A stretch of DNA of 64,000 nucleotides, taken from positions 62,001 to 126,000 of the forward strand of contig NZ_CANRKH010000002.1 in the NCBI RefSeq assembly GCF_947631165.1. Direction: 5' to 3'. Source of the DNA: an uncultured Dysosmobacter sp. (GTDB lineage: Bacteria > Bacillota > Clostridia > Oscillospirales > Oscillospiraceae). Positions 1 to 64,000 of the stretch are shown here, one piece after another; position 1 is the stretch's first letter; each line of letters starts with the position of its first letter. The translations under genes and the position numbers were made by a program. The notes under the pieces are model-generated. The model was not told the DNA's origin. It made no database searches and saw only the letters and a list, made by a program, of their open reading frames with translations.

Positions 1-930
1 AATAAATTTGACCAATGGCTGTAGGTTGGAGACTGTGCCACAAAATCAACGAATGCTTCCTGCTCAGGAATTGTCAGTGCGTGACGCTTTGGTTTCTCCC
101 AGTCATGGCTCTTCTTAATCTCAGCTATCACTCCGTCAGTAGGATTAATTCGAATATAACCATCCTTAACCGCTACATTAAATACTGGATGCAAGATTGT
201 TTGAATAATCTCGACGCTGTTTGGCTTAAATCCGTGTTTCTGCAACTCACCATAGAATTTCTTTATGTCGCTATATCTGATACTGGCGATATCTTGCATC
301 CCAATATTGTCTTTGATGTACTTTTCGTACATATATTTATAGTTTGTTCGAGTAGATGCCTTGAGTTCATACTTGGTTGCGATATAGTCTTCCCAGAAGT
401 CGTTACCCTCAGTGGACAAAGGGCAACACGCCTGCCGGCGGCTAAAATCAACGTTGGCAGCGTCATCGTCCTAGGTGGGCGTCAGCCCACCGTCGTCCTC
501 TTCCTTGCCAGCACCGATTTTTTCTCGCTGGCAGGTCCTTTGGAGTTTTTCAGGAGCAGATTCAGCGGCTGGCAAGGCAGACGAGGCAGCCGGGCTGCCG
601 CCCGGCAACGAGGATAACGCCGCCAGCCGCTTAAGATGCCCTGAAAAACCGCGTTGCCCTTTGTTCACTGAGGGTAAGAGTCATTCTGGTGGCAACAAAC
701 GAGTTGATACCATCTTGCGTGTCTCGGAGCACCTTTGCCTCCATATCCCTGAGTGCTTCGCAGGCGCGTTTCTTTGGTGGCAGCTTGTCAGTTGAAACTA
801 ATCTCCAGCTATATAGGCTTCTTCGCACCCCTTCCGCGTCCACATACTTGTACTCATACTTTCCGTCGGCACGCTGGCTCTCCCCTGTTCTCAGGAGACG
901 GCCCTTATTGTCTCGTCTCTTTTCTGACAT
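1..930 (-). pseudogene. Tn916-family tyrosine integrase, interrupted by a MITE, cut by the window edge
   Basis: The minus-strand reading from 930 gives the arm-type DNA-binding N-terminus typical of Tn916-like integrases (starts MSEKRRDNKG, then a YSWRLV motif). It is interrupted at 674 by a 269-bp insertion and resumes at 405 with the SAM-like core-binding domain (KASTRTNY, FKPNSVEI, INPTDGV, KRHALTIPEQ). The catalytic domain lies to the left of the window. Removing the insertion plus one copy of the TA duplication joins MTL to NDFWEDY in frame, so the gene was intact before the insertion. Its role would be excision and integration of a conjugative transposon. Orientation puts the body of the element at higher coordinates. 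Identification is strong from motifs; loss of function is inferred. Confidence 0.88.
406..674. mobile_element. MITE-like non-autonomous element with 22-bp terminal inverted repeats and TA duplication
   Basis: The left end at 406-427 begins CCCTCAGTGGAC. The right end at 653-674 is its reverse complement with one mismatch out of 22. Both ends are flanked by TA (404-405 and 675-676), the target duplication expected of IS630/Tc1-mariner-type transposition. The interior is GC-rich and codes for nothing convincing. In-silico excision restores the host integrase frame. The element is too short to encode a transposase, so it would have to be moved by one acting in trans. Confidence 0.85.
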
Positions 931-999
931 GGATACTCCTTTCAGAAAAGGACATGGTAAAGCTTGAGTATTATATCATGCCCTTTATTGGATTTCAAG

Positions 1000-1206
1000 T
1001 CAAATAGAATCACATTCATCAAGGTACTCTTCTAACCTTTTGCGGCGGATAAGCTGACGGTTTTCATTCCACACAGACAAATTTTTGTCGGGATTGTGAT
1101 CAAGAAGATCTCGAAGTTTGTGTTCACCGATACCGAAATACTCCGCTGCTTCTCATACTGTTAGCATATATCGTTCCCCTAGTGGGGTCTGCCTCATTTC
1201 TTTCAT
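1000..1206 (-). pseudogene. Tn916-type excisionase with internal stop
   Basis: The 69-codon frame resembles Tn916 Xis: an N-terminal GERYMLTV segment, then EAAEYFGIGEHKL as a winged-helix recognition region, and a basic C-terminus (IRRKRLEEYLDE). Codon 18 is TGA, just before EAAEYF, where the family has a sense codon. It sits directly upstream of the integrase, the usual xis-int order. Xis normally directs excision of the element. The stop makes it probably inactive unless translation restarts. Confidence 0.8.
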
Positions 1207-1209
1207 AAT

Positions 1210-2053
1210 CTATATGATGAACTCCGCTTTAGCCACCTGGGGCGACTCCTCAAAGAAGGGACGGAAGAGAGCCGCACCGCCGCCCATAAAGACGGCGGGA
1301 GTAGCCCGCAGGTCTACCTGGAGTTCCCGGAGCTTATCCAGAATACCGGCGGCATAACTCTTCTTCACGGTAGAGCGAATGGTCTCCCGCACATCGTCCG
1401 GCAGGATGGTGGACCGCCCCTGGATCACATCGGCAATATGGTCGTCGTCGATCTTAATGTCGTGCAGGGCGCTGACCCGACCGATGATCCCGTCGGACAT
1501 GGGGATCACACCCAGCTCCAGGCTCCGGCACACCTGCATATCCGGCTGGATCCCACGCAGGAGCAGCACATCGGTAGTAAAGCCGCCGATATCCACTACA
1601 AAGGTGCGGGGATTCTGCCGGATGGCCTGGGCCTGAGGTACCACCGCAGCATACGCCTGGGGGTAGACCAGGATCTGACGGATCAACAGACAGATCGGGA
1701 CGCGTTGTAGACGAACTTGACGCTGCCGCGCTTGAAGTACCCGAGCAGTTCCGCAGCTCGTAGTGCTCCGGGGGCAGGCCAATGGCCAGTTCCGCCTCCA
1801 CCAGGGGCTGAAGTGCATTGATCCGCTGCAGTTCCTTGGCGATGGCGAACAAGGTCAGCACAAAAAAGCGATCATCCTTGGTCGTATCCCGCATATAGGG
1901 GATGCGTTCCCCCGACAGCGTCCAGTAGGTACCGCCAAACTCCAGCACGTCCATCTCCACCGGGGGCTTCACCGGGTAATCGGTCAAGCCGGAGGTAAAC
2001 ACGAAGTTGGGGGTCTTGATGGCGGAATTTCCGTGGTCAATGGCAAACAGCAT
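1210..2053 (-). pseudogene. ParM/Alp-like actin-family ATPase with two frameshifts
   Basis: The N-terminal frame (MLFAIDHGNSAIK) carries a phosphate-1-like motif and runs to about 1760. The C-terminal frame carries FVVDIGGFTTDVLLL (phosphate-2-like) and a late MGGGA adenosine motif. Between them the coding frame shifts twice, near 1748 and near 1700. Adding one base at each place (cggaa>cggaaa and aacgc>aacggc) would restore a continuous KLLGYFKRG...VPICLLIRQ reading. ParM-type filaments segregate plasmids or large mobile elements. Start ATG 2053 is preceded by AGGAG; a GTG at 2062 is less likely. It lies 3 bp upstream of xis, so it is probably part of the decayed element. Confidence 0.75.
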
Positions 2054-2100
2054 TACAATCACTCCTGTTTCATTCAGATACCACCCTTGGTAAAATGAAG

Positions 2101-2132
2101 GACCGTTTACCTGCTGTACCTGGTAAACGGTC
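2101..2132. promoter_or_regulatory. Perfect 11-bp inverted repeat upstream of the ParM-like gene
   Basis: GACCGTTTACC (2101-2111) and its exact reverse complement (2122-2132) flank a 10-bp spacer. A further GGTAAA copy lies just to the left near 2088. The site is 48 bp upstream of the ParM-like start. It could be an operator or centromere-like site for a partition regulator, or a terminator for the gene at 2259-2462, although no T-run follows. Function is inferred from position only. Confidence 0.4.
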
Positions 2133-2258
2133 TGAAGTGACAGTATTCGATTTTAGACGTGTAAAGCAAATATGCTTTTTTTGCCGATATGCAAGGCCGG
2201 GAAGCAAGTTTTTCCCCAAGGAAGCGCAAAATGTCCTCTTGCTGTATAAACGATCTTG

Positions 2259-2462
2259 TCAGGACTTTTGATTGCCAGAAGGTTTATTTTGCGCCTGTCT
2301 TCTTCCAGTGCCACAGTTTCCAAAATACCTTTTCCACGGGCGAACAACACATGGAACAACTTTTCCACATCCTTCGCAGAAATCATTCAGTAAAACAACA
2401 TCCGCCTCGGTGAGATGTGTCCTGTCCATTTTGTTCAGACAATCCAGGCAAAATTCGGTCAT
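2259..2462 (-). CDS. Small zinc-binding-type CxxC protein
   Basis: This 67-residue protein begins MTEFCLDCLNK and has a second pair in FCEGCGK, giving two CxxC motifs as in small zinc-ribbon proteins found next to regulators in Firmicutes. I know similar short proteins of unknown function. A consensus promoter lies 60 bp upstream. The C-terminal third (after PCVVRP) looks less conserved and may be frameshifted. It is divergent from the ribbon-helix-helix gene at 2608. Confidence 0.55.
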   Translation of the reverse strand: MTEFCLDCLNKMDRTHLTEADVVLLNDFCEGCGKVVPCVVRPWKRYFGNCGTGRRQAQNKPSGNQKS

Positions 2463-2503
2463 TTATACTCTCCCCTTATCTCTGGATATTCGACACTACA
2501 GTC

Positions 2504-2552
2504 AGGTGGTTGTCCACCTCTTTATTATAAGATGTTGTCCACCTGTTGTCAA
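2504..2552 (-). promoter_or_regulatory. Consensus sigma-A promoter with AGGTGGACAA operator repeats
   Basis: On the minus strand TTGACA (2552-2547) and TATAAT (2529-2524) are separated by exactly 17 bp. The sequence AGGTGGACAA occurs twice on that strand: within the spacer (2544-2535) and just past the -10 (2519-2510). The second copy is part of a palindrome, AGGTGG-TTGT-CCACCT (2504-2519). The layout suggests repression of the CxxC gene by a dimeric regulator, plausibly the adjacent ribbon-helix-helix protein. Confidence 0.7.
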
Positions 2553-2607
2553 AATGACATTCACCCGGAGTTTTTGGATACAATAATAAAATAGAGGGGG
2601 GATAGAT

Positions 2608-2829
2608 ATGCCAAATGGCCTGCACAAAAATTCGCACTATGCATTACGGATTCCTGAGCTGACGATGGATAAGCTGAAATATATTGCCGCTTATAATGGC
2701 CGTTCCGCGAATAAGGAGATTGAACAGCTGATTCTTGCGCATATCGCCGCCTTTGAGGATAAGTTTGGTGAAATAGTGCTGACAGCGGACGATTATGGAT
2801 TCATCAGAAAGCGAAATAAAAAAGAATAA
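2608..2829 (+). CDS. Arc-like ribbon-helix-helix DNA-binding protein
   Basis: This 73-residue protein has YALRIPELTMDKLKYIA (beta strand and first helix) followed by NGRSANKEIEQLI (second helix), the Arc/MetJ-type fold. A strong GAGGGGGG ribosome site precedes ATG 2608 and an intrinsic terminator follows. It probably acts as a dimeric repressor. The repeated AGGTGGACAA sites 60-100 bp upstream are the obvious candidate operators (inference). Confidence 0.8.
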   Translation: MPNGLHKNSHYALRIPELTMDKLKYIAAYNGRSANKEIEQLILAHIAAFEDKFGEIVLTADDYGFIRKRNKKE

Positions 2830-3133
2830 AACGCAACTGTTCTGAGGGCGGTGCCGCAAGCACAGCCCTCTTTTCTTTATCTCCCAGTAGTCCTTGACCG
2901 AGCCTTTTGACCGGCAGGCCCGCTTGAATGCGCTCTCGCAGCAACTGAAACAATCCCAGATCCCGTAACAGCTTACCCATGGCGGTACTCTCTCCGCCGG
3001 GGAGAATCAGCCCGTTCAAAGGCTGTTCCAGATCCCGGGGCTGGCGAATCTCAAAGTGCTCTGCGCCAAGGCGCTCCAGCATGGCGGCATGTTCCACAAA
3101 AGCGCCCTGCACAGCCAGAATCCCAACCGCCAT
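2804..3133 (-). pseudogene. pdxT: 3'-truncated pdxT (PLP synthase glutaminase subunit)
   Basis: The first 75 codons (3133 to 2909) are clearly PdxT: MAVGILAVQGAFVEH, then LILPGGESTAMGK, the oxyanion region. Homology stops after AGLPV, immediately before the strand carrying the nucleophile cysteine (usually GTCAG), and the frame runs into unrelated sequence and the neighbouring terminator. Without the Cys and His-Glu triad it cannot hydrolyse glutamine. It directly follows the deleted pdxS, as in normal pdxST operons. Confidence 0.88.
2844..2878 (+). terminator. Intrinsic terminator after the ribbon-helix-helix gene
   Basis: GAGGGC-g-GTGC pairs with GCAC-a-GCCCTC around a CGCAA loop, followed by TTTTCTTT. 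It begins 14 bp after the stop codon of the gene at 2608-2829. Confidence 0.85.
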
Positions 3134-3134
3134 T

Positions 3135-3593
3135 TCACTTGCCCCGCTCCGCCATCAAAAGGGCAATTTCATTTTCGTTGATGCCGACCATGGCCTCGCC
3201 CAGATCCCGGGCACCGCAGACGAAGGGCACCTGGAACTGCGTCTTGTCGATGTGGTACACGTCATCGGCGGGGGACAGAACTTCGCTCTCGTCAATGTAG
3301 TCAATCTCAATGGCTTCCAGAATTTGAGCCTCCACAAAGTGGCCGATGCGGCACTTGGCCATGACGGGAATGGACACCGCCTCTTGAATACCACGGATCA
3401 TCTTGGGATCGCTCATGCGGGACACACCCCCGGCAGCTCGGATATCGGCAGGGATGCGCTCCAGCGCCATAACAGCACAGGCTCCTGCGGCCTCAGCAAT
3501 CTTAGCCTGCTCCGGCGTAGTAACATCCATGATGACACCGCCCTTAAGCATCTGCGCCAGTTCTTTGTTTAAATCGTATCTTGTTTTTTCCAT
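3135..3593 (-). pseudogene. pdxS: pdxS with a large internal in-frame deletion
   Basis: PdxS makes pyridoxal 5'-phosphate from ribose 5-phosphate, glyceraldehyde 3-phosphate and ammonia, and is normally about 290 residues. Here 152 codons remain. The N-terminal part is normal ([52 protein letters not shown]) but then jumps straight to the usual C-terminus ([18 protein letters not shown]). About 130 residues of the barrel are missing. The family has DLGEA-like sequence at both deletion borders, suggesting recombination between short repeats. Start ATG 3593 follows GGGAG. Confidence 0.88.
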
Positions 3594-3669
3594 TTCTATC
3601 ACTCCCAAAGGTAAATTGAACCTAACGTAAGATATGGATTGGTTAATTTCGATAAGGTCACAAGATATA

Positions 3670-3700
3670 AAGAAAGGGGCGCCGCGCTATGCGGCGCCCC
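3670..3700 (-). terminator. Terminator of cysK
   Basis: The perfect 10-bp stem GGGGCGCCGC / GCGGCGCCCC (3676-3700, loop gctat) is followed on the minus strand by TTTCTT. It begins 18 bp after the cysK stop. Confidence 0.88.
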
Positions 3701-3717
3701 TTCATAAGTAATACAAT

Positions 3718-4650
3718 TCAATCCGCAAACAGCGGCGTGGAGAGGTAACGGTCTCCGGTGTCGGGAAGCAGGGCCACAATGGTCTTTCCCTTGTTCTCCG
3801 GCCGTTTGGCAAGCTCAATGGCCGCCCAGACCGCCGCGCCGGAGGAAATGCCCACCAGCACGCCCTCCGCCTTTCCGATCTTCTTACCGGTCGCAAAGGC
3901 GTCGTCGTTTTCTACGGCGATGACCTCATCGTAGACCTTCGTATTCAGCACATCCGGTACAAATCCGGCGCCGATTCCCTGGATCTTGTGGCTTCCCGCA
4001 TGGCCCTCGCTGAGAACGGGAGAGTCCTTGGGTTCCACGGCCACGACCTTCACCTGCGGGTTCTGGCTCTTGAGATATTCGCCCACACCGGTGACGGTGC
4101 CGCCGGTTCCGACGCCCGCCACGAAGATATCCACCTTGCCGTCGGTGTCCTCCCAGATTTCAGGGCCTGTCGTGGCCTTGTGGACGGCGGGGTTGGCGGG
4201 ATTGACGAACTGGCCGGGGATAAAGCCGCCCGGGATCTCCTTTGCCAGCTCATCAGCCTTTGCAATGGCCCCCTTCATGCCCTTGGCACCCTCGGTCAGC
4301 ACCAGCTCCGCGCCATAGGCCTTCATCAACTGACGGCACTCCACGCTCATAGTCTCGGGCATGACAATGATGATGCGGTAGCCCCGGGCGGCGGCCACTG
4401 AGGCCAGACCGATACCGGTATTGCCGGAGGTGGGCTCGATGATGACAGAGCCGGGTTTCAGCAGGCCTTTTTCCTCGGCGTCGTCGATCATTGCCTTGGC
4501 GATACGATCCTTCACGCTGCCTGCGGGATTGAAATACTCCAGCTTGCCCAGGATCTTCGCCTCCAGTCCCTCTTCCTGCTCAATGTGGACCAGCTCCAGC
4601 AGCGGAGTCTTGCCGATCAGCTGGTCGGCGGATGTATAAATCTTGCTCAT
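3718..4650 (-). CDS. cysK: Cysteine synthase A (O-acetylserine sulfhydrylase)
   Basis: This 310-residue PLP enzyme converts O-acetylserine and sulfide to cysteine. It has all the family marks: NPAGSVKDR with the PLP lysine near residue 47, the substrate loop PTSGNTG near 73-79, the phosphate-binding GTGGT near 180, and [11 protein letters not shown] near the C-terminus. The length is normal for CysK. Start ATG 4650 is chosen because GGGAGG precedes it by 8 bp; ATG 4656 is possible. It has its own terminator and is divergent from an Rrf2-family regulator that may sense Fe-S or cysteine status and control it. Confidence 0.95.
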
Positions 4651-4834
4651 GATCAATTCCTCCCGAATGATAATAAAAATATGATGATACTGAATAGCAA
4701 ATGGACCTAATCAACATCGCCAACATCGGAAGGCTGTGGGATATTTCATTCAAATACCCACCTTTCATATAGGTTAATATGGATTATATGCTTTTATTCA
4801 GCCAATGTCAAGAGCTTTTCGGAAAAAATTTGTA

Positions 4835-4863
4835 TTGATTCCCTATTTACCATGTTTTATAAT
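4835..4863 (+). promoter_or_regulatory. Promoter of the Rrf2-family gene
   Basis: TTGATT (4835-4840) and TATAAT (4858-4863) have a 17-bp spacer, 29 bp before the chosen GTG start. Confidence 0.7.
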
Positions 4864-4891
4864 AGGTTTTATTATTAGAGGAGGTGCAACT

Positions 4892-5323
4892 GTGCTGATT
4901 TCAACAAAGGGCCGCTACGCCCTGCGGGTCATGACCGACCTGGCGGAGCATCCGTCGGAAGGGTATGTCCCACTGAAGGAAATTGCAGAGCGGCAGGAGA
5001 TTTCAGAAAAATATCTGGAAGCCATCATTAAGATTCTGGTGAAGGCCAGACTGCTGAACGGCCTTCGGGGCAAGGGCGGCGGATATAAACTGACAAAAGA
5101 CCCTGAACAATATACTGTTGGCAGTATCCTGCGACTGACAGAGGACTCTTTGGCTCCGGTGACCTGTCTGGAGGCACACGCCGATGCCTGCCCCCGGGCG
5201 GCGGAGTGCCGCACACTGCCGGTATGGCAGGGGCTGGACAAGGTCATCAACGACTATCTGGATCATATCACGCTGGCGGACTTGACTCACCCTGACAGCG
5301 CTGGGAACGACTACGTGATCTGA
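4892..5323 (+). CDS. Rrf2-family transcription regulator (IscR/CymR-like)
   Basis: The GTG start at 4892 is supported by GAGGAGGTG eight bases upstream; the longer frame from 4805 begins before the promoter. The 143-residue protein opens with STKGRYALRVMTDLA, the Rrf2 winged-helix, followed by the recognition region EISEKYLEAIIKIL and the GKGGGYKL wing. Three cysteines in TCLEAHADACPRAAEC resemble the IscR Fe-S ligand triplet, though with spacings 8 and 6 rather than 6 and 6. Being divergent from cysK suggests control of cysteine or Fe-S metabolism (inference). Confidence 0.88.
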   Translation: MLISTKGRYALRVMTDLAEHPSEGYVPLKEIAERQEISEKYLEAIIKILVKARLLNGLRGKGGGYKLTKDPEQYTVGSILRLTEDSLAPVTCLEAHADACPRAAECRTLPVWQGLDKVINDYLDHITLADLTHPDSAGNDYVI

Positions 5324-5343
5324 TTGGAAACAGGGGGCTGAAC

Positions 5344-6291
5344 TTGTGGACCTTCCGCAATGACTCACATGATCCGTTTTATAACCAGGCGTTTGAGGAG
5401 TACGTGTTTCAGACATTTCGGGATGACGATATCTTCTTTCTCTGGCAGAACTCCCCTGCCGTGGTAGTAGGCAGCTATCAGAATATCTGCCGCGAGGTTC
5501 GGGTGGAGACGCTGCAAAAGCTGGGTATCCCCGTGGTTCGGCGGTTGTCCGGCGGGGGCACGGTCTACCATGACCTGGGCAATATCAATTACACCTACAT
5601 CATCCGGCAGGAAGAGCTTGCGGACTACGACCGCTGTCTCCGGCCGGTGATCGATGCGCTGAACGCTATTGGTGTGCCGGCTCGGAAAAATCGCACCTGC
5701 GACATCGCCATCGGGAGCAAAAAATCTCCGGAAGCGCCCAGCGTGCCGCTGGGGACAGAGTCCTGCACCATGGGACACTGCTGTTTCAGTCTGACCTCAC
5801 GGTGTTGGACCAGATCACTACCCACCACAAAAACGAATGTTTCCGGTCCAGGGGGACGGTTTCCGCCATCTGTCCGGTGACCAACATCCGGGACCATCTG
5901 GACACGCCCATGACGCTGGATGAATTTCGGGACAGGCTGTTAGACCAGATGGTGGCCGCCAACGATCCACATATAACACTGTCTCCTGAGCAGAGAAAAG
6001 AGGTCTGCCGCCTGCGGGACGAAAAATACCGCAGTTGGGAATGGATCTGGGGCAGGACACCCGCGTTCTCCTAAGAAAACAGGTTTTTTTGCCGGTTTTC
6101 CCATCCACGTGCCCTACGAGGCCAAGCGGGGCATCGTATCCAACGCTGTGATAGCATGCGCCGCCGTGGAGGATGAACAGGCCGCCGCCCGGCTTTTGAG
6201 CGGACAGCGCCTCGACCCGGAGGGCTTTGCGGCGGTCTGCCGCGACTTGGCAGGAGACCAGGCGGAGGAATTGATGGATTGGCTGATGTAA
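5344..6291 (+). pseudogene. lplA: Lipoate-protein ligase A with frameshifts and a nonsense codon
   Basis: TTG 5344 starts a clear LplA N-terminus: NQAFEEYVF, VVVGSYQN, VRRLSGGGTVYHD, INYTYI. After CDIAIGSKK the frame breaks at a run of six A (5720s). A seventh A restores KKISGSAQRAAGDRVLHHGTLLF and the rest. After WGRTPAFS a TAA interrupts, and near 6073 a T7 run shifts the frame again; six T would give NRFFAGFPIHV continuing into the last 60 codons. LplA attaches free lipoate to E2 and GcvH proteins. Three lesions make a true pseudogene likely, although two are homopolymer indels. Confidence 0.85.
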
Positions 6292-6339
6292 CGCCCGCTC
6301 ATATGAAAGACTGTGTCAAACGCGGAGGAGCATGAAATT

Positions 6340-6546
6340 ATGAGTAAATACAAGGCTCTGTGGGACTACATTCAGAAAAATGGAATCCATTCTTTTAAGT
6401 TGACATTTGCGGAAATACAAAATATCGCAGGCATCCCAATAGATCACTCTTTCTTGAAGTATAAAAAAGAACTGACAGACTATGGCTATCAGGTTGGCAA
6501 AATATCTATGAAGGAACAGACCGTTATTTTCAATAAGATAGATTGA
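6340..6546 (+). CDS. Small conserved protein of unknown function
   Basis: ATG 6340 follows GGAGGAG by about 10 bp and gives 68 residues (MSKYKALWDYI...FNKID). The sequence, with FAEIQ..AGIPIDHSFLKYKKEL, resembles a short family widespread in Firmicutes that I recognise only as uncharacterised. It may be a small DNA- or nucleotide-binding fold. No obvious partner: it stands alone between the lipoate-locus fragments. Confidence 0.6.
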   Translation: MSKYKALWDYIQKNGIHSFKLTFAEIQNIAGIPIDHSFLKYKKELTDYGYQVGKISMKEQTVIFNKID

Positions 6547-6741
6547 TTGCTTTTTGAACCCACGGCTGCTATATTGAACCAACGTATGCCATAAATGCGG
6601 ATGGAAGCAAGTTTTTACCACGAAATGTTTGAAGCTTGCAGCATTCCATCCCGATATTCAACGGGTTCTATCGCTGCAGACATTTCCGCTGCATTTGCTT
6701 TCACAATATAGCCTTATCATCAGAAAGGATCATGTAATAAT

Positions 6742-6867
6742 GGAAAAGAACTTACCATACCGAAGCTGCGTCCGGACATGGAATCCGGCGTTCTGTGCGC
6801 CTGGCTGAAGGAGGAGGGCGATGAGGTGGTCGTGGAGGCCCAGGTCGCCGTCCTGGAAACGAAGTGA
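6742..6867 (+). pseudogene. Lipoyl/biotinyl-domain remnant
   Basis: A frame without a start codon reads LTIPKLRPDMESGVLCAWL then KEEGDEV...VLETK, the first two-thirds of a lipoyl domain from a 2-oxo-acid dehydrogenase E2 or similar protein. It stops before the DK(A/V) hairpin that carries the lipoylated lysine. It lies directly upstream of the lipA chimera, consistent with a destroyed lipoate/2-oxo-acid dehydrogenase locus. Confidence 0.65.
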
Positions 6868-6875
6868 GCGATGCC

Positions 6876-7451
6876 ATGGAAAAGAAACCTGAGTGGCTGA
6901 AGGTCCGCTATAGTCAGGAGGCCGTCGCAGAGGTGGCGAAGCTGATGCGGGATTTGAACTTGAACACCGTGTGCAAGGAGGCCAACTGCCCTAATCTGGG
7001 AGAGTGCTACCGCCAGCACACCGCCACCTTTATGATCCTGGGCAGCGTCTGCACCCGGAACTGCCGCTTCTGCAATGTCACCACCGGCCATCCCCTGCCG
7101 CCGGACCCGGAGGAACCCATGAATGTGGCGAGGGCCGCTAAAAAGCTGGGCCTGCGCCATGTGGTGCTGACTTGTTTCACCAGGGACGATCTGCCTGTCC
7201 CCATGGCCCCGGAGGAGTTTAAAGCCCACATGATCCGCTGCATCATGGGCGGCAGCGGTGCTGCCTATGAGGTGACGGCAGAGGATGACGCCCGCATCCG
7301 GCAGATCGCTGTGGAGAAGTTTGACAGCTGGGAGCATACTTATGGTGCCGACCCCAAGTTTAATATGGAACGCACCAGCCGCTTTGAGGGCAGCAGGCGG
7401 GTCCTTTTTCCCTATTCAGTTTGCAGTTTTCTCAGGTACGCAATGACCTGA
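6876..7451 (+). pseudogene. Chimeric ORF: lipA N-terminus joined to lplA C-terminal part
   Basis: The first ~110 residues are lipoyl synthase LipA, including the auxiliary-cluster cysteines [12 protein letters not shown] and the radical [11 protein letters not shown]. After TRDDLP the sequence switches to [13 protein letters not shown]...[15 protein letters not shown], which belongs to the accessory part of lipoate-protein ligases. The fusion is in frame and looks like a deletion product. It lacks the rest of the LipA barrel, and the ligase part has no catalytic domain. The 3' end overlaps the convergent hydrolase gene. Confidence 0.8.
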
Positions 7452-8245
7452 TCTGCTACCGCAAGCCGGTAATCGGAAAAGAAGTGGTCTGTCTGGTAGC
7501 TGACAGTCTGAAATTGCCTGCCGCCCGCGCCCTCGATCGCACGGCCAAGGGGTGTGCAGTGCTGTGCCGGCGGCGTGTAGATGTCCAATGTCCCTGCCAC
7601 ACACAAAAGCGGTTTTTCCGCCAGCCGGTCTGCAACATTTTCCAGGCGGAAAGCTTCCCTGTTTTCTTCAACTTCCTGCAAAAGCATCTCTCCTGTCGTG
7701 CCGGTCAGCCACTGAGCACTGTCATCAAAAATCTCCCGGACCATTTGATATGCCTGTGGGTCCTCGCATGCGATCAACGGCAAACGGCCGATATCGCAGG
7801 GCATCAACAGCACAGCACCTTTGATCTCCAATCGTGTCGCTGTCAACTGGCCGCAGACAAAGCCGCCCATGCTGTGGCCCACAGCGTAAATATGAGCCTT
7901 GTCAAAACCGTAGGTCTCGTCCGCCAAAATATAGTCCAGCACGGTACCGGCGTCCTCCAGGTCGTTTTTCAGAGAGTAGATCCCGTCACTGCCCCAGCTG
8001 CCGCTGTAATGAAAGGTCATCACGTGGAAGCCTGCCCGGCGGAGGGCATGTGCCAAATCAAAGTTCCGCTCACAGCCGGGAATCCCGTGGAGCAAAAGGA
8101 CCGTGGGATGCGGCCCGGCTCCTCCCGCAGTATAAAGGACAGAGAAGAGACGGCCCCGTTTTCCGGGGATGAGAATGCCGTGGACATTCGGCCGGTCGGC
8201 ACACTCCCCATAGTGGATCTCTGTACATCGTGCGTTATTGTTCAT
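7412..8245 (-). CDS. Alpha/beta hydrolase
   Basis: This 277-residue protein has the oxyanion segment LLLHGIPG, nucleophile elbow GHSMGG, acid-loop candidate TLDIYTPP and a late TDHFFSDYR containing the catalytic His. It resembles soluble esterase/lipase-like hydrolases that start with a [11 protein letters not shown] strand. Substrate unknown. It overlaps the end of the lipA chimera on the other strand and is followed at its 5' side by the DAACS carrier, with which it may be cotranscribed (15 bp apart). Start ATG 8245. Confidence 0.85.
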
Positions 8246-8260
8246 CGCGGTATTCTCCCC

Positions 8261-9520
8261 TCAGCTCTTGGCTTCCTGCTTGTTCAGGTCCTTCTTGTAC
8301 CAGTCCTTTCCGTACAGGAAGCGTGTTACCAGCATGGAGGCCACAGTGTCACCGCAGGAGTTGATGAGGGTGCAACCTGCGTCAAAGAGCTGGGTCATCA
8401 TCAGCAGCACGGGCAAAGCGATGGAGGGGAAGCCAAAAGCAGAGATCACCATGGTCTCCATGGCAGCGCCGCCTCCAGGTACGGAGGAAACAGCCACGGA
8501 ACCGGCCACCGCGATAACTAGGGCGAACACAAAGTCACCAATATTGTTCAGCGGATGACCGAACAGGGCGCAGCAGAGGACGATCTCATAGATGGTGGCA
8601 ATGCAGGCTCCGTCCATATGGCAGGTGGCGCCCACCGGGACTACCACGGAGCTGACCTCCCTGGGGACCCCCAGCTTGTCGCAGGCATCCAGCTGCAGGG
8701 GAAGCGTGGCGGCGGAAGAACGGGTGCCCAGCGCCGTCAGGGCCGGGGTCAGGATGTTTTTGAAGAAATTTCTCACGCCCCAGGACCCGGCCGCCAAAAA
8801 GGCGTACAGGGCAAGAAACGCAAAGAAGTACACGATAGCCGCGGGATAGTAGATCAGCAGCCCCCGGGCATAGCTCTTGAGCAGGTCAGGACCATAGGTG
8901 CCGGTCAGATTGGCGAAATAGGCCATCAGGCCCAGAGGCGCCAGCTTCATCAGCAGGGCTACCATCTTATAGAATACCAGGGACATATTGCTGAGCCAGG
9001 ATGCCACAGGACGGCCCTGTTCTCCGAGAATAGAAACCGTAAGACCGAAGAAAACTGTAAAGACGATCAGGGCCAGAATATGGAATCTGGAGATGACCAG
9101 CGGAAAATCACTGACGGTAAAGGTATTGACGATCTGCTCACCGATACCCGCCGAGGCCGCTGCGGCGGCAGCCTCTCCGGACTCGATCTGTATGGAAGTA
9201 TCCACCCCGAAGATGCCGGTGATGATAAACATATAGATGCCGGCGATAGCGGCGGTCACGATAAAGATGCCGATAGTCAGCACCAGCAGCTTGCCGACAC
9301 GCTTGGTATCCGCGATGTTTGCGATGGAGCTGGAAATGGAAAAGAAGATCAGCGGCACCAGCAAAACAAACAGCAGGTTCAGCCAGATCTGGCCAATGGG
9401 GTAAAGAAAGGACGCTTTTTCTCCCAGAAGCAGCCCCAGAATGGCGCCCACAATGACAAATACGATCAGGATCAACGGTTCCCGGTAAGATGATCTCTTT
9501 TTTTCGATCTGTGTGCTCAT
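8261..9520 (-). CDS. Dicarboxylate/amino acid:cation symporter (DAACS family)
   Basis: The 419-residue membrane protein has several hydrophobic helices and the family signatures: serine-rich TRSSAATLP in hairpin 1, and GATCHMDGACI in TM7 where GATxNMDG is usual (Asn replaced by His). VSSVPGGGAAMETMV follows in hairpin 2, with LFDAGCTLINSCGD in TM8. It should import glutamate/aspartate, C4-dicarboxylates or a neutral amino acid with Na+ or H+. Start ATG 9520 is preceded by GGAGGG. It is transcribed from a promoter with an adjacent palindrome and probably shares an mRNA with the hydrolase downstream. Confidence 0.9.
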   Translation of the reverse strand: MSTQIEKKRSSYREPLILIVFVIVGAILGLLLGEKASFLYPIGQIWLNLLFVLLVPLIFFSISSSIANIADTKRVGKLLVLTIGIFIVTAAIAGIYMFIITGIFGVDTSIQIESGEAAAAAASAGIGEQIVNTFTVSDFPLVISRFHILALIVFTVFFGLTVSILGEQGRPVASWLSNMSLVFYKMVALLMKLAPLGLMAYFANLTGTYGPDLLKSYARGLLIYYPAAIVYFFAFLALYAFLAAGSWGVRNFFKNILTPALTALGTRSSAATLPLQLDACDKLGVPREVSSVVVPVGATCHMDGACIATIYEIVLCCALFGHPLNNIGDFVFALVIAVAGSVAVSSVPGGGAAMETMVISAFGFPSIALPVLLMMTQLFDAGCTLINSCGDTVASMLVTRFLYGKDWYKKDLNKQEAKS

Positions 9521-9573
9521 AAGTATTCCCTCCATATTTACTTCAGTCTAACTCTTTGCTTGGCCTATATAAT

Positions 9574-9627
9574 CATACTACAATAGTATGTTAATGGTTA
9601 TTATACCATAAATTTCTAATAAATCAA
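9574..9627 (-). promoter_or_regulatory. Promoter and palindromic operator of the DAACS carrier gene
   Basis: On the minus strand TTGATT (9627-9622) and TATAAT (9605-9600) have a 16-bp spacer. CATACTA-caa-TAGTATG (9574-9590), a perfect 7-bp inverted repeat, lies right after the predicted start point, where a repressor would block transcription. Confidence 0.6.
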
Positions 9628-9648
9628 TAGAAACCTACTTTACTTATA

Positions 9649-9890
9649 GGAATACTTGGACTTCTTTGGCCTACTCAAGAGTGAACTTCTTTATTTGTAA
9701 ACCTTTGAATCTGTGGAACACTTCAAGCAGGAACTTATTGATTATCTCGATTACTATAACCACCATCGCATCAAGGCAAAGCTAAAGGACTTGCCGCCTG
9801 CTCTTCACAGACAACAAGCCCTTTTGGCTGCTTAAACAATTTCCTTATCTCAATTTCAAATATTGTCTAACTTTTTGGGGGCACTTCAGA
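9649..9890 (+). mobile_element. IS3-family (IS150-like) transposase 3' remnant
   Basis: The frame ending at TAA 9833-9835 reads EYLDFFGLLKSELLYL, an in-frame stop, then ESVEHFKQELIDYLDYYNHHRIKAK and so on. This is the C-terminus of an IS3-family OrfB after the catalytic Asp region. The sequence TGTCTAACTTTTTGGGGG that follows at about 9866-9883 is the typical right end of IS150-group elements. The 5' part and left end are missing. A dead fragment in the gap between the DAACS carrier and galM. Confidence 0.75.
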
Positions 9891-9945
9891 ATGGGTCCCC
9901 GCTTTTATCCACGGGCAATTATTGAGCGTTTGCCTTTTATAGATC

Positions 9946-10974
9946 TTAGCGAAAGGAAAACCGTGTCTTTCGCTGATAGATTTTTCCTTGCGGCAATAAC
10001 GGGGAGGGGAAGTGTGGAAAATGGATTGCATCGGGGTAAGTCTGCGTTTCCAAGCAGAGACCAGCAAAAGGCTGGTAAACCTCCCCGTTCTTACCAGTCA
10101 GACTGTTGTCCAGATAATTTCCGCTGTACACCTGTACACCGGGCTGATCACTTTCCACCCGCATAGTCAGCAACCCGTCAGAAGAGGTCACCTCGGCCAC
10201 TGGGCCGAAGGTTCCCAAGGGCTTTTCCAGAACATAGTTGTGGTTGAAACCAGAGCCCTTTTTCATCTGGGAATCCTCTGCAAAGACACGATCCCCGATG
10301 CGGGCGCCTTGCCGACAGTCGAACGGGGTCCCCTCCACCGACAGGATGCGGCCAGTGCTGGAGCAGGCGTCATCGATTTCGGTAAAGGCGTTGGCATACA
10401 GCGTCAGGGTCTCATCCAAGATATTTCCTCTGTGGTCCTTTTCCAGATTGAAATAGCTGTGATGGGTCAGATTCACCACGGTATCGCGGTTGCTGACGGC
10501 CGTATAATCAATGCGCAGGGCCGTCTCAGTCAGGGAGAAGGTAATACGGGTATCCAACTGGCCAGGATATCCGCCGTCCCCGTCTGGACTCAGATAGCGC
10601 AGAGTCACAAAATCTTCCGCAGCATCCAGTACCTCAAAGGAAACGTTCCAGAAGCCGTGGGAACCACCGTGGAGGTGATTGGGCCCTTCGTTTGCCTCCA
10701 AAGAGAAGGCTTGCCCGCCGATATCAAAGGAAGCACCGCTAATGCGATTGGCGCAGCGGCCAATCACAGTGCCGATGTAAAAGCCCTGATCCAAATAGTC
10801 GGCGAAATCAGAAAAACCCAGGACAACATCTCTGGTCTTACCGGCCCGGTCCTTTACCTTCAGGCTTTGGAGGACACCGCCATAACTGAAAATCACAGCG
10901 GCAATCCGGCTATTTTCAAGTATGACGCGCTCCACCTTGCAGGCGTTTACACTGCCAATCTGTTCTCTCTTCAT
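9946..10974 (-). CDS. galM: Aldose 1-epimerase (galactose mutarotase family)
   Basis: The enzyme interconverts alpha and beta anomers of aldoses in the cytosol. Seen: the NHLHGG loop with a catalytic-type His, GRCANRI, the second His in LTHHSYFNL, and the base Glu in LETQTYPDAIH. Length (342) is normal. ATG 10974 is chosen; a GTG at 10995 would overlap the upstream gene. It is the last gene of the sugar-importer operon, so it probably acts on the imported sugar. Confidence 0.92.
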   Translation of the reverse strand: MKREQIGSVNACKVERVILENSRIAAVIFSYGGVLQSLKVKDRAGKTRDVVLGFSDFADYLDQGFYIGTVIGRCANRISGASFDIGGQAFSLEANEGPNHLHGGSHGFWNVSFEVLDAAEDFVTLRYLSPDGDGGYPGQLDTRITFSLTETALRIDYTAVSNRDTVVNLTHHSYFNLEKDHRGNILDETLTLYANAFTEIDDACSSTGRILSVEGTPFDCRQGARIGDRVFAEDSQMKKGSGFNHNYVLEKPLGTFGPVAEVTSSDGLLTMRVESDQPGVQVYSGNYLDNSLTGKNGEVYQPFAGLCLETQTYPDAIHFPHFPSPLLPQGKIYQRKTRFSFR

Positions 10975-10979
10975 GGTGA

Positions 10980-12437
10980 TCAGTGCATCCGCCACATGTT
11001 GTTTTTGACCTTCAGATACTCGTGGAGGCCATAGGATCCGTATTCACGGCCGCTGCCACTGTTCTTGTTGCCGCCAAAGGGACAAGCCATATGCATGCCA
11101 TTGGGCAGGTTCACCCACACGGAACCGGCGTTCAGACGCTGGGCAATGCGGTAGCCCTTCTTCAGGTCCTCAGTGAACACATTGGCGCCCAGGCCGAACT
11201 CGGTGTCGTTTGCCAAGCGGATAGCATCCTCGATATCCTTATACTTGCAGACGCACAACACAGGGCCAAAGATCTCCGTGTGCCACACATCCATATCGGG
11301 TGTCACGTCCGTCAGGATGGTAGGCATGTAGTGGGGGGCACTGCCGCAGCCATTCTCTGTGTAGCGGTGGCCGCCGCAGTAAATCTTGGCGCCCTGCTCC
11401 ACAGCGTGCTTCACGTGGGCGTCCACCTTCTGCAGGTGCTCCTCGCTGATTAGCACGCCCATACGGGTCTCATAGTCTAGGGGATCACCAATCTTAATCT
11501 GCTCGCACTTATGTTTCAGCATGGCCAGATATTCGTCGTAAACATCCTCATGAAGAATGACGCGGGTCATGGCACAGCAGACCTCACCCTGGTTGAAAGT
11601 AAAGCCCTCAATCTGGCAGGTGGTAGCGATGTCGATGTCTGCGTCAGGCTCCACAATTACGCCGCCTTTGCCGCCTAGTTCCAAAACCAGCTTCTTCATC
11701 ACGGGGGAATCCGCAGACAGGTGCATCAACTTGCGGCCCACTTCCTCGGAACCGGTGAATCCGACGACATCGACCTCCCTATTGCTGACCAAGGCGTTGC
11801 CCACCAGGCTTCCCTGCCCGTGGATTACGTTCACGACACCCTTAGGGAAACCAGCCTCTTCAAAGACCTCGCCCATGATGGCGGCCGTGGTAGGTGTGAT
11901 GGAGGACGCCTTGATAACGCAGGTGTTGCCGGCGGCCAGAGCAGGAGCCAGGCTGCGGGTCAGCAGGTGCAGGGGGAAGTTGAAGGGGGCAATAATGGCA
12001 GCCACGCCAAAGGGCTCATATGTCACAAAGTCAAAGTCACGATTGTTGATGTCACCCAAGGGGATCACATCACCCTTGATTTCTCTGCAAAGATCGGCAA
12101 AATACTCAAAGGCCCAGATGGAAACGCGAGTATCAAAATCATAGGTGTCAAACACCGGCTTGCCGGTCTCCATGGCTTCTACCTCAGCCATCTCCCGGCG
12201 GCGCCGCTTCATAATTTCCGCAGCCCTCCGTAGGTAATCGCTGCGGGTCTCGCCATCCAGCCCGGACCAGACGGGGAATGCATTCCGCGCCGCCTTGCAG
12301 GCCCGGTCCACATCTCCCAGAGTAGCGGAGGCAAAGCGGTTGACCTCTTCGCCGGTTGCCTTATGATAGGAAACAAAGGTCCTGCCATCCTCGGAGTCTA
12401 CCCACTCATTATTGATATACAGCTTATACTCTTTCAT
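10980..12437 (-). CDS. NAD(P)-dependent aldehyde dehydrogenase
   Basis: The 485-residue ALDH has the cofactor and catalytic motifs: PFNFPLH, GFTGSEEVG, LELGGKGG with the catalytic Glu, and FNQGEVCCAM with the nucleophile Cys, followed by EIFGPVL. It is close to lactaldehyde/glycolaldehyde/betaine-aldehyde-type enzymes, but the substrate cannot be read from sequence. Start ATG 12437 follows GGGAGGT; the longer frame to 12509 lies inside the ATPase gene. The start overlaps the ATPase end by 14 bp, so translational coupling is likely. In a sugar operon it may oxidise the sugar or its cleavage aldehyde. Confidence 0.9.
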   Translation of the reverse strand: MKEYKLYINNEWVDSEDGRTFVSYHKATGEEVNRFASATLGDVDRACKAARNAFPVWSGLDGETRSDYLRRAAEIMKRRRREMAEVEAMETGKPVFDTYDFDTRVSIWAFEYFADLCREIKGDVIPLGDINNRDFDFVTYEPFGVAAIIAPFNFPLHLLTRSLAPALAAGNTCVIKASSITPTTAAIMGEVFEEAGFPKGVVNVIHGQGSLVGNALVSNREVDVVGFTGSEEVGRKLMHLSADSPVMKKLVLELGGKGGVIVEPDADIDIATTCQIEGFTFNQGEVCCAMTRVILHEDVYDEYLAMLKHKCEQIKIGDPLDYETRMGVLISEEHLQKVDAHVKHAVEQGAKIYCGGHRYTENGCGSAPHYMPTILTDVTPDMDVWHTEIFGPVLCVCKYKDIEDAIRLANDTEFGLGANVFTEDLKKGYRIAQRLNAGSVWVNLPNGMHMACPFGGNKNSGSGREYGSYGLHEYLKVKNNMWRMH

Positions 12438-13947
12438 GTTCTGTACCTCCCATATCGAAGGATGCCTGCATAATGGCATCCTGACTGAAATTCTCACGGT
12501 CAAACTCACCAGAGATTCTGCCGTTGTTGATGACTAAAATGCGGTCACAGATACCAAGGAGCTCCAACAGCTCAGAGGAAACCACAATCACCGCTACACC
12601 TTCGGCGGCCAAGGAATTGATAATGTTGTAAATTTCCACCTTCGCTCCCACGTCGATGCCGCGGGTAGGCTCATCCAGAATCATCACCTTGGGACCAGCT
12701 GCCAGCCACTTGGCGATGACACCCTTCTGCTGGTTGCCGCCGCTGAAATTTTTGATCTGACGCTCTGCATCCGCAGGGCGTATTTGCAGGTTCACGACAT
12801 ATTTGCCGGCAAGCTCGTCCCGCTTTTTCCTGTTCACATGGCCAAAATGGCAAATCTGGTCATGGTTGGGTAGGCAGATATTGTCTTTCAGACTCATGCC
12901 CAGAACGACGCCCTCCCGTTTGCGGTCCTCCGGCACCAGGGCAATGCCGGACTTTTTCGCCTGGCTGGGATTCTTAATCTGAACAGGCTTGCCCTCCATC
13001 AGGATTTCCCCGCTGTCAGGCTTGATGATACCGAAGATACTCTTCATAATCTCGGTCCGGCCGGCACCTACCAGGCCGGAAATGCCGAGAATCTCGCCCT
13101 TTTTTGCAGAAAAGGAGATATCCTGGTACATACCCTTTTTGCTCAGGTTCCGAACCTCAAGGGCCACCTCATTGGAGGCCTCCGTGATCTTGAGTGGGAA
13201 ATAGTTGCCCAGCTCGCGGCCCACCATTTTGCTGACAATATAATCTTTTTCCGTGTCGTGGTTCTGATTGTTGATGGTCTCAATGATCTTGCCGTCCCGC
13301 AAAACCGTTATGCGGTCGCAGAGCCGGATGACCTCCTCCAGCCGGTGGGAGATATAGATGATGGACATGCCCTTGGTCTTCAGATTTTGAACGATTTCAA
13401 AAAGGCCCTCTGTCTCCCGCTCGGTCAAAACAGCTGTGGGTTCATCCATGACCAAGATGTCGATGTCGTCAAACACGGCTTTTCCAATCTCCACCAGTTG
13501 CTGCATGGCGACGCTCATATACTTGACTTTGGTCTGTAGGTCGAAATCACGGACGCCCAGCCGGGCCATGGCCTCGCCTGCCTGCTTCTCCATTTCACTC
13601 TTGCAGAGATGGCCCATTCCCTTGATCTTTTCGCGGCCCAGGAACATATTCTCAGCCACATCCAGCGTGGGTACAAGGTTGAATTCCTGATAGATTACGC
13701 CTACCTTGTTGGCGATAGCGTCAATTGGCTTTGTAATCACGGTTTTCTTGCCATTGATTTCGATTTCGCCTTCTTCCGGCACATAAACGCCGCCGAGAAT
13801 CTTCATCAGGGTAGACTTGCCCGCGCCGTTTTCACCTACCAAGGCGTGCATCTCGCCGCGTCTCAACTCAAAATTTACATGATCCAGTGCAACCACGCCA
13901 AGGAAGCGTTTGGTGATGTCCTTCATTTTTAAGATCATGTCACTCAT
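12424..13947 (-). CDS. Sugar ABC importer ATPase, two fused domains (RbsA/MglA/XylG type)
   Basis: The 507-residue protein has two nucleotide-binding domains. The first has Walker A GENGAGKST, a signature-like YMSVAMQQLVEIGKA and Walker B VMDEPTAVL. The second has the degenerate Walker A GLVGAGRTE usual for this family, signature FSGGNQQK and Walker B ILDEPTRGID. It powers monosaccharide uptake with the permease and binding protein encoded upstream. Start ATG 13947; the gene is 12 bp from the permease. Confidence 0.95.
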   Translation of the reverse strand: MSDMILKMKDITKRFLGVVALDHVNFELRRGEMHALVGENGAGKSTLMKILGGVYVPEEGEIEINGKKTVITKPIDAIANKVGVIYQEFNLVPTLDVAENMFLGREKIKGMGHLCKSEMEKQAGEAMARLGVRDFDLQTKVKYMSVAMQQLVEIGKAVFDDIDILVMDEPTAVLTERETEGLFEIVQNLKTKGMSIIYISHRLEEVIRLCDRITVLRDGKIIETINNQNHDTEKDYIVSKMVGRELGNYFPLKITEASNEVALEVRNLSKKGMYQDISFSAKKGEILGISGLVGAGRTEIMKSIFGIIKPDSGEILMEGKPVQIKNPSQAKKSGIALVPEDRKREGVVLGMSLKDNICLPNHDQICHFGHVNRKKRDELAGKYVVNLQIRPADAERQIKNFSGGNQQKGVIAKWLAAGPKVMILDEPTRGIDVGAKVEIYNIINSLAAEGVAVIVVSSELLELLGICDRILVINNGRISGEFDRENFSQDAIMQASFDMGGTEHERV

Positions 13948-13959
13948 AAAGGCACCCCC

Positions 13960-14919
13960 TTATTTCCTTTTGGTGCGGGTATAGCTATCGAAAATGCAGA
14001 CCACAATGATAATTGCGCCGACGACAACGGTCTGCCAGTACATATTCACGTTCAGAAGCACCAGCGCGTTTTTGATGACGCCCAGCAGCAGTGCGCCCAG
14101 AAGCGTGCCGATTATGGTGGCATCGCCGCCGGCCATAGAGGTTCCACCCACCACCGCTGCTGCTATGGAGTCCGTATCGAAATTCAGACCGGCGTTGGGG
14201 TTGCCCGCGTTCAGACGGCCCACCATGATTACACCGGCGATACCGGCCAGCAGGCCCGTCAACGTATAGACCATGGTCTTATAGCGTTTAACGTTGATAC
14301 CAGATAACACGGCTGCTGTTTCGTTGCCGCCGATGGCGATTACTCGAGTTCCGAATCGTGTACTGTCCAGCAGGTATGCGGAAATCACCACCAGCACAAT
14401 CATCACAACTGCCATAATGGGAACCGAGCCCCAGTAGCCATTGCCCAGCATCCAGACGAACTCGTTATCCAGTGCGATGGGGAATCCCTTGGTGATGATG
14501 TACGTTAGGCCGCGGGCTACATTAGCCATACCTAGGGTCACAATGAAGGGCGGCAGGTTAAACGTGGTGATAATCAGGCCGTTGATAAAGCCAACCAGCA
14601 CGCTGGTCAGCAGTCCCAGGATGACTGCCGTCCAAGAGTTGATTCCTAGTTGGAAAAGCTTTGTCATCACAATACCGGCAAGGCCCAGCGAATAGCCGAC
14701 AGACAGATCGATGCCGCCTGTTGCCAAAACAAAGGTCTGGCCGACGGCAATGATGCTGATCAGACTGATCTGCTTTAGCAGATTGAACAGGTTGTCCTCC
14801 GTCTTGAAGGTATCCGGCCGTGCCACGGACATGACAACAAAAATTCCAATCAAAATAAGCATCATGGTGCTTTCTCTTTTCAAAGCCAGTGCCTTTACAG
14901 CATTTTTTTTCTGGGTCAT
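13960..14919 (-). CDS. Sugar ABC importer permease (RbsC type)
   Basis: The 319-residue integral membrane protein is of the BPD_transp_2 family: many hydrophobic helices, FVLATGGIDLSVGYSLGLAG, NGLIITTFNLPPFIVTLGMANVARGL and the EAA-like coupling region IGGNETAAVLSGINVKRYK (each a family landmark). It presumably homodimerises and pairs with the double ATPase. Ribose/xylose/galactose-type importers share this layout; the sugar is not known. Confidence 0.94.
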   Translation of the reverse strand: MTQKKNAVKALALKRESTMMLILIGIFVVMSVARPDTFKTEDNLFNLLKQISLISIIAVGQTFVLATGGIDLSVGYSLGLAGIVMTKLFQLGINSWTAVILGLLTSVLVGFINGLIITTFNLPPFIVTLGMANVARGLTYIITKGFPIALDNEFVWMLGNGYWGSVPIMAVVMIVLVVISAYLLDSTRFGTRVIAIGGNETAAVLSGINVKRYKTMVYTLTGLLAGIAGVIMVGRLNAGNPNAGLNFDTDSIAAAVVGGTSMAGGDATIIGTLLGALLLGVIKNALVLLNVNMYWQTVVVGAIIIVVCIFDSYTRTKRK

Positions 14920-14941
14920 AATGTTCCTCCCTCAGAGATAA

Positions 14942-14978
14942 CTGTAGCAGACAAGGGACACACCCTTGTCTGCTACAG
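14942..14978. repeat. Perfect 16-bp inverted repeat between binding-protein and permease genes
   Basis: CTGTAGCAGACAAGGG (14942-14957) pairs exactly with 14963-14978 around ACACA. No T-run follows in either direction. Its position after the binding-protein gene suggests an mRNA-stabilising or partial-attenuation hairpin that raises binding-protein over permease expression (inference). Confidence 0.75.
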
Positions 14979-14992
14979 CCGGTTACGCAATA

Positions 14993-16009
14993 TTATTTTT
15001 CAACGTAGGACGGCTCATCGACATAGGTGTCAATGTTATTAATCGTAATCTCCACAGAACCGGTATCATTGTAGGCTTCCACGCTCTCGCCGTCGCACAG
15101 GGCGTTGAGCGTATCTATGATTTGCTCAGCCCAAGTGGTCTGTCTCTGGGCAACGATCGCCTTGATGTAACCATCGCGGACACCCTGTAGGTTGTCCTCC
15201 ATGTCGTCGAAGGTCAAGATCAAGTGGTCGGGATCATCCTGCCAGCCCTTGGCCTTCCAAACAGAGGCAGCAGCGGGACCAGCAGTGGCATCGATACCAA
15301 TCAGGGCATCAAAGTCGGGATGAGCCTGAATCATGTTTTCAGTGCAGGTAACGGCCTTCTGGGGATCGCCTTCGCTGGGCTGGGTGTCCACAACCTGGAT
15401 GTTGGGATACTTCTCAGCTAGATATTCCTCGATGCCGCGAATGCGCTCATTCAGACTGAACTGGGTAGGCAGACCGGTCAGAATGACAATCTTGCCCTCG
15501 CCGTTGAGGTTCTTGCCGATGACCTCGCCCAGATGGCGACCAGCCTTGTAGTTATCAGTGCCGATGAAGGCCAGCGCATCGCTGTCGGGAGCCTCGGACT
15601 CAAAGCAGATAACCTTGATGCCTTTTTCAATTGCCTTATTGATGGTGGGAACCAGAGCGGAGGTGTCGGTGGGGCCAATAGCAATGCCGTCGACGTTCAT
15701 GGAAATCAGATTTTCCATGATCTCAATCTGCTGCTGAGCATTCGAGGAATCGGGTGCCTTGGTAATAATAGTGCAGTTATTGGTCTTGGCATACTCCTCA
15801 GCATCGGCGCCGATGGGCTCGAAGAAAGGATGCACAATGGGATACACGATAGCAAACGTCCTTTGGGCCTCGCCAGTGGGCTCCTGGGTTTCCGTCTGAC
15901 CGCCCTCGGGAAGCTTGCTTTCCGTCTGCTTCTGATTGCTGCATGCTACTAGAGACAGGATCATGCAAACGAGCATCAGACACGCAAGCAATCTCTTTGT
16001 GAACTTCAT
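14993..16009 (-). CDS. Sugar ABC importer substrate-binding lipoprotein (RbsB type)
   Basis: The N-terminus has a lysine-rich signal peptide and lipobox LVAC, so the mature protein should be a membrane-anchored lipoprotein. The body is a periplasmic-binding-protein type 1 fold: AIVYPIVHPFFEPIG, GIAIGPTDTSALVPT, FIGTDNYKAGRHLGE, QPSEGDPQKAV and IGIDATAGPAAAS, as in ribose/galactose binders. First gene of the operon, divergent from the sensor kinase, which probably controls it. Confidence 0.93.
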   Translation of the reverse strand: MKFTKRLLACLMLVCMILSLVACSNQKQTESKLPEGGQTETQEPTGEAQRTFAIVYPIVHPFFEPIGADAEEYAKTNNCTIITKAPDSSNAQQQIEIMENLISMNVDGIAIGPTDTSALVPTINKAIEKGIKVICFESEAPDSDALAFIGTDNYKAGRHLGEVIGKNLNGEGKIVILTGLPTQFSLNERIRGIEEYLAEKYPNIQVVDTQPSEGDPQKAVTCTENMIQAHPDFDALIGIDATAGPAAASVWKAKGWQDDPDHLILTFDDMEDNLQGVRDGYIKAIVAQRQTTWAEQIIDTLNALCDGESVEAYNDTGSVEITINNIDTYVDEPSYVEK

Positions 16010-16209
16010 TTCATCTTCCTCCTATTTTTTGATTACACGGCCACTCGGCCTGTGTGCTTGCATTCTAACAGAAATAATTTTGTCTGGATACGTCTATTCT
16101 TTAAAAAAACATTCCTTTTTTTTGGAGGTTCGAAAAACCGTATGGCAAATTGGGCGATATACTTATATAATAGGTTTACAGAAAGCAACACCATCTGACA
16201 GGAGGCCCC

Positions 16210-17997
16210 ATGCAGATTCTTCGTCACATCAAGCACATCCCGCTCCAGCGGGTCATTGCGCTCCTCTTTCTCCTGTTCTCGCTTCTCCCAACACTTCTCA
16301 TCATCGGCTTTGCTTATCGGGTGGCCGCCAAGGAGGTGGAGGCACGGGTTCAGACCCAAGTGGAACAGACCGCCCAGCACGTGGACGCAGAACTGAATAT
16401 GGTAATCAAAGAGGCCGCTCGCTTGATGAATTATACGTCCTCCTATACCATTTCCAATTTCCTCAACAGCAAGAGTGAGGAAGCCCGTTATAAAAACGCC
16501 AGGGCTGTGGGGGAAGTATTCGACATCATCCGGCAAACCCAGTCCAGCAACTCGTACGTTCTGGATATGAGCGTGGTGGGCATAGATGGTCATTGTTTCA
16601 GTGAACGCAACGGATATTTTGTTCTAAAGCATCCTTTCAGTTCCTACCAGCAGTTCGCAGCGGTGGCCGCACGCCCCCGCATAGTCCATGTACTGGGCGT
16701 TTCCGTCCCCTTGCGGGACCGCGACTGGGAAAAAAATGCGCTCACAGTCTCCTCCGCCGTGTTCAAAATCAGCACAAATGAAGTCTGCGGTATTCTGCTG
16801 GTCACTGTCAGCAAAAATTTCGTAGAGGACACCTTGGAACGCGCTAAGCCCTCCCCCAGTGGGCAGACCTTCGTGGTAGACAACGATGGGACAAACCTGT
16901 TTTCCCCAAAAGGGACCGCTGTCTTGAGCAGCGGAGAAATCCGTGAGATTCTGAACGCTCCGGACAATGGACTTCTTAAAACCAAAACGGCGCTCGTGGT
17001 ACACCGTACACTGCCATCCACCGGATGGACCATCATATCCGCGGCACCCAACGCTGAGATTTTCCGTGCGGTATACCAGCTGCGCCTCATTGCACTCTCC
17101 ATGTTCCTGGTATCCCTGCTGTTGCTTCTCCTGATCAACACGTTTTTGTCCAGATACATCGTCCGCCCTATCCTGCGGCTCAAATCACTGATGCAGTCCG
17201 CCACGTCAGGTAATCTGGATATTGAGATTCCCCAAATGAACGAGCAGGTGGAGATTATGGCGCTCTATCAGAGCTTTGACGCCATGCTAACCGAAATCAA
17301 GAACCTCCTGAGCCGTATCGTGACGGAGCAAAACAACCTGAAAAAATCGGAACTGCGGACTCTGCAGTCTCAAATCAATCCTCATTTCCTGTATAACACG
17401 CTGGATAGCGCCGTCTGGGCGGCAGAGGGCAACAACACTAGCGAGGCCATCGACCTCATCACCTCCCTCTCCTCCTTTTACCGTCTGACACTCCGTAGCG
17501 GGATGGACGTAGTTCCCTTTGATACAGAGGTACATCACGTCTCCTACTATCTCCACATCATGCAAAAGCGGTACCAGGATATTTTGGAGTACAGCATCGA
17601 CGTTGCCCCTGACACGCTGGGCGCTCGTTTCCCCAAAATCATTCTGCAACCAATCGTGGAAAACGCTATTTACCACGGCATCAAAAACAAGCGGTATGCC
17701 CAGGGTGAAAAGGGGCGCATTGAGATTGTGGCCCGTTCGGATGCAAATGGCTTTCTGGAAATCACAGTGTCCGACACCGGAATTGGCATGAATGAGGAAG
17801 AGACTCGCATCCTCCGAGAAAAGATACAGGAGGGAGTTCCCCAATCCGGTCAGAGCTATGGCCTGATTAATGTCAACCTTCGCCTCCGGCTGATGTTTGG
17901 AGAACAGTATACCTTGTGGCTAACCAGCTACCCTGGACGCGGCACAACCATCAAGATTCGTGTGCCGCTGATCAAGGAGGATTTCGATGAGCTATAA
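16210..17997 (+). CDS. Membrane sensor histidine kinase, YesM/LytS type
   Basis: The 595-residue protein starts with a transmembrane helix (residues ~20-40), then an extracellular sensing region to ~285, a second helix, a HAMP-like linker, and a His_kinase domain with SQINPHFLYNTLD (phospho-acceptor His near 391). The HATPase domain has VENAIYHGI (N-box) and DTGIGM (G1-type motif). It is cotranscribed with the AraC-type regulator at 17987 (11-bp overlap) and divergent from the sugar importer, so it likely senses the sugar, perhaps through the binding protein. Confidence 0.93.
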   Translation: MQILRHIKHIPLQRVIALLFLLFSLLPTLLIIGFAYRVAAKEVEARVQTQVEQTAQHVDAELNMVIKEAARLMNYTSSYTISNFLNSKSEEARYKNARAVGEVFDIIRQTQSSNSYVLDMSVVGIDGHCFSERNGYFVLKHPFSSYQQFAAVAARPRIVHVLGVSVPLRDRDWEKNALTVSSAVFKISTNEVCGILLVTVSKNFVEDTLERAKPSPSGQTFVVDNDGTNLFSPKGTAVLSSGEIREILNAPDNGLLKTKTALVVHRTLPSTGWTIISAAPNAEIFRAVYQLRLIALSMFLVSLLLLLLINTFLSRYIVRPILRLKSLMQSATSGNLDIEIPQMNEQVEIMALYQSFDAMLTEIKNLLSRIVTEQNNLKKSELRTLQSQINPHFLYNTLDSAVWAAEGNNTSEAIDLITSLSSFYRLTLRSGMDVVPFDTEVHHVSYYLHIMQKRYQDILEYSIDVAPDTLGARFPKIILQPIVENAIYHGIKNKRYAQGEKGRIEIVARSDANGFLEITVSDTGIGMNEEETRILREKIQEGVPQSGQSYGLINVNLRLRLMFGEQYTLWLTSYPGRGTTIKIRVPLIKEDFDEL

Positions 17998-19591
17998 TGT
18001 TTATCTGGCCGAAGATGAATACATGCTTCGCGAATATGTAAAATCCAACACCATTTGGAAGAACGGACCCTATGTCCTATGCGGCGACGCCTCCAACGGC
18101 GAGGACGCCTGGCAGGATATCCAGAACGCTCCGGTGGACATTCTGGTTACTGATATCAAAATGCCCTTCATGGACGGGCTGGAACTTTCCCGTCTTGTCC
18201 GGGAAAACCGCCCAGAAATCAAAATCATCATTCTGAGCGGATATGACGATTTCTCCTACGCCAAGCAGGCCTTGGCGCTGGGCGTTACCGACTATCTGCT
18301 GAAGCCGCTGAAGCCCGACGACCTGCTGAAAACTATGGCGCGGACTGCAGCGTTAATCGATAAGGAAAAGCAGCAGAAGCGCTCTCTCCAGACCCTGCAG
18401 GAGCTTGCAAACGAGTCTTTGGAGATAAGCCGCCACAAGTTTCTGGCCCAGCTTTGCAGCGGCTTTCTTTCCGAGCAGCGGATCGGCCCTGAGCTGGACC
18501 GCCTGCACCTTCAAATGGACGCTGCCTATTACACAGGCTGCATCCTGATTCTCCATGAACTAGGGCGGGTAGAGGTGGACGACAAAACCTACCTGACCTT
18601 CCTGGACTGTTCCCGAGAGATTCGTGCCTTTTCTGCGGCCCACTCTGACTGCCTATGGTACACGGATGAGATCAATCAGTTCTGCCTGATTGTTTCCGGC
18701 GATTCCAAGGAAATGCTGCAGGAAAAAGCCCGTACATACTTGGAAGCTATCCAAAAATCCCTCTCCGCCTCTTATGGGCTCTCTCGCATGACGGGAGTCA
18801 TTGGAATACCGGCCGAGTCGGTCAGCAGTCTTTACTCTTCCATGCTTTCCTCACAGGTTGCATTCAGCCTGCTGCATACGTCTGAGTCGGAGTCGGCTAT
18901 TTTCCTGGCCGGAGACTGCGGTCACGCCCTGTTCTCCATGCAGTACACTGCCTCGGAAAAGCAGATGTTCTACTCCTTGCTGGTCAGCGGCAGCCTGAAT
19001 GACGTCCCCGCCGTTACGGCGGCTCTGGTGCAGAAGCTGGAAAACGCACAGATGAGCCATCTCTATCTGACCTATATCTGCATGGACATCCTGTCCTCCG
19101 TTTCGGATTTCATCAAGAAGTTGGGCCCCAAAAACGACCTCACCCAAGAAATCGATGTTCCCAATATCGTTCAGATGTTTAGCTATGGCCAGGACCTCTC
19201 CAAGTTCCAGACTGCTTTGACCAATCTTGCCACGCAGGCAATTCTGCTCCGTGATCAAAGCAAAGGCGGAAAAAACGGAGACATCATCCAGCAGGCCAAG
19301 GATTTTATTCTGCAGAATTATACGAGTCCCGGGCTGGACCTGGGCGTGGTAGCGAAGCACGTCAACATCAATCCCTCCTATTTGAGCACACTTTTCCGGC
19401 AGGAAACAGGCCAGTGCTTTATTGAATTTCTGACTCTTTTGCGCATTAACCGGGCTAAAGAACTGCTGCGGACCACACAGATGCGGACCAGTGATATTGC
19501 TTTTGAAGTTGGTTACGCCGACCAGAACTATTTCAGCAAGCTGTTCAAGAAATCCACTGGAATGTCCACCCGGGAATTTCGGCAAAGCTGA
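17987..19591 (+). CDS. Response regulator with AraC-type DNA-binding domain, YesN type
   Basis: The N-terminal receiver has acidic AEDE, phospho-acceptor Asp near 56 in VTDIKMPFMDG, conserved Ser in ILSGYDDF and Lys in LLKPLKP. After a long middle region the last 100 residues form two helix-turn-helix motifs (LGVVAKHVNINPSYLSTLF and DIAFEVGYADQNYFSKLFKK; both end in the expected F/K patterns). Partner of the sensor kinase. Predicted to activate the divergent sugar operon at 9.9-16.0 kb and possibly the AEC gene. Confidence 0.93.
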   Translation: MSYNVYLAEDEYMLREYVKSNTIWKNGPYVLCGDASNGEDAWQDIQNAPVDILVTDIKMPFMDGLELSRLVRENRPEIKIIILSGYDDFSYAKQALALGVTDYLLKPLKPDDLLKTMARTAALIDKEKQQKRSLQTLQELANESLEISRHKFLAQLCSGFLSEQRIGPELDRLHLQMDAAYYTGCILILHELGRVEVDDKTYLTFLDCSREIRAFSAAHSDCLWYTDEINQFCLIVSGDSKEMLQEKARTYLEAIQKSLSASYGLSRMTGVIGIPAESVSSLYSSMLSSQVAFSLLHTSESESAIFLAGDCGHALFSMQYTASEKQMFYSLLVSGSLNDVPAVTAALVQKLENAQMSHLYLTYICMDILSSVSDFIKKLGPKNDLTQEIDVPNIVQMFSYGQDLSKFQTALTNLATQAILLRDQSKGGKNGDIIQQAKDFILQNYTSPGLDLGVVAKHVNINPSYLSTLFRQETGQCFIEFLTLLRINRAKELLRTTQMRTSDIAFEVGYADQNYFSKLFKKSTGMSTREFRQS

Positions 19592-19621
19592 CCCATCATC
19601 TAACGAAGGGAGTCTTTACTG

Positions 19622-20530
19622 ATGAGCATACTTTCCGGCAAAGCAGGGCTGTTGCTGACCATCATTGCCGCAGGCTATCTACTGAAGCGGATATATGTGC
19701 TGAAAACGGACGATGCAAAAGTTCTCGCCCACGTCATGATCTATCTAACACTGCCAGCGGCGCTGATTTCTGGCTTCCGCAATTTTTCCTTTCAAACGGG
19801 CCTTCTGCTGCTGGCCTTTCTGGCGTTTTCCTGCAACCTGATTCTTCTGTGTCTGGGATTGCTTCTGACCAGAGGAAAGCCTCTGGAAGAGCGGGCGCTT
19901 TACGCATTGCAGATATCCAGCTATAACATCGGGGCATTCGTCTTGCCCTTTGTCCAAAGCTTTATGCCGACGGAAGGGCTGGTAGGTGCCTCGCTGTTTG
20001 ATGCTGGAAACTGCCCGATGAACTGCGGCATTTCCTACGCGCTGGTGCTGTCCGCCACTTCCGGCAAACGGGTCTCGCTCTGTTTTGTCGGACGCCAACT
20101 GCTCCAGTCACCGCCATTTATGACGTATATGATCATGTTACTGGCGCAGATCTTTCGGATCCGCCTCCCCGATTTTCTATTTCGTCTGGCAGGAGGAATC
20201 AGCCCGGCAAACATGATTTTGGCAATGCTAATGATTGGTGTTCTTCTGGAACCAGCGATTCCTCGACCTTATCGGGCGCAGGTTCTTCGAATCCTTGCAG
20301 TCCGATATAGCTGCAATACGCTGTTCGCGTGCATCATTTGGTTCCTGCCAATTTCCCTCATTCTGCGGCAGATTGCTATTCTGTCCGTGATGGCTCCTAT
20401 CCCCTCCATGGCCCTGATCTACAGCAAAAAATGTGGCTGTAACGACGCAGTCTGCGGATTGCTGAGTTCACTAAGCCTAATCATCAGTTTATCCATTGTG
20501 TTCGCTCTGTTGCTCCTTTGGGAAATATGA
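19622..20530 (+). CDS. AEC-family transporter (auxin efflux carrier fold)
   Basis: The 302-residue, mostly hydrophobic protein has around ten helices. It opens with GKAGLLLTIIAAGYLLKR and has YLTLPAALISGF, SYNIGAFVLPF, and a late SVMAPIPSMALIY, matching AEC/malate-permease proteins in gut Clostridia. Substrate uncertain (organic acids or amino-acid derivatives). It lies 30 bp after the response regulator and is probably in the same operon, perhaps exporting a product of the sugar pathway. Confidence 0.82.
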   Translation: MSILSGKAGLLLTIIAAGYLLKRIYVLKTDDAKVLAHVMIYLTLPAALISGFRNFSFQTGLLLLAFLAFSCNLILLCLGLLLTRGKPLEERALYALQISSYNIGAFVLPFVQSFMPTEGLVGASLFDAGNCPMNCGISYALVLSATSGKRVSLCFVGRQLLQSPPFMTYMIMLLAQIFRIRLPDFLFRLAGGISPANMILAMLMIGVLLEPAIPRPYRAQVLRILAVRYSCNTLFACIIWFLPISLILRQIAILSVMAPIPSMALIYSKKCGCNDAVCGLLSSLSLIISLSIVFALLLLWEI

Positions 20531-20932
20531 CTTGGGCGCTTTTTATCATACCATCATCCACACGGTATGCACCTGTTTTTGGTAAACTGAAATGAGAGCA
20601 AAAAGGTGCTAAAAGGTTAGCAGAAAGGCAAAGATAAAAAACGAGCCATTGTCAGTGCCGTAGAAATCACTGCTCTATATGGATGCCGCCCAAACAACAG
20701 GGCTCATCCCGGTTGACGTGGAAGGAACAGGGGGAGACTTATTCTGCCCGAGCACAAGTTCCACAACCTCAAATGGCCGGGTGTACTGTAACGACTCTCC
20801 ATCATATTCGCAATCATGGATGATCATTTGGCCGGTACTCAAATTGATGCTTGATGCACTGGAGCAGCAGAATAAGTTGTGGTATATAATTTAGGAAAAA
20901 GAAGAAATTCGAAAAAATAGCGATGAACCATA
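20531..20932. other. Intergenic stretch with no convincing gene
   Basis: A weak hairpin (CATACC near 20551 with GGTATG near 20568, followed by TTTTT) may terminate the AEC transcript. A 71-codon plus-strand frame (20679-20894) and a minus-strand frame with VELVLG-like text have no support from ribosome sites or recognised motifs. I see nothing else here. Confidence 0.4.
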
Positions 20933-20961
20933 TTGACAAAGGAGTTTGAGAGGACTATAAT
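20933..20961 (+). promoter_or_regulatory. Consensus sigma-A promoter of the trp T-box operon
   Basis: TTGACA (20933-20938) and TATAAT (20956-20961) have an exact 17-bp spacer. Transcription should start near 20968, at the 5' end of the T-box leader. Confidence 0.88.
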
Positions 20962-20967
20962 AAGGCA

Positions 20968-21260
20968 AAATTTGATAGTGCTTTAAACCATTGAGGTGGA
21001 GATAACGGCGGCGATGCTCTTGCAGAGAGTCCGGGATGCTGCGATCCGGGCAGAAAACAAACCGTCAAATGGACCACTGAGGGCGCGGTCAAAGGCCTCG
21101 GCTGAGTATTCCGCGACGTGTTGGCATACGTTAGTTGCCGGGAGTATGTTGGTACTCTGCTAAGCGCGCGGCTGACGCCGCGAATCAAGGTGGCACCACG
21201 AGTAATTGTTTTTATTCGTCCTTGACAGACCGATGGTCTGTCAAGGACGTTTTTATTTTT
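20968..21260 (+). ncRNA. T-box leader, tryptophan specifier, upstream of trpBA
   Basis: The leader carries the invariant T-box core GGTGGCACCACG (21189-21200). Stem I has an AG-bulge/distal-loop type segment (AGAGAGTCCGGGATGCTG near 21026). A likely specifier TGG follows at 21070-21072, within AAATGGACC on the 3' side of stem I. The leader ends in a 15-bp terminator stem (21217-21231 with 21235-21249) and a TTTTTATTTTT run. Uncharged tRNA-Trp should stabilise the antiterminator and switch on trpB, trpA and possibly the ABC genes. Specifier assignment is by position and by the downstream genes. Confidence 0.92.
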
Positions 21261-21283
21261 CCCATCAAGGAGGGTTATGCATC

Positions 21284-22474
21284 ATGACAAACAAAGCAGG
21301 CAGATTCGGCAGTCATGGCGGGCAGTACATCCCCGAGACGCTGATGAACGCGGTCATCGAGCTGGAAAAGGCGTATGACCACTACAAGCGGGACCCGCAG
21401 TTCCAGGCGGAACTGACGGAGCTTTTGAACGAATATGCGGGGCGGCCCAGCCGTCTCTACTACGCGGCCAAGGTCACGGCCGACCTGGGCGGAGCCAAGG
21501 TCTATCTCAAGCGGGAGGACCTGAATCACACCGGGGCCCACAAAATCAACAACGTGCTGGGCCAGGCGCTGCTGGCGAAAAAAATGGGCAAGACCCGTCT
21601 AATCGCCGAGACCGGCGCGGGCCAGCACGGCGTGGCCACTGCCACCGCCGCCGCCCTGATGGGCATGGAGTGCGTGGTGTTCATGGGCGAGGAGGATACG
21701 AAGCGCCAGGCCCTGAACGTCTACCGGATGCGGCTGCTGGGGGCGGAGGTCGTTCCCATCACCACGGGCACCGGCACCTTGAAGGACGCCTGCTCCGCCG
21801 CCTTCCGGGAGTGGACCAACCGGATCAGCGACACCCACTACTGCCTGGGTTCCGTCATGGGGCCCCACCCCTTCCCCACCATCGTCCGGGACTTCCAGTC
21901 GGTGATCTCCCAGGAGATCAAGTCCCAGCTCCTGGAAAAGGAGGGGAAGCTCCCCGACGCCGTCATCGCCTGCGTGGGCGGCGGCTCCAACGCCATCGGC
22001 GCTTTTTACCACTTTATCGACGAGCCCTCCGTCCGGCTCATCGGCTGCGAGGCCGCGGGCCGGGGCGTGGATACCGCCGAGACCGCGGCCACCATCGCCA
22101 CCGGCCGCCCAGGCATCTTCCACGGCATGAAGAGCTACTTCTGCCAGGACCAGTACGGGCAGATCGCCCCGGTCTACTCCATCTCCGCCGGGCTGGACTA
22201 TCCCGGCATCGGCCCGGAGCACGCCTATCTCCACGACATCGGCCGGGCGGAATACGTGCCCGTCACCGACGACGAGGCGGTGACGGCCTTTGAGTACCTC
22301 AGCCGCATGGAGGGCATCATTCCGGCCATCGAGTCTGCCCACGCCCTGGCCTACGCCAGAAAGCTGGCCCCTACCATGGAAAAGGACCAAATCATCGTCG
22401 TCAACATCTCCGGCCGCGGCGACAAGGACTGCGCGGCCATCGCCCGATACAGAGGGGAGGACATCCATGAGTAA
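21284..22474 (+). CDS. trpB: Tryptophan synthase beta chain
   Basis: The PLP enzyme condenses indole with serine. Seen: [15 protein letters not shown] lysine in [21 protein letters not shown], the glycine loop [10 protein letters not shown] and [12 protein letters not shown]. The length (396) is that of TrpB1. Start ATG 21284 follows AAGGAGGG; the longer frame starts inside the T-box. It overlaps trpA by 8 bp. No other trp genes are nearby, so the cell may use indole or carry the rest elsewhere. Confidence 0.97.
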
Positions 22475-23243
22475 CATTGCGAAAGCCTTTGCAGGCGGAA
22501 AAGCGTTTATTCCATTCATCACCTGCGGCGACCCGGATCTGGAGACCACTGCCAAGGTCGTCCGGGCCATGGCGGAAAGCGGGGCCGACCTCATCGAGCT
22601 GGGCATCCCCTTCTCCGACCCCACGGCGGAAGGCCCTGTCATCCAGGCTGCCAACGTCCGGGCGCTCAGCGCCGGGACTACCACCGACAAGATCTTCGAC
22701 ATGGTGCGGAACCTGCGGCGGGACGTAACCGTCCCCATGGTGTTCATGACCTACGCCAACGTGGTGTTCTCCTACGGCTCCCAGCGGTTCATCTCCACCT
22801 GCGCGGACATCGGCATCGACGGGCTGATCCTGCCGGACATTCCCTACGAGGAGAAGGACGAATTTGACCCCATCTGCAAGCGGTACGGCCTGGACCTGAT
22901 CTCCCTGGTGGCTCCCACCTCGGAGGACCGCATTGCCACGGTGGCCCGGGAGGCCGGCGGCTTCATCTACGTGGTGTCCTCCCTCGGCGTCACGGGCGTC
23001 CGCAGCGAGATCACCACCGACATCGGCGCCATGGTGAAGCTGATCCGGGCCAACTCCAAGCTCCCCTGCGCCGTAGGGTTCGGCATCTCCACCCCGGAGC
23101 AGGCGAAAAAGATGGCCGCCCTTTCTGACGGCGCCATCGTGGGCAGCGCCATCGTCAAGCTCATTGCCCAATACGGACGGAACGCCGTCCCCTATGTGGC
23201 GGATTACGTGAAAGCCATGAAAGACGCAGTGCGTCAGGCATAA
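22467..23243 (+). CDS. trpA: Tryptophan synthase alpha chain
   Basis: TrpA cleaves indole-3-glycerol phosphate and passes indole to TrpB. The 258-residue TIM barrel has [34 protein letters not shown] and [11 protein letters not shown]. The catalytic Glu (IELG) is present. The position of the second catalytic acid, Asp60 of the Salmonella enzyme (normally LADGP), is Glu here (TAEGP). The start overlaps trpB with GAGGGGAGG upstream. Function is probably retained, but the substitution is worth testing. Confidence 0.94.
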
Positions 23244-23281
23244 ATCAACCCAGATATTCAATTTCTTAGGAGGTATTCAAG

Positions 23282-24346
23282 ATGAAAAAAGTATTTGCTC
23301 TGCTGACCGCCCTGGTGCTGGTCCTGTCCCTGGCCGCCTGCGGCGACGGTACCCAGTCCGAAACACAGTCTCCGAATAGTTCCAGCGACACAGACACGCC
23401 CGCCGCAGAGAGCGGCAGCCTGATCGTCTACACCTCTCTGCCGGAGTCTGTCACTGACGCACTGATAGCCGCCTTTGAAGAAGAGACCGGGATCACCGTG
23501 GAGCTGATTACCGCTGGCGGCGGCGAGCTGCTGTCTCGTATTGCTTCTGAGTCGGAAAATCCCCAGGGCGACGTGATGCTCAGCGGCACCATCAGCAACT
23601 GCACAGCTTTCCAGGAGTACTTCGCGGACTACACCACGGCCAACGAGGGCGACGTGCTGGACGCCTACAAGAACACCGAGGGCGGCATGACCCGCTTTGA
23701 CGTGATCTCCAGCGTTCTGATCGTCAACACGGATCTGATCGGCGACATTGAGATCAACGGCTACGCCGACCTGCTGAATCCTGAATTGAAGGGCCACATT
23801 GCCATGGCTGACCCCACCAAGGCCTCCTCCGCCTTTGAGCACCTGGTCAACATGCTGGAAGACATGGGAGACGGCAGCGCAGACAACGGCTGGGACTATG
23901 TGGAGCAGTTCTGCCAGCAGCTGGACGGCAAGCTCCTCAGCGGCTCCTCCGCCGTGTACAAGGGCGTGGCTGACGGCGAGTACGTCGTGGGCCTGACCTC
24001 CGAGGGCAGCGCCGCCAACGTCATCGCCGCCGGCGCGGACAACGTGAAGATCGTTTACATGGAGGAGGGCGTCATCTTCCGGGGCGACGGCGCCTACATC
24101 ATCAAGGGCTGCCCCAACGAGGCCAACGCCCAGAAATTCCTGGACTTCTGCACCAGCTACGAGACCCAGCTCATGTGCCAGAACGAACTGTGCATGCGCT
24201 CTGTCCGCGAGGACGTCACCGGCTCTCCCATCCTGGCCGACCTCAGCGAGATCAACGTGCGCACGGACGACCTTCAGACAGTGATCGACAGCAAGGAGGC
24301 ATGGCTGGAGCAATTTACGAACCTGTACATCGACCTGCAGGGCTGA
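23282..24346 (+). CDS. ABC importer substrate-binding lipoprotein (FbpA/AfuA-like)
   Basis: The signal peptide with lipobox LAAC starts a 354-residue binding protein of the type-2 fold: LIVYTSLPESVTDALI, GDVMLSGT, GYADLLNPELKGHIAM and SSAVYKGVADGEYVVG, as in ferric-iron, 2-aminoethylphosphonate and related importers. The tyrosine pair that binds iron in FbpA is not evident, so iron is not assured. It begins 38 bp after trpA with AGGAGG upstream and no terminator between, so it may belong to the T-box operon and bind a tryptophan-related compound. Confidence 0.88.
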   Translation: MKKVFALLTALVLVLSLAACGDGTQSETQSPNSSSDTDTPAAESGSLIVYTSLPESVTDALIAAFEEETGITVELITAGGGELLSRIASESENPQGDVMLSGTISNCTAFQEYFADYTTANEGDVLDAYKNTEGGMTRFDVISSVLIVNTDLIGDIEINGYADLLNPELKGHIAMADPTKASSAFEHLVNMLEDMGDGSADNGWDYVEQFCQQLDGKLLSGSSAVYKGVADGEYVVGLTSEGSAANVIAAGADNVKIVYMEEGVIFRGDGAYIIKGCPNEANAQKFLDFCTSYETQLMCQNELCMRSVREDVTGSPILADLSEINVRTDDLQTVIDSKEAWLEQFTNLYIDLQG

Positions 24347-24420
24347 CGGCAGGCAGAAGTGGGGCGGCCTCTCCGCTTCCGTGCAAAATGATTCGGTACC
24401 AGGGAAAGGAACAAGGATCC

Positions 24421-25524
24421 ATGAGCGTTTCCATTACAATGAACAATCTGGTCAAGCGGTACGGCGGGCAGACGGTGATCCCCGGCCTGTCGCTGACGAT
24501 CCGCAACGAGGAATTTTTCACCCTGCTGGGTCCCTCCGGCTGCGGAAAAACAACCCTGCTGCGGATGATCGCTGGTTTCAACGGCGTGGACGGAGGCGAA
24601 TTGTACTTTGACGAACGTCCCATGATGAACATCCCCGCCCACCGGCGCAACATCGGCATGGTGTTTCAAAACTACGCCATTTTCCCCAACATGAGCGTGC
24701 GCAAAAACGTGGAATACGGCTTCCGCGCCCGCAAAGTTTCCAAGGAGGAAGTGCGCAGACGTGTCGATGAAATATTGGACGTGGTGCGGATCCGGGAATA
24801 CCAGGACCGTATGCCCGCCCAGCTCTCCGGCGGCCAGCTTCAGCGGGTCGCCCTGGCCCGAGCCATCGTCATCCATCCCAGCGTCCTGCTGATGGATGAG
24901 CCCCTCTCTAATCTGGACGCCAAGCTGCGCCTGGACCTGCGGGGCGCCATCCGGGATGTCCAGAAACAGGTGGGCATCACCACCTGCTATGTAACTCACG
25001 ACCAGGAGGAGGCCCTGGCCATCTCCGACCGTATCGCCGTGATGAACCAGGGCGTCATCCAGCAGGTGGGAACCCCGATGGAGATCTACGCCCGTCCCGC
25101 CAACGGCTTTGTGGCCACCTTCATCGGCCGCAGCGGACTGTTCCGGGCGACGGCGCGGGAGGACTGCCTGGAATTTGCCGACGGCAGCCGTATTCCCCGC
25201 CCGGTGGGGGCCGCGGTTGCTCCGGGGCAGCAGGTGGCGCTGTCTATCCGGCCCGAGGAGCTGTCTCCCGCGGCCTCCGGTCTTCGGGCTGTGGTCCGCA
25301 GCCGCACCTTCCTGGGAAAATCCCTCAACTATGTCCTGGAATTTGCCGACGGCGTGGCCCTGCCGGGCTATCCCCCCATCGAGTATGCCCAGGACTTCAC
25401 CGGGAGCTGCCGGATGTACGAGCCGGGAGAGGTTCTGTTCCTCCAGCCCGACCTGGGGCGCGTCAACGTCTTTACAGAGGATCTGTCCCGCAGTCTGATG
25501 GAAGGCGGTGGCAGCCATGGTTAA
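24421..25524 (+). CDS. ABC importer ATPase (FbpC/PotA type)
   Basis: ATG 24421 gives 367 residues; the longer frame overlaps the binding-protein gene. Walker A GPSGCGKTT, Q-loop QNYAIFPNMSV, signature LSGGQLQRVA, Walker B LLMDEPLSNLD and H-loop VTHDQEEA are all intact. The C-terminal ~120 residues form a TOBE-type domain (ALSIRPEEL). It energises the fused permease encoded downstream, whose start overlaps it by 17 bp. Confidence 0.95.
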   Translation: MSVSITMNNLVKRYGGQTVIPGLSLTIRNEEFFTLLGPSGCGKTTLLRMIAGFNGVDGGELYFDERPMMNIPAHRRNIGMVFQNYAIFPNMSVRKNVEYGFRARKVSKEEVRRRVDEILDVVRIREYQDRMPAQLSGGQLQRVALARAIVIHPSVLLMDEPLSNLDAKLRLDLRGAIRDVQKQVGITTCYVTHDQEEALAISDRIAVMNQGVIQQVGTPMEIYARPANGFVATFIGRSGLFRATAREDCLEFADGSRIPRPVGAAVAPGQQVALSIRPEELSPAASGLRAVVRSRTFLGKSLNYVLEFADGVALPGYPPIEYAQDFTGSCRMYEPGEVLFLQPDLGRVNVFTEDLSRSLMEGGGSHG

Positions 25525-27163
25525 GCGGCGTCCGGACGTGTGGCAGATACTGTCCCTGGTCATTTTGGCGGCCTTCTGCCTCTTTTTGCTCTGGCCGCTG
25601 CTATGCCTCTTCCTTTCGGGTTTTCAGGGGGAAGAAGGCCAGTGGACACTGGAGAACTTCGTCAAGTTTTTCAGCAAAAGGTATTACTACCAAGCCCTGT
25701 GGAACAGCCTGTCCGTGGCGGTCTGCGTCACTGCGCTGACCCTGCTGATCGGCATTCCGTTGGCCTATTGCACGACCTTTTTCCGGGTGCGGGGCAGAGG
25801 TGTGCTGGATCTTTTGATCATCATCGCCATGATGTCTCCTCCCTTTATCGGTGCCTACTCCTGGATCTTGCTGTGTGGCCGCAGCGGCTGGGTCACCACG
25901 TTCTTTGCGGAGCACCTGGGCATAGACATCCCCACGGTGTACGGTTTCCGCGGCATCGTGCTGGTGCTGACGCTGAAACTCTATCCCTTTATTTATATTT
26001 ATGTGTCCGGTGCCCTCAAGCGGATGGACCCGTCTTTGATGGAGGCGGCCGAGAGCCTGGGCATCCACGGTATCCGCAAGATCACCAGCAACGTCCTGCC
26101 GCTGATCGCGCCCACCGCCCTGTCCGCCGCGCTGCTGGTGTTCATGAACGCCCTGGCGGATTTTGGAACTCCCCAACTCATCGGCGAGGGCTATGTCACC
26201 ATGCCGACCCTGATCTACACGGAGTTTGTCAACGAAATGGGCGGCAACGCCAGCTTCGCCGCCGCCCTGGCCGCCCTGATGGTTGCCATCACAGCGGTCC
26301 TGTTCCTTCTGCAAAAGTTCTATGTAGACCGCCGGGGCTACAACATGAACAGCATGCGCGCTCCAGCGGCCCAGCCTGTGGCAGGCTGGCGCGGCTCGGT
26401 TCTCCACATTTTGCTCTACGGCGTGGTCCTCTTCTCCCTGATCCCCCAGGTGACAGTGATTTATACCTCCTTTCTCAACGCCAACCGTATGGTCTTTCTG
26501 AAGGGATACTCCCTGAACAGCTACGTTCTGGCCTTCCAGACCCTGGGCGGCGCCATCTGGAACACCGTCCGCATGGGCTCCGCCGCCATTTTCATTATCG
26601 TAATTCTGGGCGTCGCCATCGCCTATCTCTCTGTGCGCCGCAGGAATATTATCACCGGCATCATCGACACCGCCTCCATGTTTCCCTATATCATCCCTGG
26701 CTCCGTGCTGGGCATCACGCTGCTGCTGACCTTCAATAAGCGGCCCTGGTTGTGGGGCGGAACAGCCATCATCATGGTGCTGTCCCTGGTCATCCGCCGT
26801 CTGCCCTATACTCTGCGCAGCAGCTCCGCCATTCTCCACCAGATCCCCGCCTCTTTGGAGGAGGCATCCGTCAGCCTGGGCGTCTCGCCGCTGAAGTCCT
26901 TCTTCCGTATCACGACTGTTCTGATGCTGCCGGGTGTATTCTCTGGTGCCATCCTCAGCTGGGTCACGGTGATAAACGAACTGTCCTCTTCCGTCATTCT
27001 GTACTCCACGAAAACACGGACGCTCTCCGTGGCCGTTTACTCTGAGGTAGTACGGGGCAGTTACGGCACCGCCGCGGCTCTCTCCACCATCCTGACGGTA
27101 CTGACCCTGGTCTCTCTGCTCATCGCCTTCCGGGTATCCGGAAACGACGAGCTGCATCTCTGA
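25508..27163 (+). CDS. ABC importer permease, two fused BPD_transp_1 domains (FbpB-like)
   Basis: The 551-residue membrane protein carries two permease halves. Each has an EAA-type coupling loop: MEAAESLGIHGIRKI in the first half and LEEASVSLGVSPLKSFF in the second. This is the fused arrangement seen in FbpB/AfuB/PhnV-like systems. GTG 25508 or ATG 25517 could start translation; both lie in the end of the ATPase gene. It completes the importer following trpBA. Confidence 0.93.
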   Translation: MAAMVKRRPDVWQILSLVILAAFCLFLLWPLLCLFLSGFQGEEGQWTLENFVKFFSKRYYYQALWNSLSVAVCVTALTLLIGIPLAYCTTFFRVRGRGVLDLLIIIAMMSPPFIGAYSWILLCGRSGWVTTFFAEHLGIDIPTVYGFRGIVLVLTLKLYPFIYIYVSGALKRMDPSLMEAAESLGIHGIRKITSNVLPLIAPTALSAALLVFMNALADFGTPQLIGEGYVTMPTLIYTEFVNEMGGNASFAAALAALMVAITAVLFLLQKFYVDRRGYNMNSMRAPAAQPVAGWRGSVLHILLYGVVLFSLIPQVTVIYTSFLNANRMVFLKGYSLNSYVLAFQTLGGAIWNTVRMGSAAIFIIVILGVAIAYLSVRRRNIITGIIDTASMFPYIIPGSVLGITLLLTFNKRPWLWGGTAIIMVLSLVIRRLPYTLRSSSAILHQIPASLEEASVSLGVSPLKSFFRITTVLMLPGVFSGAILSWVTVINELSSSVILYSTKTRTLSVAVYSEVVRGSYGTAAALSTILTVLTLVSLLIAFRVSGNDELHL

Positions 27164-27527
27164 GTGCGTACTGAAGAGGCTGCAACGAGGCCAAGCCCCG
27201 TAAAGAGCTGCCCATCGGCGACACTGCACGGCAATCTCTGTGCTCGCTGTCTCCGCAGGTATTTCGTGCTGAAAAGGCATCTCAGGTACAGTTCAGCGGT
27301 ATGCCATCCTCACACAGTACCTATCCAAAAAGCTGTTGCTAAAACATCCATATATACGGCCATACGTACATTAACATATCAAATCAGAAAGCGAGAGCAT
27401 CCTCAACAAGAGTGCTCTCGCTTTTTCATGATTCCGTTGGAGACCCGTTTCCGCATTCTCGCCCCGCTTTTCTGCAAAGCTGTCCAGGGCCATTTTTGCC
27501 AATACAGCGGATTCCTCCAAATGAATC
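27164..27527. other. Intergenic region between converging operons
   Basis: It contains the terminator at 27388-27425 and no recognisable gene. A short minus-strand frame (27360-27510) has no ribosome site or known motif. Confidence 0.5.
27388..27425 (+). terminator. Terminator downstream of the ABC importer operon
   Basis: AAAGCGAGAGCA (27388-27399) pairs with TGCTCTCGCTTT (27413-27424), ending in a T-run. On the minus strand the stem is flanked by a run from TTTC, so it may serve both directions. Confidence 0.82.
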
Positions 27528-28379
27528 CTACTGGGCAGCCATACACACATCGTCTATAAACCGCGCGACTATTTCGATCACTGCGATCCGTCCGCCGCAG
27601 AGACCATGGGACACAGGCAGTTCCACCAGTCTTTGAATAGCCGTTGTCTCATGGACGGCCAGCTTGTTCCACAGTGGAGCCGCCATCCACGGCGGTGCGA
27701 TCTGATCCAGTGTTCCAGTAATGCAGCAGATGTTTTGATCTTTGATGTCGGGATAGGCATTTCCAAAAGCATAGTCCGCCAAATGCCCTTGTATATCCCG
27801 CAGGATCGCGCCCGATCCATCGCTGCGCAGAATATATCCCGTCCGAAGCAGTTTCATCAGCCGTGCCCCTTCCCCTCTCTGCAAAAAACAGGTGGGATCA
27901 TAGGGAGCCAGCAGCACCAGCCCCCGGATGCCTTTTATACGGCGGGCGGCCTGCAGCACGCTGTTTCCGCCCATACTGTGTCCTACCAGAAACACAGCAT
28001 GGGGATCAGTGTGATAAGACTCGCAAAAGCCGCGGCTTTGCACATGGGTACAGATGCGGACGACATCCTGCACACAGTTGGAGATGAGGTATTTCCCCTG
28101 GCTGCCCCAGGCGCCCCGGTGGTGCATGGTGATGACCACACAGCCGATCCGACGCAGGGCGAAGGCCAGATCATCGTTCCGCGCTACGCCGGGATAGCCG
28201 TGGACCAGCACGACGCAGGGCCGGCCCTGTGAAAAGCTGCCGTCCGGCCACATGATCTCACCATACAGTTCCGCACCGCTGCTCTCCACACAGAGCATAT
28301 CGTAATCAGCGGGGGATACGGCGGGATCATAGGGCGGATCGGCAAACAGGTATTCCATGCGAAGGGGAGATTTCGTCAT
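27528..28379 (-). CDS. Alpha/beta hydrolase
   Basis: The 283-residue protein has VVLVHGYPG, nucleophile elbow VGHSMGGNS, candidate acid in TGTLDQIAPP and catalytic His in LPVSHGLCGG. It is a paralogue-like relative of the hydrolase at 7412-8245 (same HHRGAWGSQGKY versus [12 protein letters not shown] region). Start ATG 28379 overlaps the upstream stop (ATGA), so it is cotranslated with the reductase-like gene. Substrate unknown; possibly an ester or amide in the pathway of its operon. Confidence 0.85.
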   Translation of the reverse strand: MTKSPLRMEYLFADPPYDPAVSPADYDMLCVESSGAELYGEIMWPDGSFSQGRPCVVLVHGYPGVARNDDLAFALRRIGCVVITMHHRGAWGSQGKYLISNCVQDVVRICTHVQSRGFCESYHTDPHAVFLVGHSMGGNSVLQAARRIKGIRGLVLLAPYDPTCFLQRGEGARLMKLLRTGYILRSDGSGAILRDIQGHLADYAFGNAYPDIKDQNICCITGTLDQIAPPWMAAPLWNKLAVHETTAIQRLVELPVSHGLCGGRIAVIEIVARFIDDVCMAAQ

Positions 28380-29299
28380 ACGGTTTCCTCCAATGCTCCG
28401 GCATTTACCTGCTCCAGCGTTTTGACCATGTGATATACAAAACGGCACACCGGCAGTTCCATTCCATGCGCCTGTCCCAGTTCCAGCGCCTCCCCGATCA
28501 GCATGTCGATCTCAGTCGGTCGCTTATCCAGAATATCCTGTGCCATGCTGCACATGCCGTCGGCGGGATACGGCAAGAAATAGCCGTCAAGCGCCCGGAT
28601 ATCCGCCTGGGAAAGCGGTACGCCCACCGCGTTTCCCAGAAGGACGATCTCCCGCATGACGCATTCCAGAGCGGCGCAGGCTTCCGGCAGCTTTTGAAAC
28701 CAAAGATGGGTGGCCCGCAGGATGGCCTGCACCGTGTTGCAGGCGGCGTTGAACATATACTTGCGCCAGATGTCCAATACGATCTCCCGGCTGATCACAC
28801 AGGGCACCCAGCCATTCAGCAGGTCATGGATGGACTGGACGCGATCGCTTACTGTTCCGTCCTTTTCTCCGATACAGATACTGCCCACTGGCTGAAAGTC
28901 CACATACTGTCCCACTTTTTTCGCGTTCAGACGGCTCATGCAGTAAATGACATGCTCTGGCCCCAGTTTGTTTCCCAGGATCTCCTCGCTGGTAAGCCCG
29001 TTCATCAGGCTCATGACAACGGTTTCCGGGCCGGTCTCGGCAGCAATATCATCCAGCGCGCTTTCCAGCTGATAACTTTTTACCGCCACGATCAAAAGCT
29101 GCGGAGACGGTTCTTTTCCAGGTGTGGCCACGTGAAGAGGATACGGTGTGCCGTTGATGATGATGCCTTGGCTTTGCAGCCGTTCAGCCCGTGCGCCCCG
29201 GGCCAAAATACGGACATGGCAGGGCTTTCCCATCAGGGCGCGGAAAGCGATGCTGCCCTCCGCGCCCAGACCCAGAATACTGACCGTTTCGATTTTCAT
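28376..29299 (-). CDS. 2-dehydropantoate 2-reductase (PanE/ApbA) family protein
   Basis: Start ATG 29299 follows a GGGGGATC ribosome site. The 307-residue protein has an N-terminal Rossmann fold with GLGAEGS, the VKSYQLESAL helix after strand 4, SLMNGL, and the catalytic-type Lys in WRKYMFNAACN of the C-terminal helical domain. PanE reduces ketopantoate for pantothenate synthesis, but many homologues reduce other 2-oxo acids. The neighbours (liv importer, aminotransferase) suggest reduction of a branched 2-oxo acid (inference). Confidence 0.82.
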   Translation of the reverse strand: MKIETVSILGLGAEGSIAFRALMGKPCHVRILARGARAERLQSQGIIINGTPYPLHVATPGKEPSPQLLIVAVKSYQLESALDDIAAETGPETVVMSLMNGLTSEEILGNKLGPEHVIYCMSRLNAKKVGQYVDFQPVGSICIGEKDGTVSDRVQSIHDLLNGWVPCVISREIVLDIWRKYMFNAACNTVQAILRATHLWFQKLPEACAALECVMREIVLLGNAVGVPLSQADIRALDGYFLPYPADGMCSMAQDILDKRPTEIDMLIGEALELGQAHGMELPVCRFVYHMVKTLEQVNAGALEETV

Positions 29300-29312
29300 G
29301 CGATCCCCCCCT

Positions 29313-30488
29313 TTATCCGGCTTCCCGGAACAGTTTTCCCATGATCCGCATTCCCTGTGTGATCTGCTGGTCCGTGGCATTGGAGAAATTGAGCCGCAGA
29401 CAGTTGCGGACATTTTCATTGGCAAAGAAAGACATGCCGGGAATATAGGCCACCTTATTGGCAGTCATGGCGGGCATAAGGGCAGTGGTGTCAATTCCCT
29501 CTGAGAGCGTTACCCACAGGAACAGACCTCCGCAGGGATGGGTCCAAGCGGCATCGGTGGGAAATTCGGAGGCCAGCATGGACAGCATCCTGTCCCGCCG
29601 TCCCCGATAGAGATCGTTGAGATGGCGGATATTGGCGTCCAGGTCGTTGTCCTCCAGGTAGGTATCCACCACCATCTGGGAAATGGTGCTGGCCTGCAGA
29701 TCGGTGCACTCCTTGGCGCTGGCGTATTTATCCAACAGCTCCGGCGCGGCGATGAGCCAGCCCAGGCGGATGCCGGGACTCAGGACTTTGGAAAAGCTGC
29801 CCATATAGGTGACGATACCGGTGGTGTCCATGGACTTCAGCGATGGGACCGGTTCGCCCTCGTAGCGCAGCGCACCATAGGGATCATCCTCCAGAATGGG
29901 AACGCCGTACTGCTCCGCCAGCGCCAGAACAGCCTTCCGTCGTGCCAGAGACCAGGTCTTTCCCGTGGGATTCTGGAAGGTGGGGATCACATACATCAGC
30001 TTGGCGTCCGGGTTTTCCGCCAGCTTCCGCTCCAGATCCTCCGGGATCATCCCGTCCGCATCGGTCTCGATGGGAAGAATCGTGCAGCCATAGGAGCGGA
30101 ACACCGTCAACGCGGCGAGGTAGGTGGGGTTTTCACAGATCACCAGATCGCCGGGCTCCAGAAAGACCTTGCCTGCCAGGTCCAGTCCCTGCTGGGAACC
30201 GCTGACGATCAGGATGTTGTCGGCGGCACAGGCGATCCCCTGGGCTTGGTGCCGCCGGGCCAGCTTTTCCCGCAGGGGCTGAAAGCCCTTGGAAGGGCCG
30301 TACTGGAGGGCGGCGGTGCCCTTGGTCAGATAGACCTTGTCAGAGGCTTTCCGCAGGGCTTCCAGGGGGAAGGACTCAGGGGCGGGCAGACCGCCGGCGA
30401 AGGAGATGATATCCGGCTTTGCGGTCAAAGCCAGCACGTTTCGCACGGCGGAGGTATCCATCCGGGATATCCGATCAGAAAAACGCAT
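29313..30488 (-). CDS. PLP-dependent aminotransferase, class I/II (2-aminoadipate/KAT-II-like)
   Basis: The 391-residue fold-I enzyme has FAGGLPAPESFP, QYGPSKGFQPLRE, GSQQGLDL, a cofactor Asp/Tyr region (EDDPYGAL) and PLP lysine in GSFSKVLSPGIRLGW. It resembles LysN/KAT-II-type broad-specificity aminotransferases. Lying 13 bp from the reductase-like gene and after the liv genes, it may transaminate branched or aromatic amino acids brought in by the importer. Confidence 0.9.
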   Translation of the reverse strand: MRFSDRISRMDTSAVRNVLALTAKPDIISFAGGLPAPESFPLEALRKASDKVYLTKGTAALQYGPSKGFQPLREKLARRHQAQGIACAADNILIVSGSQQGLDLAGKVFLEPGDLVICENPTYLAALTVFRSYGCTILPIETDADGMIPEDLERKLAENPDAKLMYVIPTFQNPTGKTWSLARRKAVLALAEQYGVPILEDDPYGALRYEGEPVPSLKSMDTTGIVTYMGSFSKVLSPGIRLGWLIAAPELLDKYASAKECTDLQASTISQMVVDTYLEDNDLDANIRHLNDLYRGRRDRMLSMLASEFPTDAAWTHPCGGLFLWVTLSEGIDTTALMPAMTANKVAYIPGMSFFANENVRNCLRLNFSNATDQQITQGMRIMGKLFREAG

Positions 30489-30504
30489 AGAGAGGACCTC
30501 TTTT

Positions 30505-31128
30505 CTATTTCACAAACAGGGGGATCATCCGCTGGATAAGGGCCACACAGCCGTCCTCGCCCAGCCGCTCGGAATCCAGGGAGAGGTCGTAGCCCGCAGC
30601 GTCCCGCCACTCTTCTCCGGTATAGTAGTGGTAGTACGCGGAGCGGCGCTTATCCTCCACCCGGATATGCTTGGCTACTTCCCGCTGGCTCCAGGCCAGG
30701 GAGTAGGCGGACACCCGGGCCAGTCGGGCCTCGATAGGTGCGTGGATAAACAGCCGCAGCACGTTGGGGCGGTCCGCCAGCAGAAAGTTTGCGCAGCGGC
30801 CCAGGATGATGCAGCTCTCCGTGTCCGCCAGTTCCTTGATGATCTTGGCCTGGAAGCTGAACAGGTTCCGGGTCGAGATGTAATCGTCGCTGTCCGGCGG
30901 CAGTATCTCGCCGGTATAGACCTTCTCCGCCGCTGACAGCATCTCCTTCAGGCCGATGCGCTCATCCGCCGCGCCGAACAGCCGCTCGTGGATGCCGCTG
31001 ACCTCCGACGCCTTCCGCAGCAGGTCCCGGTCGTAATAGGGGATCCCCAGGACGTCGGACAGTTTGCGGGTGATGTTATGGCCGCCGCTGCCGGTTTCGC
31101 GGGCCACGGTGATCACGAATTTTTCCAT
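30505..31128 (-). CDS. Cytidylate-kinase-like family protein
   Basis: Start ATG 31128 follows GGAGG. The 207-residue P-loop protein begins FVITVARETGSGGHNITRKL, a Walker A variant typical of the 'cytidylate kinase-like' family of Clostridia, followed by YYDRDLLRKAS and a LID-like basic segment (RRSAYYHYYTGEEW). True CMP kinase (Cmk) has GPAGAGKS, so this is probably not the essential enzyme. Found here between livF and the aminotransferase; function unknown, perhaps regulatory phosphorylation of a small molecule. Confidence 0.8.
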   Translation of the reverse strand: MEKFVITVARETGSGGHNITRKLSDVLGIPYYDRDLLRKASEVSGIHERLFGAADERIGLKEMLSAAEKVYTGEILPPDSDDYISTRNLFSFQAKIIKELADTESCIILGRCANFLLADRPNVLRLFIHAPIEARLARVSAYSLAWSQREVAKHIRVEDKRRSAYYHYYTGEEWRDAAGYDLSLDSERLGEDGCVALIQRMIPLFVK

Positions 31129-31142
31129 TGTTTTTCCTCCTC

Positions 31143-31847
31143 TCATGCGCCCAGGTATGCCTTGCGGACCCGATCGTCGGCCGCCAGGTCCGCCGCTCTT
31201 CCCTCCATGGAGATGGTGCCGGTCTCCAGCACATAGGCCCGGTCGCTGACAGCCAGGGCCATTTTGGCGTTCTGTTCCACCAGCAGAATGGTGATGCCGC
31301 TTTTGTGCAGCTCCTCGATGATGGCGAAGATCTCCTTTACCAGCAGGGGGCTAAGGCCCATGGACGGCTCGTCCATCAGCACGATGCGGGGGCCAGTCAT
31401 CAGTGCCCGGCCGGTGGCCAGCATCTGCTGCTCGCCGCCGGAGAGGGTGCCTGCCAGCTGGCGGCGCCGCTCCTTTAGCCGGGGGAAGTGACTGTAGACC
31501 TTCTCCAGGTTCTCGGAGATGTTTTTCTGGTTTTTGATGATGTACGCGCCCATGCGGAGGTTCTCCTCCACTGTCATGCGGGCAAACACATGGCGCCCCT
31601 CCGGAACATGGGCCAGGCCCATGCCGATGATGGTGTTGGCGGGAACCTTCTGCAGATCGTAGCCATCCATGACGATGGAGCCGGAGGAGGCCCGCAGCAG
31701 GCCCGAGATCGTATGCAGAGTAGTCGTTTTTCCAGCGCCGTTGGCGCCGATAAGGGAGACCAGTTCTCCGTCCCCCACGGTAAGGGAGATGCCCTTCAGG
31801 GCGTGGATCGCACCGTAAAAGACATTCAGGTCTTTGATTTCCAGCAT
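31143..31847 (-). CDS. livF: Branched-chain amino acid ABC importer ATPase LivF
   Basis: The 234-residue ATPase has Walker A GANGAGKTT, signature LSGGEQQML, Walker B VLMDEPSMGLSP and the LivF-typical VPEGRHVFARMTVEENLRMG. Last of the five liv genes; 12 bp after livG. Confidence 0.95.
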   Translation of the reverse strand: MLEIKDLNVFYGAIHALKGISLTVGDGELVSLIGANGAGKTTTLHTISGLLRASSGSIVMDGYDLQKVPANTIIGMGLAHVPEGRHVFARMTVEENLRMGAYIIKNQKNISENLEKVYSHFPRLKERRRQLAGTLSGGEQQMLATGRALMTGPRIVLMDEPSMGLSPLLVKEIFAIIEELHKSGITILLVEQNAKMALAVSDRAYVLETGTISMEGRAADLAADDRVRKAYLGA

Positions 31848-31859
31848 GGTTCTCCCTCC

Positions 31860-32633
31860 TTACTCGCCCAGATAGGCGGCGATGACCTTTGGGTTTTTCG
31901 CGATCTCCTCCGGTAAGCCGGAAGCAATCGTCTGGCCGTAGTCGATGACCTGGATACGCTCGCAGACATTCATGACCAGGGACATGTCGTGTTCGATCAG
32001 CAGGATCGCCACGCCAAAGCGATCACGGATGGTATTGATGCACGAGAGAAGCTCCGCCGTCTCCGTGGGGTTCATGCCCGCGGCCGGCTCGTCCAGCAGC
32101 AGAACCTTCATGTTGGTGGCCAGCGCCCGGGCGATCTCCAGCTTTCGCTGCTGGCCATAGGGCAGGCTGGAGGCCAGGAGATCCGCCTTGTCCTCCAGAT
32201 GGCAGATGGCCAGCAGCTCCATGCAGCGGTCTGTGCTCGCCTTTTCCGCCCTCCAGAATTTCGATGTGCGGAAGGTGGCATCCAGCAGATTGTAATGGAT
32301 GTCCTTTGTACAGGCGGCTTTGACATTTTCAAGGACCGTCATGTCGTTGAACAGCCGGATATTCTGAAAGGTGCGGGCGATGCCTGCCTCTACGAATTGA
32401 TGGGTCTTCTTTCCATTCAGCGGTACGCCGTCCAGCAGGACGGTACCCTCGGTGGGCACATAGACGCCGGTGAGCAGGTTGAACACTGTGGTCTTTCCGG
32501 CACCGTTGGGACCGATGAGGCCTACCAGCTCGCCGGAGTAGATCTGGATGTTGAAATCCTGCACCGCGTGGAGGCCGCCGAAGGAGATGCCCAGCTTCTT
32601 CGTTTCCAGAACGGGCGTGATTTTCTCAGCCAT
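31860..32633 (-). CDS. livG: Branched-chain amino acid ABC importer ATPase LivG
   Basis: Start ATG 32633 overlaps livM by 8 bp; the longer frame to 32729 runs inside livM. Walker A GPNGAGKTT, LivG-typical FQNIRLFNDMTVLENV, signature-region SLPYGQQRKLEIARAL and Walker B LLLDEPAAGMNPTE are present (257 residues). It forms the ATPase heterodimer with LivF. Confidence 0.95.
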   Translation of the reverse strand: MAEKITPVLETKKLGISFGGLHAVQDFNIQIYSGELVGLIGPNGAGKTTVFNLLTGVYVPTEGTVLLDGVPLNGKKTHQFVEAGIARTFQNIRLFNDMTVLENVKAACTKDIHYNLLDATFRTSKFWRAEKASTDRCMELLAICHLEDKADLLASSLPYGQQRKLEIARALATNMKVLLLDEPAAGMNPTETAELLSCINTIRDRFGVAILLIEHDMSLVMNVCERIQVIDYGQTIASGLPEEIAKNPKVIAAYLGE

Positions 32634-33780
32634 GGTTTGCCGCCTCCTTCTTTGCGGATTTCTCCAGCCCGCGGGATGCAAAGTAGGAACTGATCCATGC
32701 AGGCCACTTGGGGATATCGCACAGGGCAAATTCCCGGCTGCCCATGATGCCTCTTGGCCGGAACATGATGACCACGATCAGGGCGATGGAGTAGACCAGC
32801 ATGGGGTAGGTGAATACATTCTGCAAAAACGCGGGCAATGCGGCCACCCAGGCCCCGTTTTTGATGGTGTAGTTCAGCAGGAACAGCACCACAGCGGCAA
32901 TAACGGAGCCGGTGAGGGACCCCATGCCGCCCACCACCACCATGACCACAATGAACACGGAGTTCAGAATGGAGCCGTTGGTAAAGGCAAATGAGGTGGT
33001 GGACAGCGATGCGTTGCAGCAGGCGTACAGGGTGCCGGTGATCCCGGCGAAAAACGCGGAGATCGTGAAGGTCATCACCTTGTAATAGCTGACATTGATG
33101 CCGGAGGCGGCGGCGGCGATCTCGTTGTCCCGGATCGCCCGGATACAGCGTCCGTATTTGGAGCGGACGAACATGAACATGACCGTCATACACAGGATGA
33201 CCACCAGTGCCGCCACCCACAGATACTGCATTTTCTCGTCGTTGGAAAAGCCCAGACCGGTGGCATAAAGAGCCGAGGAGGCGGAGCCCTGGGACAATCC
33301 CTGCTGCCCGCAGAAGGGCAGGTTGTTGATGAGGTTGACGATGATCATGCCGAAGCCCAGCGTGATGATGGCCAGATAATCGCCCTTCAGCCGCAGGGCC
33401 GGGATGCCCACCAGCAGCCCCAGCAGCGCCGCGGACGCGCCGGCGATGAGAAAGCTCAGCAGCAGCACCAGCATAAAAGCGGGTCCCGATTTCTCCGTGT
33501 AAAAGCCCGCCCGCTGGAGTGCCAGGGAGAACAGTGACGCAGCATAGGCGCCCACGGCCATAAAGCCGCAGTGGCCCAGAGAGAGCTGCCCCAGGAACCC
33601 CAGCACCAGATTCAGCGAGGCCGCCATGATGATGAGATAGCTGCACTGCCAAAGGGAAGGCGTGATTTTGAGCTTCATGGTGCTGCCGCCGGTCATGCCG
33701 ATGACCACAGCCAGAGCGAAGAGAAGCAGCGCTGCCGCAAGGTTGACCAGATAGCGGGCCTTGATAGAAGTCTGTTTCAT
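32626..33780 (-). CDS. livM: Branched-chain amino acid ABC importer permease LivM
   Basis: The 384-residue polytopic protein has the family marks LSLGHCGFMAVGAYAA and GDYLAIITLGFGMII, the coupling loop YGRCIRAIRDNEIAAAASGIN, and GGMGSLTGSV near the end. It overlaps livH by 4 bp and forms the channel with it. Its C-terminus (after EFALCDIPKW) is extended relative to most LivM proteins. Confidence 0.95.
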   Translation of the reverse strand: MKQTSIKARYLVNLAAALLLFALAVVIGMTGGSTMKLKITPSLWQCSYLIIMAASLNLVLGFLGQLSLGHCGFMAVGAYAASLFSLALQRAGFYTEKSGPAFMLVLLLSFLIAGASAALLGLLVGIPALRLKGDYLAIITLGFGMIIVNLINNLPFCGQQGLSQGSASSALYATGLGFSNDEKMQYLWVAALVVILCMTVMFMFVRSKYGRCIRAIRDNEIAAAASGINVSYYKVMTFTISAFFAGITGTLYACCNASLSTTSFAFTNGSILNSVFIVVMVVVGGMGSLTGSVIAAVVLFLLNYTIKNGAWVAALPAFLQNVFTYPMLVYSIALIVVIMFRPRGIMGSREFALCDIPKWPAWISSYFASRGLEKSAKKEAANHG

Positions 33781-34670
33781 ACTTTTTCACCTACATTCTT
33801 TCCGAGGATACCGGCGGGCCGGATCATCAGCACGATGATGAGGATCAGGTAGACAAAGGTATCAGACATGGAGGAGCTGATATAGGTGTTGGCACCGGAC
33901 TGGACAATGCCGATCAGCAGTCCGCCCAGCACAGCGCCGGGCAGGGAGCCGATGCCCCCCAGCACCGCTGCCACAAAGGCATAGATGCCCAGAGTGGCGC
34001 CCATCGTGGTGAACACCTTGGGATACTGGGCAATGTACATCAGCGCCGCTACCGCTGCCAGCCCCGCGCCGATGCCGAAGGTGACGATGATGGTATGGTT
34101 GACATTGATGCCCATAAGGGTAGCCGCTTCCTTGTCTTCCGACACACAGCGCATGGCGCAGCCAATGCGGGACTTCTGGGTGAAGAAGTACAGCGCCGCC
34201 ATGATGACGGCGGAGACCGCCACCGTGATGATGGTGGCGTGACTGATGGCGACGCCGCCCACGGAGATGGTCTTGGCAAAGAGCGTGTAGGGCACCTTGG
34301 GGTCCGGCCCGATGGCCGGAATAGCCTGAGCCAGATTTTCCAGCACAAAACTCATGGCGATAGCGGTGATGAGACAGGTCAGGTTGTTGCCGGTCTTGCG
34401 GACGGGCCGGTAGGCCAGCAGCTCCACCAACATCCCCACACAGGCGCAGACCACGATGGCGGGCACCACCGCCAGCCAGCCGGGTATCCCCACGTTCATC
34501 ATGATGGGAATGGTGAAAAACAAGGAGTAGCCGCCCACCATAATGAAATCACCGTGGGCGAAATTAATGAGCTTGATGATGCCGTAGACCATGGTATAGC
34601 CCAGGGCGATCAGGGCATAGACGCTTCCCAGCCGTAATCCCGTGATAAGAAACTGGATAAATGTAATCAT
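33777..34670 (-). CDS. livH: Branched-chain amino acid ABC importer permease LivH
   Basis: The 297-residue permease has GSVYALIALGYTMVYGIIKL, NFAHGDFIMVGGY, SRIGCAMRCVSEDKEAATLMGIN and GGIGSLPGAVLGG, all LivH landmarks. First of the liv cytoplasmic-membrane genes, separated from the binding-protein gene by a strong hairpin. Confidence 0.96.
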   Translation of the reverse strand: MITFIQFLITGLRLGSVYALIALGYTMVYGIIKLINFAHGDFIMVGGYSLFFTIPIMMNVGIPGWLAVVPAIVVCACVGMLVELLAYRPVRKTGNNLTCLITAIAMSFVLENLAQAIPAIGPDPKVPYTLFAKTISVGGVAISHATIITVAVSAVIMAALYFFTQKSRIGCAMRCVSEDKEAATLMGINVNHTIIVTFGIGAGLAAVAALMYIAQYPKVFTTMGATLGIYAFVAAVLGGIGSLPGAVLGGLLIGIVQSGANTYISSSMSDTFVYLILIIVLMIRPAGILGKNVGEKV

Positions 34671-34709
34671 AGGATCGTTCCCTCTTTCCTATTGAATCAG
34701 CGGAAAATC

Positions 34710-34743
34710 GGTGGAGGGGGAGGCGTTTCGCCTCCCCCTCACC
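34710..34743. terminator. Strong hairpin between livK and livH
   Basis: The GC-rich arms GGTGgAGGGGGAGGCG and CGCCTCCCCCTcACC (34710-34743) close a TTT loop, with GATTTTCC after it on the minus strand. It probably acts as a partial terminator or RNA-stability element that leaves more binding protein than permease. Confidence 0.75.
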
Positions 34744-34753
34744 TTTAAATCAG

Positions 34754-35989
34754 TCAACTCAGGCTCAGGGCCTTGACAGTGATCTTGGAAACATCCTCGT
34801 CACCGGCGGTATAAGTGTAACCCATCAGCACGCCGTTCTTGATGGGGGTACCGGTCTCATCAAAGGAGAAGCTGCCGCAGGTGGTGTCATAGGCGGCGCT
34901 GGTGTCGGCCAGCGCAGCCTGGACGCTGGCGGCATCGGAGGCGCCGCAGGCCTCCATGGCAGTCTTATAGACATACACCGCATCATAGGCCAGCGCGTCA
35001 AAGTTATTGGGAGTCTCGCCGTAAGCGGCCTCATAGTTTTTGACAAAGTTGGTGGAAACATCGCTGGCCGCCAGTTCGGTAGAGTAATGGTTCACGAAGT
35101 ACACGTCGTTGTAAACAGAAAGATCCGCGCCGTCGGGAATGGTGGTCTCGGTGTTGTCCACGCCGTCGGCGCCCAGCAGCACGCCGGTGAAGCCCACACT
35201 GCGGGCCTGGGGCACTAGATAGGGACCCATGACGTCATAGTAGAAGGGAGTGAATACCATCTCGGCTCCGGCGGAGACCATCTTGTTGAACTGGTTGGTG
35301 TAGTCCACTTCGGTCATGGTAGCCACGGATTCCTCGGCTACGATCTCCAGTCCCTTATCACCGCAGGCGGCGGTAAAAGCGTCCCGCAGACCGGCGGAGT
35401 AGGTGTCGGCGGAGCAGTAAACAATGCCCACCTTGGTATAGCCCTCGTCCTTGGCCCACTGAGCAGCCAGTTCACCCTGGAAAGAATCACGGAAGCAGGT
35501 ACGGAACACAAAATCCATAGCAGTGGTCAGGGAGTCTGCCGTGCCGGATGGGGTAATCATCACCACACCCTCGGAGTTCGCCACAGAGGTGATGGCGGAA
35601 GTGCAGCCGGAGGTGGCGGAACCGACCACAAGCTGGATGCCGTCGGAGATCAGGGCGTTCATGGCGTTGACGCACTCCGTGGGGTCACCCTGGTCATCCT
35701 TGGTTTCCACGGCCAACTGGCAGGCACCGTCGCTGAGGGCAACGCCGCCGGCGGCGTTGATTTCGTCAATGGCCAGCTTCACGCCCTTCTCAATATGGGT
35801 GCCGTAAACGGCCAGACTGCCGGTCAAGGGGCCGATCATACCCAGGGTAATGGTTTCACCGGAGGCTTCTTCGGCCGGCGCGGCATCTCCGCCGCCGGCC
35901 TCGGGTTCCTCGGTTTTTCCGCCGCAGGCGGTCAGAGTAAAGGCCAGACAGCAGGCCAGGAACAGGCTCAGCAAATTTTTTTGTTTCAT
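34754..35989 (-). CDS. livK: Branched-chain amino acid-binding lipoprotein (LivK/LivJ type)
   Basis: The signal peptide with lipobox LTAC and a low-complexity Glu/Ala linker lead into a type-1 binding fold: LGMIGPLTGSLAVYG, KGVKLAIDEINAAGG, VVGSATSGCTSAITSVAN (ligand-contact region) and AYDAVYVYKTAM. The family also contains binders of amides, urea and other amino acids, so leucine/isoleucine/valine is the default guess. ATG 35989 is best spaced from AGGAGG; ATG 35992 is an alternative. Confidence 0.92.
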   Translation of the reverse strand: MKQKNLLSLFLACCLAFTLTACGGKTEEPEAGGGDAAPAEEASGETITLGMIGPLTGSLAVYGTHIEKGVKLAIDEINAAGGVALSDGACQLAVETKDDQGDPTECVNAMNALISDGIQLVVGSATSGCTSAITSVANSEGVVMITPSGTADSLTTAMDFVFRTCFRDSFQGELAAQWAKDEGYTKVGIVYCSADTYSAGLRDAFTAACGDKGLEIVAEESVATMTEVDYTNQFNKMVSAGAEMVFTPFYYDVMGPYLVPQARSVGFTGVLLGADGVDNTETTIPDGADLSVYNDVYFVNHYSTELAASDVSTNFVKNYEAAYGETPNNFDALAYDAVYVYKTAMEACGASDAASVQAALADTSAAYDTTCGSFSFDETGTPIKNGVLMGYTYTAGDEDVSKITVKALSLS

Positions 35990-36028
35990 CATAATTCCTC
36001 CTTAAACACGAGTGGTTCTTCTGGAAAA

Positions 36029-36108
36029 ACACAAGGGAGTGTGAACGTTTTTCCGTTCGCACTCCCTTGTGTTGACCTCAGCATACGTAGTTTCCGTCAT
36101 TTTGTCAA
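36029..36108 (-). promoter_or_regulatory. liv promoter with a terminator-like hairpin at the transcript 5' end
   Basis: On the minus strand TTGACA (36108-36103) and TATGCT (36085-36080) have a 17-bp spacer. A 19-bp inverted repeat (36029-36047 with 36054-36072, 18 of 19 paired, loop of six) begins right at the predicted start of the transcript. It is followed by TTTTTCC before the livK ribosome site. It has the shape of an intrinsic terminator, so it may attenuate the liv operon; alternatively it is a 5'-protecting stem-loop. Confidence 0.7.
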
Positions 36109-36281
36109 TGGCAATAACTATATAAAAACCCGATATTTTCGTCCACTATTTTGTAATTTAATCTATATTTTTAGGAATTAAGCACAACGTGTGTGTCACA
36201 CATGGGCATTTTGACGAAACAATGTCCGTGGCATTTTCAGGAAGGTATTTCAGAATCAATTCATATCCAGCCCTTGATCAG

Positions 36282-36461
36282 TTACAGCTCATCCAGGTTC
36301 CGTACATACTCCCGCTCCGTGATCTTCCAGCCTCTGGGCGCAGGGCGCGGCAGGTTCCCCACGGCAATTCCCTTGAACAGGTTCACATACAAAAATCTAT
36401 TCAAGTGTTCAAAAGTCATTTGCTCTGCCAGCTCCAGTTTTAAAACAATCCCCTTCCACAT
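36282..36461 (-). CDS. Possible small protein or gene fragment (59 codons)
   Basis: A minus-strand frame from ATG 36461 reads MWKGIVLKLELAEQ...REYVRNLDEL and stops at 36282. The composition looks protein-like (mixed charged and aromatic residues, FEHLNRFLYVNLFKGIA), but I do not recognise it and see no good ribosome site. It could be the C-terminal scrap of a lost gene upstream of the MarR operon. The rest of the 36.19-36.50 kb gap holds only a CCTTCCA/TGGAAGG inverted repeat (36453-36475). Confidence 0.3.
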   Translation of the reverse strand: MWKGIVLKLELAEQMTFEHLNRFLYVNLFKGIAVGNLPRPAPRGWKITEREYVRNLDEL

Positions 36462-36496
36462 TCATGCATGGAAGGAAAAACTGTGGAATATCGTTA

Positions 36497-36550
36497 GTTG
36501 ACAATTCAACTTTCTATTTGTATAATACAGAAGTTGAATTTACAACTTCT
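36497..36550 (+). promoter_or_regulatory. marR promoter with two palindromic operators
   Basis: TTGACA (36498-36503) and TATAAT (36521-36526) are spaced by 17 bp. GTTGA-CAAT-TCAAC (36497-36510) overlaps the -35. AGAAGTTG-aattta-CAACTTCT (36529-36550), a perfect 8-bp inverted repeat, covers the start point. Both share the half-site GTTGA/TCAAC. This is classical geometry for MarR autorepression. Confidence 0.82.
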
Positions 36551-36574
36551 TGGCATGTTACAGGAGGAACAGAC

Positions 36575-37027
36575 ATGATTGAGCGATTTGAGAAGTTTAC
36601 ATTATCTATCTTTGAAATATCCCGGTGCTGGCACAAGCTGGCGGAAGAGGAATTGTCGCCCTATGGACTGAAAGGACCCTACGCCACATATCTGACCGTG
36701 ATGTACCGGTATGAGGACGGGATCACCGGGCCGGAGCTGTGCGAGCTGTGCGGCAAAGACAAGTCGGATCTCTCCCGTGCGGTGGCGGTCCTGCAGGAAA
36801 AAGGGCTTGTGGTCAAGGAGGTCGTAAACAAAAGCCTGTATCGGGGCTTGTTCAAGCTGACAGAGCGCGGCAGAGCCGTGGCGGAACAGCTTTGCAAGCG
36901 GGCCAGTCTGGCGGTTGAACTGGCAGGTGGAGATTTATCGGGGGAAACGCGGGAGACATTCTACAGGGTGCTGACTTCTATCACAGCGAACTTGAAAGCA
37001 CTCAGCAAAGAGGGGCTTCCGCAATGA
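36575..37027 (+). CDS. MarR-family transcription regulator
   Basis: Start ATG 36575 follows CAGGAGG. The 150-residue protein has an N-terminal helix (FEKFTLSIFEISRCWHKLAEEEL), then the winged-helix DNA-binding part (GITGPELCELCGKDKSDLSRAVAVL; wing KSLYRGLFKLTERG). Its stop overlaps the next start (ATGA), so it heads the alcohol/aldehyde dehydrogenase operon, which it probably represses through the palindromes at 36497-36550. The Cys-rich LCELCGK could be redox-sensitive. Confidence 0.9.
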   Translation: MIERFEKFTLSIFEISRCWHKLAEEELSPYGLKGPYATYLTVMYRYEDGITGPELCELCGKDKSDLSRAVAVLQEKGLVVKEVVNKSLYRGLFKLTERGRAVAEQLCKRASLAVELAGGDLSGETRETFYRVLTSITANLKALSKEGLPQ

Positions 37028-38235
37028 TGAACCCGCTGATGAAGTGTTATTGCAGAACCGTTCAACTGGCCTTCCGGCTGGCGATGCCTCTGCTGCCGTA
37101 TCGGGAACCGGAGCGGTTTGACAGCATCCGGAGCATCCCGGCGCTGCTGGATCAGCTCAATATCCATTCCGTTTTGCTGGTAACAGACCGCCCTTTGCGG
37201 GAAGCGGGCATGACCAGGCCGCTGGAAGAGCTGCTGGAGCAGACCCGATGCCATTGCGCAGTCTATGACGGAACCCGCGCCAACCCCACCGTACACAACG
37301 TGGAGGAGGCCAGAGAGCAGTATCTGGCGAAAAAATGTCAGTGCCTGATCGCCTTTGGAGGCGGTTCCTCCATGGACTGCGCCAAGGCGGTGGGGGCCAG
37401 GATCGTCTATCCCAAGCGGAGCGTCAACCAGATGAAGGGACTGCTGCGGGTGCTTCGCCGCCTGCCGCCCCTGATCGCTATCCCCACCACCGCCGGCACC
37501 GGCAGCGAGGTGACCGTCACCGCTGTCATCACCGACAGCGAGCGGAAGCACAAGTACACTATGAACAATTTCACCATGATCCCCCGCTACACGGTATTGG
37601 ACCCGGCGGTGACCCGTACCCTGCCCCCCGCTCTCACCGCAACCACCGGTATGGACGCGCTGACCCATGCGGTAGAAGCGTATATCGGCGGCTCCACCAC
37701 AGAAGAGACCCGGCGGCTGGCCCTGGAGACCGTGCGGCTGGTGTTTGGAAATATCGAGGCCGCCTATCAAAACGGCAACGACCTCACCGCCCGGAAAAAT
37801 ATGCTCCACGCCGCGCACATTGCGGGCATTGCGTTCTCCAAGTCCTATGTAGGCTACGTCCATGCGGTGGCCCACTCCCTGGGCGGGGAGTACAACACGC
37901 CCCACGGTCTGGCCAATGCGGTGCTGCTGCCCATCGGGCTTGAGATCTACGGCCCCTGCGTCCACCGCAAGCTGTGGGAGTTGGGCCGGAGCGCCGGAGT
38001 GGTGAAGGAAACGGACGGTCAGGCAGAGGGAGCCGCGGCCTTCATCGCTGCCATCCGCAGCCTGAACAGGCGGCTGAACATCCCGGAAAAGCTGCCGGAG
38101 ATCCGGAGGGTGGATGTCCCTCATATGGCCGCCCACGCCGCCCGGGAGGCCAACCCTCTCTACCCCGTACCCCGGCTGATGGACGCGGAGGAGCTGGGGC
38201 TGTTTTATGAAAGAGCGGCAGATTGGGGGGAATGA
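37024..38235 (+). CDS. Iron-containing (group III) alcohol dehydrogenase
   Basis: The 403-residue protein has GGGSSMDCAKAV (NAD(P) pyrophosphate-binding), PTTAGTGSEVT, and metal ligands in GMDALTHAVEAY (Asp ~211, His ~215), YVHAVAHSLGG (His ~280) and HGLANA (His ~294). It oxidises alcohols or reduces aldehydes. It is translationally coupled to the MarR gene and to the aldehyde dehydrogenase that follows, so the pair may interconvert an alcohol, its aldehyde and the acid, or detoxify aldehydes. Confidence 0.93.
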   Translation: MMNPLMKCYCRTVQLAFRLAMPLLPYREPERFDSIRSIPALLDQLNIHSVLLVTDRPLREAGMTRPLEELLEQTRCHCAVYDGTRANPTVHNVEEAREQYLAKKCQCLIAFGGGSSMDCAKAVGARIVYPKRSVNQMKGLLRVLRRLPPLIAIPTTAGTGSEVTVTAVITDSERKHKYTMNNFTMIPRYTVLDPAVTRTLPPALTATTGMDALTHAVEAYIGGSTTEETRRLALETVRLVFGNIEAAYQNGNDLTARKNMLHAAHIAGIAFSKSYVGYVHAVAHSLGGEYNTPHGLANAVLLPIGLEIYGPCVHRKLWELGRSAGVVKETDGQAEGAAAFIAAIRSLNRRLNIPEKLPEIRRVDVPHMAAHAAREANPLYPVPRLMDAEELGLFYERAADWGE

Positions 38236-39611
38236 CATTGAATATTCATGAAATTGTCGAGAATCAGCACAGGTTTTTCCATTCCGGGGCTACGCTGCCG
38301 GTATCCTTCCGAAAGGAGATGCTCCAGCGGCTGAGAAATGCGGTAGACCGCTATGAGCCGGAGATCGCGGACGCCCTGGCCGCCGATCTGGGCAAAAGCG
38401 GGTATGAGAGCTTCATGTGCGAGATCGGGCTTGTGTGCAGCGAGATCAGCTACATGCTCCGCCATGTAAACCGCTTCGTGAAGGAGCGTACCGTTTGGAC
38501 GCCGCTGGCCCAGTTTGCCTCCCGGAGCTTTCAGAAGCCGTCCCCCTATGGCAATACCCTCATCATGAGCCCGTGGAACTATCCGGTCCTGCTCACGCTG
38601 GACCCTCTGGCGGACGCCATCGCGGCGGGCAATACCGCCGTCGTCAAGCCCAGCGCCTACGCCCCGGCCACCAGCGCCCTGCTGGCGGAAATGATCGGGA
38701 AGTGCTTCCCTCCTGAATATGTGGCGGCGGTCACTGGGGGCAGGCGGGAAAATTCCGCCCTGCTGGAGGAGAAATTCGACTTTGTGTTTTTCACAGGCAG
38801 TCAGGCGGTGGGGCGGGAGGTCCTGCGGCACACGGCGGAACGCCTGACCCCGGCCGTGCTGGAGCTGGGCGGGAAAAGCCCCTGCATCGTGGACGAGACC
38901 GCCAAGCTCCCGCTGGCGGCCAGGCGCATCGTGTTTGGGAAATACCTCAACTGCGGACAGACCTGTGTGGCCCCGGACTATATTCTCTGTCAGAGCGGCA
39001 TCAAAGACGAGCTGGTGGATGCGCTGCGCGGAGAGATCGTAAGGCAGTATGGGGAGGACCCTTTGAAAAATCCGAACTACGGCAGGATTGTCAACGAAAA
39101 GCACTTCCAACGGCTGCTGGGACTCATGGACAGGGAGAAGGTGGCGGCCGGCGGACAGACATCACCGGAGACGCTGCAGATCGCGCCCACCATTCTGGAC
39201 GGCGTTGCCAACAGCGACCCGGTGATGGGGGAGGAAATCTTCGGACCCATCCTGCCCATCCTCACTTTTGACCGCTTCGATGAACTGTACGAACGGCTGG
39301 CGGATCGGCCCAAGCCCCTGGCCCTTTACCTGTTCTCCGAGAACCGGGCCCGCATCCGGCAGGCTATGTCCCAGTTCCGCTTTGGCGGCGGGTGCGTCAA
39401 CGACGTGGTCATTCACCTGGCCACCAGCGGGATGGGCTTCGGCGGCGTAGGCGAGAGCGGCATGGGGGCTTACCATGGCAAGACCGGCTTCGACGCTTTC
39501 TCTCACTGCAAGAGCATTGTAGACAAGAAGACCTGGATGGATCTGCCCATGCGCTACCAGCCCTATCAAAAGAAGCTGTACGGGAAACTGCTGCACCTGT
39601 TTCTGCGATAA
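38232..39611 (+). CDS. Aldehyde dehydrogenase, ALDH3-like
   Basis: ATG 38232 overlaps the preceding TGA. The 459-residue enzyme has PWNYPVLLTLDPL, FTGSQAVGRE, LELGGKSPCIV with catalytic Glu and LNCGQTCVAPDY with nucleophile Cys (~245). It lacks the longer N-terminus of ALDH1/2 and ends in a basic/hydrophobic tail (KKLYGKLLHLFLR) as in membrane-associated fatty-aldehyde dehydrogenases. Likely oxidises aldehydes made by the adjacent alcohol dehydrogenase. Confidence 0.92.
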   Translation: MTLNIHEIVENQHRFFHSGATLPVSFRKEMLQRLRNAVDRYEPEIADALAADLGKSGYESFMCEIGLVCSEISYMLRHVNRFVKERTVWTPLAQFASRSFQKPSPYGNTLIMSPWNYPVLLTLDPLADAIAAGNTAVVKPSAYAPATSALLAEMIGKCFPPEYVAAVTGGRRENSALLEEKFDFVFFTGSQAVGREVLRHTAERLTPAVLELGGKSPCIVDETAKLPLAARRIVFGKYLNCGQTCVAPDYILCQSGIKDELVDALRGEIVRQYGEDPLKNPNYGRIVNEKHFQRLLGLMDREKVAAGGQTSPETLQIAPTILDGVANSDPVMGEEIFGPILPILTFDRFDELYERLADRPKPLALYLFSENRARIRQAMSQFRFGGGCVNDVVIHLATSGMGFGGVGESGMGAYHGKTGFDAFSHCKSIVDKKTWMDLPMRYQPYQKKLYGKLLHLFLR

Positions 39612-39647
39612 ATTTTATGAACATTTATGAATTGTGAGGAACCTGCA

Positions 39648-40868
39648 ATGGAACAATCAGTTACACCCAAAAAGCATTGGAAGAAAACTCTCCTCTGCCT
39701 TATCCTTGCTGCCGCCATCCTGATGTTTGCTCTGGTCATTGTCATATTTGCCCTTTGGCACAACGAGATCGGCTCGTTGACCAGTATGACCCTGCTCCGG
39801 GAGCGGGATGACAGCCATCAGGACGGCGCTGTCTACTCCATGGACATCAAGGGGGGCTTCTACTTAGACGCGTTCATTGCCCAGGGCGGGGCCAAAAGCG
39901 ACCGGGAGCTGATCTCCTTTATTACCGGAAATATTACCAAGGGGCTTATCCCCATGAATATCAGCGAATCGGAGATCTCCTGCTCCTCCTTTACCGCCGC
40001 CACAGAGGACGGCGACCGGCTGTTTGCACGGAACTACGACTTCTCCAAGACGAATACCTGTATTGTGCGCACCCAGGCCAATGAGGGGCGTCACGCATCC
40101 ATCTCCACAGTAGACCTCCAGTTCCTGGGCTTGGACGTGGATCAAAACATAGACGGGCTGGTGGACCGGATCACCTGTCTGGCCGTTCCCTACATTCCCT
40201 TGGACGGAATCAATGACGTGGGGGTGGCCTGCGGCATTTACATGACCTATCAGGGGGACGGAGTACCCACGGATCAAAACACGGACCGGCCCGATCTGAC
40301 CTCCACCACGCTGCTGCGGCTGATCTTGGACTATGCGGACGATGTGGAGGAGGCGGTGGAGATCGCTTCCAGTTATGACCTGCACGATTCTGCAAAGACC
40401 TCCTATCATTACATGGTGGCCGACGCCAGTGGGAAAAGCGCCATTCTGGAATGGGTAGGCGCGTCGGGCGGCGCAGAGGATACCGATGGCTCCAAACGGG
40501 AGCTGGTAGTGACCTACAACGATGCAGACAGCCACATTGGGACTGCCGAGGGAGTCAGCGACTACCAGTGGATCACCAACTTTATCCTTCAGCCCGGCTA
40601 TTATCAGTCGGATGAACAGAAAAAGGGATATGACCGTTATCAACGTATCAGCCAGGAGCTGGCCCGGACGGACGGCGTTGTTGCGGATGAAAGCGCGGCT
40701 ATGGATATCCTGTCCATTGTGGGCCGCAGAAAATGGGACAATGATGACGGCAACAGCTGCACCGTTCACAGCGTAATCTACAACCTGACAGACAGATCTG
40801 TTTTATGGGTCCCCAACGAGCACTACAACGAGAGCGGAGCAGCCTACTGTTTTGATTTCAACTCATAA
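39648..40868 (+). CDS. Membrane-anchored C45/linear amide C-N hydrolase family protein
   Basis: Start ATG 39648 has GAGG upstream. A basic N-terminus and one transmembrane helix (residues ~15-40) anchor the protein with the domain outside. The catalytic-type Cys lies near 112 (SEISCSSFTA) and RNYDF follows, the motif of N-terminal-nucleophile hydrolases such as choloylglycine and penicillin-V acylases. In that family the Cys is exposed by cleavage or sits at the N-terminus; here it is deep in the chain, so processing would be needed. Substrate unknown. It ends the MarR operon (36 bp after the ALDH). Confidence 0.75.
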   Translation: MEQSVTPKKHWKKTLLCLILAAAILMFALVIVIFALWHNEIGSLTSMTLLRERDDSHQDGAVYSMDIKGGFYLDAFIAQGGAKSDRELISFITGNITKGLIPMNISESEISCSSFTAATEDGDRLFARNYDFSKTNTCIVRTQANEGRHASISTVDLQFLGLDVDQNIDGLVDRITCLAVPYIPLDGINDVGVACGIYMTYQGDGVPTDQNTDRPDLTSTTLLRLILDYADDVEEAVEIASSYDLHDSAKTSYHYMVADASGKSAILEWVGASGGAEDTDGSKRELVVTYNDADSHIGTAEGVSDYQWITNFILQPGYYQSDEQKKGYDRYQRISQELARTDGVVADESAAMDILSIVGRRKWDNDDGNSCTVHSVIYNLTDRSVLWVPNEHYNESGAAYCFDFNS

Positions 40869-40951
40869 ACACAGGTTGTAGCGCCCCAGCCTTTTCATAG
40901 GTGCAAGTGTTAGGAAAACAACAAGGTCGATGATCTACACAGGCCAGAAAT

Positions 40952-40993
40952 AAAGGGAGGCCCCAAAAGCAATCACTCCCGGGACCTCCCTTT
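40952..40993. terminator. Bidirectional terminator between the MarR operon and the hsp20 remnant
   Basis: AAAGGGAGGCCCC (40952-40964) pairs with GGGACCTCCCTTT (40981-40993), 12 of 13 positions, with A/T-rich outer ends suited to both strands. Confidence 0.75.
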
Positions 40994-41035
40994 ACATGTT
41001 ATAGGCTGTGAGCCGCCTCTTGTCATACTATCGGA

Positions 41036-41548
41036 TCACTCGATAGCGATGGCGGAACTCTTGGGCAGCTGCTTTTGCTCCTGCTTGGGCAGGGAAATCT
41101 TCAGAATGCCGTCCTCAAACTTGGCGGACACATCCTTGGCCTCCACACCCTCGCCCACATAGAAGCTGCGACTGCAGGCCCCGGCATGCCGCTCCTGACG
41201 GATGTATTTGCCCTTCTTGTCCTTCTCATCCTTGTCGAGTCCCTTGGCGGCGCTGATGGACAGGTAGCCGTCCTTCAGATCCGCGCTGACCTCGTCCTTC
41301 TTGAAGCCGGGCAGGTCGATATCCATCTCATAGCTGTTCCCGGTCTCCCGCAGCGGCACCAGATACTCATTGATCTCAACATACAGGAGATACTTGTCAT
41401 TTTCCGTTCTGGGATATGAAATGTCTGGCTTACCGGTACTCTGCCACAGGCGATAACATACTGTGCCGTTAGTGACCTTCCCCCAAAAAGCCGCCCGCAT
41501 CCTGCGCCCTGCCTGATTAAAATTGTTTCCATCAAAAAGTGGCTTCAT
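41036..41548 (-). pseudogene. Hsp20-type small heat-shock protein with an aberrant N-terminus
   Basis: The C-terminal ~100 residues form a normal alpha-crystallin domain: SYEMDIDLPGFKKDEV, LKDGYLSISA, YIRQERHAG, SFYVGEGV and ISLPKQEQK. The ~70 residues before it (MKPLFDGNN to VEINEYL) do not look like any Hsp20 N-terminus and probably come from rearranged DNA. It lies at one end of a stretch of truncated genes (41.0-42.65 kb), so a fused or damaged gene is more likely than a new variant. It might still be translated. Confidence 0.65.
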
Positions 41549-41565
41549 CAGCTTTACCTGCTCTA

Positions 41566-41957
41566 TCAAAATTCCTCCAATGCTTGATTGCAGTTTAATT
41601 CTCGCAGCCTTTTTCTGACCTTGGCCACCCAAGCCGTCACATGGTCAGCGGGCACGCCAAACCGCTCGCTGATCTCCCGATTGGAGTATCCATCTGCCAG
41701 CAGGCGGATGGCTTGGAACCCCTTTGCAATGACACCGGTCGCACCGGCTTCCCCCTGTTCCAGCAGCCTGAGCAGCACATTGCAGGACTCGGCCTGCTCC
41801 ACGCTATCATCATCCAGTAATGTGTAGGGCAGCTCTTCCGGATCAGTGGCCAGCTCCCTGCCGCGTCGGGTGGCATACTCCAGCTGGGTATAGATCTCGT
41901 TGCGGATCAGCAGGTAGGCATAGGTGGAAAAGGCACCCTTGTGCCCGGGCCGGTCAG
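41566..41957 (-). pseudogene. 5'-truncated RNA polymerase sigma factor-like gene
   Basis: The frame opens after a TAA at 41958 with no start codon. It reads GHKGAFSTYAYLLIRNEIYTQ (region 2-like), then a linker and FQAIRLLADGYSNREISERFG (region 4 helix-turn-helix) with VPADHVTAWVAKVRKRL. It resembles sigma-70-type or LuxR-like factors carried by Clostridia mobile elements. The N-terminus is replaced by the end of a secreted-protein fragment. Confidence 0.65.
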
Positions 41958-42129
41958 TTTAGGCGCCCAGCTGCAGCACGAGCTAGTCGGGCTGATTCGT
42001 GATCTTAGGCTCGGTGCCGTCTGTGTCCGCAAGAGCGGCGGGACAGAGTGAAAGGGAAAGGATCAGGGCGGCCAGAAAGGCCACGGTCAGCCGTCCTTAC
42101 CGAAAAACTTTGGGGAATGCCGTTTTCAT
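41958..42129 (-). pseudogene. Secreted-protein N-terminal fragment with stop codons
   Basis: ATG 42129, preceded by AGGAGG, starts a signal peptide: a basic segment, then LTVAFLAALILSLSLCPAALADT. The frame has TAA after PKVFR, TAG after NQPD and TAA at its junction with the sigma fragment. The mature start (EPKITNQPD) resembles large Oscillospiraceae surface proteins. The rest of the gene is missing. Confidence 0.6.
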
Positions 42130-42156
42130 ATTGAGACCTCCTTCAGCAAATACAAA

Positions 42157-42185
42157 GGGCGGAGCCCGCATAGCGAACTCCGCCC
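42157..42185 (-). terminator. Terminator behind the DUF4143 fragment
   Basis: GGGCGGAG (42157-42164) pairs perfectly with CTCCGCCC (42178-42185); on the minus strand TTTGTATTTG follows. Confidence 0.72.
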
Positions 42186-42207
42186 ACAAAAGAATCAATT
42201 TGGCCGG

Positions 42208-42515
42208 TCAAGTCTCCGCATCCAACAAAAAATCCAGCGCGTTTACGAGCTTGATCCCGCCAATGTCGCTATCCAGCGCGGACTCCATTGTGATGACCAT
42301 TTTTTCATAGTTATCCTGCATCGCCATGAGCGGCGCAAGCTCCCGCTCCCGGGTCACCGGCACGGCCATGGTCTCGGTCACTTGGATATACCGCTTTTTC
42401 CCGAGCTGGTGGCGATGAAGTCGATCTCCTTATCGCCCAGCTTGCCGATGGCCACCTCATAGCCCCGCCGGAGCAGTTCCAGTTAGATGATATCTTCCAG
42501 CAGGTGTCCGGCGTC
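42208..42515 (-). pseudogene. C-terminal remnant of a DUF4143/AAA-type ATPase
   Basis: Reading on the minus strand gives LEDII, a TAA, then LELLRRGYEVAIGKLGDKEIDFIA, a frame break, and YIQVTETMAVPVTRERELAPL...VITMESALDSDIGGIKLVNALDFL, the restriction-endonuclease-like DUF4143 end of AAA proteins. One stop and one frameshift show that it is dead. Upstream it is fused to another gene scrap. Confidence 0.65.
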
Positions 42516-42626
42516 TCCGCCCCGGTCTCTGGAGGCCAGCCGCGCCCATGCGCCCATGATCCCCTTGCCCGGCGGCATTTGGTCCCGCGGGAGCTTGACC
42601 CACTTGTATTTTAGCTGGCATTTCAA
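42516..42626 (-). pseudogene. N-terminal scrap of an element-borne protein fused to the DUF4143 remnant
   Basis: TTG 42626, with AAGGAGG upstream, starts LKCQLKYKWVKLPRDQMPPGKG then MGAWARLASR, similar to a short conserved protein I associate with Clostridia conjugative elements. It joins the DUF4143 remnant in frame near 42515 and stops at 42483. Confidence 0.45.
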
Positions 42627-42715
42627 TGCGGTTGGCCTCCTTTCCGGTTGGTCATAGATTGAAAAAGCCTCCGCTTCATGCTAAACTGAGTGAGCACGAA
42701 AGCGAGGCGAGGAAA

Positions 42716-42877
42716 ATGATATATGTGTGTGATCACTGCCACTTCCTGTTCTCCAGGGTATCTCCCACAGACCGCTGCCAAGACTGTGGCAAAGAGGGCA
42801 TTCGTCCTGCTATCCCGGAAGAAATACAGGAATTTGAACAGAGAAAAAAGATAGATTTGTGGAGCAATGATGTGTGA
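42716..42877 (+). CDS. Small zinc-ribbon protein
   Basis: ATG 42716 gives 53 residues with YVCDHCHFLFSR and DRCQDCGKEGIRPA, a two-CxxC rubredoxin-like zinc ribbon. Such proteins are common in Clostridia; role unknown. It lies 18 bp upstream of the DUF434 gene and may be in the same operon. Confidence 0.65.
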   Translation: MIYVCDHCHFLFSRVSPTDRCQDCGKEGIRPAIPEEIQEFEQRKKIDLWSNDV

Positions 42878-42895
42878 TTGGTGGGGGAAGATGAT

Positions 42896-43612
42896 ATGGA
42901 AACGGTAAGACGTGGCTATGAGCCGAAGGACGCGGCTGAGTTCGGGCCAAAATCGCTGGACAGGCTAAACGCCGCCGCACAGGAGCTGCGCTTCCTGCTG
43001 AATCGGGGCTATGATGTAAAATCAGCGTCCACCTTCATCGGCAACCACCACCTGCTCAGCGAGCGCCAGCGGCTGGCCCTGGCCCGGATCACCTCCACAG
43101 ACGCGGCGCTGGCGGAGCGTCGGCGGAAGGAGCTGCTTCAGGCCCCCGAGGAGCTGGTCCTGGACGGTTTCAACACCATTATCACCCTGGAGGTGGCCCT
43201 GTCCGGTTCCCTGCTGCTGGCAGGGATGGACGGCACCATCCGGGATCTGGCAGGGCTGCGGGGGACCTACCGCATCGTGGACAAAACGGTAAAAGCGGTA
43301 GAGTTGCTACTGTCCCGGCTGGAGACGCTGGGGGTGGAAAAGGCCCTGTTCTACCTGGATCAGCAGGTGTCCAACTCCGGACGGCTGCGGGCGCTGCTGC
43401 TGGAACAGGCGGCTGAGCAGGCCGTGAAGGTCCAGGTAGAGCTGCACCCCAGCGTGGACGGCCTGCTCTCCCGCATGGAAAATGTGGTGACCTCAGATGC
43501 CATCATTCTGGATAAGTGTAAAAGCTGGTATAACCTAAACCGCAGCTTGATTGAACAAACAATACCAGAGGCATGGGTTTTACAACTAAACCCGTACCCC
43601 AAAGAATTTTAA
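42896..43612 (+). CDS. DUF434 domain protein
   Basis: ATG 42896 is preceded by GGGGGAAG. The 238-residue protein has FLLNRGYDVKSASTFIGNHHLL, RQRLALAR (DUF434) and then VLDGFNTIITLEVAL, GMDGTIRDLAGLRGTYRIVD and SNSGRL, a PIN/Toprim-like acidic pattern in the second half. Biochemical function is unknown. It sits tail-to-tail with Pol IV in a DNA-repair neighbourhood. Confidence 0.82.
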   Translation: METVRRGYEPKDAAEFGPKSLDRLNAAAQELRFLLNRGYDVKSASTFIGNHHLLSERQRLALARITSTDAALAERRRKELLQAPEELVLDGFNTIITLEVALSGSLLLAGMDGTIRDLAGLRGTYRIVDKTVKAVELLLSRLETLGVEKALFYLDQQVSNSGRLRALLLEQAAEQAVKVQVELHPSVDGLLSRMENVVTSDAIILDKCKSWYNLNRSLIEQTIPEAWVLQLNPYPKEF

Positions 43613-43638
43613 CCACGCTCCAATTTATACGATGCTGA

Positions 43639-44892
43639 CTACTCGCGAAGTGTTCCCAGAAATCCCACGGGATGGATGATGTGATCCCCTTTGGCGTCCA
43701 GGTCCAGTGCCGGGTCCAGCAGCGTGACTGCCCGACGGATACAAAAATAGCCGTATTTTGCCCGCAGCTTGTCCAGCGTCCGGTCAATCGCAGCCCGACG
43801 CTGGGCTTTCTGTTCCTCCGGGAAGAGGGACATCTGCTCCATCCCCTCCGCCAGAGACAGACCGCTTGCTTTCATCGACAAGCTCCGCACTGGGCCGCCG
43901 TCGGTGTGGTGCCGCCGGAACAGCTCCACCGCCGCTTCCCAGAGATCCATCGTATTCGCTGAGGGACGGGCCAGTCTGATCTGCCGGTCATAGTGGATCA
44001 GCCGGTTGTCCCGGATCCCCACCGCCACCGTGGTGCAGACACAGTCCTGCTCCCGGAGCCGGGCTGCCACACTCTCGCAGAGGGCCATCAGGGTTATTTT
44101 CACATCGTCCAGGCTCACCAGGTCCCGGGGCGCGGTGGTGGAGTTGCCGATGCTTTTGATGGGCGGAGACAGGTAGTAGGGCCGCACGCCGGATCGGTCC
44201 ATGCCGTGGGCAAAGCGGTGAAGCATGATCCCGTTCTTGCCAAGCAGCCAGTAGAGAAGGTCTACATTGGTCTGGGCCAGTCCCCCGATGGTAGTGATCC
44301 CAAACCGGACCAGTTTCCGTGTGGTAGCGGGCCCCACATAGAGCAGGTCGCTCACCGGCAGCGCCCAGGTGGTCTCTCGGAAGTTTTCCTTCATGATGAC
44401 GGTGGTGGCGTCCGGCTTTCTCATATCTGAGCCCAGTTTGGCGAATACTTTACTAAAGGAGACGCCCACCGAGACGGTCAGCCCCAGTTCCCGCCGGATG
44501 CGGGCGCGGATGTCGTTGGCAATGGTGGGGCCGTCCCCGAACAGGCCAGTGGAGCCGGTGACATCCAGCCAGCACTCGTCCAGGCCAAAGGGCTCTACCT
44601 GGTCAGTGTAGCTGGTGTAGATCTCCCTCGCCGCGCCAGAAAAGTATAGGTAGCGGTCATAGTGGGCCGGGACACAGACAAGGCCCGGACACTGCTGCCG
44701 TTCCTCCCACAGCACTTGGCCGGTGTGAACGCCAAGGCCTTTGGCAATATCGTTTTTGGCCAGCACAATGCCGTGGCGGGCCTCCTCGTCACCGGCCACC
44801 GCCACTGGCTTCCCCTTCAGCGTGAGGTCGAACAGGATCTCCACACTGGCATAGAAATTGTTCATATCCGAATGAAAAATGACCGGTTCCAT
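43639..44892 (-). CDS. dinB: Y-family DNA polymerase (Pol IV/UmuC type)
   Basis: Start ATG 44892 (MEPVIFHSDMNNFYASVE, catalytic Asp 9). The second acidic pair is in FGLDECWLDVTGS; helix-hairpin-helix follows (YVGPATTRKLVRFGITTIGGLA) and then the little-finger domain. At 417 residues it is closer to the Firmicute UmuC/YqjW-like branch than to short DinB. It performs error-prone translesion synthesis. It is divergent from the SRAP gene, 53 bp apart. The intervening CCTCA-gtata-TGAGG (44896-44910) could be a regulatory site; no GAAC-N4-GTTC LexA box is seen. Confidence 0.92.
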   Translation of the reverse strand: MEPVIFHSDMNNFYASVEILFDLTLKGKPVAVAGDEEARHGIVLAKNDIAKGLGVHTGQVLWEERQQCPGLVCVPAHYDRYLYFSGAAREIYTSYTDQVEPFGLDECWLDVTGSTGLFGDGPTIANDIRARIRRELGLTVSVGVSFSKVFAKLGSDMRKPDATTVIMKENFRETTWALPVSDLLYVGPATTRKLVRFGITTIGGLAQTNVDLLYWLLGKNGIMLHRFAHGMDRSGVRPYYLSPPIKSIGNSTTAPRDLVSLDDVKITLMALCESVAARLREQDCVCTTVAVGIRDNRLIHYDRQIRLARPSANTMDLWEAAVELFRRHHTDGGPVRSLSMKASGLSLAEGMEQMSLFPEEQKAQRRAAIDRTLDKLRAKYGYFCIRRAVTLLDPALDLDAKGDHIIHPVGFLGTLRE

Positions 44893-44945
44893 GCCCTCAG
44901 TATATGAGGACAGAGGAATCTTCATCCCTGAAAGGAAGGACTGCT

Positions 44946-45511
44946 GTGTGCGGAAGGTACAGCCTAGCACCCGATGAATCCAAGGAAATCGCCCAGATTG
45001 TGGCTGAAGTACAGTCCAGGTTTGGCGCTTCCAGTATCCATACGGGAGAGATATTTCCTACCAACTCAGCCCCGATCCTGATGCTGGAAAACAAAAAATG
45101 GCCCCCAAGCCGATGACCTGGGGATTTCCCAGTTTCAAAGGCAGGGGGGTCATTATCAACGCACGGGGCGAGACGGCTTTGGATAAGCCCATGTTTCGCC
45201 GGTCCCTACTGGAGCGGCGGTGTGTGGTACCTACCACGGGCTTTTACGAATGGGATAAGCGGAAAACCAAGTACCACTTTCGATTGTCGGGCAAAGATGT
45301 GCTCTACCTGGCCGGCCTTTGGAGTGCCTTTCAGGGCGAGGAACGATTTGTGGTCCTGACCACAGCGCCCAACGATACCATTATCAACGTCCATGACCGG
45401 ATGCCGGTGATTCTCACCGGGGCCGAGTTGGAGGCTTGGCTCCACGACACTGGAATAGCCTCGGCCAAACTGACAGCGATGCAGCCGGCCTTGGAGAGCA
45501 TAGCGGTATAG
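44946..45511 (+). pseudogene. SRAP/HMCES (YedK) abasic-site protein, frameshifted at a six-A run
   Basis: GTG 44946 places the essential Cys at position 2 (CGRYSLAPDE). PTNSAPILML follows, and the frame breaks at AAAAAA near 45094. A seventh A would continue as MAPKPMTWGFPSFKG, INARGET, GFYEW (catalytic Glu) and HDRMPVIL (active-site His), all intact. SRAP proteins crosslink to abasic sites in single-stranded DNA. The only lesion is the homopolymer indel, so a sequencing error is quite possible. Confidence 0.85.
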
Positions 45512-45575
45512 GCGGTCAGATTCGGACTTTCAGGCCAAGGATATCCGGCGTTTTAACTCCCACCAGATACCAATC

Positions 45576-45731
45576 TTACCCCTTCATTTCAATACGAGTG
45601 GGTTTCCAGTGATCATTCCACCAGACCTCCATTGTAGTGCCGCAGTGGAGACCACCATAGCAGTCATCACTGTTGAAATGGATATCGGCACGACCACTTT
45701 GCATATCTGGGATTAAGATTCCCTCTCTCAT
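45576..45731 (-). CDS. DUF5348-like small protein
   Basis: ATG 45731 follows GGGAG and gives 51 residues: MREGILIPDMQSGRADIHF, YGGLHCGTTMEV and WKPTRIE. This matches the short DUF5348 proteins common on Clostridia mobile elements and phages. It may be a leftover of an element. Role unknown. Confidence 0.6.
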   Translation of the reverse strand: MREGILIPDMQSGRADIHFNSDDCYGGLHCGTTMEVWWNDHWKPTRIEMKG

Positions 45732-45757
45732 ATCGAATCTCCCATCTGAAAAACAGT

Positions 45758-45789
45758 AAGAAGTACCAGCCTTTTGGCTGGTACTTCTT
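45758..45789. terminator. Perfect 14-bp inverted repeat, probable terminator
   Basis: AAGAAGTACCAGCC (45758-45771) pairs with 45776-45789 around TTTT. The minus strand continues ACTGTTTTT. It lies upstream of the DUF5348-like gene and may end transcription reading in from lysS. Confidence 0.6.
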
Positions 45790-45929
45790 CTGCTATACCA
45801 AATCCTTTTCGTTTGTCGTAAATCTGTCGCAAAACCTAAAATCACATTTTCTGTATCACAACAAATCAAGGAAATTATGCCGCTCTTTCTTCGATACTTT
45901 TCAAATAATCGAATATTTTTGCAGAAATT

Positions 45930-47432
45930 CTAATCCAGCGGCTTCATTGTCGGGAAGAGAATGACTTCCCGGATGGTGTCCGCGCCGGTCAGCAGCATGA
46001 CGCAGCGGTCGATGCCGATGCCTAGGCCGCCAGTGGGGGGCATCCCGTACTCCAGGGCGGTGAGGAAGTCCTCGTCCATCATCCCGGCCTCGTCGTCACC
46101 CTTGTCCCGCAGCTCCACCTGCTTCTGGAACCGCTGGCGCTGGTCGATGGGGTCGTTCAGCTCGGAGAAGGCGTTGCCCATTTCGCTGCGGCAGATGAAC
46201 AGCTCGAACCGCTCGGTGAGCCGGGGATCCTTGGGGGAACGCTTCGCCAGGGGGGACACGTCCACCGGGTGCATGGTGATAAAGGTGGGCTGGACCAGCT
46301 TCTCCTCCACCCTTTGGTCAAAGCACTCGTACAGGGCGTTGCCCCAGGTCTTGTCCGCCGTCTCCGGCAGCTCCACGCCGATGGATTTGGCGGCGGCCAC
46401 TGCCTCCTCGTCGGAGGTAATGCTCATGAAGTCAATGCCGCAGTACTGCTTTACCGCCTCGTGCATGGGCATCCTGGGCCAGCCGGGGGTCAGGTCGATC
46501 TGCTCCCCCTGCCACTCCACCTGATAGGTCCCCAGGATCTTCTGGGCGGCGGAGGACAGCAGGTCCTCAAACAGGTCCATCATATCGTTGAAATCGGCGT
46601 AGGCCTGATAGAGCTCGATGGTGGTGAACTCGGGGTTGTGCTTGGGGTCCATGCCCTCGTTGCGGAAGATGCGGCCGATCTCATACACCCGGTCCATGCC
46701 GCCCACGATCAGCCGCTTCAGCGGCAGCTCCGTGGCGATGCGCATGTACATGTCGATATCCAGGGTGTTGTGATGGGTTATGAAGGGCCGGGCGGTGGCC
46801 CCGCCGGAGATGGTGTTCAGCACCGGGGTCTCCACCTCCATGAAGCCCCGGCCGTCCATGAACTCCCGGACGTGCTTGATGAACCGGGAGCGGATCACGA
46901 AGTTTCGCTTCACCTCCGGGTTCACCATCAAATCCACATACCGCTGGCGGTAGCGGAGCTCCTTGTCCTGGAGGCCATGGAACTTCTCCGGCAGGGGCAG
47001 CAGGGACTTGGCGAGCAGGGTGATGTCCTTGGCCCGGACGCTCATTTCCCCCCGCTGGGTGCGGAAGACCTCGCCTTCCACGCCCACGATATCGCCGATG
47101 TCGTATTTCTTGAACTGCTTATAGACCGCCTCGTCCATTTCGTCCTGGCGGGCGTAGAGCTGGATGCGGCCGTCCCGGTCCTGGAGGTCGCAGAAACTGA
47201 CCTTGCCCATGCCCCGCTTGCTCATCAGACGGCCGGCCACCTTCACGGTCCTGCCCTCCATGGCGTCGAATTGGTCCTTGATCTGCTGGGACGTGGCGTC
47301 CCAGGCAAAGCGGGTCTGCTGGAAGGGGTCCTGGCCCTCGGCCTGGAGGGAGGCCAGCTTTTCCCGGCGGACCCTGGTCTGCTGGCTCAGGTCCTGCTCC
47401 TGAGGCTGCTGGGCGTTCTTCTGTTCAGACAT
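45930..47432 (-). CDS. lysS: Lysyl-tRNA synthetase, class II
   Basis: The 500-residue enzyme has an OB-fold anticodon domain ([28 protein letters not shown]), motif 1 region ([18 protein letters not shown]), motif 2 ([15 protein letters not shown]) and motif 3 ([12 protein letters not shown]). It charges tRNA-Lys. It lies 6 bp downstream of greA in the usual greA-lysS order of Clostridia and shares its promoter. Confidence 0.97.
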
Positions 47433-47438
47433 GGCTGC

Positions 47439-47912
47439 TTACCTCTCGATCTTCTTCACCGTGTAGACGATATTGCCGCTGGGGGCCTCCACGGTCACGG
47501 TGTCCCCTTCCTTGGCGCCCAGCAGCGCCTTGCCGAAGGGGGATTCCTCGGAAATGATCCCATGCATGGGGTCGGACTCCTGGGAGCCGACGATCTTATA
47601 CGGGGGCAGCTCCCGGCCGGAGGCATCCGCCACGGTAACGGAGCAGCCGATGGTGACTTCGTTTGTGGAGGCGTTGCTCTCGTCCACGATCACGATGTGC
47701 TGGACGATCTCTTCCAGCTCGGCGATGCGGGAGTACAGCTTGCCCTGCTCGTTCTTGGCCTCGTCATACTCGCTGTTTTCGCTCAGGTCACCGAAGCCCC
47801 GGGCCACCTTGATCTGCTCGGCCACCTCGTCAGAGCGGGTGGTCTTCAGGTAATTCAGTTCCTCCTGCAGTTCCTGGGCGCGGGCGGCGCTCATCTTGTA
47901 TTCTCTTTCCAT
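47439..47912 (-). CDS. greA: Transcription elongation factor GreA
   Basis: The 157-residue protein has the N-terminal coiled coil (RAQELQEELNYLKTTR...VARGFGDLSENSEYDEAKNEQ broken by the acidic tip) and the C-terminal FKBP-like part (PYKIVGSQESDP, ISEESPFGKALLGAKEGDTV). It rescues backtracked RNA polymerase. It sits at the host side of the prophage boundary. Confidence 0.96.
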   Translation of the reverse strand: MEREYKMSAARAQELQEELNYLKTTRSDEVAEQIKVARGFGDLSENSEYDEAKNEQGKLYSRIAELEEIVQHIVIVDESNASTNEVTIGCSVTVADASGRELPPYKIVGSQESDPMHGIISEESPFGKALLGAKEGDTVTVEAPSGNIVYTVKKIER

Positions 47913-47978
47913 GGCAGCAAATCCTTTCTGCTATCTTTTGAGGGAAAAAGCCCTCTACACACATTATGGCAGGCTAAT

Positions 47979-48007
47979 ATTATAGTGTCTGCGGCCAGGA
48001 ATGTCAA
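47979..48007 (-). promoter_or_regulatory. greA-lysS promoter
   Basis: On the minus strand TTGACA (48007-48002) and TATAAT (47984-47979) have a 17-bp spacer, 67 bp upstream of greA. Confidence 0.85.
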
Positions 48008-48049
48008 GTGTCAGCTGCTCCGATGGCGATCTGCGGAGATTGTAATATT

Positions 48050-48090
48050 AAGTGCGAGAGGTTCAAAGAACCTTCCGCACTTATTTTTTT
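48050..48090 (+). terminator. Plus-strand terminator at the host/prophage boundary
   Basis: AAGTGCG-ag-AGGTTC pairs with GAACCT-tc-CGCACTT around AAA, followed by a TTTTTTT run. No plus-strand gene lies upstream within the window that it would serve. It may insulate the prophage or end a phage transcript whose gene was lost on integration. Confidence 0.78.
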
Positions 48091-48135
48091 ATCACAAAAC
48101 AAGGGGAATTGCCGACGAAACGGGGGTGAAAAGCG

Positions 48136-48423
48136 GTGCGGCGATACAAGATGATTGATTTTTCGGCCCGGAAGCTGATTGCGGCCCGGTACGCGGAGAA
48201 CGCGCGGGTTGCCGACATTGCCGACGAAGTGGGCGTAACCACGGCGGCGGTTTACCGGGAGTTGAAGCGCGGCGAATCCGTCGGCGACGACGGGCGGGTT
48301 CTTTTGAACCATAGCAAGCGGCCCGCCTATAACCCGGTTATCGCACAACAGAGGTTTCAAGAAAACTTGCGGCGGCGCGGAAAGAGCGTCGCGGCGGCTA
48401 TCGACGGAGGCGAAGCGGGATGA
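48136..48423 (+). CDS. Phage helix-turn-helix protein
   Basis: GTG 48136 is well spaced from GGGGGTGA; ATG 48151 is possible. The 95-residue protein has ARYAENARVADIADEVGVTTAAVYRELKRG, an IS30/Hin-type helix-turn-helix, then RPAYNPVIAQQRFQ. Similar proteins open the early region of Clostridia phages. It is the first gene on the prophage side of greA and overlaps the next gene by 4 bp. It could be a small regulator. Confidence 0.75.
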   Translation: MRRYKMIDFSARKLIAARYAENARVADIADEVGVTTAAVYRELKRGESVGDDGRVLLNHSKRPAYNPVIAQQRFQENLRRRGKSVAAAIDGGEAG

Positions 48424-48629
48424 CGAACTTTGAAAAGATCACCGAAAGCCCGGAAACGCTGGGCGAATTCTTGGGGTCCCTCCCGTGCCTTGAAGGGCCG
48501 TGGGACACAGCATTTCACCGGGCGTTTTGCGACGGGTGCGCCGCGGAGAATTGCGACGCGGAGAACTGCCCGAACAACGATCAGCGGAACAACCCCGGCT
48601 GGTGGTTGAGAATGGAGGCGGCGGAATGA
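48420..48629 (+). CDS. Small Cys-rich phage protein
   Basis: The 69-residue protein has CLEGPWD and FCDGCAAENCDAENC, a metal-binding-like cysteine cluster. ATGA overlaps link it to both neighbours. I recognise it only as a type often seen near Clostridia phage early genes; function unknown. Confidence 0.6.
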   Translation: MTNFEKITESPETLGEFLGSLPCLEGPWDTAFHRAFCDGCAAENCDAENCPNNDQRNNPGWWLRMEAAE

Positions 48630-48982
48630 AAGTGAAGATTCCCTTCCCGGACTGGACCGGCCCGTTCTACATGAAGGTTTCACGGAAGGGCGACGGGAAA
48701 GCCGAATGGACCGTGTACGAACCCGCGCCGCATGACCTCTTATCGTCCCGCGCAACGCTGGACATTGCCGGGGGTTCGTGCCTGTTCGAGCGGTTCGAGA
48801 GCGAGGAAGAGGCCCGGCGGGTCCGTTTGGAGCGGGACCGCCAGACAGCATGGCGGAACGGCGTTCGGTTCGCTGATATGCTGTGGAAAACCGCGCCGTT
48901 TCACGAATACGTCGTTTATTTCAGGCCGGGCAATGAATACAGCCCGGAAGCCGTCTGCATTGCGCGGCGGTTGTGGACCTGA
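48626..48982 (+). CDS. Hypothetical phage protein
   Basis: ATG 48626 overlaps the preceding stop. The 118-residue protein has a basic/aromatic N-terminus (VKIPFPDWTGPFYMKVS) and an amphipathic middle helix (ESEEEARRVRLERDRQTAWRN). No domain recognised. It is part of an unbroken chain of short early genes. Confidence 0.6.
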   Translation: MKVKIPFPDWTGPFYMKVSRKGDGKAEWTVYEPAPHDLLSSRATLDIAGGSCLFERFESEEEARRVRLERDRQTAWRNGVRFADMLWKTAPFHEYVVYFRPGNEYSPEAVCIARRLWT

Positions 48983-48999
48983 CGGAAAGGCGGTGCGAC

Positions 49000-49305
49000 A
49001 TGGCGCAGATCGTGAAAAAGGACAGGCCGCAAAACGTCTATGCAGTTTCCCGCGCCGGGCGGAATGTGCTTCACATTCAGGCCGCGACCGGCGAACAGGC
49101 GAAGCGGCGGTATTGCAAGCAATACGGAATCCGCCCCGGCGACTATTGGTGCGGAATCTCCACGCTGACCGCCCGGAAGATGAAGCCGGAAGAGGTTTTG
49201 AAATGGGAGGCGGAAGCGGAAGCGGACCGGGACACGTTGGTTTTTCTCCGCGGAATGCTGGAGATCGGCGCAAAGGCCAGCGCGGAAAGAGGGCTTTTGC
49301 AATGA
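49000..49305 (+). CDS. Hypothetical phage protein
   Basis: ATG 49000 has GGAAAGGCGG upstream; 101 residues. NVYAVSRAGRNVLHIQAATGEQAKRRYCKQYG suggests a small basic alpha/beta fold, and a long helix follows. No family recognised. It overlaps the next gene by 4 bp. Confidence 0.55.
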   Translation: MAQIVKKDRPQNVYAVSRAGRNVLHIQAATGEQAKRRYCKQYGIRPGDYWCGISTLTARKMKPEEVLKWEAEAEADRDTLVFLRGMLEIGAKASAERGLLQ

Positions 49306-49559
49306 GCGTTTGCCGCTATTGCGGGCAGGAAATCGGCTGGGCGTACAGCGCAGACGGAAAGCCGGTCCCCGTGGACACTGAACCCGTGTTCGTGATCGAG
49401 GGCGGCGGGACAGATTCGTTCTATACATACGAAGAGGGCGAAAACGCGGTGATTCGAGGCCGTGCCGCCCGCCCGGAAGAGGAATCCCGCGACCTTCCCG
49501 TTGCCTATGCGTCACACTGGAAAACGTGCCGGTCCTCCCGGCGCGGCGGGAGGGGGTGA
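49302..49559 (+). CDS. Small zinc-finger-like phage protein
   Basis: The 85-residue protein starts SVCRYCGQEIGWAYS and has a later HWKTC; CxxC plus HxxxC could bind zinc. A DGKPVPVDTEPV strand follows the first knuckle. Overlap with the previous stop supports ATG 49302. Function unknown. Confidence 0.6.
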   Translation: MSVCRYCGQEIGWAYSADGKPVPVDTEPVFVIEGGGTDSFYTYEEGENAVIRGRAARPEEESRDLPVAYASHWKTCRSSRRGGRG

Positions 49560-49565
49560 AGAGGC

Positions 49566-49745
49566 GTGGAACGTCAATTCTGCTTGCCCTGCTTCCTCGA
49601 AATCAAAAAGGCCGGACGGCACGAAATAAAGCGCATCGGCGGCGGGGTCAATATGAAGATCACGTGCTGGCGGTGCAAGCGCCGCCGGTACGGGGCGACG
49701 TATGAGGTTTCCCGGAAGGGCGGTGCGAAAGATGAAGGGAAATGA
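49566..49745 (+). CDS. Short two-CxxC phage protein
   Basis: A GTG start at 49566 (GGG and GAGG upstream) gives 59 residues with FCLPCFLE and CWRCKRRRYG, a complete zinc-knuckle layout with a basic linker. It is just below the usual 60-residue reporting threshold. It overlaps the next gene by 14 bp. Confidence 0.55.
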   Translation: MERQFCLPCFLEIKKAGRHEIKRIGGGVNMKITCWRCKRRRYGATYEVSRKGGAKDEGK

Positions 49746-49947
49746 AGTCAAAGCCGCAATGATGGAGGAAGCGCCGGTTGTTTTCAACGGGATTGTCTAC
49801 CCGAAAATAACGGCGGTCATCTATCGCAAGGCCCCGGACGGGGTGAACGTCCGCGTCACGCTGGAACTGTTGGACAAGAACCGGCGGGCCGTCGTTATTG
49901 CGGAGGCCGAACGCGTCGAGCGGGCGCAAGTGCTTTCGGAGGCTTGA
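49732..49947 (+). CDS. Hypothetical phage protein
   Basis: ATG 49732 gives 71 residues with VVFNGIVYPKITAVIYRK and VTLELLDKNRRAVVIAEAERV, an all-beta small protein I have seen among Clostridia phage early genes but cannot assign. Confidence 0.55.
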   Translation: MKGNEVKAAMMEEAPVVFNGIVYPKITAVIYRKAPDGVNVRVTLELLDKNRRAVVIAEAERVERAQVLSEA

Positions 49948-49950
49948 CGC

Positions 49951-50151
49951 ATGGACGCGGCGGGAATGAACGCCCGAATTCAAGGGCTGATCGAGAGAGC
50001 GGAAGAGATCGGGAAGCGGCCCGCGCCTATGCGGGGCGGGAGCATGAACGATCTTGTCGAGTTGCGAAGGTTGCACGACCTTATCGCGGAACGCTGTATT
50101 GAGGCTTTCAAAGCCGGACTTCACTTTGAAACGGAGGTTAAAGAGAAATGA
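49951..50151 (+). CDS. Hypothetical helical phage protein
   Basis: The 66-residue, mainly helical protein (QGLIERAEEIGKRP, LVELRRLHDLIAERCIEAF) ends with ATGA overlap into the next gene. No family recognised. Confidence 0.5.
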   Translation: MDAAGMNARIQGLIERAEEIGKRPAPMRGGSMNDLVELRRLHDLIAERCIEAFKAGLHFETEVKEK

Positions 50152-50450
50152 CACAGACACAGGCGCGGACAAGGGCCGCGACCGTTCGAGCGGGACAAGC
50201 CCGCGCGGAGCGGTACAAGGGCAAGCGCCGCCGGGCGCTGATCGTGAACGTGCTGAAATATGCCGTGCTGACCGCGGCGGGAATCGCCCTGTATATCGTG
50301 GGCGCGCGGTATGCCTACGCGGAGCGGGGTTATTTCGCAATCGGCGGGGAGGCGCTGGCCCTCTTCCTCCCGGTCATCTACTACGCCGCCGGGCAGACCG
50401 TCCGGGACGTGTTCAGGGACGTAAAAAACGGCTACAAGCCGAAATATTAA
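50148..50450 (+). CDS. Small phage membrane protein
   Basis: The 100-residue protein has a strongly basic N-terminus (AGQARAERYKGKRRR) followed by two hydrophobic segments (LIVNVLKYAVLTAAGIALYIV and FLPVIYYAAGQTV). It probably sits in the host membrane with an N-in topology. Role unknown. Confidence 0.65.
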   Translation: MTQTQARTRAATVRAGQARAERYKGKRRRALIVNVLKYAVLTAAGIALYIVGARYAYAERGYFAIGGEALALFLPVIYYAAGQTVRDVFRDVKNGYKPKY

Positions 50451-50462
50451 GGGGGATTCACC

Positions 50463-51200
50463 ATGATAACGAAAAAATATCAGCTTTGCGCCGTGGACGC
50501 TGGGGCGCGCTTCCTGTATGGGGGAATCGAATGGGTCAAGCTGACGACCGCCCGCGGCGACGGAGGGACGCTGGCCATTGCCGCGAACTCCGTTTTCAAC
50601 CGGGCGTTCGACGATGACAACTGCAACGACTGGCGCGCGTCCAGCTTGCGCCGGGAGTTGAACGGGCCGTTCCTTGACGCGCTGGTTGCGGAGGGCGCGG
50701 ACCGTGACGCTTTCATGGAGTTTGAAAGCGACTTGACCGCCGACGACGGAATGACGGACTACGGGACCGCGACGGACCGGGTGGCCCTGCTGACGTGCGA
50801 TCTTTACCGGCGCTTCCGCCGCCTGATTCCCCTTGTGGACGAATGGTGCTGGACACTTACCCCGTTTAGTTGCCTCCCGGAATATCGGAATTATGCCCGC
50901 CTCGTCGCTTCCTCCGGCACGCTGCTCGACAGCAGCGCGTACGACGGCTACTACGGCGTTCGCCCGCTTTGTAATTTCAAATCTGGAATCTTGGTATCTG
51001 TCATCGACGAAGAGGCGACCGCGGAAGAGGCCCGGCAAGATACCATCGGCGAAGCCGCCGACGCGATCTTGCAGACGCTGGACGAATTCGACCCGGAAAT
51101 TCGGGGCGACGCAATGGCCGCGGCCCTTGCCCGTATGTTCGCGGAAGTGATCGACGCGCAGAAAAGCAGAACCGACGAAACCGGCGCGGCGGAGGGCTGA
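50463..51200 (+). CDS. DUF6273-like phage protein with lectin-like fold
   Basis: ATG 50463 follows AAGGGGG. The 245-residue protein has the pattern W+ASSLRRELNGPFLDAL, a central segment and YDGYYGVRPLCNF, as in DUF6273/formylglycine-enzyme-like sequences. A helical, acidic C-terminal region (EEATAEEARQDTIGEA...) follows. Related domains serve as binding modules. The last gene before a 335-bp non-coding region. Confidence 0.6.
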   Translation: MITKKYQLCAVDAGARFLYGGIEWVKLTTARGDGGTLAIAANSVFNRAFDDDNCNDWRASSLRRELNGPFLDALVAEGADRDAFMEFESDLTADDGMTDYGTATDRVALLTCDLYRRFRRLIPLVDEWCWTLTPFSCLPEYRNYARLVASSGTLLDSSAYDGYYGVRPLCNFKSGILVSVIDEEATAEEARQDTIGEAADAILQTLDEFDPEIRGDAMAAALARMFAEVIDAQKSRTDETGAAEG

Positions 51201-51229
51201 CCCCCTCCCCGCCGCCGCAAAAACAGCAT

Positions 51230-51307
51230 AAAAGAAACCGCCCCGCCGGGCCTCCCACAGCCCGGCGAAGCGGATTCCGCCGATGAAAAAATATCATCTA
51301 TCAACCT
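51230..51307 (-). ncRNA. Candidate ~78-nt small RNA opposite to rep (possible copy-control RNA)
   Basis: Transcription is predicted from the minus-strand promoter at 51314-51342, starting near 51307. The terminator stem CCGC..CGCCGGGC with GCCCGGCG..GCGG (51238-51273) has an 8-nt loop and is followed on the minus strand by TTTCTTTT (51237-51230). There is no room for a protein. Rolling-circle plasmids use such short counter-transcripts to limit Rep synthesis. Whether the rep leader overlaps it is not known. Confidence 0.5.
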
Positions 51308-51313
51308 ATCAAA

Positions 51314-51342
51314 AGTATAGCACAAATCGGCGGAAAAGTCAA
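51314..51342 (-). promoter_or_regulatory. Near-consensus minus-strand promoter upstream of rep
   Basis: On the minus strand TTGACT (51342-51337) and TATACT (51319-51314) are separated by 17 bp. All annotated phage genes are on the other strand, so it must serve something other than a known gene. Confidence 0.7.
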
Positions 51343-51535
51343 CAAAAAACGCCGTTTTAATGCGGCGTGGCGGGCTTGTAATGGGTATTATCTTTCCTGC
51401 AAAGCCTTGTCACGCTGAACAGCGAAAACCGGGGGTCATGGGGCCGGGGGTCCCGCTCCACCCTTCCCCGTCATTGGGGGCGCAGGAAGGACCGACACGC
51501 CCGCTTCATCTTTCACAGAAAGAGGGTGAAGCGTT

Positions 51536-52357
51536 GTGCGAAGTTTCATGCGAGAAAAGAAAATCTTTTGCGGGTCACAATATCGGGAAGTCGATATATT
51601 CCCCTATTCGGACGCGCAGAGGACAGCGGCCAGCCGTGGGAAGCGGTCAAAGAAGGTCCGGGAATCGGAGCCGAAACAAAAGAACCTGAACGACAAGAAC
51701 GCCCGCCGGTATTTCACCCAGCAAGCGAACTTGAATTTCGGGGATGACCCGGACGCGTTGCACGTGACGGCCACGTATGGCCGGAAGTATCTTCCGCCGA
51801 CCATTGAGGCCGCGGAAAAGGAAGTGACAAACTACCTCCGCCGGGTCCAGTACACCCGGAAGAAAGAGGGGTTGCCGCCCCTAAAATATATGCTTGTCAC
51901 CGCGTACAGCACCGGGAAGGACGGGGAAAAGCCGGTTCGGATTCATCATCATATCATTATGTCCGGCGGGCTTGACCGCGACACCGTGGAAAGCCTATGG
52001 AGGAAGCGGAAGCGAAAGGGACAGAAACAGGGGGACAAGATCGGCTTTTGCAATGCGGACAGGTTGCAGGGGGACGAAAACGGAATCAGCGCCCTTTGCA
52101 CCTACCTTGTGAAACAGGCCGCGGGGAAAAAGCGTTGGTCCTCTTCCCACAACCTCGAAAAGCCGCAAAGCCGGACCAACGACGGGCGGTACAACCGGCG
52201 GCAGATCGAGAAAATCGCACGGGAGCGACCGGGCCGGGCGTTTTGGGAACGGAAATATCCGGGCTGGACCCTGACGGACGACGTTTACGGGGTCACATAC
52301 GAACACAACGATTTAACGGGCTGGTCAATCTATCTGAAATTGAGGAAAAAGGAATAG
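51536..52357 (+). CDS. Rolling-circle (HUH-type) replication-associated protein
   Basis: GTG 51536 is preceded by GAGGGTGA. The 273-residue protein has the HUH motif RIHHHIIMSGG near residue 140 and a candidate nicking tyrosine in ALCTYLVKQAAGKKRW near 190. KNLNDKNARRYFTQ lies upstream and the end is GWSIYLKLRKK. This matches the 'rolling circle replication-associated protein' found in Clostridia phages. It would nick an origin and start replication. Its presence in a phage with terminase and ParAB is unusual. Confidence 0.82.
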   Translation: MRSFMREKKIFCGSQYREVDIFPYSDAQRTAASRGKRSKKVRESEPKQKNLNDKNARRYFTQQANLNFGDDPDALHVTATYGRKYLPPTIEAAEKEVTNYLRRVQYTRKKEGLPPLKYMLVTAYSTGKDGEKPVRIHHHIIMSGGLDRDTVESLWRKRKRKGQKQGDKIGFCNADRLQGDENGISALCTYLVKQAAGKKRWSSSHNLEKPQSRTNDGRYNRRQIEKIARERPGRAFWERKYPGWTLTDDVYGVTYEHNDLTGWSIYLKLRKKE

Positions 52358-52368
52358 GGGGTGCAGAC

Positions 52369-52755
52369 ATGGGAACGCGAACGCCTTACAGGGAATGCCC
52401 GCGGTGCGGCGCACACATCGACGCGGGCGAAATATGCGATTGTCACCGGGAGCGGGACGCGGAGGACCGGGAGGCCCAGGCCCCTTCCGCCGGGCCGCGA
52501 ATGAAGCTGATTGCCGTTTGCCGGGAGGTCAACAAATACACCGGGCAAGTCGCCGTTTACAAGATCGAAAAGGAGATCACCGGCGAGGACGTGCGGAACC
52601 TTGCAATCCGGGCAAAGCTGAACCCGGAATTGCGCTATTTCACGATGATTTCCGACCGCTGGGAGCGGTTCGGGGAAGCAATCGCGGGGATATTGCGGCG
52701 GCGGACGGTCACGGCGGCGGACGTGGACCGAATCGGCGGAATCGTTGAACTATGA
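52369..52755 (+). CDS. Phage protein with N-terminal zinc-ribbon motif
   Basis: ATG 52369 has AGGGGGTG upstream; 128 residues. ECPRCGAHIDAGEICDC is a zinc-ribbon-like head. The rest (KLIAVCREVNKYTGQVAVYKI...) is an uncharacterised alpha/beta domain. It overlaps the HD gene region by ATGA. Confidence 0.6.
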   Translation: MGTRTPYRECPRCGAHIDAGEICDCHRERDAEDREAQAPSAGPRMKLIAVCREVNKYTGQVAVYKIEKEITGEDVRNLAIRAKLNPELRYFTMISDRWERFGEAIAGILRRRTVTAADVDRIGGIVEL

Positions 52756-52769
52756 AGGGGGAAACCGAC

Positions 52770-53315
52770 ATGACGAACGAACAGAGGTTCAGGGAAATTT
52801 ACACAACGCAGATCAGCCGAGCGGGAGCGCCGGACCTTTTGAGGTGGCTGGAATCGACGGACTTTTTCAGCGCCCCGGCCTCCACGAAGTTTCACGGGGC
52901 ATATCCGGGCGGGCTTGTCGAACACAGCTTGAACGTGTATTACGCCCTGATTGCGGACCCCTCCCGCCCCGGAGAGCCGGAAAGCCGGGCAATTTGCGCC
53001 CTGCTTCACGACGTTTGCAAGGCGAACTATTACGAGCCGACGGAGCCGGGCGCGGACGGCGCGCCGCGGTACAGGGTCAAAGACCGCTTCCCGTTCGGCC
53101 ACGGGGAGAAATCGGCGTTCCTGATCGGGCGGTTTATGCCGCTGACCGATGAAGAGGCGCTGGCAATCCGCTGGCACATGGGGGCGTATGATGACGCGGC
53201 CCGCGGCGGGAGCCGGACACTTTCGGAGGCAATGAGCAAATCGCCCCTTGTGTACGCCCTCCACGCCGCCGACATGAAAGCGACGGAGGACGAAAAGCGG
53301 AGGGGCCGGGAATGA
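52770..53315 (+). CDS. HD-domain phosphohydrolase
   Basis: ATG 52770 is best spaced from GGGGG; ATG 52752 is an alternative. The 181-residue protein has KFHGAYPGGLVEHSLNVYYAL, ICALLHDVCKANYY (the HD pair) and IRWHMGAYDD, the metal-binding set of HD hydrolases. It resembles phage/host HD proteins acting on nucleotides or cyclic nucleotides, so nucleotide-pool changes or defence evasion are possible roles. Confidence 0.82.
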   Translation: MTNEQRFREIYTTQISRAGAPDLLRWLESTDFFSAPASTKFHGAYPGGLVEHSLNVYYALIADPSRPGEPESRAICALLHDVCKANYYEPTEPGADGAPRYRVKDRFPFGHGEKSAFLIGRFMPLTDEEALAIRWHMGAYDDAARGGSRTLSEAMSKSPLVYALHAADMKATEDEKRRGRE

Positions 53316-53533
53316 ACCGGGCGGAATATGAGCGGAAGCGGGTATTCCGGCAAGGCGAACTTTTGAAAAACTGCCCGGAAGGGCCGGGGATTGACCGGGA
53401 TATATGGAACCTCGAATACATGATAACGGAAATCCGCCCCGGTTCGCTGTCATGGCGGAACGGTCACATTCAGTCGTTACGCCGGGCAATTCAGGCGCTG
53501 GAGCGGGAGAAAGGGGCGGCGGATTATGGATAG
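53312..53533 (+). CDS. Hypothetical phage protein
   Basis: The 73-residue helical, basic protein (AEYERKRVFRQGELLKNC, IQSLRRAIQALEREKG) overlaps genes on both sides by 4-8 bp. No family recognised. Confidence 0.5.
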   Translation: MNRAEYERKRVFRQGELLKNCPEGPGIDRDIWNLEYMITEIRPGSLSWRNGHIQSLRRAIQALEREKGAADYG

Positions 53534-53723
53534 AACGGAACGGCCCGCGGCGGGGCCGCTGACCTGTTGGAAGTGCGGGCGGGAGATCACCGCGATTCTC
53601 CCGTGTCCCTATAACCGGCGGGGGCTTTACACTTGCGAAGCCTGTTGCGAGGAATGCCACGAATCAGAACCGTTCCCGTGCCGGGAGTACGACCGACGGA
53701 AAGCGGGTGAAGTATGCAGATAG
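53526..53723 (+). CDS. Small Cys-rich zinc-finger-like phage protein
   Basis: The 65 residues include TCWKCGREI, LPCPYNRRG, TCEACCEEC and PFPC, giving at least seven cysteines, enough for two zinc sites. It overlaps recU by 10 bp. Function unknown; possibly a nucleic-acid-binding cofactor. Confidence 0.6.
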   Translation: MDRTERPAAGPLTCWKCGREITAILPCPYNRRGLYTCEACCEECHESEPFPCREYDRRKAGEVCR

Positions 53724-54352
53724 ACCAAAAGAAGCTGGCCTTGCAGTATCAAAACAAGGTCAACAACGCGCAGGGGCATTCGTTCGAGGGGTACATAAAA
53801 GCCGGGTGCGTGTTCTACGACCAGCGGGGGCTGGCCACGGTTGACAAAACCCCGGAACCGTTCAGGGTTCTAAAGAAGCTGGGGAACGGGATATTCAACG
53901 GGAGGTTCACGGCCCGCGCCCAGCCTGATTTTCAAGGGACGCTTGCGGGCGGGCGGTCAATCGTGTTCGAGGCGAAATATACCACGACGGACCGCATGAC
54001 GCGGGAAACCGTCACCGACGAACAGCAAAAGGCCCTTGCACAGCACGCGGAGCGGGGCGCGCTGTCCGCGGTATGCGTGGGAATCCGAAACGACTTTTTC
54101 TTTGTGCCGTGGGAGGTATGGCGGGACATGAAAAAGCTGATCGGGCGAAAGTACGTGACGGCGGCGGACCTCGAAGCGTTCCGGGTTCGGTTCAATGGCG
54201 CGGTCCTCTTTTTGGACTTCACGCACGAAGCCGGGCGGCGGTGGATTCATGGCAACCCAAACACGAAAGAATGGAGGTTCGGCGGGAATGGGACAGAACA
54301 GGAAGCCAACGCGGAAATTGACGGTCCGGGTCACACCGCAGACGGCGTATAA
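53714..54352 (+). CDS. recU: RecU-family Holliday junction resolvase
   Basis: The 212-residue nuclease of the PD-(D/E)XK fold has GHSFEGYIKAGCVFY, QPDFQGTLAGGRSIVFEAKYT (catalytic Asp and Glu-x-Lys) and DFFFVPWEVW. Phage RecU proteins resolve recombination intermediates before packaging. The C-terminal ~35 residues overlap the next gene. Confidence 0.85.
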   Translation: MQIDQKKLALQYQNKVNNAQGHSFEGYIKAGCVFYDQRGLATVDKTPEPFRVLKKLGNGIFNGRFTARAQPDFQGTLAGGRSIVFEAKYTTTDRMTRETVTDEQQKALAQHAERGALSAVCVGIRNDFFFVPWEVWRDMKKLIGRKYVTAADLEAFRVRFNGAVLFLDFTHEAGRRWIHGNPNTKEWRFGGNGTEQEANAEIDGPGHTADGV

Positions 54353-54455
54353 CCTCGAACGGATTATGCTGATTGCCGGGTTGAAGTCGCCCGGACGGGT
54401 GGTTGACAAGCTGGTTCGGGAAAAAATGCTGACCTTGCGGGGCCGCGGGGAATAA
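54288..54455 (+). CDS. Ribbon-helix-helix-like phage protein
   Basis: ATG 54288 with GGAGG upstream gives 55 residues: KPTRKLTVRVTPQTAYNLERIM then AGLKSPGRVVDKLVREKM, the beta-helix-helix of Arc/MetJ/CopG repressors. It lies within the end of recU, just before a methyltransferase it may regulate. Confidence 0.65.
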   Translation: MGQNRKPTRKLTVRVTPQTAYNLERIMLIAGLKSPGRVVDKLVREKMLTLRGRGE

Positions 54456-54457
54456 CC

Positions 54458-55136
54458 GTGTTTGACCTGAACCGAATTTACAACGCCGATTGCATGGAGG
54501 CAATGCGAGAAATCCCGGACAAATTCTTTCAACTTGCGATCACGGACCCGCCGTATGGAATCGGCCACGACGGACAGCGGAAGCGGGTTCACGACAACGT
54601 AAAGCACAACCGCAAATTTCACGCCCGGAAGGGCTGGGACAAAGAACCGCCGCCGCCCGAATACTTCCGGGAGTTGGAGCGGGTTTCCGAAAATCAAATC
54701 ATTTTCGGTGGGAACTATTTTGTCCCTTCCCTGAACCGCGGCACGCGGGGCTGGATTGTTTGGGACAAGGGCCAGCACGGGCTTTCACAGTCCGATTGCG
54801 AACTTGCGTATTCGTCGTTCGATTGCCCGACGCGGGTTGTCGTCATCAACCGGGCCGCGTTGCAGAGCGACGGGGGAAACCATACACCCGACGCAAAAGC
54901 CGGTCCGCCTGTATAAATGGATTTTGGGGAACTACGCGCGCCCCGGCGACAAGATACTTGATACACACGCCGGGAGCGGGTCAAGCTGTATTGCCTGTTA
55001 TGAAATGGGCTTTGACTTCCTCGCATTCGAGGCGGACCCGGATTACTGGCAAGCCGCGTCGAAGAGGCTTGCCGGGGTCATGGCGCAAATACGGTTTCAG
55101 GACTTGGAGAACATCGGACAAGAAACACTTTTTTGA
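54458..55136 (+). pseudogene. DNA adenine/cytosine-N4 methyltransferase (beta class), frameshifted at a G run
   Basis: GTG 54458 begins FDLNRIYNADCMEAM, TDPPYGIG (catalytic DPPY), then an NQIIFGGNYFV segment. At GGGGG (54872-54876) the frame shifts; one G fewer joins SDG to ETIHPTQKPVRLYKW, ILDTHAGSGSS (SAM-binding FxGxG-like) and the end. DPPY before the SAM motif is the beta-class order. It would modify phage or host DNA. Only one lesion, at a homopolymer: phase variation, real decay or a sequencing error. Confidence 0.82.
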
Positions 55137-55150
55137 AGGAGGTTTTTTCA

Positions 55151-55390
55151 ATGGCAGTTATCTTTTCGAGTTTTTGGACGTGGGCCGGAACGGTCATCCT
55201 GATTCTGGCCGTCGGCGGGGTTTTGCAAAACATCGTCGCCGCCGCCGCAAAGAAGCCGCCGAAACGGAAGATCACCGGCTGGGCAATCGGGGAGCGGCGG
55301 CACATCGAGATTGAAGGGGCAACGGAAGTTGACGTGCTTTCCGCCCTGAACACGTGGAAAGAGGGCAAAGAGAAAGAGGCGGGCCGATGA
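55151..55390 (+). CDS. Small phage membrane protein
   Basis: ATG 55151 follows AAGGAGG. The 79-residue protein has one transmembrane helix (FWTWAGTVILILAVGGVLQNIV) and a basic/acidic cytoplasmic tail (KKPPKRKI, HIEIEGATEVDVL). It overlaps the Dam gene by ATGA. Role unknown. Confidence 0.6.
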   Translation: MAVIFSSFWTWAGTVILILAVGGVLQNIVAAAAKKPPKRKITGWAIGERRHIEIEGATEVDVLSALNTWKEGKEKEAGR

Positions 55391-55843
55391 TGAATGCCGC
55401 GCTTTTGTCCAGCAAGAAAATGGACTATTGCACGCCGCAAGAATTTTTCGACCGGCTGAACGAAGAATTCGGGTTCACCCTTGACGCGGCGGCGACCGCG
55501 GAAAACGCAAAATGCCCGGCGTACTACACCCCGGAAACCGACGGGCTGAAAAGCCCGTGGAATGTTGCGGGGGGGTCCTGTATTCTGCAACCCTCCGTAT
55601 GGGCGCGATCTTGGCAAATGGGTTCGCAAGGCGTTTCAAGAGGCACAAGCCGGAACAACCGTTGTTCTGCTGATTCCGGCCCGGACGGACACGACGTATT
55701 TTCACGACTACATATACGGGAAAGCAGAAATCAGGTTTATTCGCGGGCGGTTGCACTTCACAGACGAAGCGGGCAACGCATACCCGCCCGCCCCCTTCCC
55801 GTCAATGGTGGTTATCTACAACGGAAAGAAGGAACAGGAATGA
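55387..55843 (+). pseudogene. Phage DNA N6-adenine methyltransferase (Dam, PF05869 type), frameshifted at a G7 run
   Basis: ATG 55387 starts ALLSSKKMDYCTPQEFFDRLN, FGFTLDAAATAENAKC and YYTPETDGL. At GGGGGGG (55569-55575) the frame changes; with six G the reading continues GGPVFCNPPYGRDLGKW (catalytic NPPY), LLIPARTDTTYFHDY, IRFIRGRLHF and APFPSMVVIY to TGA 55843. Such enzymes protect phage DNA. The second methyltransferase in this phage with a poly-G frameshift. Confidence 0.85.
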
Positions 55844-56091
55844 AGATACAGACGGCCCGCGCCGCCGACGGCGCGCCGCTGAACCTGATTCCGGGGACGA
55901 TCTTTGACGCGGAGGACCGGCACAGACAGCGGAGCCGGTACAGGTTCGAGCGTTGGGACCCGTCGAGCGGGACGCATAGGGCGTTCAAGTTGTGGAACCT
56001 GACGACCGACACGCCGACGGAGGTTGAAGCGGAGTGGTTCGCAAATCGGAAAATCACGGTCATTCCGGGAGAGGGGGCCGCGCCGGTATGA
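55840..56091 (+). CDS. Hypothetical phage protein
   Basis: ATG 55840 overlaps the Dam stop. The 83-residue protein (ADGAPLNLIPGTIFDAEDRHR, YRFERWDPSSGTHRAFKLW) has an all-beta look. No family recognised. Confidence 0.5.
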   Translation: MKIQTARAADGAPLNLIPGTIFDAEDRHRQRSRYRFERWDPSSGTHRAFKLWNLTTDTPTEVEAEWFANRKITVIPGEGAAPV

Positions 56092-56495
56092 AAGCCTTTA
56101 CGGTATTTCAGCCTTACGCGTTCGCAATCGTCGCCGGGCTGAAAGGGTACGAAACCCGCCCGCGGCGGACGAACATTCGGGGCCGCGTCGCGGTCCATGC
56201 GGCAAAGCGCATTTGGAGCGTCGAGGACATGGAGATTCTTTATCACCTGTTACCGGCGGACTGGCCGCAAGATTTCGGGGCCGTGATCGGGACCGTCGAA
56301 ATTGTCGATTGCGTCCCCGTTGAAGAGATCGTGGACAGCCTGACGGCAAGTGAAAAGCTGTTCGGCGACTATTCGCCGGGGCGGTTCGCGTGGGTCCTGA
56401 AAGACCCCGTGCGCTTTGAAAAACCGATTCCGGCCCGCGGGAATCAAGGCTGGTGGAATTGGGAGGAACCGGCGGAAGGGAGCGAAACGCCGTGA
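56088..56495 (+). CDS. ASCH-domain protein
   Basis: ATG 56088 overlaps the preceding stop. The 135-residue protein has AFTVFQPYAFAIVAGLKGYETRP and RGRVAVHAAKR, the PUA-like ASCH core with its GxKxxExR motif (here GLKGYETR), then AVIGTVEIVDC. ASCH domains bind or modify RNA and modified nucleosides. In a phage it could act on modified bases or on tRNA. Confidence 0.8.
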   Translation: MKAFTVFQPYAFAIVAGLKGYETRPRRTNIRGRVAVHAAKRIWSVEDMEILYHLLPADWPQDFGAVIGTVEIVDCVPVEEIVDSLTASEKLFGDYSPGRFAWVLKDPVRFEKPIPARGNQGWWNWEEPAEGSETP

Positions 56496-57097
56496 AAATG
56501 AAAAAGCTGGTTGCCCTATGCAAAAGGACCGGGATTTTCCGACTGTTCGACAAGATCGGAGAGGGCGGCGAACTTTTGGGGAAATGGATGGGCGACGGTT
56601 ACGCGGCCTACCCGCTGAACGGGATTCCCGTACTGGACGAAGAAACCCTTTGCGCCGTGTTCGACATAACCGAAAAGCAACGGGAAAAATTCAGCATTCG
56701 GCGGGTTGAAATGCCGGAAACAGTGAACTTTGACGACACGGACCCGGCGGAACGGCTGATAACGGAAGATGACGTTTCGATCATATACAGCGGAATTGAA
56801 GTGAAGCCGCTGAAAACGCGAAGCGGAATCATCTTCATTCAAAGCAAGTATTTGTTGCCGTTGGAGGACGTGCTGGAGGTAACACAGCTATTCGAGAGAC
56901 AGACCGCGGACGGGCTTTCATACATCGTCGCAAAAACCGGGTTGCTGATTGCCGCGGTGATATTTCCTTATAGCGTCGTGGATGACCGTTTCGTTGACCG
57001 CCTCGAAGAGATCACAGAGGCTTGCCGCCGGGCGCTGAACACCCAGCAGAATATCAGACCGGCGGAACAGGACACGGACCAAACACAAATATTCTGA
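56492..57097 (+). CDS. Hypothetical phage protein
   Basis: GTG 56492 overlaps the previous stop and is spaced from GGAAGGGAG; ATG 56498 is possible. The 201-residue protein starts KMKKLVALCKRTGIFRLFDK, has YAAYPLNGIPVLDEETLCAVFDI, and ends in a Gln/Asp-rich tail. It is reminiscent of hypothetical proteins common in Clostridia phages; function unknown. Confidence 0.6.
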   Translation: MKMKKLVALCKRTGIFRLFDKIGEGGELLGKWMGDGYAAYPLNGIPVLDEETLCAVFDITEKQREKFSIRRVEMPETVNFDDTDPAERLITEDDVSIIYSGIEVKPLKTRSGIIFIQSKYLLPLEDVLEVTQLFERQTADGLSYIVAKTGLLIAAVIFPYSVVDDRFVDRLEEITEACRRALNTQQNIRPAEQDTDQTQIF

Positions 57098-57116
57098 TTC
57101 GAGCGGGTGAAAAAAT

Positions 57117-57605
57117 ATGAACTATCAACCGAAAGTCGTAAAATGCCGCCTGAAAACGGGCGGGAAAACCATTCAGGAAATCCGGGAGCGGTGCGCCGGG
57201 CAGGGCATGACATACCGGGATTTCGAGAATATCCAGCGCGCGAATGAGTATTTCGACGGCCTGATTATTCGGGCGACCCTTTGGGAGTACGACCAGCACA
57301 GCGGTTATCACTTGCAGGACTGGAACGCGCCGGACGACGAAAAAATGATGATGGCGCTTTACTATTCCGAACAGGTCCACCCGTTCCCCCGGTACAAAAA
57401 CGACCTTGAAAAATTCAAGGCGGATTGGGCGGCGGAGAAATACGACCCCGGCGCGGCTATTGTGTTTCACCCGGCGGACGTGGAGGAAATCGAAGTGATT
57501 TCGGAAGAGGTCATACCTCCGCCGGAACCTCCCGCCCCGGCGGAGCCGCCCGCGGCCCCCTTCCGCAAGGCGAAGAAGCGGCGGAAAAAGCGCCGCCGGA
57601 AGTGA
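57117..57605 (+). CDS. Hypothetical phage protein with Pro-rich linker and Lys/Arg tail
   Basis: The 162-residue protein has a folded first part (KTIQEIRERCAGQGMTYRDF, LWEYDQHSGYHLQDW), then a Pro/Glu/Ala linker and a strongly basic end (KAKKRRKKRRRK), which could bind nucleic acid. No family recognised. Confidence 0.55.
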   Translation: MNYQPKVVKCRLKTGGKTIQEIRERCAGQGMTYRDFENIQRANEYFDGLIIRATLWEYDQHSGYHLQDWNAPDDEKMMMALYYSEQVHPFPRYKNDLEKFKADWAAEKYDPGAAIVFHPADVEEIEVISEEVIPPPEPPAPAEPPAAPFRKAKKRRKKRRRK

Positions 57606-57615
57606 GGCGGGAAGA

Positions 57616-57801
57616 ATGCCGCGGGAATACACAACTTGCCGGGAATGCCCGTCTTTCGGGAAATGCGCCGGTTGCGCGCACGGGAGGCGGGACAAAGAAC
57701 GGAAGATCATTTGCACCATCGGGGACCGCCGCGGGCCGCATACGCGCTGTTTTTCCTGCTTGAAGCGGTCAAGGTGCAAGAAAGCGAGGTTCAGACAATG
57801 A
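57616..57801 (+). CDS. Cys-rich phage protein
   Basis: The 61 residues contain TTCRECPSFGKCAGCAHG, IICTIG and RCFSCLKRSRCKKARF: nine cysteines, several in CxxC pairs, with a basic C-terminus. It overlaps the radical SAM gene by ATGA, so it might deliver or bind a metal cofactor for it (inference). Confidence 0.6.
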   Translation: MPREYTTCRECPSFGKCAGCAHGRRDKERKIICTIGDRRGPHTRCFSCLKRSRCKKARFRQ

Positions 57802-58556
57802 ATAAACCCATCTATGCCCCGAAAGGGCGTGCGGGCGAATATGGGGAACTTGCCGTGAACATCTATACCGGGTGCAATCACGGTTGTTCCTACTGCTACG
57901 CCCGGAAGATGAAAGAGCGGTGGACAAAAGCGGGCGAAGATTGCGGGTTTGACAATCCGAAACCGCGGGCCGGAATCGTCGAAGCCGTCCGGCGACAGTT
58001 GGAGCGGGAGAAGATGACCGGGAAAACAATCTTCCTTTGCTTCACGTGCGACCCATACCCCGCCGAAATCGACACGACACCGACGCGGGCCGTGATTCAG
58101 GCAATCAAGGAATCCGGGAACCATGTAAACATACTGACGAAGGGCGGCTTGCGGGCGGAACGGGACTTTGATTTGCTGGATTCCGGGGATTCGTTCGGGG
58201 TCACGTTCACAACAAACGACTATTTCAAGCCGTCGGCGGCGGAGCCGAACGCCGCGCCCGCGCTGGAGAGGCTGGCGGGGTTACAGGCGGCGAAATGGCA
58301 GGGGGTCAAAACGTGGGTTTCTTGCGAACCCGTCATTGACCCGGAAGCGGTTTTTTCACTGATTCAGGCTTGCGATTACATCGACCTTTTCAAGATCGGG
58401 AAGCTGAACTATGCGGAAGCGCCACCGGGAATCGTCGAGATCGGCGGCTGGGGAGCGTTCGGGAGAAAGGCCGAAGAGATTTGCCGGTATCATGGGCGGA
58501 ATTACTACATCAAAGAGGACTTGCGGGCCGAAATGGAGCGGGAGGAACAGAAATGA
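57798..58556 (+). CDS. Radical SAM protein, spore-photoproduct-lyase-like
   Basis: ATG 57798 starts a 252-residue protein with the radical SAM motif CNHGCSYCYARK (CxxxCxxC) in IYTGCNHG, then FLCFTCDPYP, HVNILTKGG and a late FKIGKLNYA. The layout resembles SPL-like and phage-associated radical SAM proteins. The true SPL active-site cysteine near the C-terminus is not obvious. Possible tasks are DNA-photoproduct repair or modification of a base. Coupled to the Cys-rich protein upstream. Confidence 0.82.
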   Translation: MNKPIYAPKGRAGEYGELAVNIYTGCNHGCSYCYARKMKERWTKAGEDCGFDNPKPRAGIVEAVRRQLEREKMTGKTIFLCFTCDPYPAEIDTTPTRAVIQAIKESGNHVNILTKGGLRAERDFDLLDSGDSFGVTFTTNDYFKPSAAEPNAAPALERLAGLQAAKWQGVKTWVSCEPVIDPEAVFSLIQACDYIDLFKIGKLNYAEAPPGIVEIGGWGAFGRKAEEICRYHGRNYYIKEDLRAEMEREEQK

Positions 58557-58789
58557 CGGAAGCGATCTTGCAAGCGGTTTTGAACGGCGTGTACGTGTCG
58601 TTCACCCCGTCAACGGGGCCGAATAACCGCGTCGAAGGGGTCCGAATCGGCGTACAGGCGCAGACGTGGAACGGCGTTTGCAACCTGAACCGCATTTTGC
58701 CGCTTGTCATGCTGACGGACGCGGCGGAAGGGGCGGAAGCTGTATTGTCCCGGACGGTTTCGGAAATGGCGGCGGAGGTCCGCAAATAA
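58553..58789 (+). CDS. Hypothetical phage protein
   Basis: The 78-residue protein (TEAILQAVLNGVYVSFTPSTG, QTWNGVCNLNRILPLVML) overlaps the radical SAM gene by ATGA. No family recognised. Confidence 0.5.
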   Translation: MTEAILQAVLNGVYVSFTPSTGPNNRVEGVRIGVQAQTWNGVCNLNRILPLVMLTDAAEGAEAVLSRTVSEMAAEVRK

Positions 58790-58833
58790 TCACCCGCCGG
58801 GAGCGGGAAAAATCGAAATAGGAGGTTTGCGCG

Positions 58834-59610
58834 GTGAAAACAATATCAATCATCAACCTAAAAGGCGGCGTTGCAAAGACGCTGACCGCCGACAGCATGG
58901 CCCACATCCTCGCAACGTATCACGGCGCGCGGGTTCTGCTGATCGACAACGACAAACAGGGCAACACGTCAAAGGCGTTCGGGGTTCATTCCTACGACGA
59001 CAAGAGCATTTCGGACGTTCTGACCGCCCGGCGGCTTGACCCGTGGGAGGTCATCAGGAAAACCCGGTTCGAGAATATCGACGTAATGCCCGCAAATATG
59101 ACCCTGATTCGGGCGAACATGGAAGTTTTGATGGACAGCACGCGCCCCCAGCAAACGCGCCTCCGCGCCGCGCTGAACACCATTGCGACGGAAAATTTTT
59201 ACGATTACTGCATTATCGACAACGCCCCGGATATAAACATTTCCACGATCAACGCCCTTGTCGCCTCCGACGAAGTGATTATTCCGATCAAGATTGACGA
59301 ATACGCCTTTGACGGGCTGGCGGAACTGAAAGAGCAAATCGACAATACGCGGGACGACCTGAACCCGCGGTTGCGGCTGGCCGGTTGCCTGATTACCTGT
59401 TTTCAGCGGACGGACGCGGACAGGCAGGGCGAAGCGTGGTTGCAGGACAAGCCCGAATACCCGGTTTTCAAAACGCACATTCGCTATTCGGAGAAAGTCA
59501 CCGAAAGCACCTTTGCGAAGTCGCCCATTGCGGAATACAGCCGACGGAGCGCCGCGGCAATGGATTATATCGCCTTTGTGCGGGAGTATTTGGGGAGGGG
59601 CAAGGCATGA
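58834..59610 (+). CDS. parA: ParA-family partition ATPase
   Basis: GTG 58834 follows AGGAGG. The 258-residue protein has the deviant Walker A NLKGGVAKTLTA, LLIDNDKQGN (A'-type), and YCIIDNAPDIN (Walker B). It is the short type Ib/Soj class without an N-terminal DNA-binding domain. It would partition or position DNA with ParB, encoded 245 bp downstream. The Cys-rich gene between the two is unusual. Confidence 0.92.
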   Translation: MKTISIINLKGGVAKTLTADSMAHILATYHGARVLLIDNDKQGNTSKAFGVHSYDDKSISDVLTARRLDPWEVIRKTRFENIDVMPANMTLIRANMEVLMDSTRPQQTRLRAALNTIATENFYDYCIIDNAPDINISTINALVASDEVIIPIKIDEYAFDGLAELKEQIDNTRDDLNPRLRLAGCLITCFQRTDADRQGEAWLQDKPEYPVFKTHIRYSEKVTESTFAKSPIAEYSRRSAAAMDYIAFVREYLGRGKA

Positions 59611-59825
59611 TCGAAGAAAAAGAGGCCGTCCCCGAATACTGCAAAAACAACAAAGCGAAGATTCGCGCGTATCAATGCGAAATTTGCGACCATTTGGACG
59701 TTGACGACTTCACGGACAAGCGGTTTTGCGGCTTGGGGTATTATCCCGGTTGCGGGTGCGCGGAGGAATGCCGAAAGGCATTCAGGCCGATAAAAGGACG
59801 CGGAAGAATCGGCGTTCATTGCTGA
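59607..59825 (+). CDS. Cys-rich phage protein between parA and parB
   Basis: The 72-residue protein has YQCEICDHLDVDDF and RFCGLGYYPGCGCAEEC: eight cysteines, resembling a zinc-binding fold. It overlaps parA by 4 bp and ends 30 bp before parB, so it belongs to the partition cassette. Function unknown. Confidence 0.6.
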   Translation: MIEEKEAVPEYCKNNKAKIRAYQCEICDHLDVDDFTDKRFCGLGYYPGCGCAEECRKAFRPIKGRGRIGVHC

Positions 59826-59855
59826 TTGTCCGATTCGGACAGAAAGGGGCGCAAA

Positions 59856-61100
59856 ATGGGAAAATTCAACTTGAATCAGATTTTGAACGACGCTTCACGG
59901 AAAGCCGCCGCGGGCGGTGAGCCGAAAGCGCGCCCGGCGGAAGCTGAAATAAAGAAAATCAGCGTTTATGACCTTGTGCCGTCGGAGGACAATTTTTATT
60001 CCATGCGGGAGATCGACGAACTGAAAACGGCAATCGAAGTCGCCGGAAAGGTCCTGCAAAACCTTGTCGTCGTCCCGCTCGAAGCCGGGAAATACAAGGT
60101 CATTGCGGGACACCGCCGCCGCCTTGCTTCCCTTGCCCTTGTGGAAGAAGGGAAACCGCAATATGAATTCTTGCCGTGCGCCGTGGAGCCGAACGAGGCC
60201 GCGGCGGAAGATCAGGAAGTACGGGACGGGTTCTTGCTGATCGTGACGAATTCACAGCGGGAAAAGACCGCATGGGACCGAATCGAAGAAGTGCGGTATA
60301 TGCGGGAACTGTTGGAGAAAGCGAAAACGAAACCACGGTTCGTCGAAGCCCTGCAAAACATCGTCGCAACCGTGTTCAGCGGCGGCGACGTGCAGTTTGA
60401 CGGGACGCGGGATTTCCTCGCAAAAGTGCTTCACACCAGCCCGGCGCAGATCGGACGGTATGACGCGATCATTCGGAATCTGCAACCGGCGTTCGCGGAG
60501 GAATTGCGGGCGGAGCGAATCAATGTTTCGGCGGCGTATGAGTTGTCCGGCCTGACGGCGGAGCAACAGGCCGCGGCGTTCCGGGAGTATCAGCGGACCG
60601 GCGCAATTTCCATCAAGGACGCGCGGGCGTGGAAGCCGGACACGGCGGAGCGGGCAGAAACCGCCCCGCCCCCTCCCCCGCCGGTCACGGCGGAACCGGC
60701 GGAGCGGGACACGCCGCCCGCGGTTGCCCCCTCCCGGCCCGCGCAGGACGCGCAGGAAGCGCCGGAAGCGCGCGGACGGGTGGAAGGACCACCCGCGCGG
60801 GAAACGCCCACGGAGGCCCACGGAGGGCCGCAGGAAGGGCCGAAAGAGCCGCCCGCGCAGGAAGCGCCCGCGGAAGAGCCGACGGAACCCGCGCCGGAAC
60901 CTCCAGCACCGGCGGAGCCGCCCGCCTCTTCCCCGCCCGCGGCGGAGCCGACGGAAACGGAGGCGGAACGCGCCGTGAAGCTGATAAACGATTTTCTTTC
61001 CTACTGCATGAGCAAAGCGGAAATCGGGGAGCCGTCGAGAGATTGGGACAAAGACGTTCACGCGCTTTTGTACGTCCTGAACCGGCTGGAAGAGGGGTGA
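59856..61100 (+). CDS. parB: ParB/Spo0J-family partition protein with a Pro/Ala/Glu-rich linker
   Basis: ATG 59856 has AAAGGGG upstream. The 414-residue protein starts with the ParB N-domain (VYDLVPSEDNFYSM, VIAGHRRRLASL, NSQREKTAWDRI) and a helix-turn-helix region (DFLAKVLHTSPAQIGRYDAI). A ~110-residue Pro/Ala/Glu-rich stretch follows (60.65-60.96 kb), then a short C-terminal helix (AVKLINDFLSYCM). ParB would bind a parS-like site, not identified here. The disordered linker is longer than in most ParB proteins. Confidence 0.9.
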   Translation: MGKFNLNQILNDASRKAAAGGEPKARPAEAEIKKISVYDLVPSEDNFYSMREIDELKTAIEVAGKVLQNLVVVPLEAGKYKVIAGHRRRLASLALVEEGKPQYEFLPCAVEPNEAAAEDQEVRDGFLLIVTNSQREKTAWDRIEEVRYMRELLEKAKTKPRFVEALQNIVATVFSGGDVQFDGTRDFLAKVLHTSPAQIGRYDAIIRNLQPAFAEELRAERINVSAAYELSGLTAEQQAAAFREYQRTGAISIKDARAWKPDTAERAETAPPPPPPVTAEPAERDTPPAVAPSRPAQDAQEAPEARGRVEGPPARETPTEAHGGPQEGPKEPPAQEAPAEEPTEPAPEPPAPAEPPASSPPAAEPTETEAERAVKLINDFLSYCMSKAEIGEPSRDWDKDVHALLYVLNRLEEG

Positions 61101-61104
61101 ACCG

Positions 61105-61488
61105 ATGGACGACGGGTACAAGCTGGAAAAGGAACCGCGGGAATACTTTGAATCGCCGCCCGCGAAAAGCGGCCTTGCGGAAATCCTCGAAGCGGCTGGC
61201 ATTTCGGCGGAGAGGCTGGCGGAGATCATCGGGGAACTTGCCGACGCGCTTTCCGCGGTATTCGGAAAGATTGATGATATATTCGACGACCTGAAAGAGC
61301 AATGCGCGGAGGCGCTGGAAAAGGCCGAATGGGGCCGCCAGAACCGGCGGGAAAACCGGGAGCGGGCGCGGTTCATGGAACAGCGTTACAGGGCGGAGAT
61401 CAGGCGGCTGGAGCAACGGAGGTTCGCCCGCCGTATATGGAAGCCTCCCCGCGGCGGAGGAATAGGAACACGGAGGAACAGGCAATGA
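61105..61488 (+). CDS. Hypothetical phage coiled-coil protein
   Basis: The 127-residue protein has LAEILEAAGISAERLAEIIGEL and a long acidic-to-basic coiled coil (DDLKEQCAEALEKAEW...RRLEQRRFARR). It overlaps the ArpU-like gene by 4 bp. No family recognised. Confidence 0.55.
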   Translation: MDDGYKLEKEPREYFESPPAKSGLAEILEAAGISAERLAEIIGELADALSAVFGKIDDIFDDLKEQCAEALEKAEWGRQNRRENRERARFMEQRYRAEIRRLEQRRFARRIWKPPRGGGIGTRRNRQ

Positions 61489-61958
61489 AACGCGAAAAAG
61501 TCATTTCGATTCTGCATTATTACCGGGATATTCCGAAAAATATCAAGCTGAACGAGCGGGTTATAAAAAACCTCGAAGATCAGTATTATAACACGCTGGG
61601 CGGAATGAAAATGGACGGTATGCCCCGCGCGAAGGGCGGAACGTCAAGCCCGGTTGAAAACGTCGTTTTGAACGTCCCGCGTTCGGTTGTAAAGACCATC
61701 GAAGAAATCCGCCGGGACAACGCCCGCATGGAGCAAATCAGGGGGGAAATTCTTTCGGAGTTGAACCGGCTGGCGTTCAGCGAAAAAGCGGTTGTTTTGG
61801 GGTTCTACATAAACGGCCAGCAATGGGAACAGATTTCGGAACAGGTCAATTACAGCCCGCGGCAATGCCGCAATATCCGCGCCGCCGCCCTCGATCATTT
61901 GGCGGAGCGGTTCGCCCGGAACAAGGCGATTTCGCGGTATCAATTCCCGCGAAAATAA
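61485..61958 (+). CDS. ArpU/RinA-like phage late transcription regulator
   Basis: The 157-residue protein starts KREKVISILHYYRDIPKNIK and ends with a sigma-region-4-like helix-turn-helix (SEKAVVLGFYINGQQWEQI, SEQVNYSPRQCRNIRAAALDHLA). ArpU-type regulators sit directly before the terminase genes in phages of Firmicutes and switch on late genes. Position and motif agree. Confidence 0.8.
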   Translation: MKREKVISILHYYRDIPKNIKLNERVIKNLEDQYYNTLGGMKMDGMPRAKGGTSSPVENVVLNVPRSVVKTIEEIRRDNARMEQIRGEILSELNRLAFSEKAVVLGFYINGQQWEQISEQVNYSPRQCRNIRAAALDHLAERFARNKAISRYQFPRK

Positions 61959-62061
61959 GATTGCCACCCATTGCCTGTTTTTTCTGCTAAAATGGGTACA
62001 GTGAAAAGATTGTAAAACGATTCGGGGCGGCGATTCCTCCCGCCGCCTCGAAGCCTGTAAA

Positions 62062-62092
62062 CGGGCCTTGTTTTTTGCAAGGTCCGTTTTTT
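62062..62092 (+). terminator. Terminator between the late regulator and terminase genes
   Basis: CGGGCCTTG pairs with CAAGGTCCG (one G-T) around TTTTTTG and is followed by TTTTTT. It would block read-through into the packaging genes unless antiterminated, or mark the end of the early operon. Confidence 0.82.
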
Positions 62093-62154
62093 GCGCGCTT
62101 CCGCGGGAACGCGCAGGGCGAAAAATGAAAAACAAACGAAGGGAGGTGCGGAGC

Positions 62155-63090
62155 GTGGCAAGAGAGCGGAACCAGGCGCGGGAAAAAGCCCGGAAAATTT
62201 GGCTTGATTCCGGCGGCACGATGACGGCCCGACAGGTTGCGGAGGCCGTCGGCGGGACGAAGCCCGAACAGGTCCGAAAATGGAAGAGCGCGGACGGGTG
62301 GGCGAAAACCCTTGAAGAGAGCAAGCCGCCCCGGAAGCGCGGCGGACAGCCGGGCAATAAGAACGCCGCGGGAGCGGGCGCGCCGCCGGGCAATAAGAAC
62401 GCCGAAACACACGGGGCATATTCTACGGTCCGCATTGCAGACCTTCCCCCGGAACAGCGGGAGTATATCGAGGCGATCACCCTTGACACCGAAAAGAATA
62501 TGCTTGCCGAACTGCAATTACTGTTCGCAAAGGAAATCGACCTTCAAAGCAAAATCGCCGCCGTGGAAAAGGCCGGGGCGGACGTTATGTATATAGACCG
62601 AACCGTTGAAGTGCGGACACCGAAAGGGCAGGAAAGATTACAACAGCAATTAGAAAAGCTGGAAGCCCTGCAAAAACAACAGGACGATCTATTGTGGGAA
62701 ATGGACGGGGAAAAGCCCTCCACGACCTCGCAAAGAAAGAAGCTGGACAAACTGCAACGGGAAATCGCCGCGTTGCAGGACATGACCGGGGACCGGCAAA
62801 GGGACCTTGAAAAGCAAGGGTACAACGTCGGAACTGTAACGGTCATCAAGGGAAGCGCGTTCGACAGGGTGATGACGCTTGAAGCGGAGTGGAACAAAGT
62901 ACACGGGCGAATCATTAAGCTGTTGGATTCTATCAAGGGATATGAACTTGAAAGCCGACGCGTTCGCCTCGAAGAACGCAAGTACAATCTTGCGAAGCAG
63001 AGGCTGGCGGGCGCGTTCGAGATAGACCCCGACACGGGCGAAATCGACGACGAAACCGACGACGGCGGCGACGACGGCCCGGAAATTTGA
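62155..63090 (+). CDS. Phage terminase small subunit-like protein
   Basis: GTG 62155 is preceded by GGGAGGTG. The 311-residue protein begins with a helix-turn-helix (ARKIWLDSGGTMTARQVAEAVGG, VRKWKSADGWAK), then a basic Gly/Asn repeat (two PGNKNA units) and HGAYSTV. A long coiled coil follows (LQQQLEKLEALQKQQDDL...) and an acidic tail. The N-terminal part is that of terminase small subunits; the coiled coil could aid oligomerisation on DNA. Confidence 0.8.
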   Translation: MARERNQAREKARKIWLDSGGTMTARQVAEAVGGTKPEQVRKWKSADGWAKTLEESKPPRKRGGQPGNKNAAGAGAPPGNKNAETHGAYSTVRIADLPPEQREYIEAITLDTEKNMLAELQLLFAKEIDLQSKIAAVEKAGADVMYIDRTVEVRTPKGQERLQQQLEKLEALQKQQDDLLWEMDGEKPSTTSQRKKLDKLQREIAALQDMTGDRQRDLEKQGYNVGTVTVIKGSAFDRVMTLEAEWNKVHGRIIKLLDSIKGYELESRRVRLEERKYNLAKQRLAGAFEIDPDTGEIDDETDDGGDDGPEI

Positions 63091-63251
63091 CCGCGGGCGC
63101 GGGTCCTTTTGGCGGAATTTCCGGGGTGCGGGTCCGTCGAGGCCCGGCCTATCTTTAGCTACGAAAAAATTTTTTCCGCTTCCGGGGTCCGGGGATTTTT
63201 TTATATGGGGGGAGGTTCGGCGGAAAAGACGTTGGAGGGGGGCGAAAACCC

Positions 63252-63755
63252 GTGAAACTTTACGACACAAAGGCCGTCGCGCGGTTTTTGGACGTGTCGG
63301 AACGCCGCGTGCGACAGTTGCGCGACGAAAAAGTGATTGTGGAGGCCCGCCCCGGCCTGTACGAACTGATCGACACGAACCACAGGTATATAAACTACCT
63401 CCGCCGCCGGAACCCGGAAAGCGAAGAAGTCATTGACTATAACACGGAGCGGGCAAAGCTGGTCCGGGCGAAGCGGAAGAACGAAGAATACGAATTGCAG
63501 TTGAAGGAAGGGACGCTTCACGCGTCGGAGGACATAGAACGCGTTATGAAGGATATGCTGGTAAACTTCAAATCGCGTTTGATGGCGATTCCGGCGAAAC
63601 AGGCCCCCATACTTGCGAAGAAATCTGACCGGGCGGAAATATTCGCCCTGCTGAAAGAAGAGATCGACGAAGCCTTGCTTGAACTGTCCGACTTCAAAAC
63701 GGCGTTCGGAGAGGACGGGGAAAGGAGGCCGGACGATGAAGAAAGCGACGGTTGA
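63252..63755 (+). CDS. Second small terminase/Nu1-like DNA packaging protein
   Basis: GTG 63252 gives 167 residues with KLYDTKAVARFLDVSERRVRQLRDEKVI, a MerR/Nu1-type winged helix, and a helical C-terminal part (ALLKEEIDEALLELSD). Nu1 of lambda-like phages binds cos. It overlaps the large terminase by 20 bp, the normal order. Two DNA-binding packaging candidates in a row are unusual. Confidence 0.78.
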   Translation: MKLYDTKAVARFLDVSERRVRQLRDEKVIVEARPGLYELIDTNHRYINYLRRRNPESEEVIDYNTERAKLVRAKRKNEEYELQLKEGTLHASEDIERVMKDMLVNFKSRLMAIPAKQAPILAKKSDRAEIFALLKEEIDEALLELSDFKTAFGEDGERRPDDEESDG

Positions 63756-64000
63756 CCTTTTCACGCAGATTTTTTCCGTGCTTGCCCCTCCCCCGGACAT
63801 GACAATTTCGCAATGGGCGGACGAATACCGGCGGTTGTCCTCCGAATCGGCGGCGGAGCCGGGCCGCTGGCGCACGTCGCGCGCCCCATATCAACGCGAG
63901 ATCATGGACGCGGTTTGCGATATGCGGGTGCAAAAAGTCGTCATCATGTCGGCGGCGCAGATCGGCAAAACCGACGCGCTGATTCTAAACCCCATCGGCT
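63736..64000 (+). CDS. Terminase large subunit, GpA type (partial, runs off the window)
   Basis: ATG 63736 follows AAAGGAGG. The first 88 residues show the GpA pattern: ISQWADEYRRLSSESAAEPG, RAPYQREIMDAVCD, and the adenine/Walker A motif MSAAQIGKTD. GpA-type terminases package DNA from cos sites, consistent with the Nu1-like gene just before it. The nuclease domain is outside the window. Confidence 0.93.
   Translation, partial: MKKATVDLFTQIFSVLAPPPDMTISQWADEYRRLSSESAAEPGRWRTSRAPYQREIMDAVCDMRVQKVVIMSAAQIGKTDALILNPIG

What the first reader, a model, noticed from the sequence alone, without database searches (positions are those of the whole stretch)
51230..51342. Predicted ~78-nt counter-transcript upstream of the phage rep gene
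TTGACT-17-TATACT on the minus strand, a start near 51307 and an intrinsic terminator ending at 51230 define a complete small RNA unit in a region where every gene is on the other strand. Copy-control RNAs of rolling-circle plasmids have this size and build. If it acts on rep, this would be RNA-based copy control in a phage.
Basis: inference. Interest (0 to 1): 0.7.

Follow-up and report, generated by a model that had tools for sequence, protein, structure and literature searches.

The report
Antisense RNA switch beside phage origin
Next to the replication gene of this bacterial virus lies what looks like a small RNA gene on the opposite strand; the same unit recurs beside the origin of many related viruses, and its sequence suggests an RNA brake on their replication, although no RNA has been measured here.

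Summary
In detail: a strong minus-strand promoter (TTGACT-17-TATACT) and an intrinsic terminator frame a ~78-nt RNA beside the plus-strand rep of a prophage, and the unit is conserved. A candidate nick site (CTTGTAATGGGTATTA after a stem-loop) stands 5' of rep in 133 of 139 relatives; under a strict rule 76 of 109 distinct sites carry the unit, against 0 of 106 on the opposite strand and 11 of 1500 random stretches.

Two findings suggest function. (1) An arm in the promoter spacer, outside the RNA, is complementary to an arm inside it; the arms change together between lineages (p 9e-11; new lineages 0.002). (2) On the plus strand the spacer arm is also complementary to rep's ribosome-binding/start region (61 lineages, p 6e-7; 19 new ones, p 0.016, but only after start codons were re-called; first run p 0.17). 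This is pT181/pSK41 countertranscript logic: RNA binding frees an arm that shuts off rep.

In the window's own lineage the start-region match is not significant; a weak candidate attenuator is present instead. No RNA was measured, and a single-strand-origin (primer) role remains possible. New variant of a known kind.

The parts
51314..51342 (-). antisense promoter: TTGACT (51342-51337), 17-nt spacer, TATACT (51319-51314), TG-extended -10
   Evidence: same build in 95 of 110 origin loci by the lax rule, two of the resulting clusters judged spurious; 17-nt spacer in 83 and TG in 78 of 95
51230..51307 (-). predicted ~78-nt antisense RNA (start 51306-51307)
   Evidence: promoter and terminator positions; fold z -5.9; not measured
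51238..51273 (-). intrinsic terminator stem-loop, T-rich run from 51237 down
51275..51284 (+). arm2' (pre-emptor arm, inside the antisense target)
   Evidence: 10-nt perfect inverted repeat with arm1'
51326..51335 (+). arm1' (complement of the promoter spacer, outside the RNA)
51349..51368 (+). stem-loop of the candidate double-strand origin; its 5' arm CGCCG (51350-51354) plus TTTT could form an attenuator with arm1' CGGCG (51328-51332)
   Evidence: reading
51372..51390 (+). candidate nick-site motif GGGCTTGTAATGGGTATTA
   Evidence: one match in the window, 0.01 expected; in 133 of 139 relatives with at most 5 mismatches
51511..51550 (+). rep translation initiation region (GTG start 51536 preceded by AGAGGGTG)
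   Evidence: start calling; pairing with arm1' not significant in this lineage
51536..52357 (+). rep, rolling-circle-type replication initiation protein
   Evidence: phrog_3584 E 2e-81, phrog_3419 E 3e-6, PF23343 28.3 bits (cut-off 27.8)

Best explanation
The unit makes a short, probably constitutive antisense RNA that holds down synthesis of the phage's rolling-circle Rep protein by a countertranscript switch. The rep message is read through from upstream, so its leader contains, in order, the complement of the RNA (with arm2' inside it), arm1' (the complement of the antisense promoter's spacer, just outside the RNA), the candidate nick site, and rep. Without the RNA, arm2' pairs with arm1' and rep is made. 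When the RNA covers arm2', arm1' is free and pairs further downstream: with the ribosome-binding/start region of the next gene in a good part of the lineages, or, in the window's own lineage, perhaps with the 5' arm of the origin stem-loop, which is followed by four or five T (a transcription attenuator). More phage copies make more RNA and less Rep. Shown here: the conserved anatomy and the complementarities. Inferred: that the RNA is made, that the leader is transcribed through, that the switch works, and that it sets copy number.
For: Position and build: strict rule 76 of 109 origin loci vs 0 of 106 and 11 of 1500 controls; terminator stem ends at +60 to +85 in 89 of 95 called units. Arms: mean duplex energy -15.5 vs -8.6 for arms swapped between loci, Wilcoxon 9e-11; 27 of 42 lineages at rank <=5% of swaps, 33 of 42 at <=5% of shuffles; 19 new lineages -11.1 vs -7.3, p 0.0017, 9 of 19. 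Start region: 42 lineages -11.75 vs -8.44, p 4e-6, 13 of 42 at <=5%, eight shifted windows p 0.13-0.80; with re-called starts 61 lineages p 6e-7, 19 of 61, and 19 new lineages p 0.016, 6 of 19; without the three named phages whose leaders I had already read, 16 new lineages p 0.029, 4 of 16. The best of up to 17 windows is the one starting at -25 or -5 in 26 of 61. Folding with the RNA-covered part blocked: expected arm1'-start pairs rise 4.4 to 9.0 and accessibility falls 0.41 to 0.36, p 5e-4, down in 22, up in 5 of 42; own start region pairs more than a foreign one (11.5 vs 7.1, p 5e-6, own higher in 39 of 55). Window lineage: in nascent transcripts the arm1'-CGCCG stem before the T run goes from 0.0-2.1 to 4.0-5.8 expected pairs in 16 of 16 members examined, of 18.
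Against: No RNA data. Start-region complementarity is at rank <=5% in only 19 of 61 lineages and not in the window's (rank 0.41). The first validation run gave p 0.17 (1 of 19); the better figure followed re-calling of starts by Shine-Dalgarno strength, a repair made after seeing the failure. Two of ten shifted windows reach p 0.03-0.04 uncorrected. The window-lineage attenuator has a 5-6-bp stem, 4-5 T, and a 3' arm that doubles as the origin stem; a truncated transcript leaves arm1' few other partners, so the rise is partly built in, and in the complete leader the freed arm has no single partner in that lineage. Across 42 representatives an attenuator-like stem beats shuffled arms at p<=0.05 in 8 only. 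The wobble test favours plus-strand pairing but not significantly (11 vs 4, p 0.12). The unit was not called in 15 of 110 discovery loci (L102, L139 and L145 only because a stronger downstream hairpin was chosen, by reading) nor in 4 of 39 validation loci with a nick motif. In 14 of 56 lineages with enough sequence the longest frame upstream is on the minus strand.
Confidence: 0.7

Rival explanations
1. Single-strand origin: on the displaced plus strand the inverted repeat folds the promoter region into a hairpin that host RNA polymerase reads, and the short RNA primes the lagging strand.
For: The RNA is templated on the strand that would be displaced if the nick is in the plus-strand CTTG motif, and the unit lies just 5' of that motif, where most rolling-circle plasmids have their sso; there a folded single strand is read as a promoter and a short RNA primes (PMC4595007, passages). 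The inverted repeat takes in the promoter spacer, sometimes the -10.
Against: It does not explain why the spacer arm matches the rep start region or why there is an intrinsic terminator at a fairly fixed distance. In the window the -10 lies in the loop of the repeat.
Confidence: 0.12
2. The RNA acts directly: its inner arm pairs in trans with the rep start region, and the spacer arm is incidental.
For: The RNA's 5' part is more complementary to its own rep start region than to foreign ones (-12.9 vs -10.9, p 0.018, 8 of 42 at <=5%).
Against: Weaker than the spacer-arm signal (p 4e-6), which this model does not need.
Confidence: 0.08
3. The act of transcription, not the RNA, matters: divergent transcription beside the nick site opens the origin, or collides with read-through into rep, as proposed for lambda pO.
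For: The -35 sits a median 29 nt (9-113) from the nick motif and the promoter points away from it; for lambda, loss of pO activity raised pR transcription past it (PMC3985674, passages).
Against: Does not predict co-varying arms or the start-region match.
Confidence: 0.06
4. The inverted repeat is an operator for a phage repressor of the small promoter; the RNA has some other target.
For: Arms lie on either side of the -10; a repressor could co-vary with its sites.
Against: Arm positions vary between lineages, and the rep start match is unexplained.
Confidence: 0.03

Closest known systems
pT181 RNAI / repC attenuator (Staphylococcus rolling-circle plasmid)
   Same: 87-nt antisense RNA to the rep leader; a pre-emptor pairs with the 5' arm of a downstream stem-loop until the antisense RNA binds (PMC5703833, passages). 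Same three-arm logic.
   Different: In pT181 the dso lies inside rep and the stem-loop just before the start codon; here a candidate origin lies between switch and rep, the anti-start arm is embedded in the antisense promoter spacer, and the carrier is a tailed phage.
pSK41 RNAI (RepA_N theta plasmid)
   Same: ~83-nt antisense RNA to a leader segment ~100 nt upstream of the start; binding induces a stem-loop that hides the ribosome-binding site (PMC5703833, passages). Closest in outcome to the lineages with start-region pairing.
   Different: Theta plasmid, other initiator.
pMV158 RNAII
   Same: Antisense RNA that inhibits translation of a rolling-circle initiator (PMC4485353, start of abstract in a search listing).
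   Different: Acts together with the CopG repressor (same listing); no comparison of structure was made here.
Lambda OOP RNA
   Same: Self-terminating 77-nt antisense RNA of a tailed phage, from pO beside ori-lambda and directed opposite to pR; implicated in plasmid-borne inhibition of lambda replication (PMC3349717, PMC3985674, passages).
   Different: Established target is cII; reported not to change O-P mRNA stability; no three-arm switch in the passages seen.
RNA-based origins of extrachromosomal mycobacterial prophages
   Same: RNA in the replication of prophages that carry parABS (PMC7157519, passages).
   Different: Those phages have no RepA and use an initiator RNA; here a Rep gene is the proposed target.
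Single-strand origins (ssoA, ssoU; ICEBs1 sso1)
   Same: Folded single strand read by RNA polymerase, mostly 5' of the dso in plasmids, short RNA (PMC4595007, PMC5703833, passages).
   Different: Here a near-consensus promoter, an intrinsic terminator and a rep start match.

Membership tests
Countertranscript-controlled rep (pT181/pSK41 logic) | Short self-terminating unit on the strand opposite to the rep leader | tested here: met
   76 of 109 strict vs 0 of 106 and 11 of 1500; DNA evidence only.
Countertranscript-controlled rep (pT181/pSK41 logic) | Pre-emptor arm inside the antisense target pairs with an arm just outside it | tested here: met
   p 9e-11 in 42 lineages, p 0.0017 in 19 new ones; perfect 10-nt repeat in the window.
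Countertranscript-controlled rep (pSK41 type) | Released arm can hide the rep ribosome-binding/start region | tested here: inconclusive
   61 lineages p 6e-7, 19 of 61 at <=5%; new lineages p 0.17 at first, 0.016 after re-calling starts; not significant for the window's lineage.
Countertranscript-controlled rep (pT181 type) | Released arm completes a terminator before rep | tested here: inconclusive
   Window lineage: 5-6-bp stem + T4-5 in 16 of 16 members examined; over 42 representatives only 8 beat shuffled arms at p<=0.05.
Countertranscript-controlled rep (pT181/pSK41 logic) | RNA is made and lowers Rep and copy number | not testable with these tools
   No expression data held.
Rolling-circle (HUH) initiator with dso | Rep of a rolling-circle family with the HUH residues | tested here: met
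   phrog_3584 E 2e-81, phrog_3419 rolling circle E 3e-6, PF23343 28.3 bits vs cut-off 27.8; three consecutive His invariant in 22 aligned Reps.
Rolling-circle (HUH) initiator with dso | Conserved nick site next to a stem-loop | tested here: inconclusive
   Motif with at most 5 mismatches in 133 of 139 loci; stem-loops 5' of it seen by eye, not scored; nicking not testable.
Single-strand origin (sso) | Promoter-bearing inverted repeat, oriented to make RNA on the displaced strand, 5' of the dso | tested here: met
   Position and orientation as in plasmids, assuming the plus strand is nicked.
Single-strand origin (sso) | Active as single-stranded DNA; primes the second strand | not testable with these tools
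   Needs an sso assay.
Lambda OOP RNA | Antisense to cII | tested here: not met
   The gene next to the RNA's 3' end matches phrog_9958 and, weakly, DUF6273, not a cII family.

The most novel reading that the evidence does not exclude
A family of tailed phages and prophages, mostly of Firmicutes, that replicate with a phrog_3584-type rolling-circle Rep carries an undescribed, compact control module: nick site, antisense promoter and RNA switch within about 160 bp, in which the antisense promoter's own spacer doubles as the messenger's anti-start arm, so that promoter, RNA and rep start co-evolve; the same transcript may also serve as lagging-strand primer.
Probability: 0.5. Interest if true: 0.82.

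Novelty: new variant of a known kind. Interest (0 to 1): 0.7.

Why it matters
A conserved RNA brake on a rolling-circle Rep would bring plasmid-style copy control into a large, little-studied group of tailed phages, would help explain how phages with parAB-like genes could persist as low-copy plasmids, and would predict incompatibility groups: phages with the same RNA should exclude each other. It also shows a promoter spacer under double selection, a feature that can be searched for elsewhere.

Tried and rejected
Rfam: nothing at gathering score; relaxed scan only sub-threshold matches; the Enterococcus sRNA paper does not contain the word Ref55. Phage records by DNA: no match; by protein 20 records, all under 60% identity. 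Plasmids: one record, from P. sordellii, in which no unit was called. Wobble-strand test: 11 to 4, p 0.12; the looser first count was 30 to 22 with 71 other mismatches. A general attenuator was tested and is not general. For eight long-leader loci an extra gene lies between origin and rep (DUF6017 in the one scanned, L035); the spacer arm matches its start at rank <=0.07 in 4 of 8 (L035, L150, L153, L155), looked at after the fact.

Rows dropped: clusters L091 and L098, judged spurious by reading, before the 42-lineage tests (they remain in the 95 called units and in the counts); 15 of 110 loci without a called unit; in validation 2 loci without upstream sequence, 3 without nick motif, 4 without unit, and 16 of 35 units as like earlier ones or each other; 6 of 61 lineages too long or cut. 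L102-L104 entered the origin counts but not the start tests. The 139 loci contain repeats of the same phage from two collections. One search returned the best 80 of 237 relatives. Three validation lineages (L199, L200, L203) had been read before the test; without them the results are.

Literature: no report of this module among the titles and abstract starts listed by nine searches (open-licence PMC papers only), nor in the passages read of nine papers.

Full report
What is there. The window holds what read as host genes (lysS, greA, by eye) up to about 48,000 and then a prophage: terminase small subunit at 62,068 and, at or beyond the window end, gpA-type terminase, lambda-type portal, tail, baseplate J and phage lysozyme proteins. 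Among its plus-strand genes, between a gene matching phrog_9958 and weakly DUF6273 (50,463-51,200) and rep (51,536-52,357, phrog_3584 replication initiation protein), lies a minus-strand unit: promoter TTGACT-17-TATACT at 51,342-51,314, predicted start 51,306-51,307, terminator stem 51,273-51,238. The RNA folds at -42.5 kcal/mol, z -5.9.

Conservation. Rep relatives were fetched from viral contigs (60 loci; 80 of 237 found with an alignment, of which 38 were on new contigs) and genomes (40); with the window 139 places, some of them the same phage twice. The motif GGGCTTGTAATGGGTATTA with at most 5 mismatches stands upstream of rep in 133 of 139; of the six misses four have under 200 nt of upstream sequence. 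It follows a stem-loop whose arms differ between phages, as read by eye. I take it as the nick site; its likeness to known nick sites is recalled, not tested. With three loci from a search of 300 same-family genomes (15 with a match, the own genome among them, three others strong), 110 distinct loci were examined for a minus-strand promoter and terminator: 95 qualify by the lax rule, with a 17-nt spacer in 83, a TG-extended -10 in 78 and the terminator stem ending at +60 to +85 in 89 of 95. In controls the strict rule gives 76 of 109, against 0 of 106 on the opposite strand and 11 of 1500 random stretches; the lax rule 94 of 109, 6 of 106 and 133 of 1500. The unit thus belongs to the origin.

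First arm pair. In 42 lineages (44 clusters at 75% identity, two dropped as spurious) the promoter spacer/-10 region and the first part of the RNA are complementary: -15.5 against -8.6 kcal/mol for swapped partners, p 9e-11; 27 of 42 at rank <=5% of swaps. The window has a perfect 10-nt repeat, 51,275-51,284 and 51,326-51,335. In a validation set (44 loci on contigs not used before, including five named phage or plasmid records; 35 units; 19 new lineages) the result repeats: p 0.0017, 9 of 19; without three phages read beforehand p 0.0021, 8 of 16. Because one arm lies outside the RNA, the pairing must form in the plus-strand message or in single-stranded DNA.

Second arm pair. The same spacer arm, read on the plus strand, is complementary to rep's start region: 42 lineages, -11.75 against -8.44, p 4e-6, 13 of 42 at rank <=5%, while eight shifted windows give p 0.13-0.80. 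The first validation run failed (p 0.17, 1 of 19); inspection showed wrong start codons in divergent Reps whose match begins inside the protein. Starts re-called by Shine-Dalgarno strength, without regard to the arms, left the 42 discovery starts unchanged and gave p 0.016, 6 of 19; for 61 lineages p 6e-7, 19 of 61; ten shifted windows gave p 0.028-0.93, two below 0.05. Without the three phages read beforehand: new lineages p 0.029, 4 of 16; all 58 lineages p 1e-6. The window starting at -25 or -5 is the best of up to 17 in 26 of 61 lineages. Folding the leader with the RNA-covered part blocked moves arm1' onto the start region (4.4 to 9.0 expected pairs; accessibility 0.41 to 0.36, p 5e-4; down in 22, up in 5 of 42), and more so for the own than for a foreign start region (11.5 vs 7.1 pairs, p 5e-6, own higher in 39 of 55).

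The window's own lineage. Here the start-region match is ordinary (rank 0.41). Instead arm1' CGGCG (51,328-51,332) can pair with CGCCG (51,350-51,354), followed by TTTT; in transcripts cut at the end of the T run this stem forms when the RNA-covered part is blocked (0.2 to 5.0 expected pairs in the window; 0.0-2.1 to 4.0-5.8 in 16 of 16 members examined, of 18). The stem is short, its 3' arm belongs to the origin stem-loop, and the cut transcript leaves few other partners, so this is a suggestion only.

Reading. Three competing pairings around an antisense RNA are what pT181 and pSK41 control looks like (PMC5703833, passages read). I judge a countertranscript brake on Rep the best explanation (0.7). 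A single-strand origin fits position and orientation (PMC4595007, passages) but not the start-region match; both could be true. Phage precedents are lambda OOP, a 77-nt RNA beside the origin that has been implicated in inhibition of lambda replication (PMC3349717, PMC3985674, passages), and RNA-based origins of mycobacterial prophages (PMC7157519, passages). I found no report of this module in nine searches, which cover open-licence papers only.

Limits. All evidence is sequence. P values treat lineages as independent, which they are not fully; clustering at 75% reduces but does not remove this. Duplex energies use RNA parameters. Read-through into rep is inferred: the longest frame upstream is on the plus strand in 42, on the minus strand in 14 and not readable in 5 of 61 lineages.

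Noticed in passing
window 58834-61100: ParA- and ParB-like genes in a prophage that looks integrated: genes read by eye as greA and lysS on the left, an ABC transporter gene on the right (L122:14701-15393); a transposase-like gene (HTH_38, rve) at L122:10689-11735. No integrase was searched for specifically.
   Followed up: partly
window 54458-55136 and 55354-55843: A DNA methyltransferase-like gene, and by eye the next gene too, appear split over two overlapping frames; decay or assembly error.
   Followed up: no
L035, L147, L150, L153, L155, L156, L274, L276: A gene of about 140-160 aa (DUF6017 in L035) sits between the candidate nick site and rep; in 4 of 8 the spacer arm matches its start at rank <=0.07.
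   Followed up: partly
L002, L003, L006, L019, L063, L071, L124 between nick site and rep: Close relatives carry an insert with a large G-rich inverted repeat and a CCGCCGAGGGTG-like stretch complementary to the spacer arm (by eye); not seen in the window.
   Followed up: no
L041, L051, L095, L096: Loci without a called promoter still show a terminator-like hairpin right beside the nick motif (by eye), as if the unit had been reduced.
   Followed up: no
window 48007-47979: Perfect TTGACA-17-TATAAT on the minus strand at the prophage's left border, in front of the greA-like gene.
   Followed up: no
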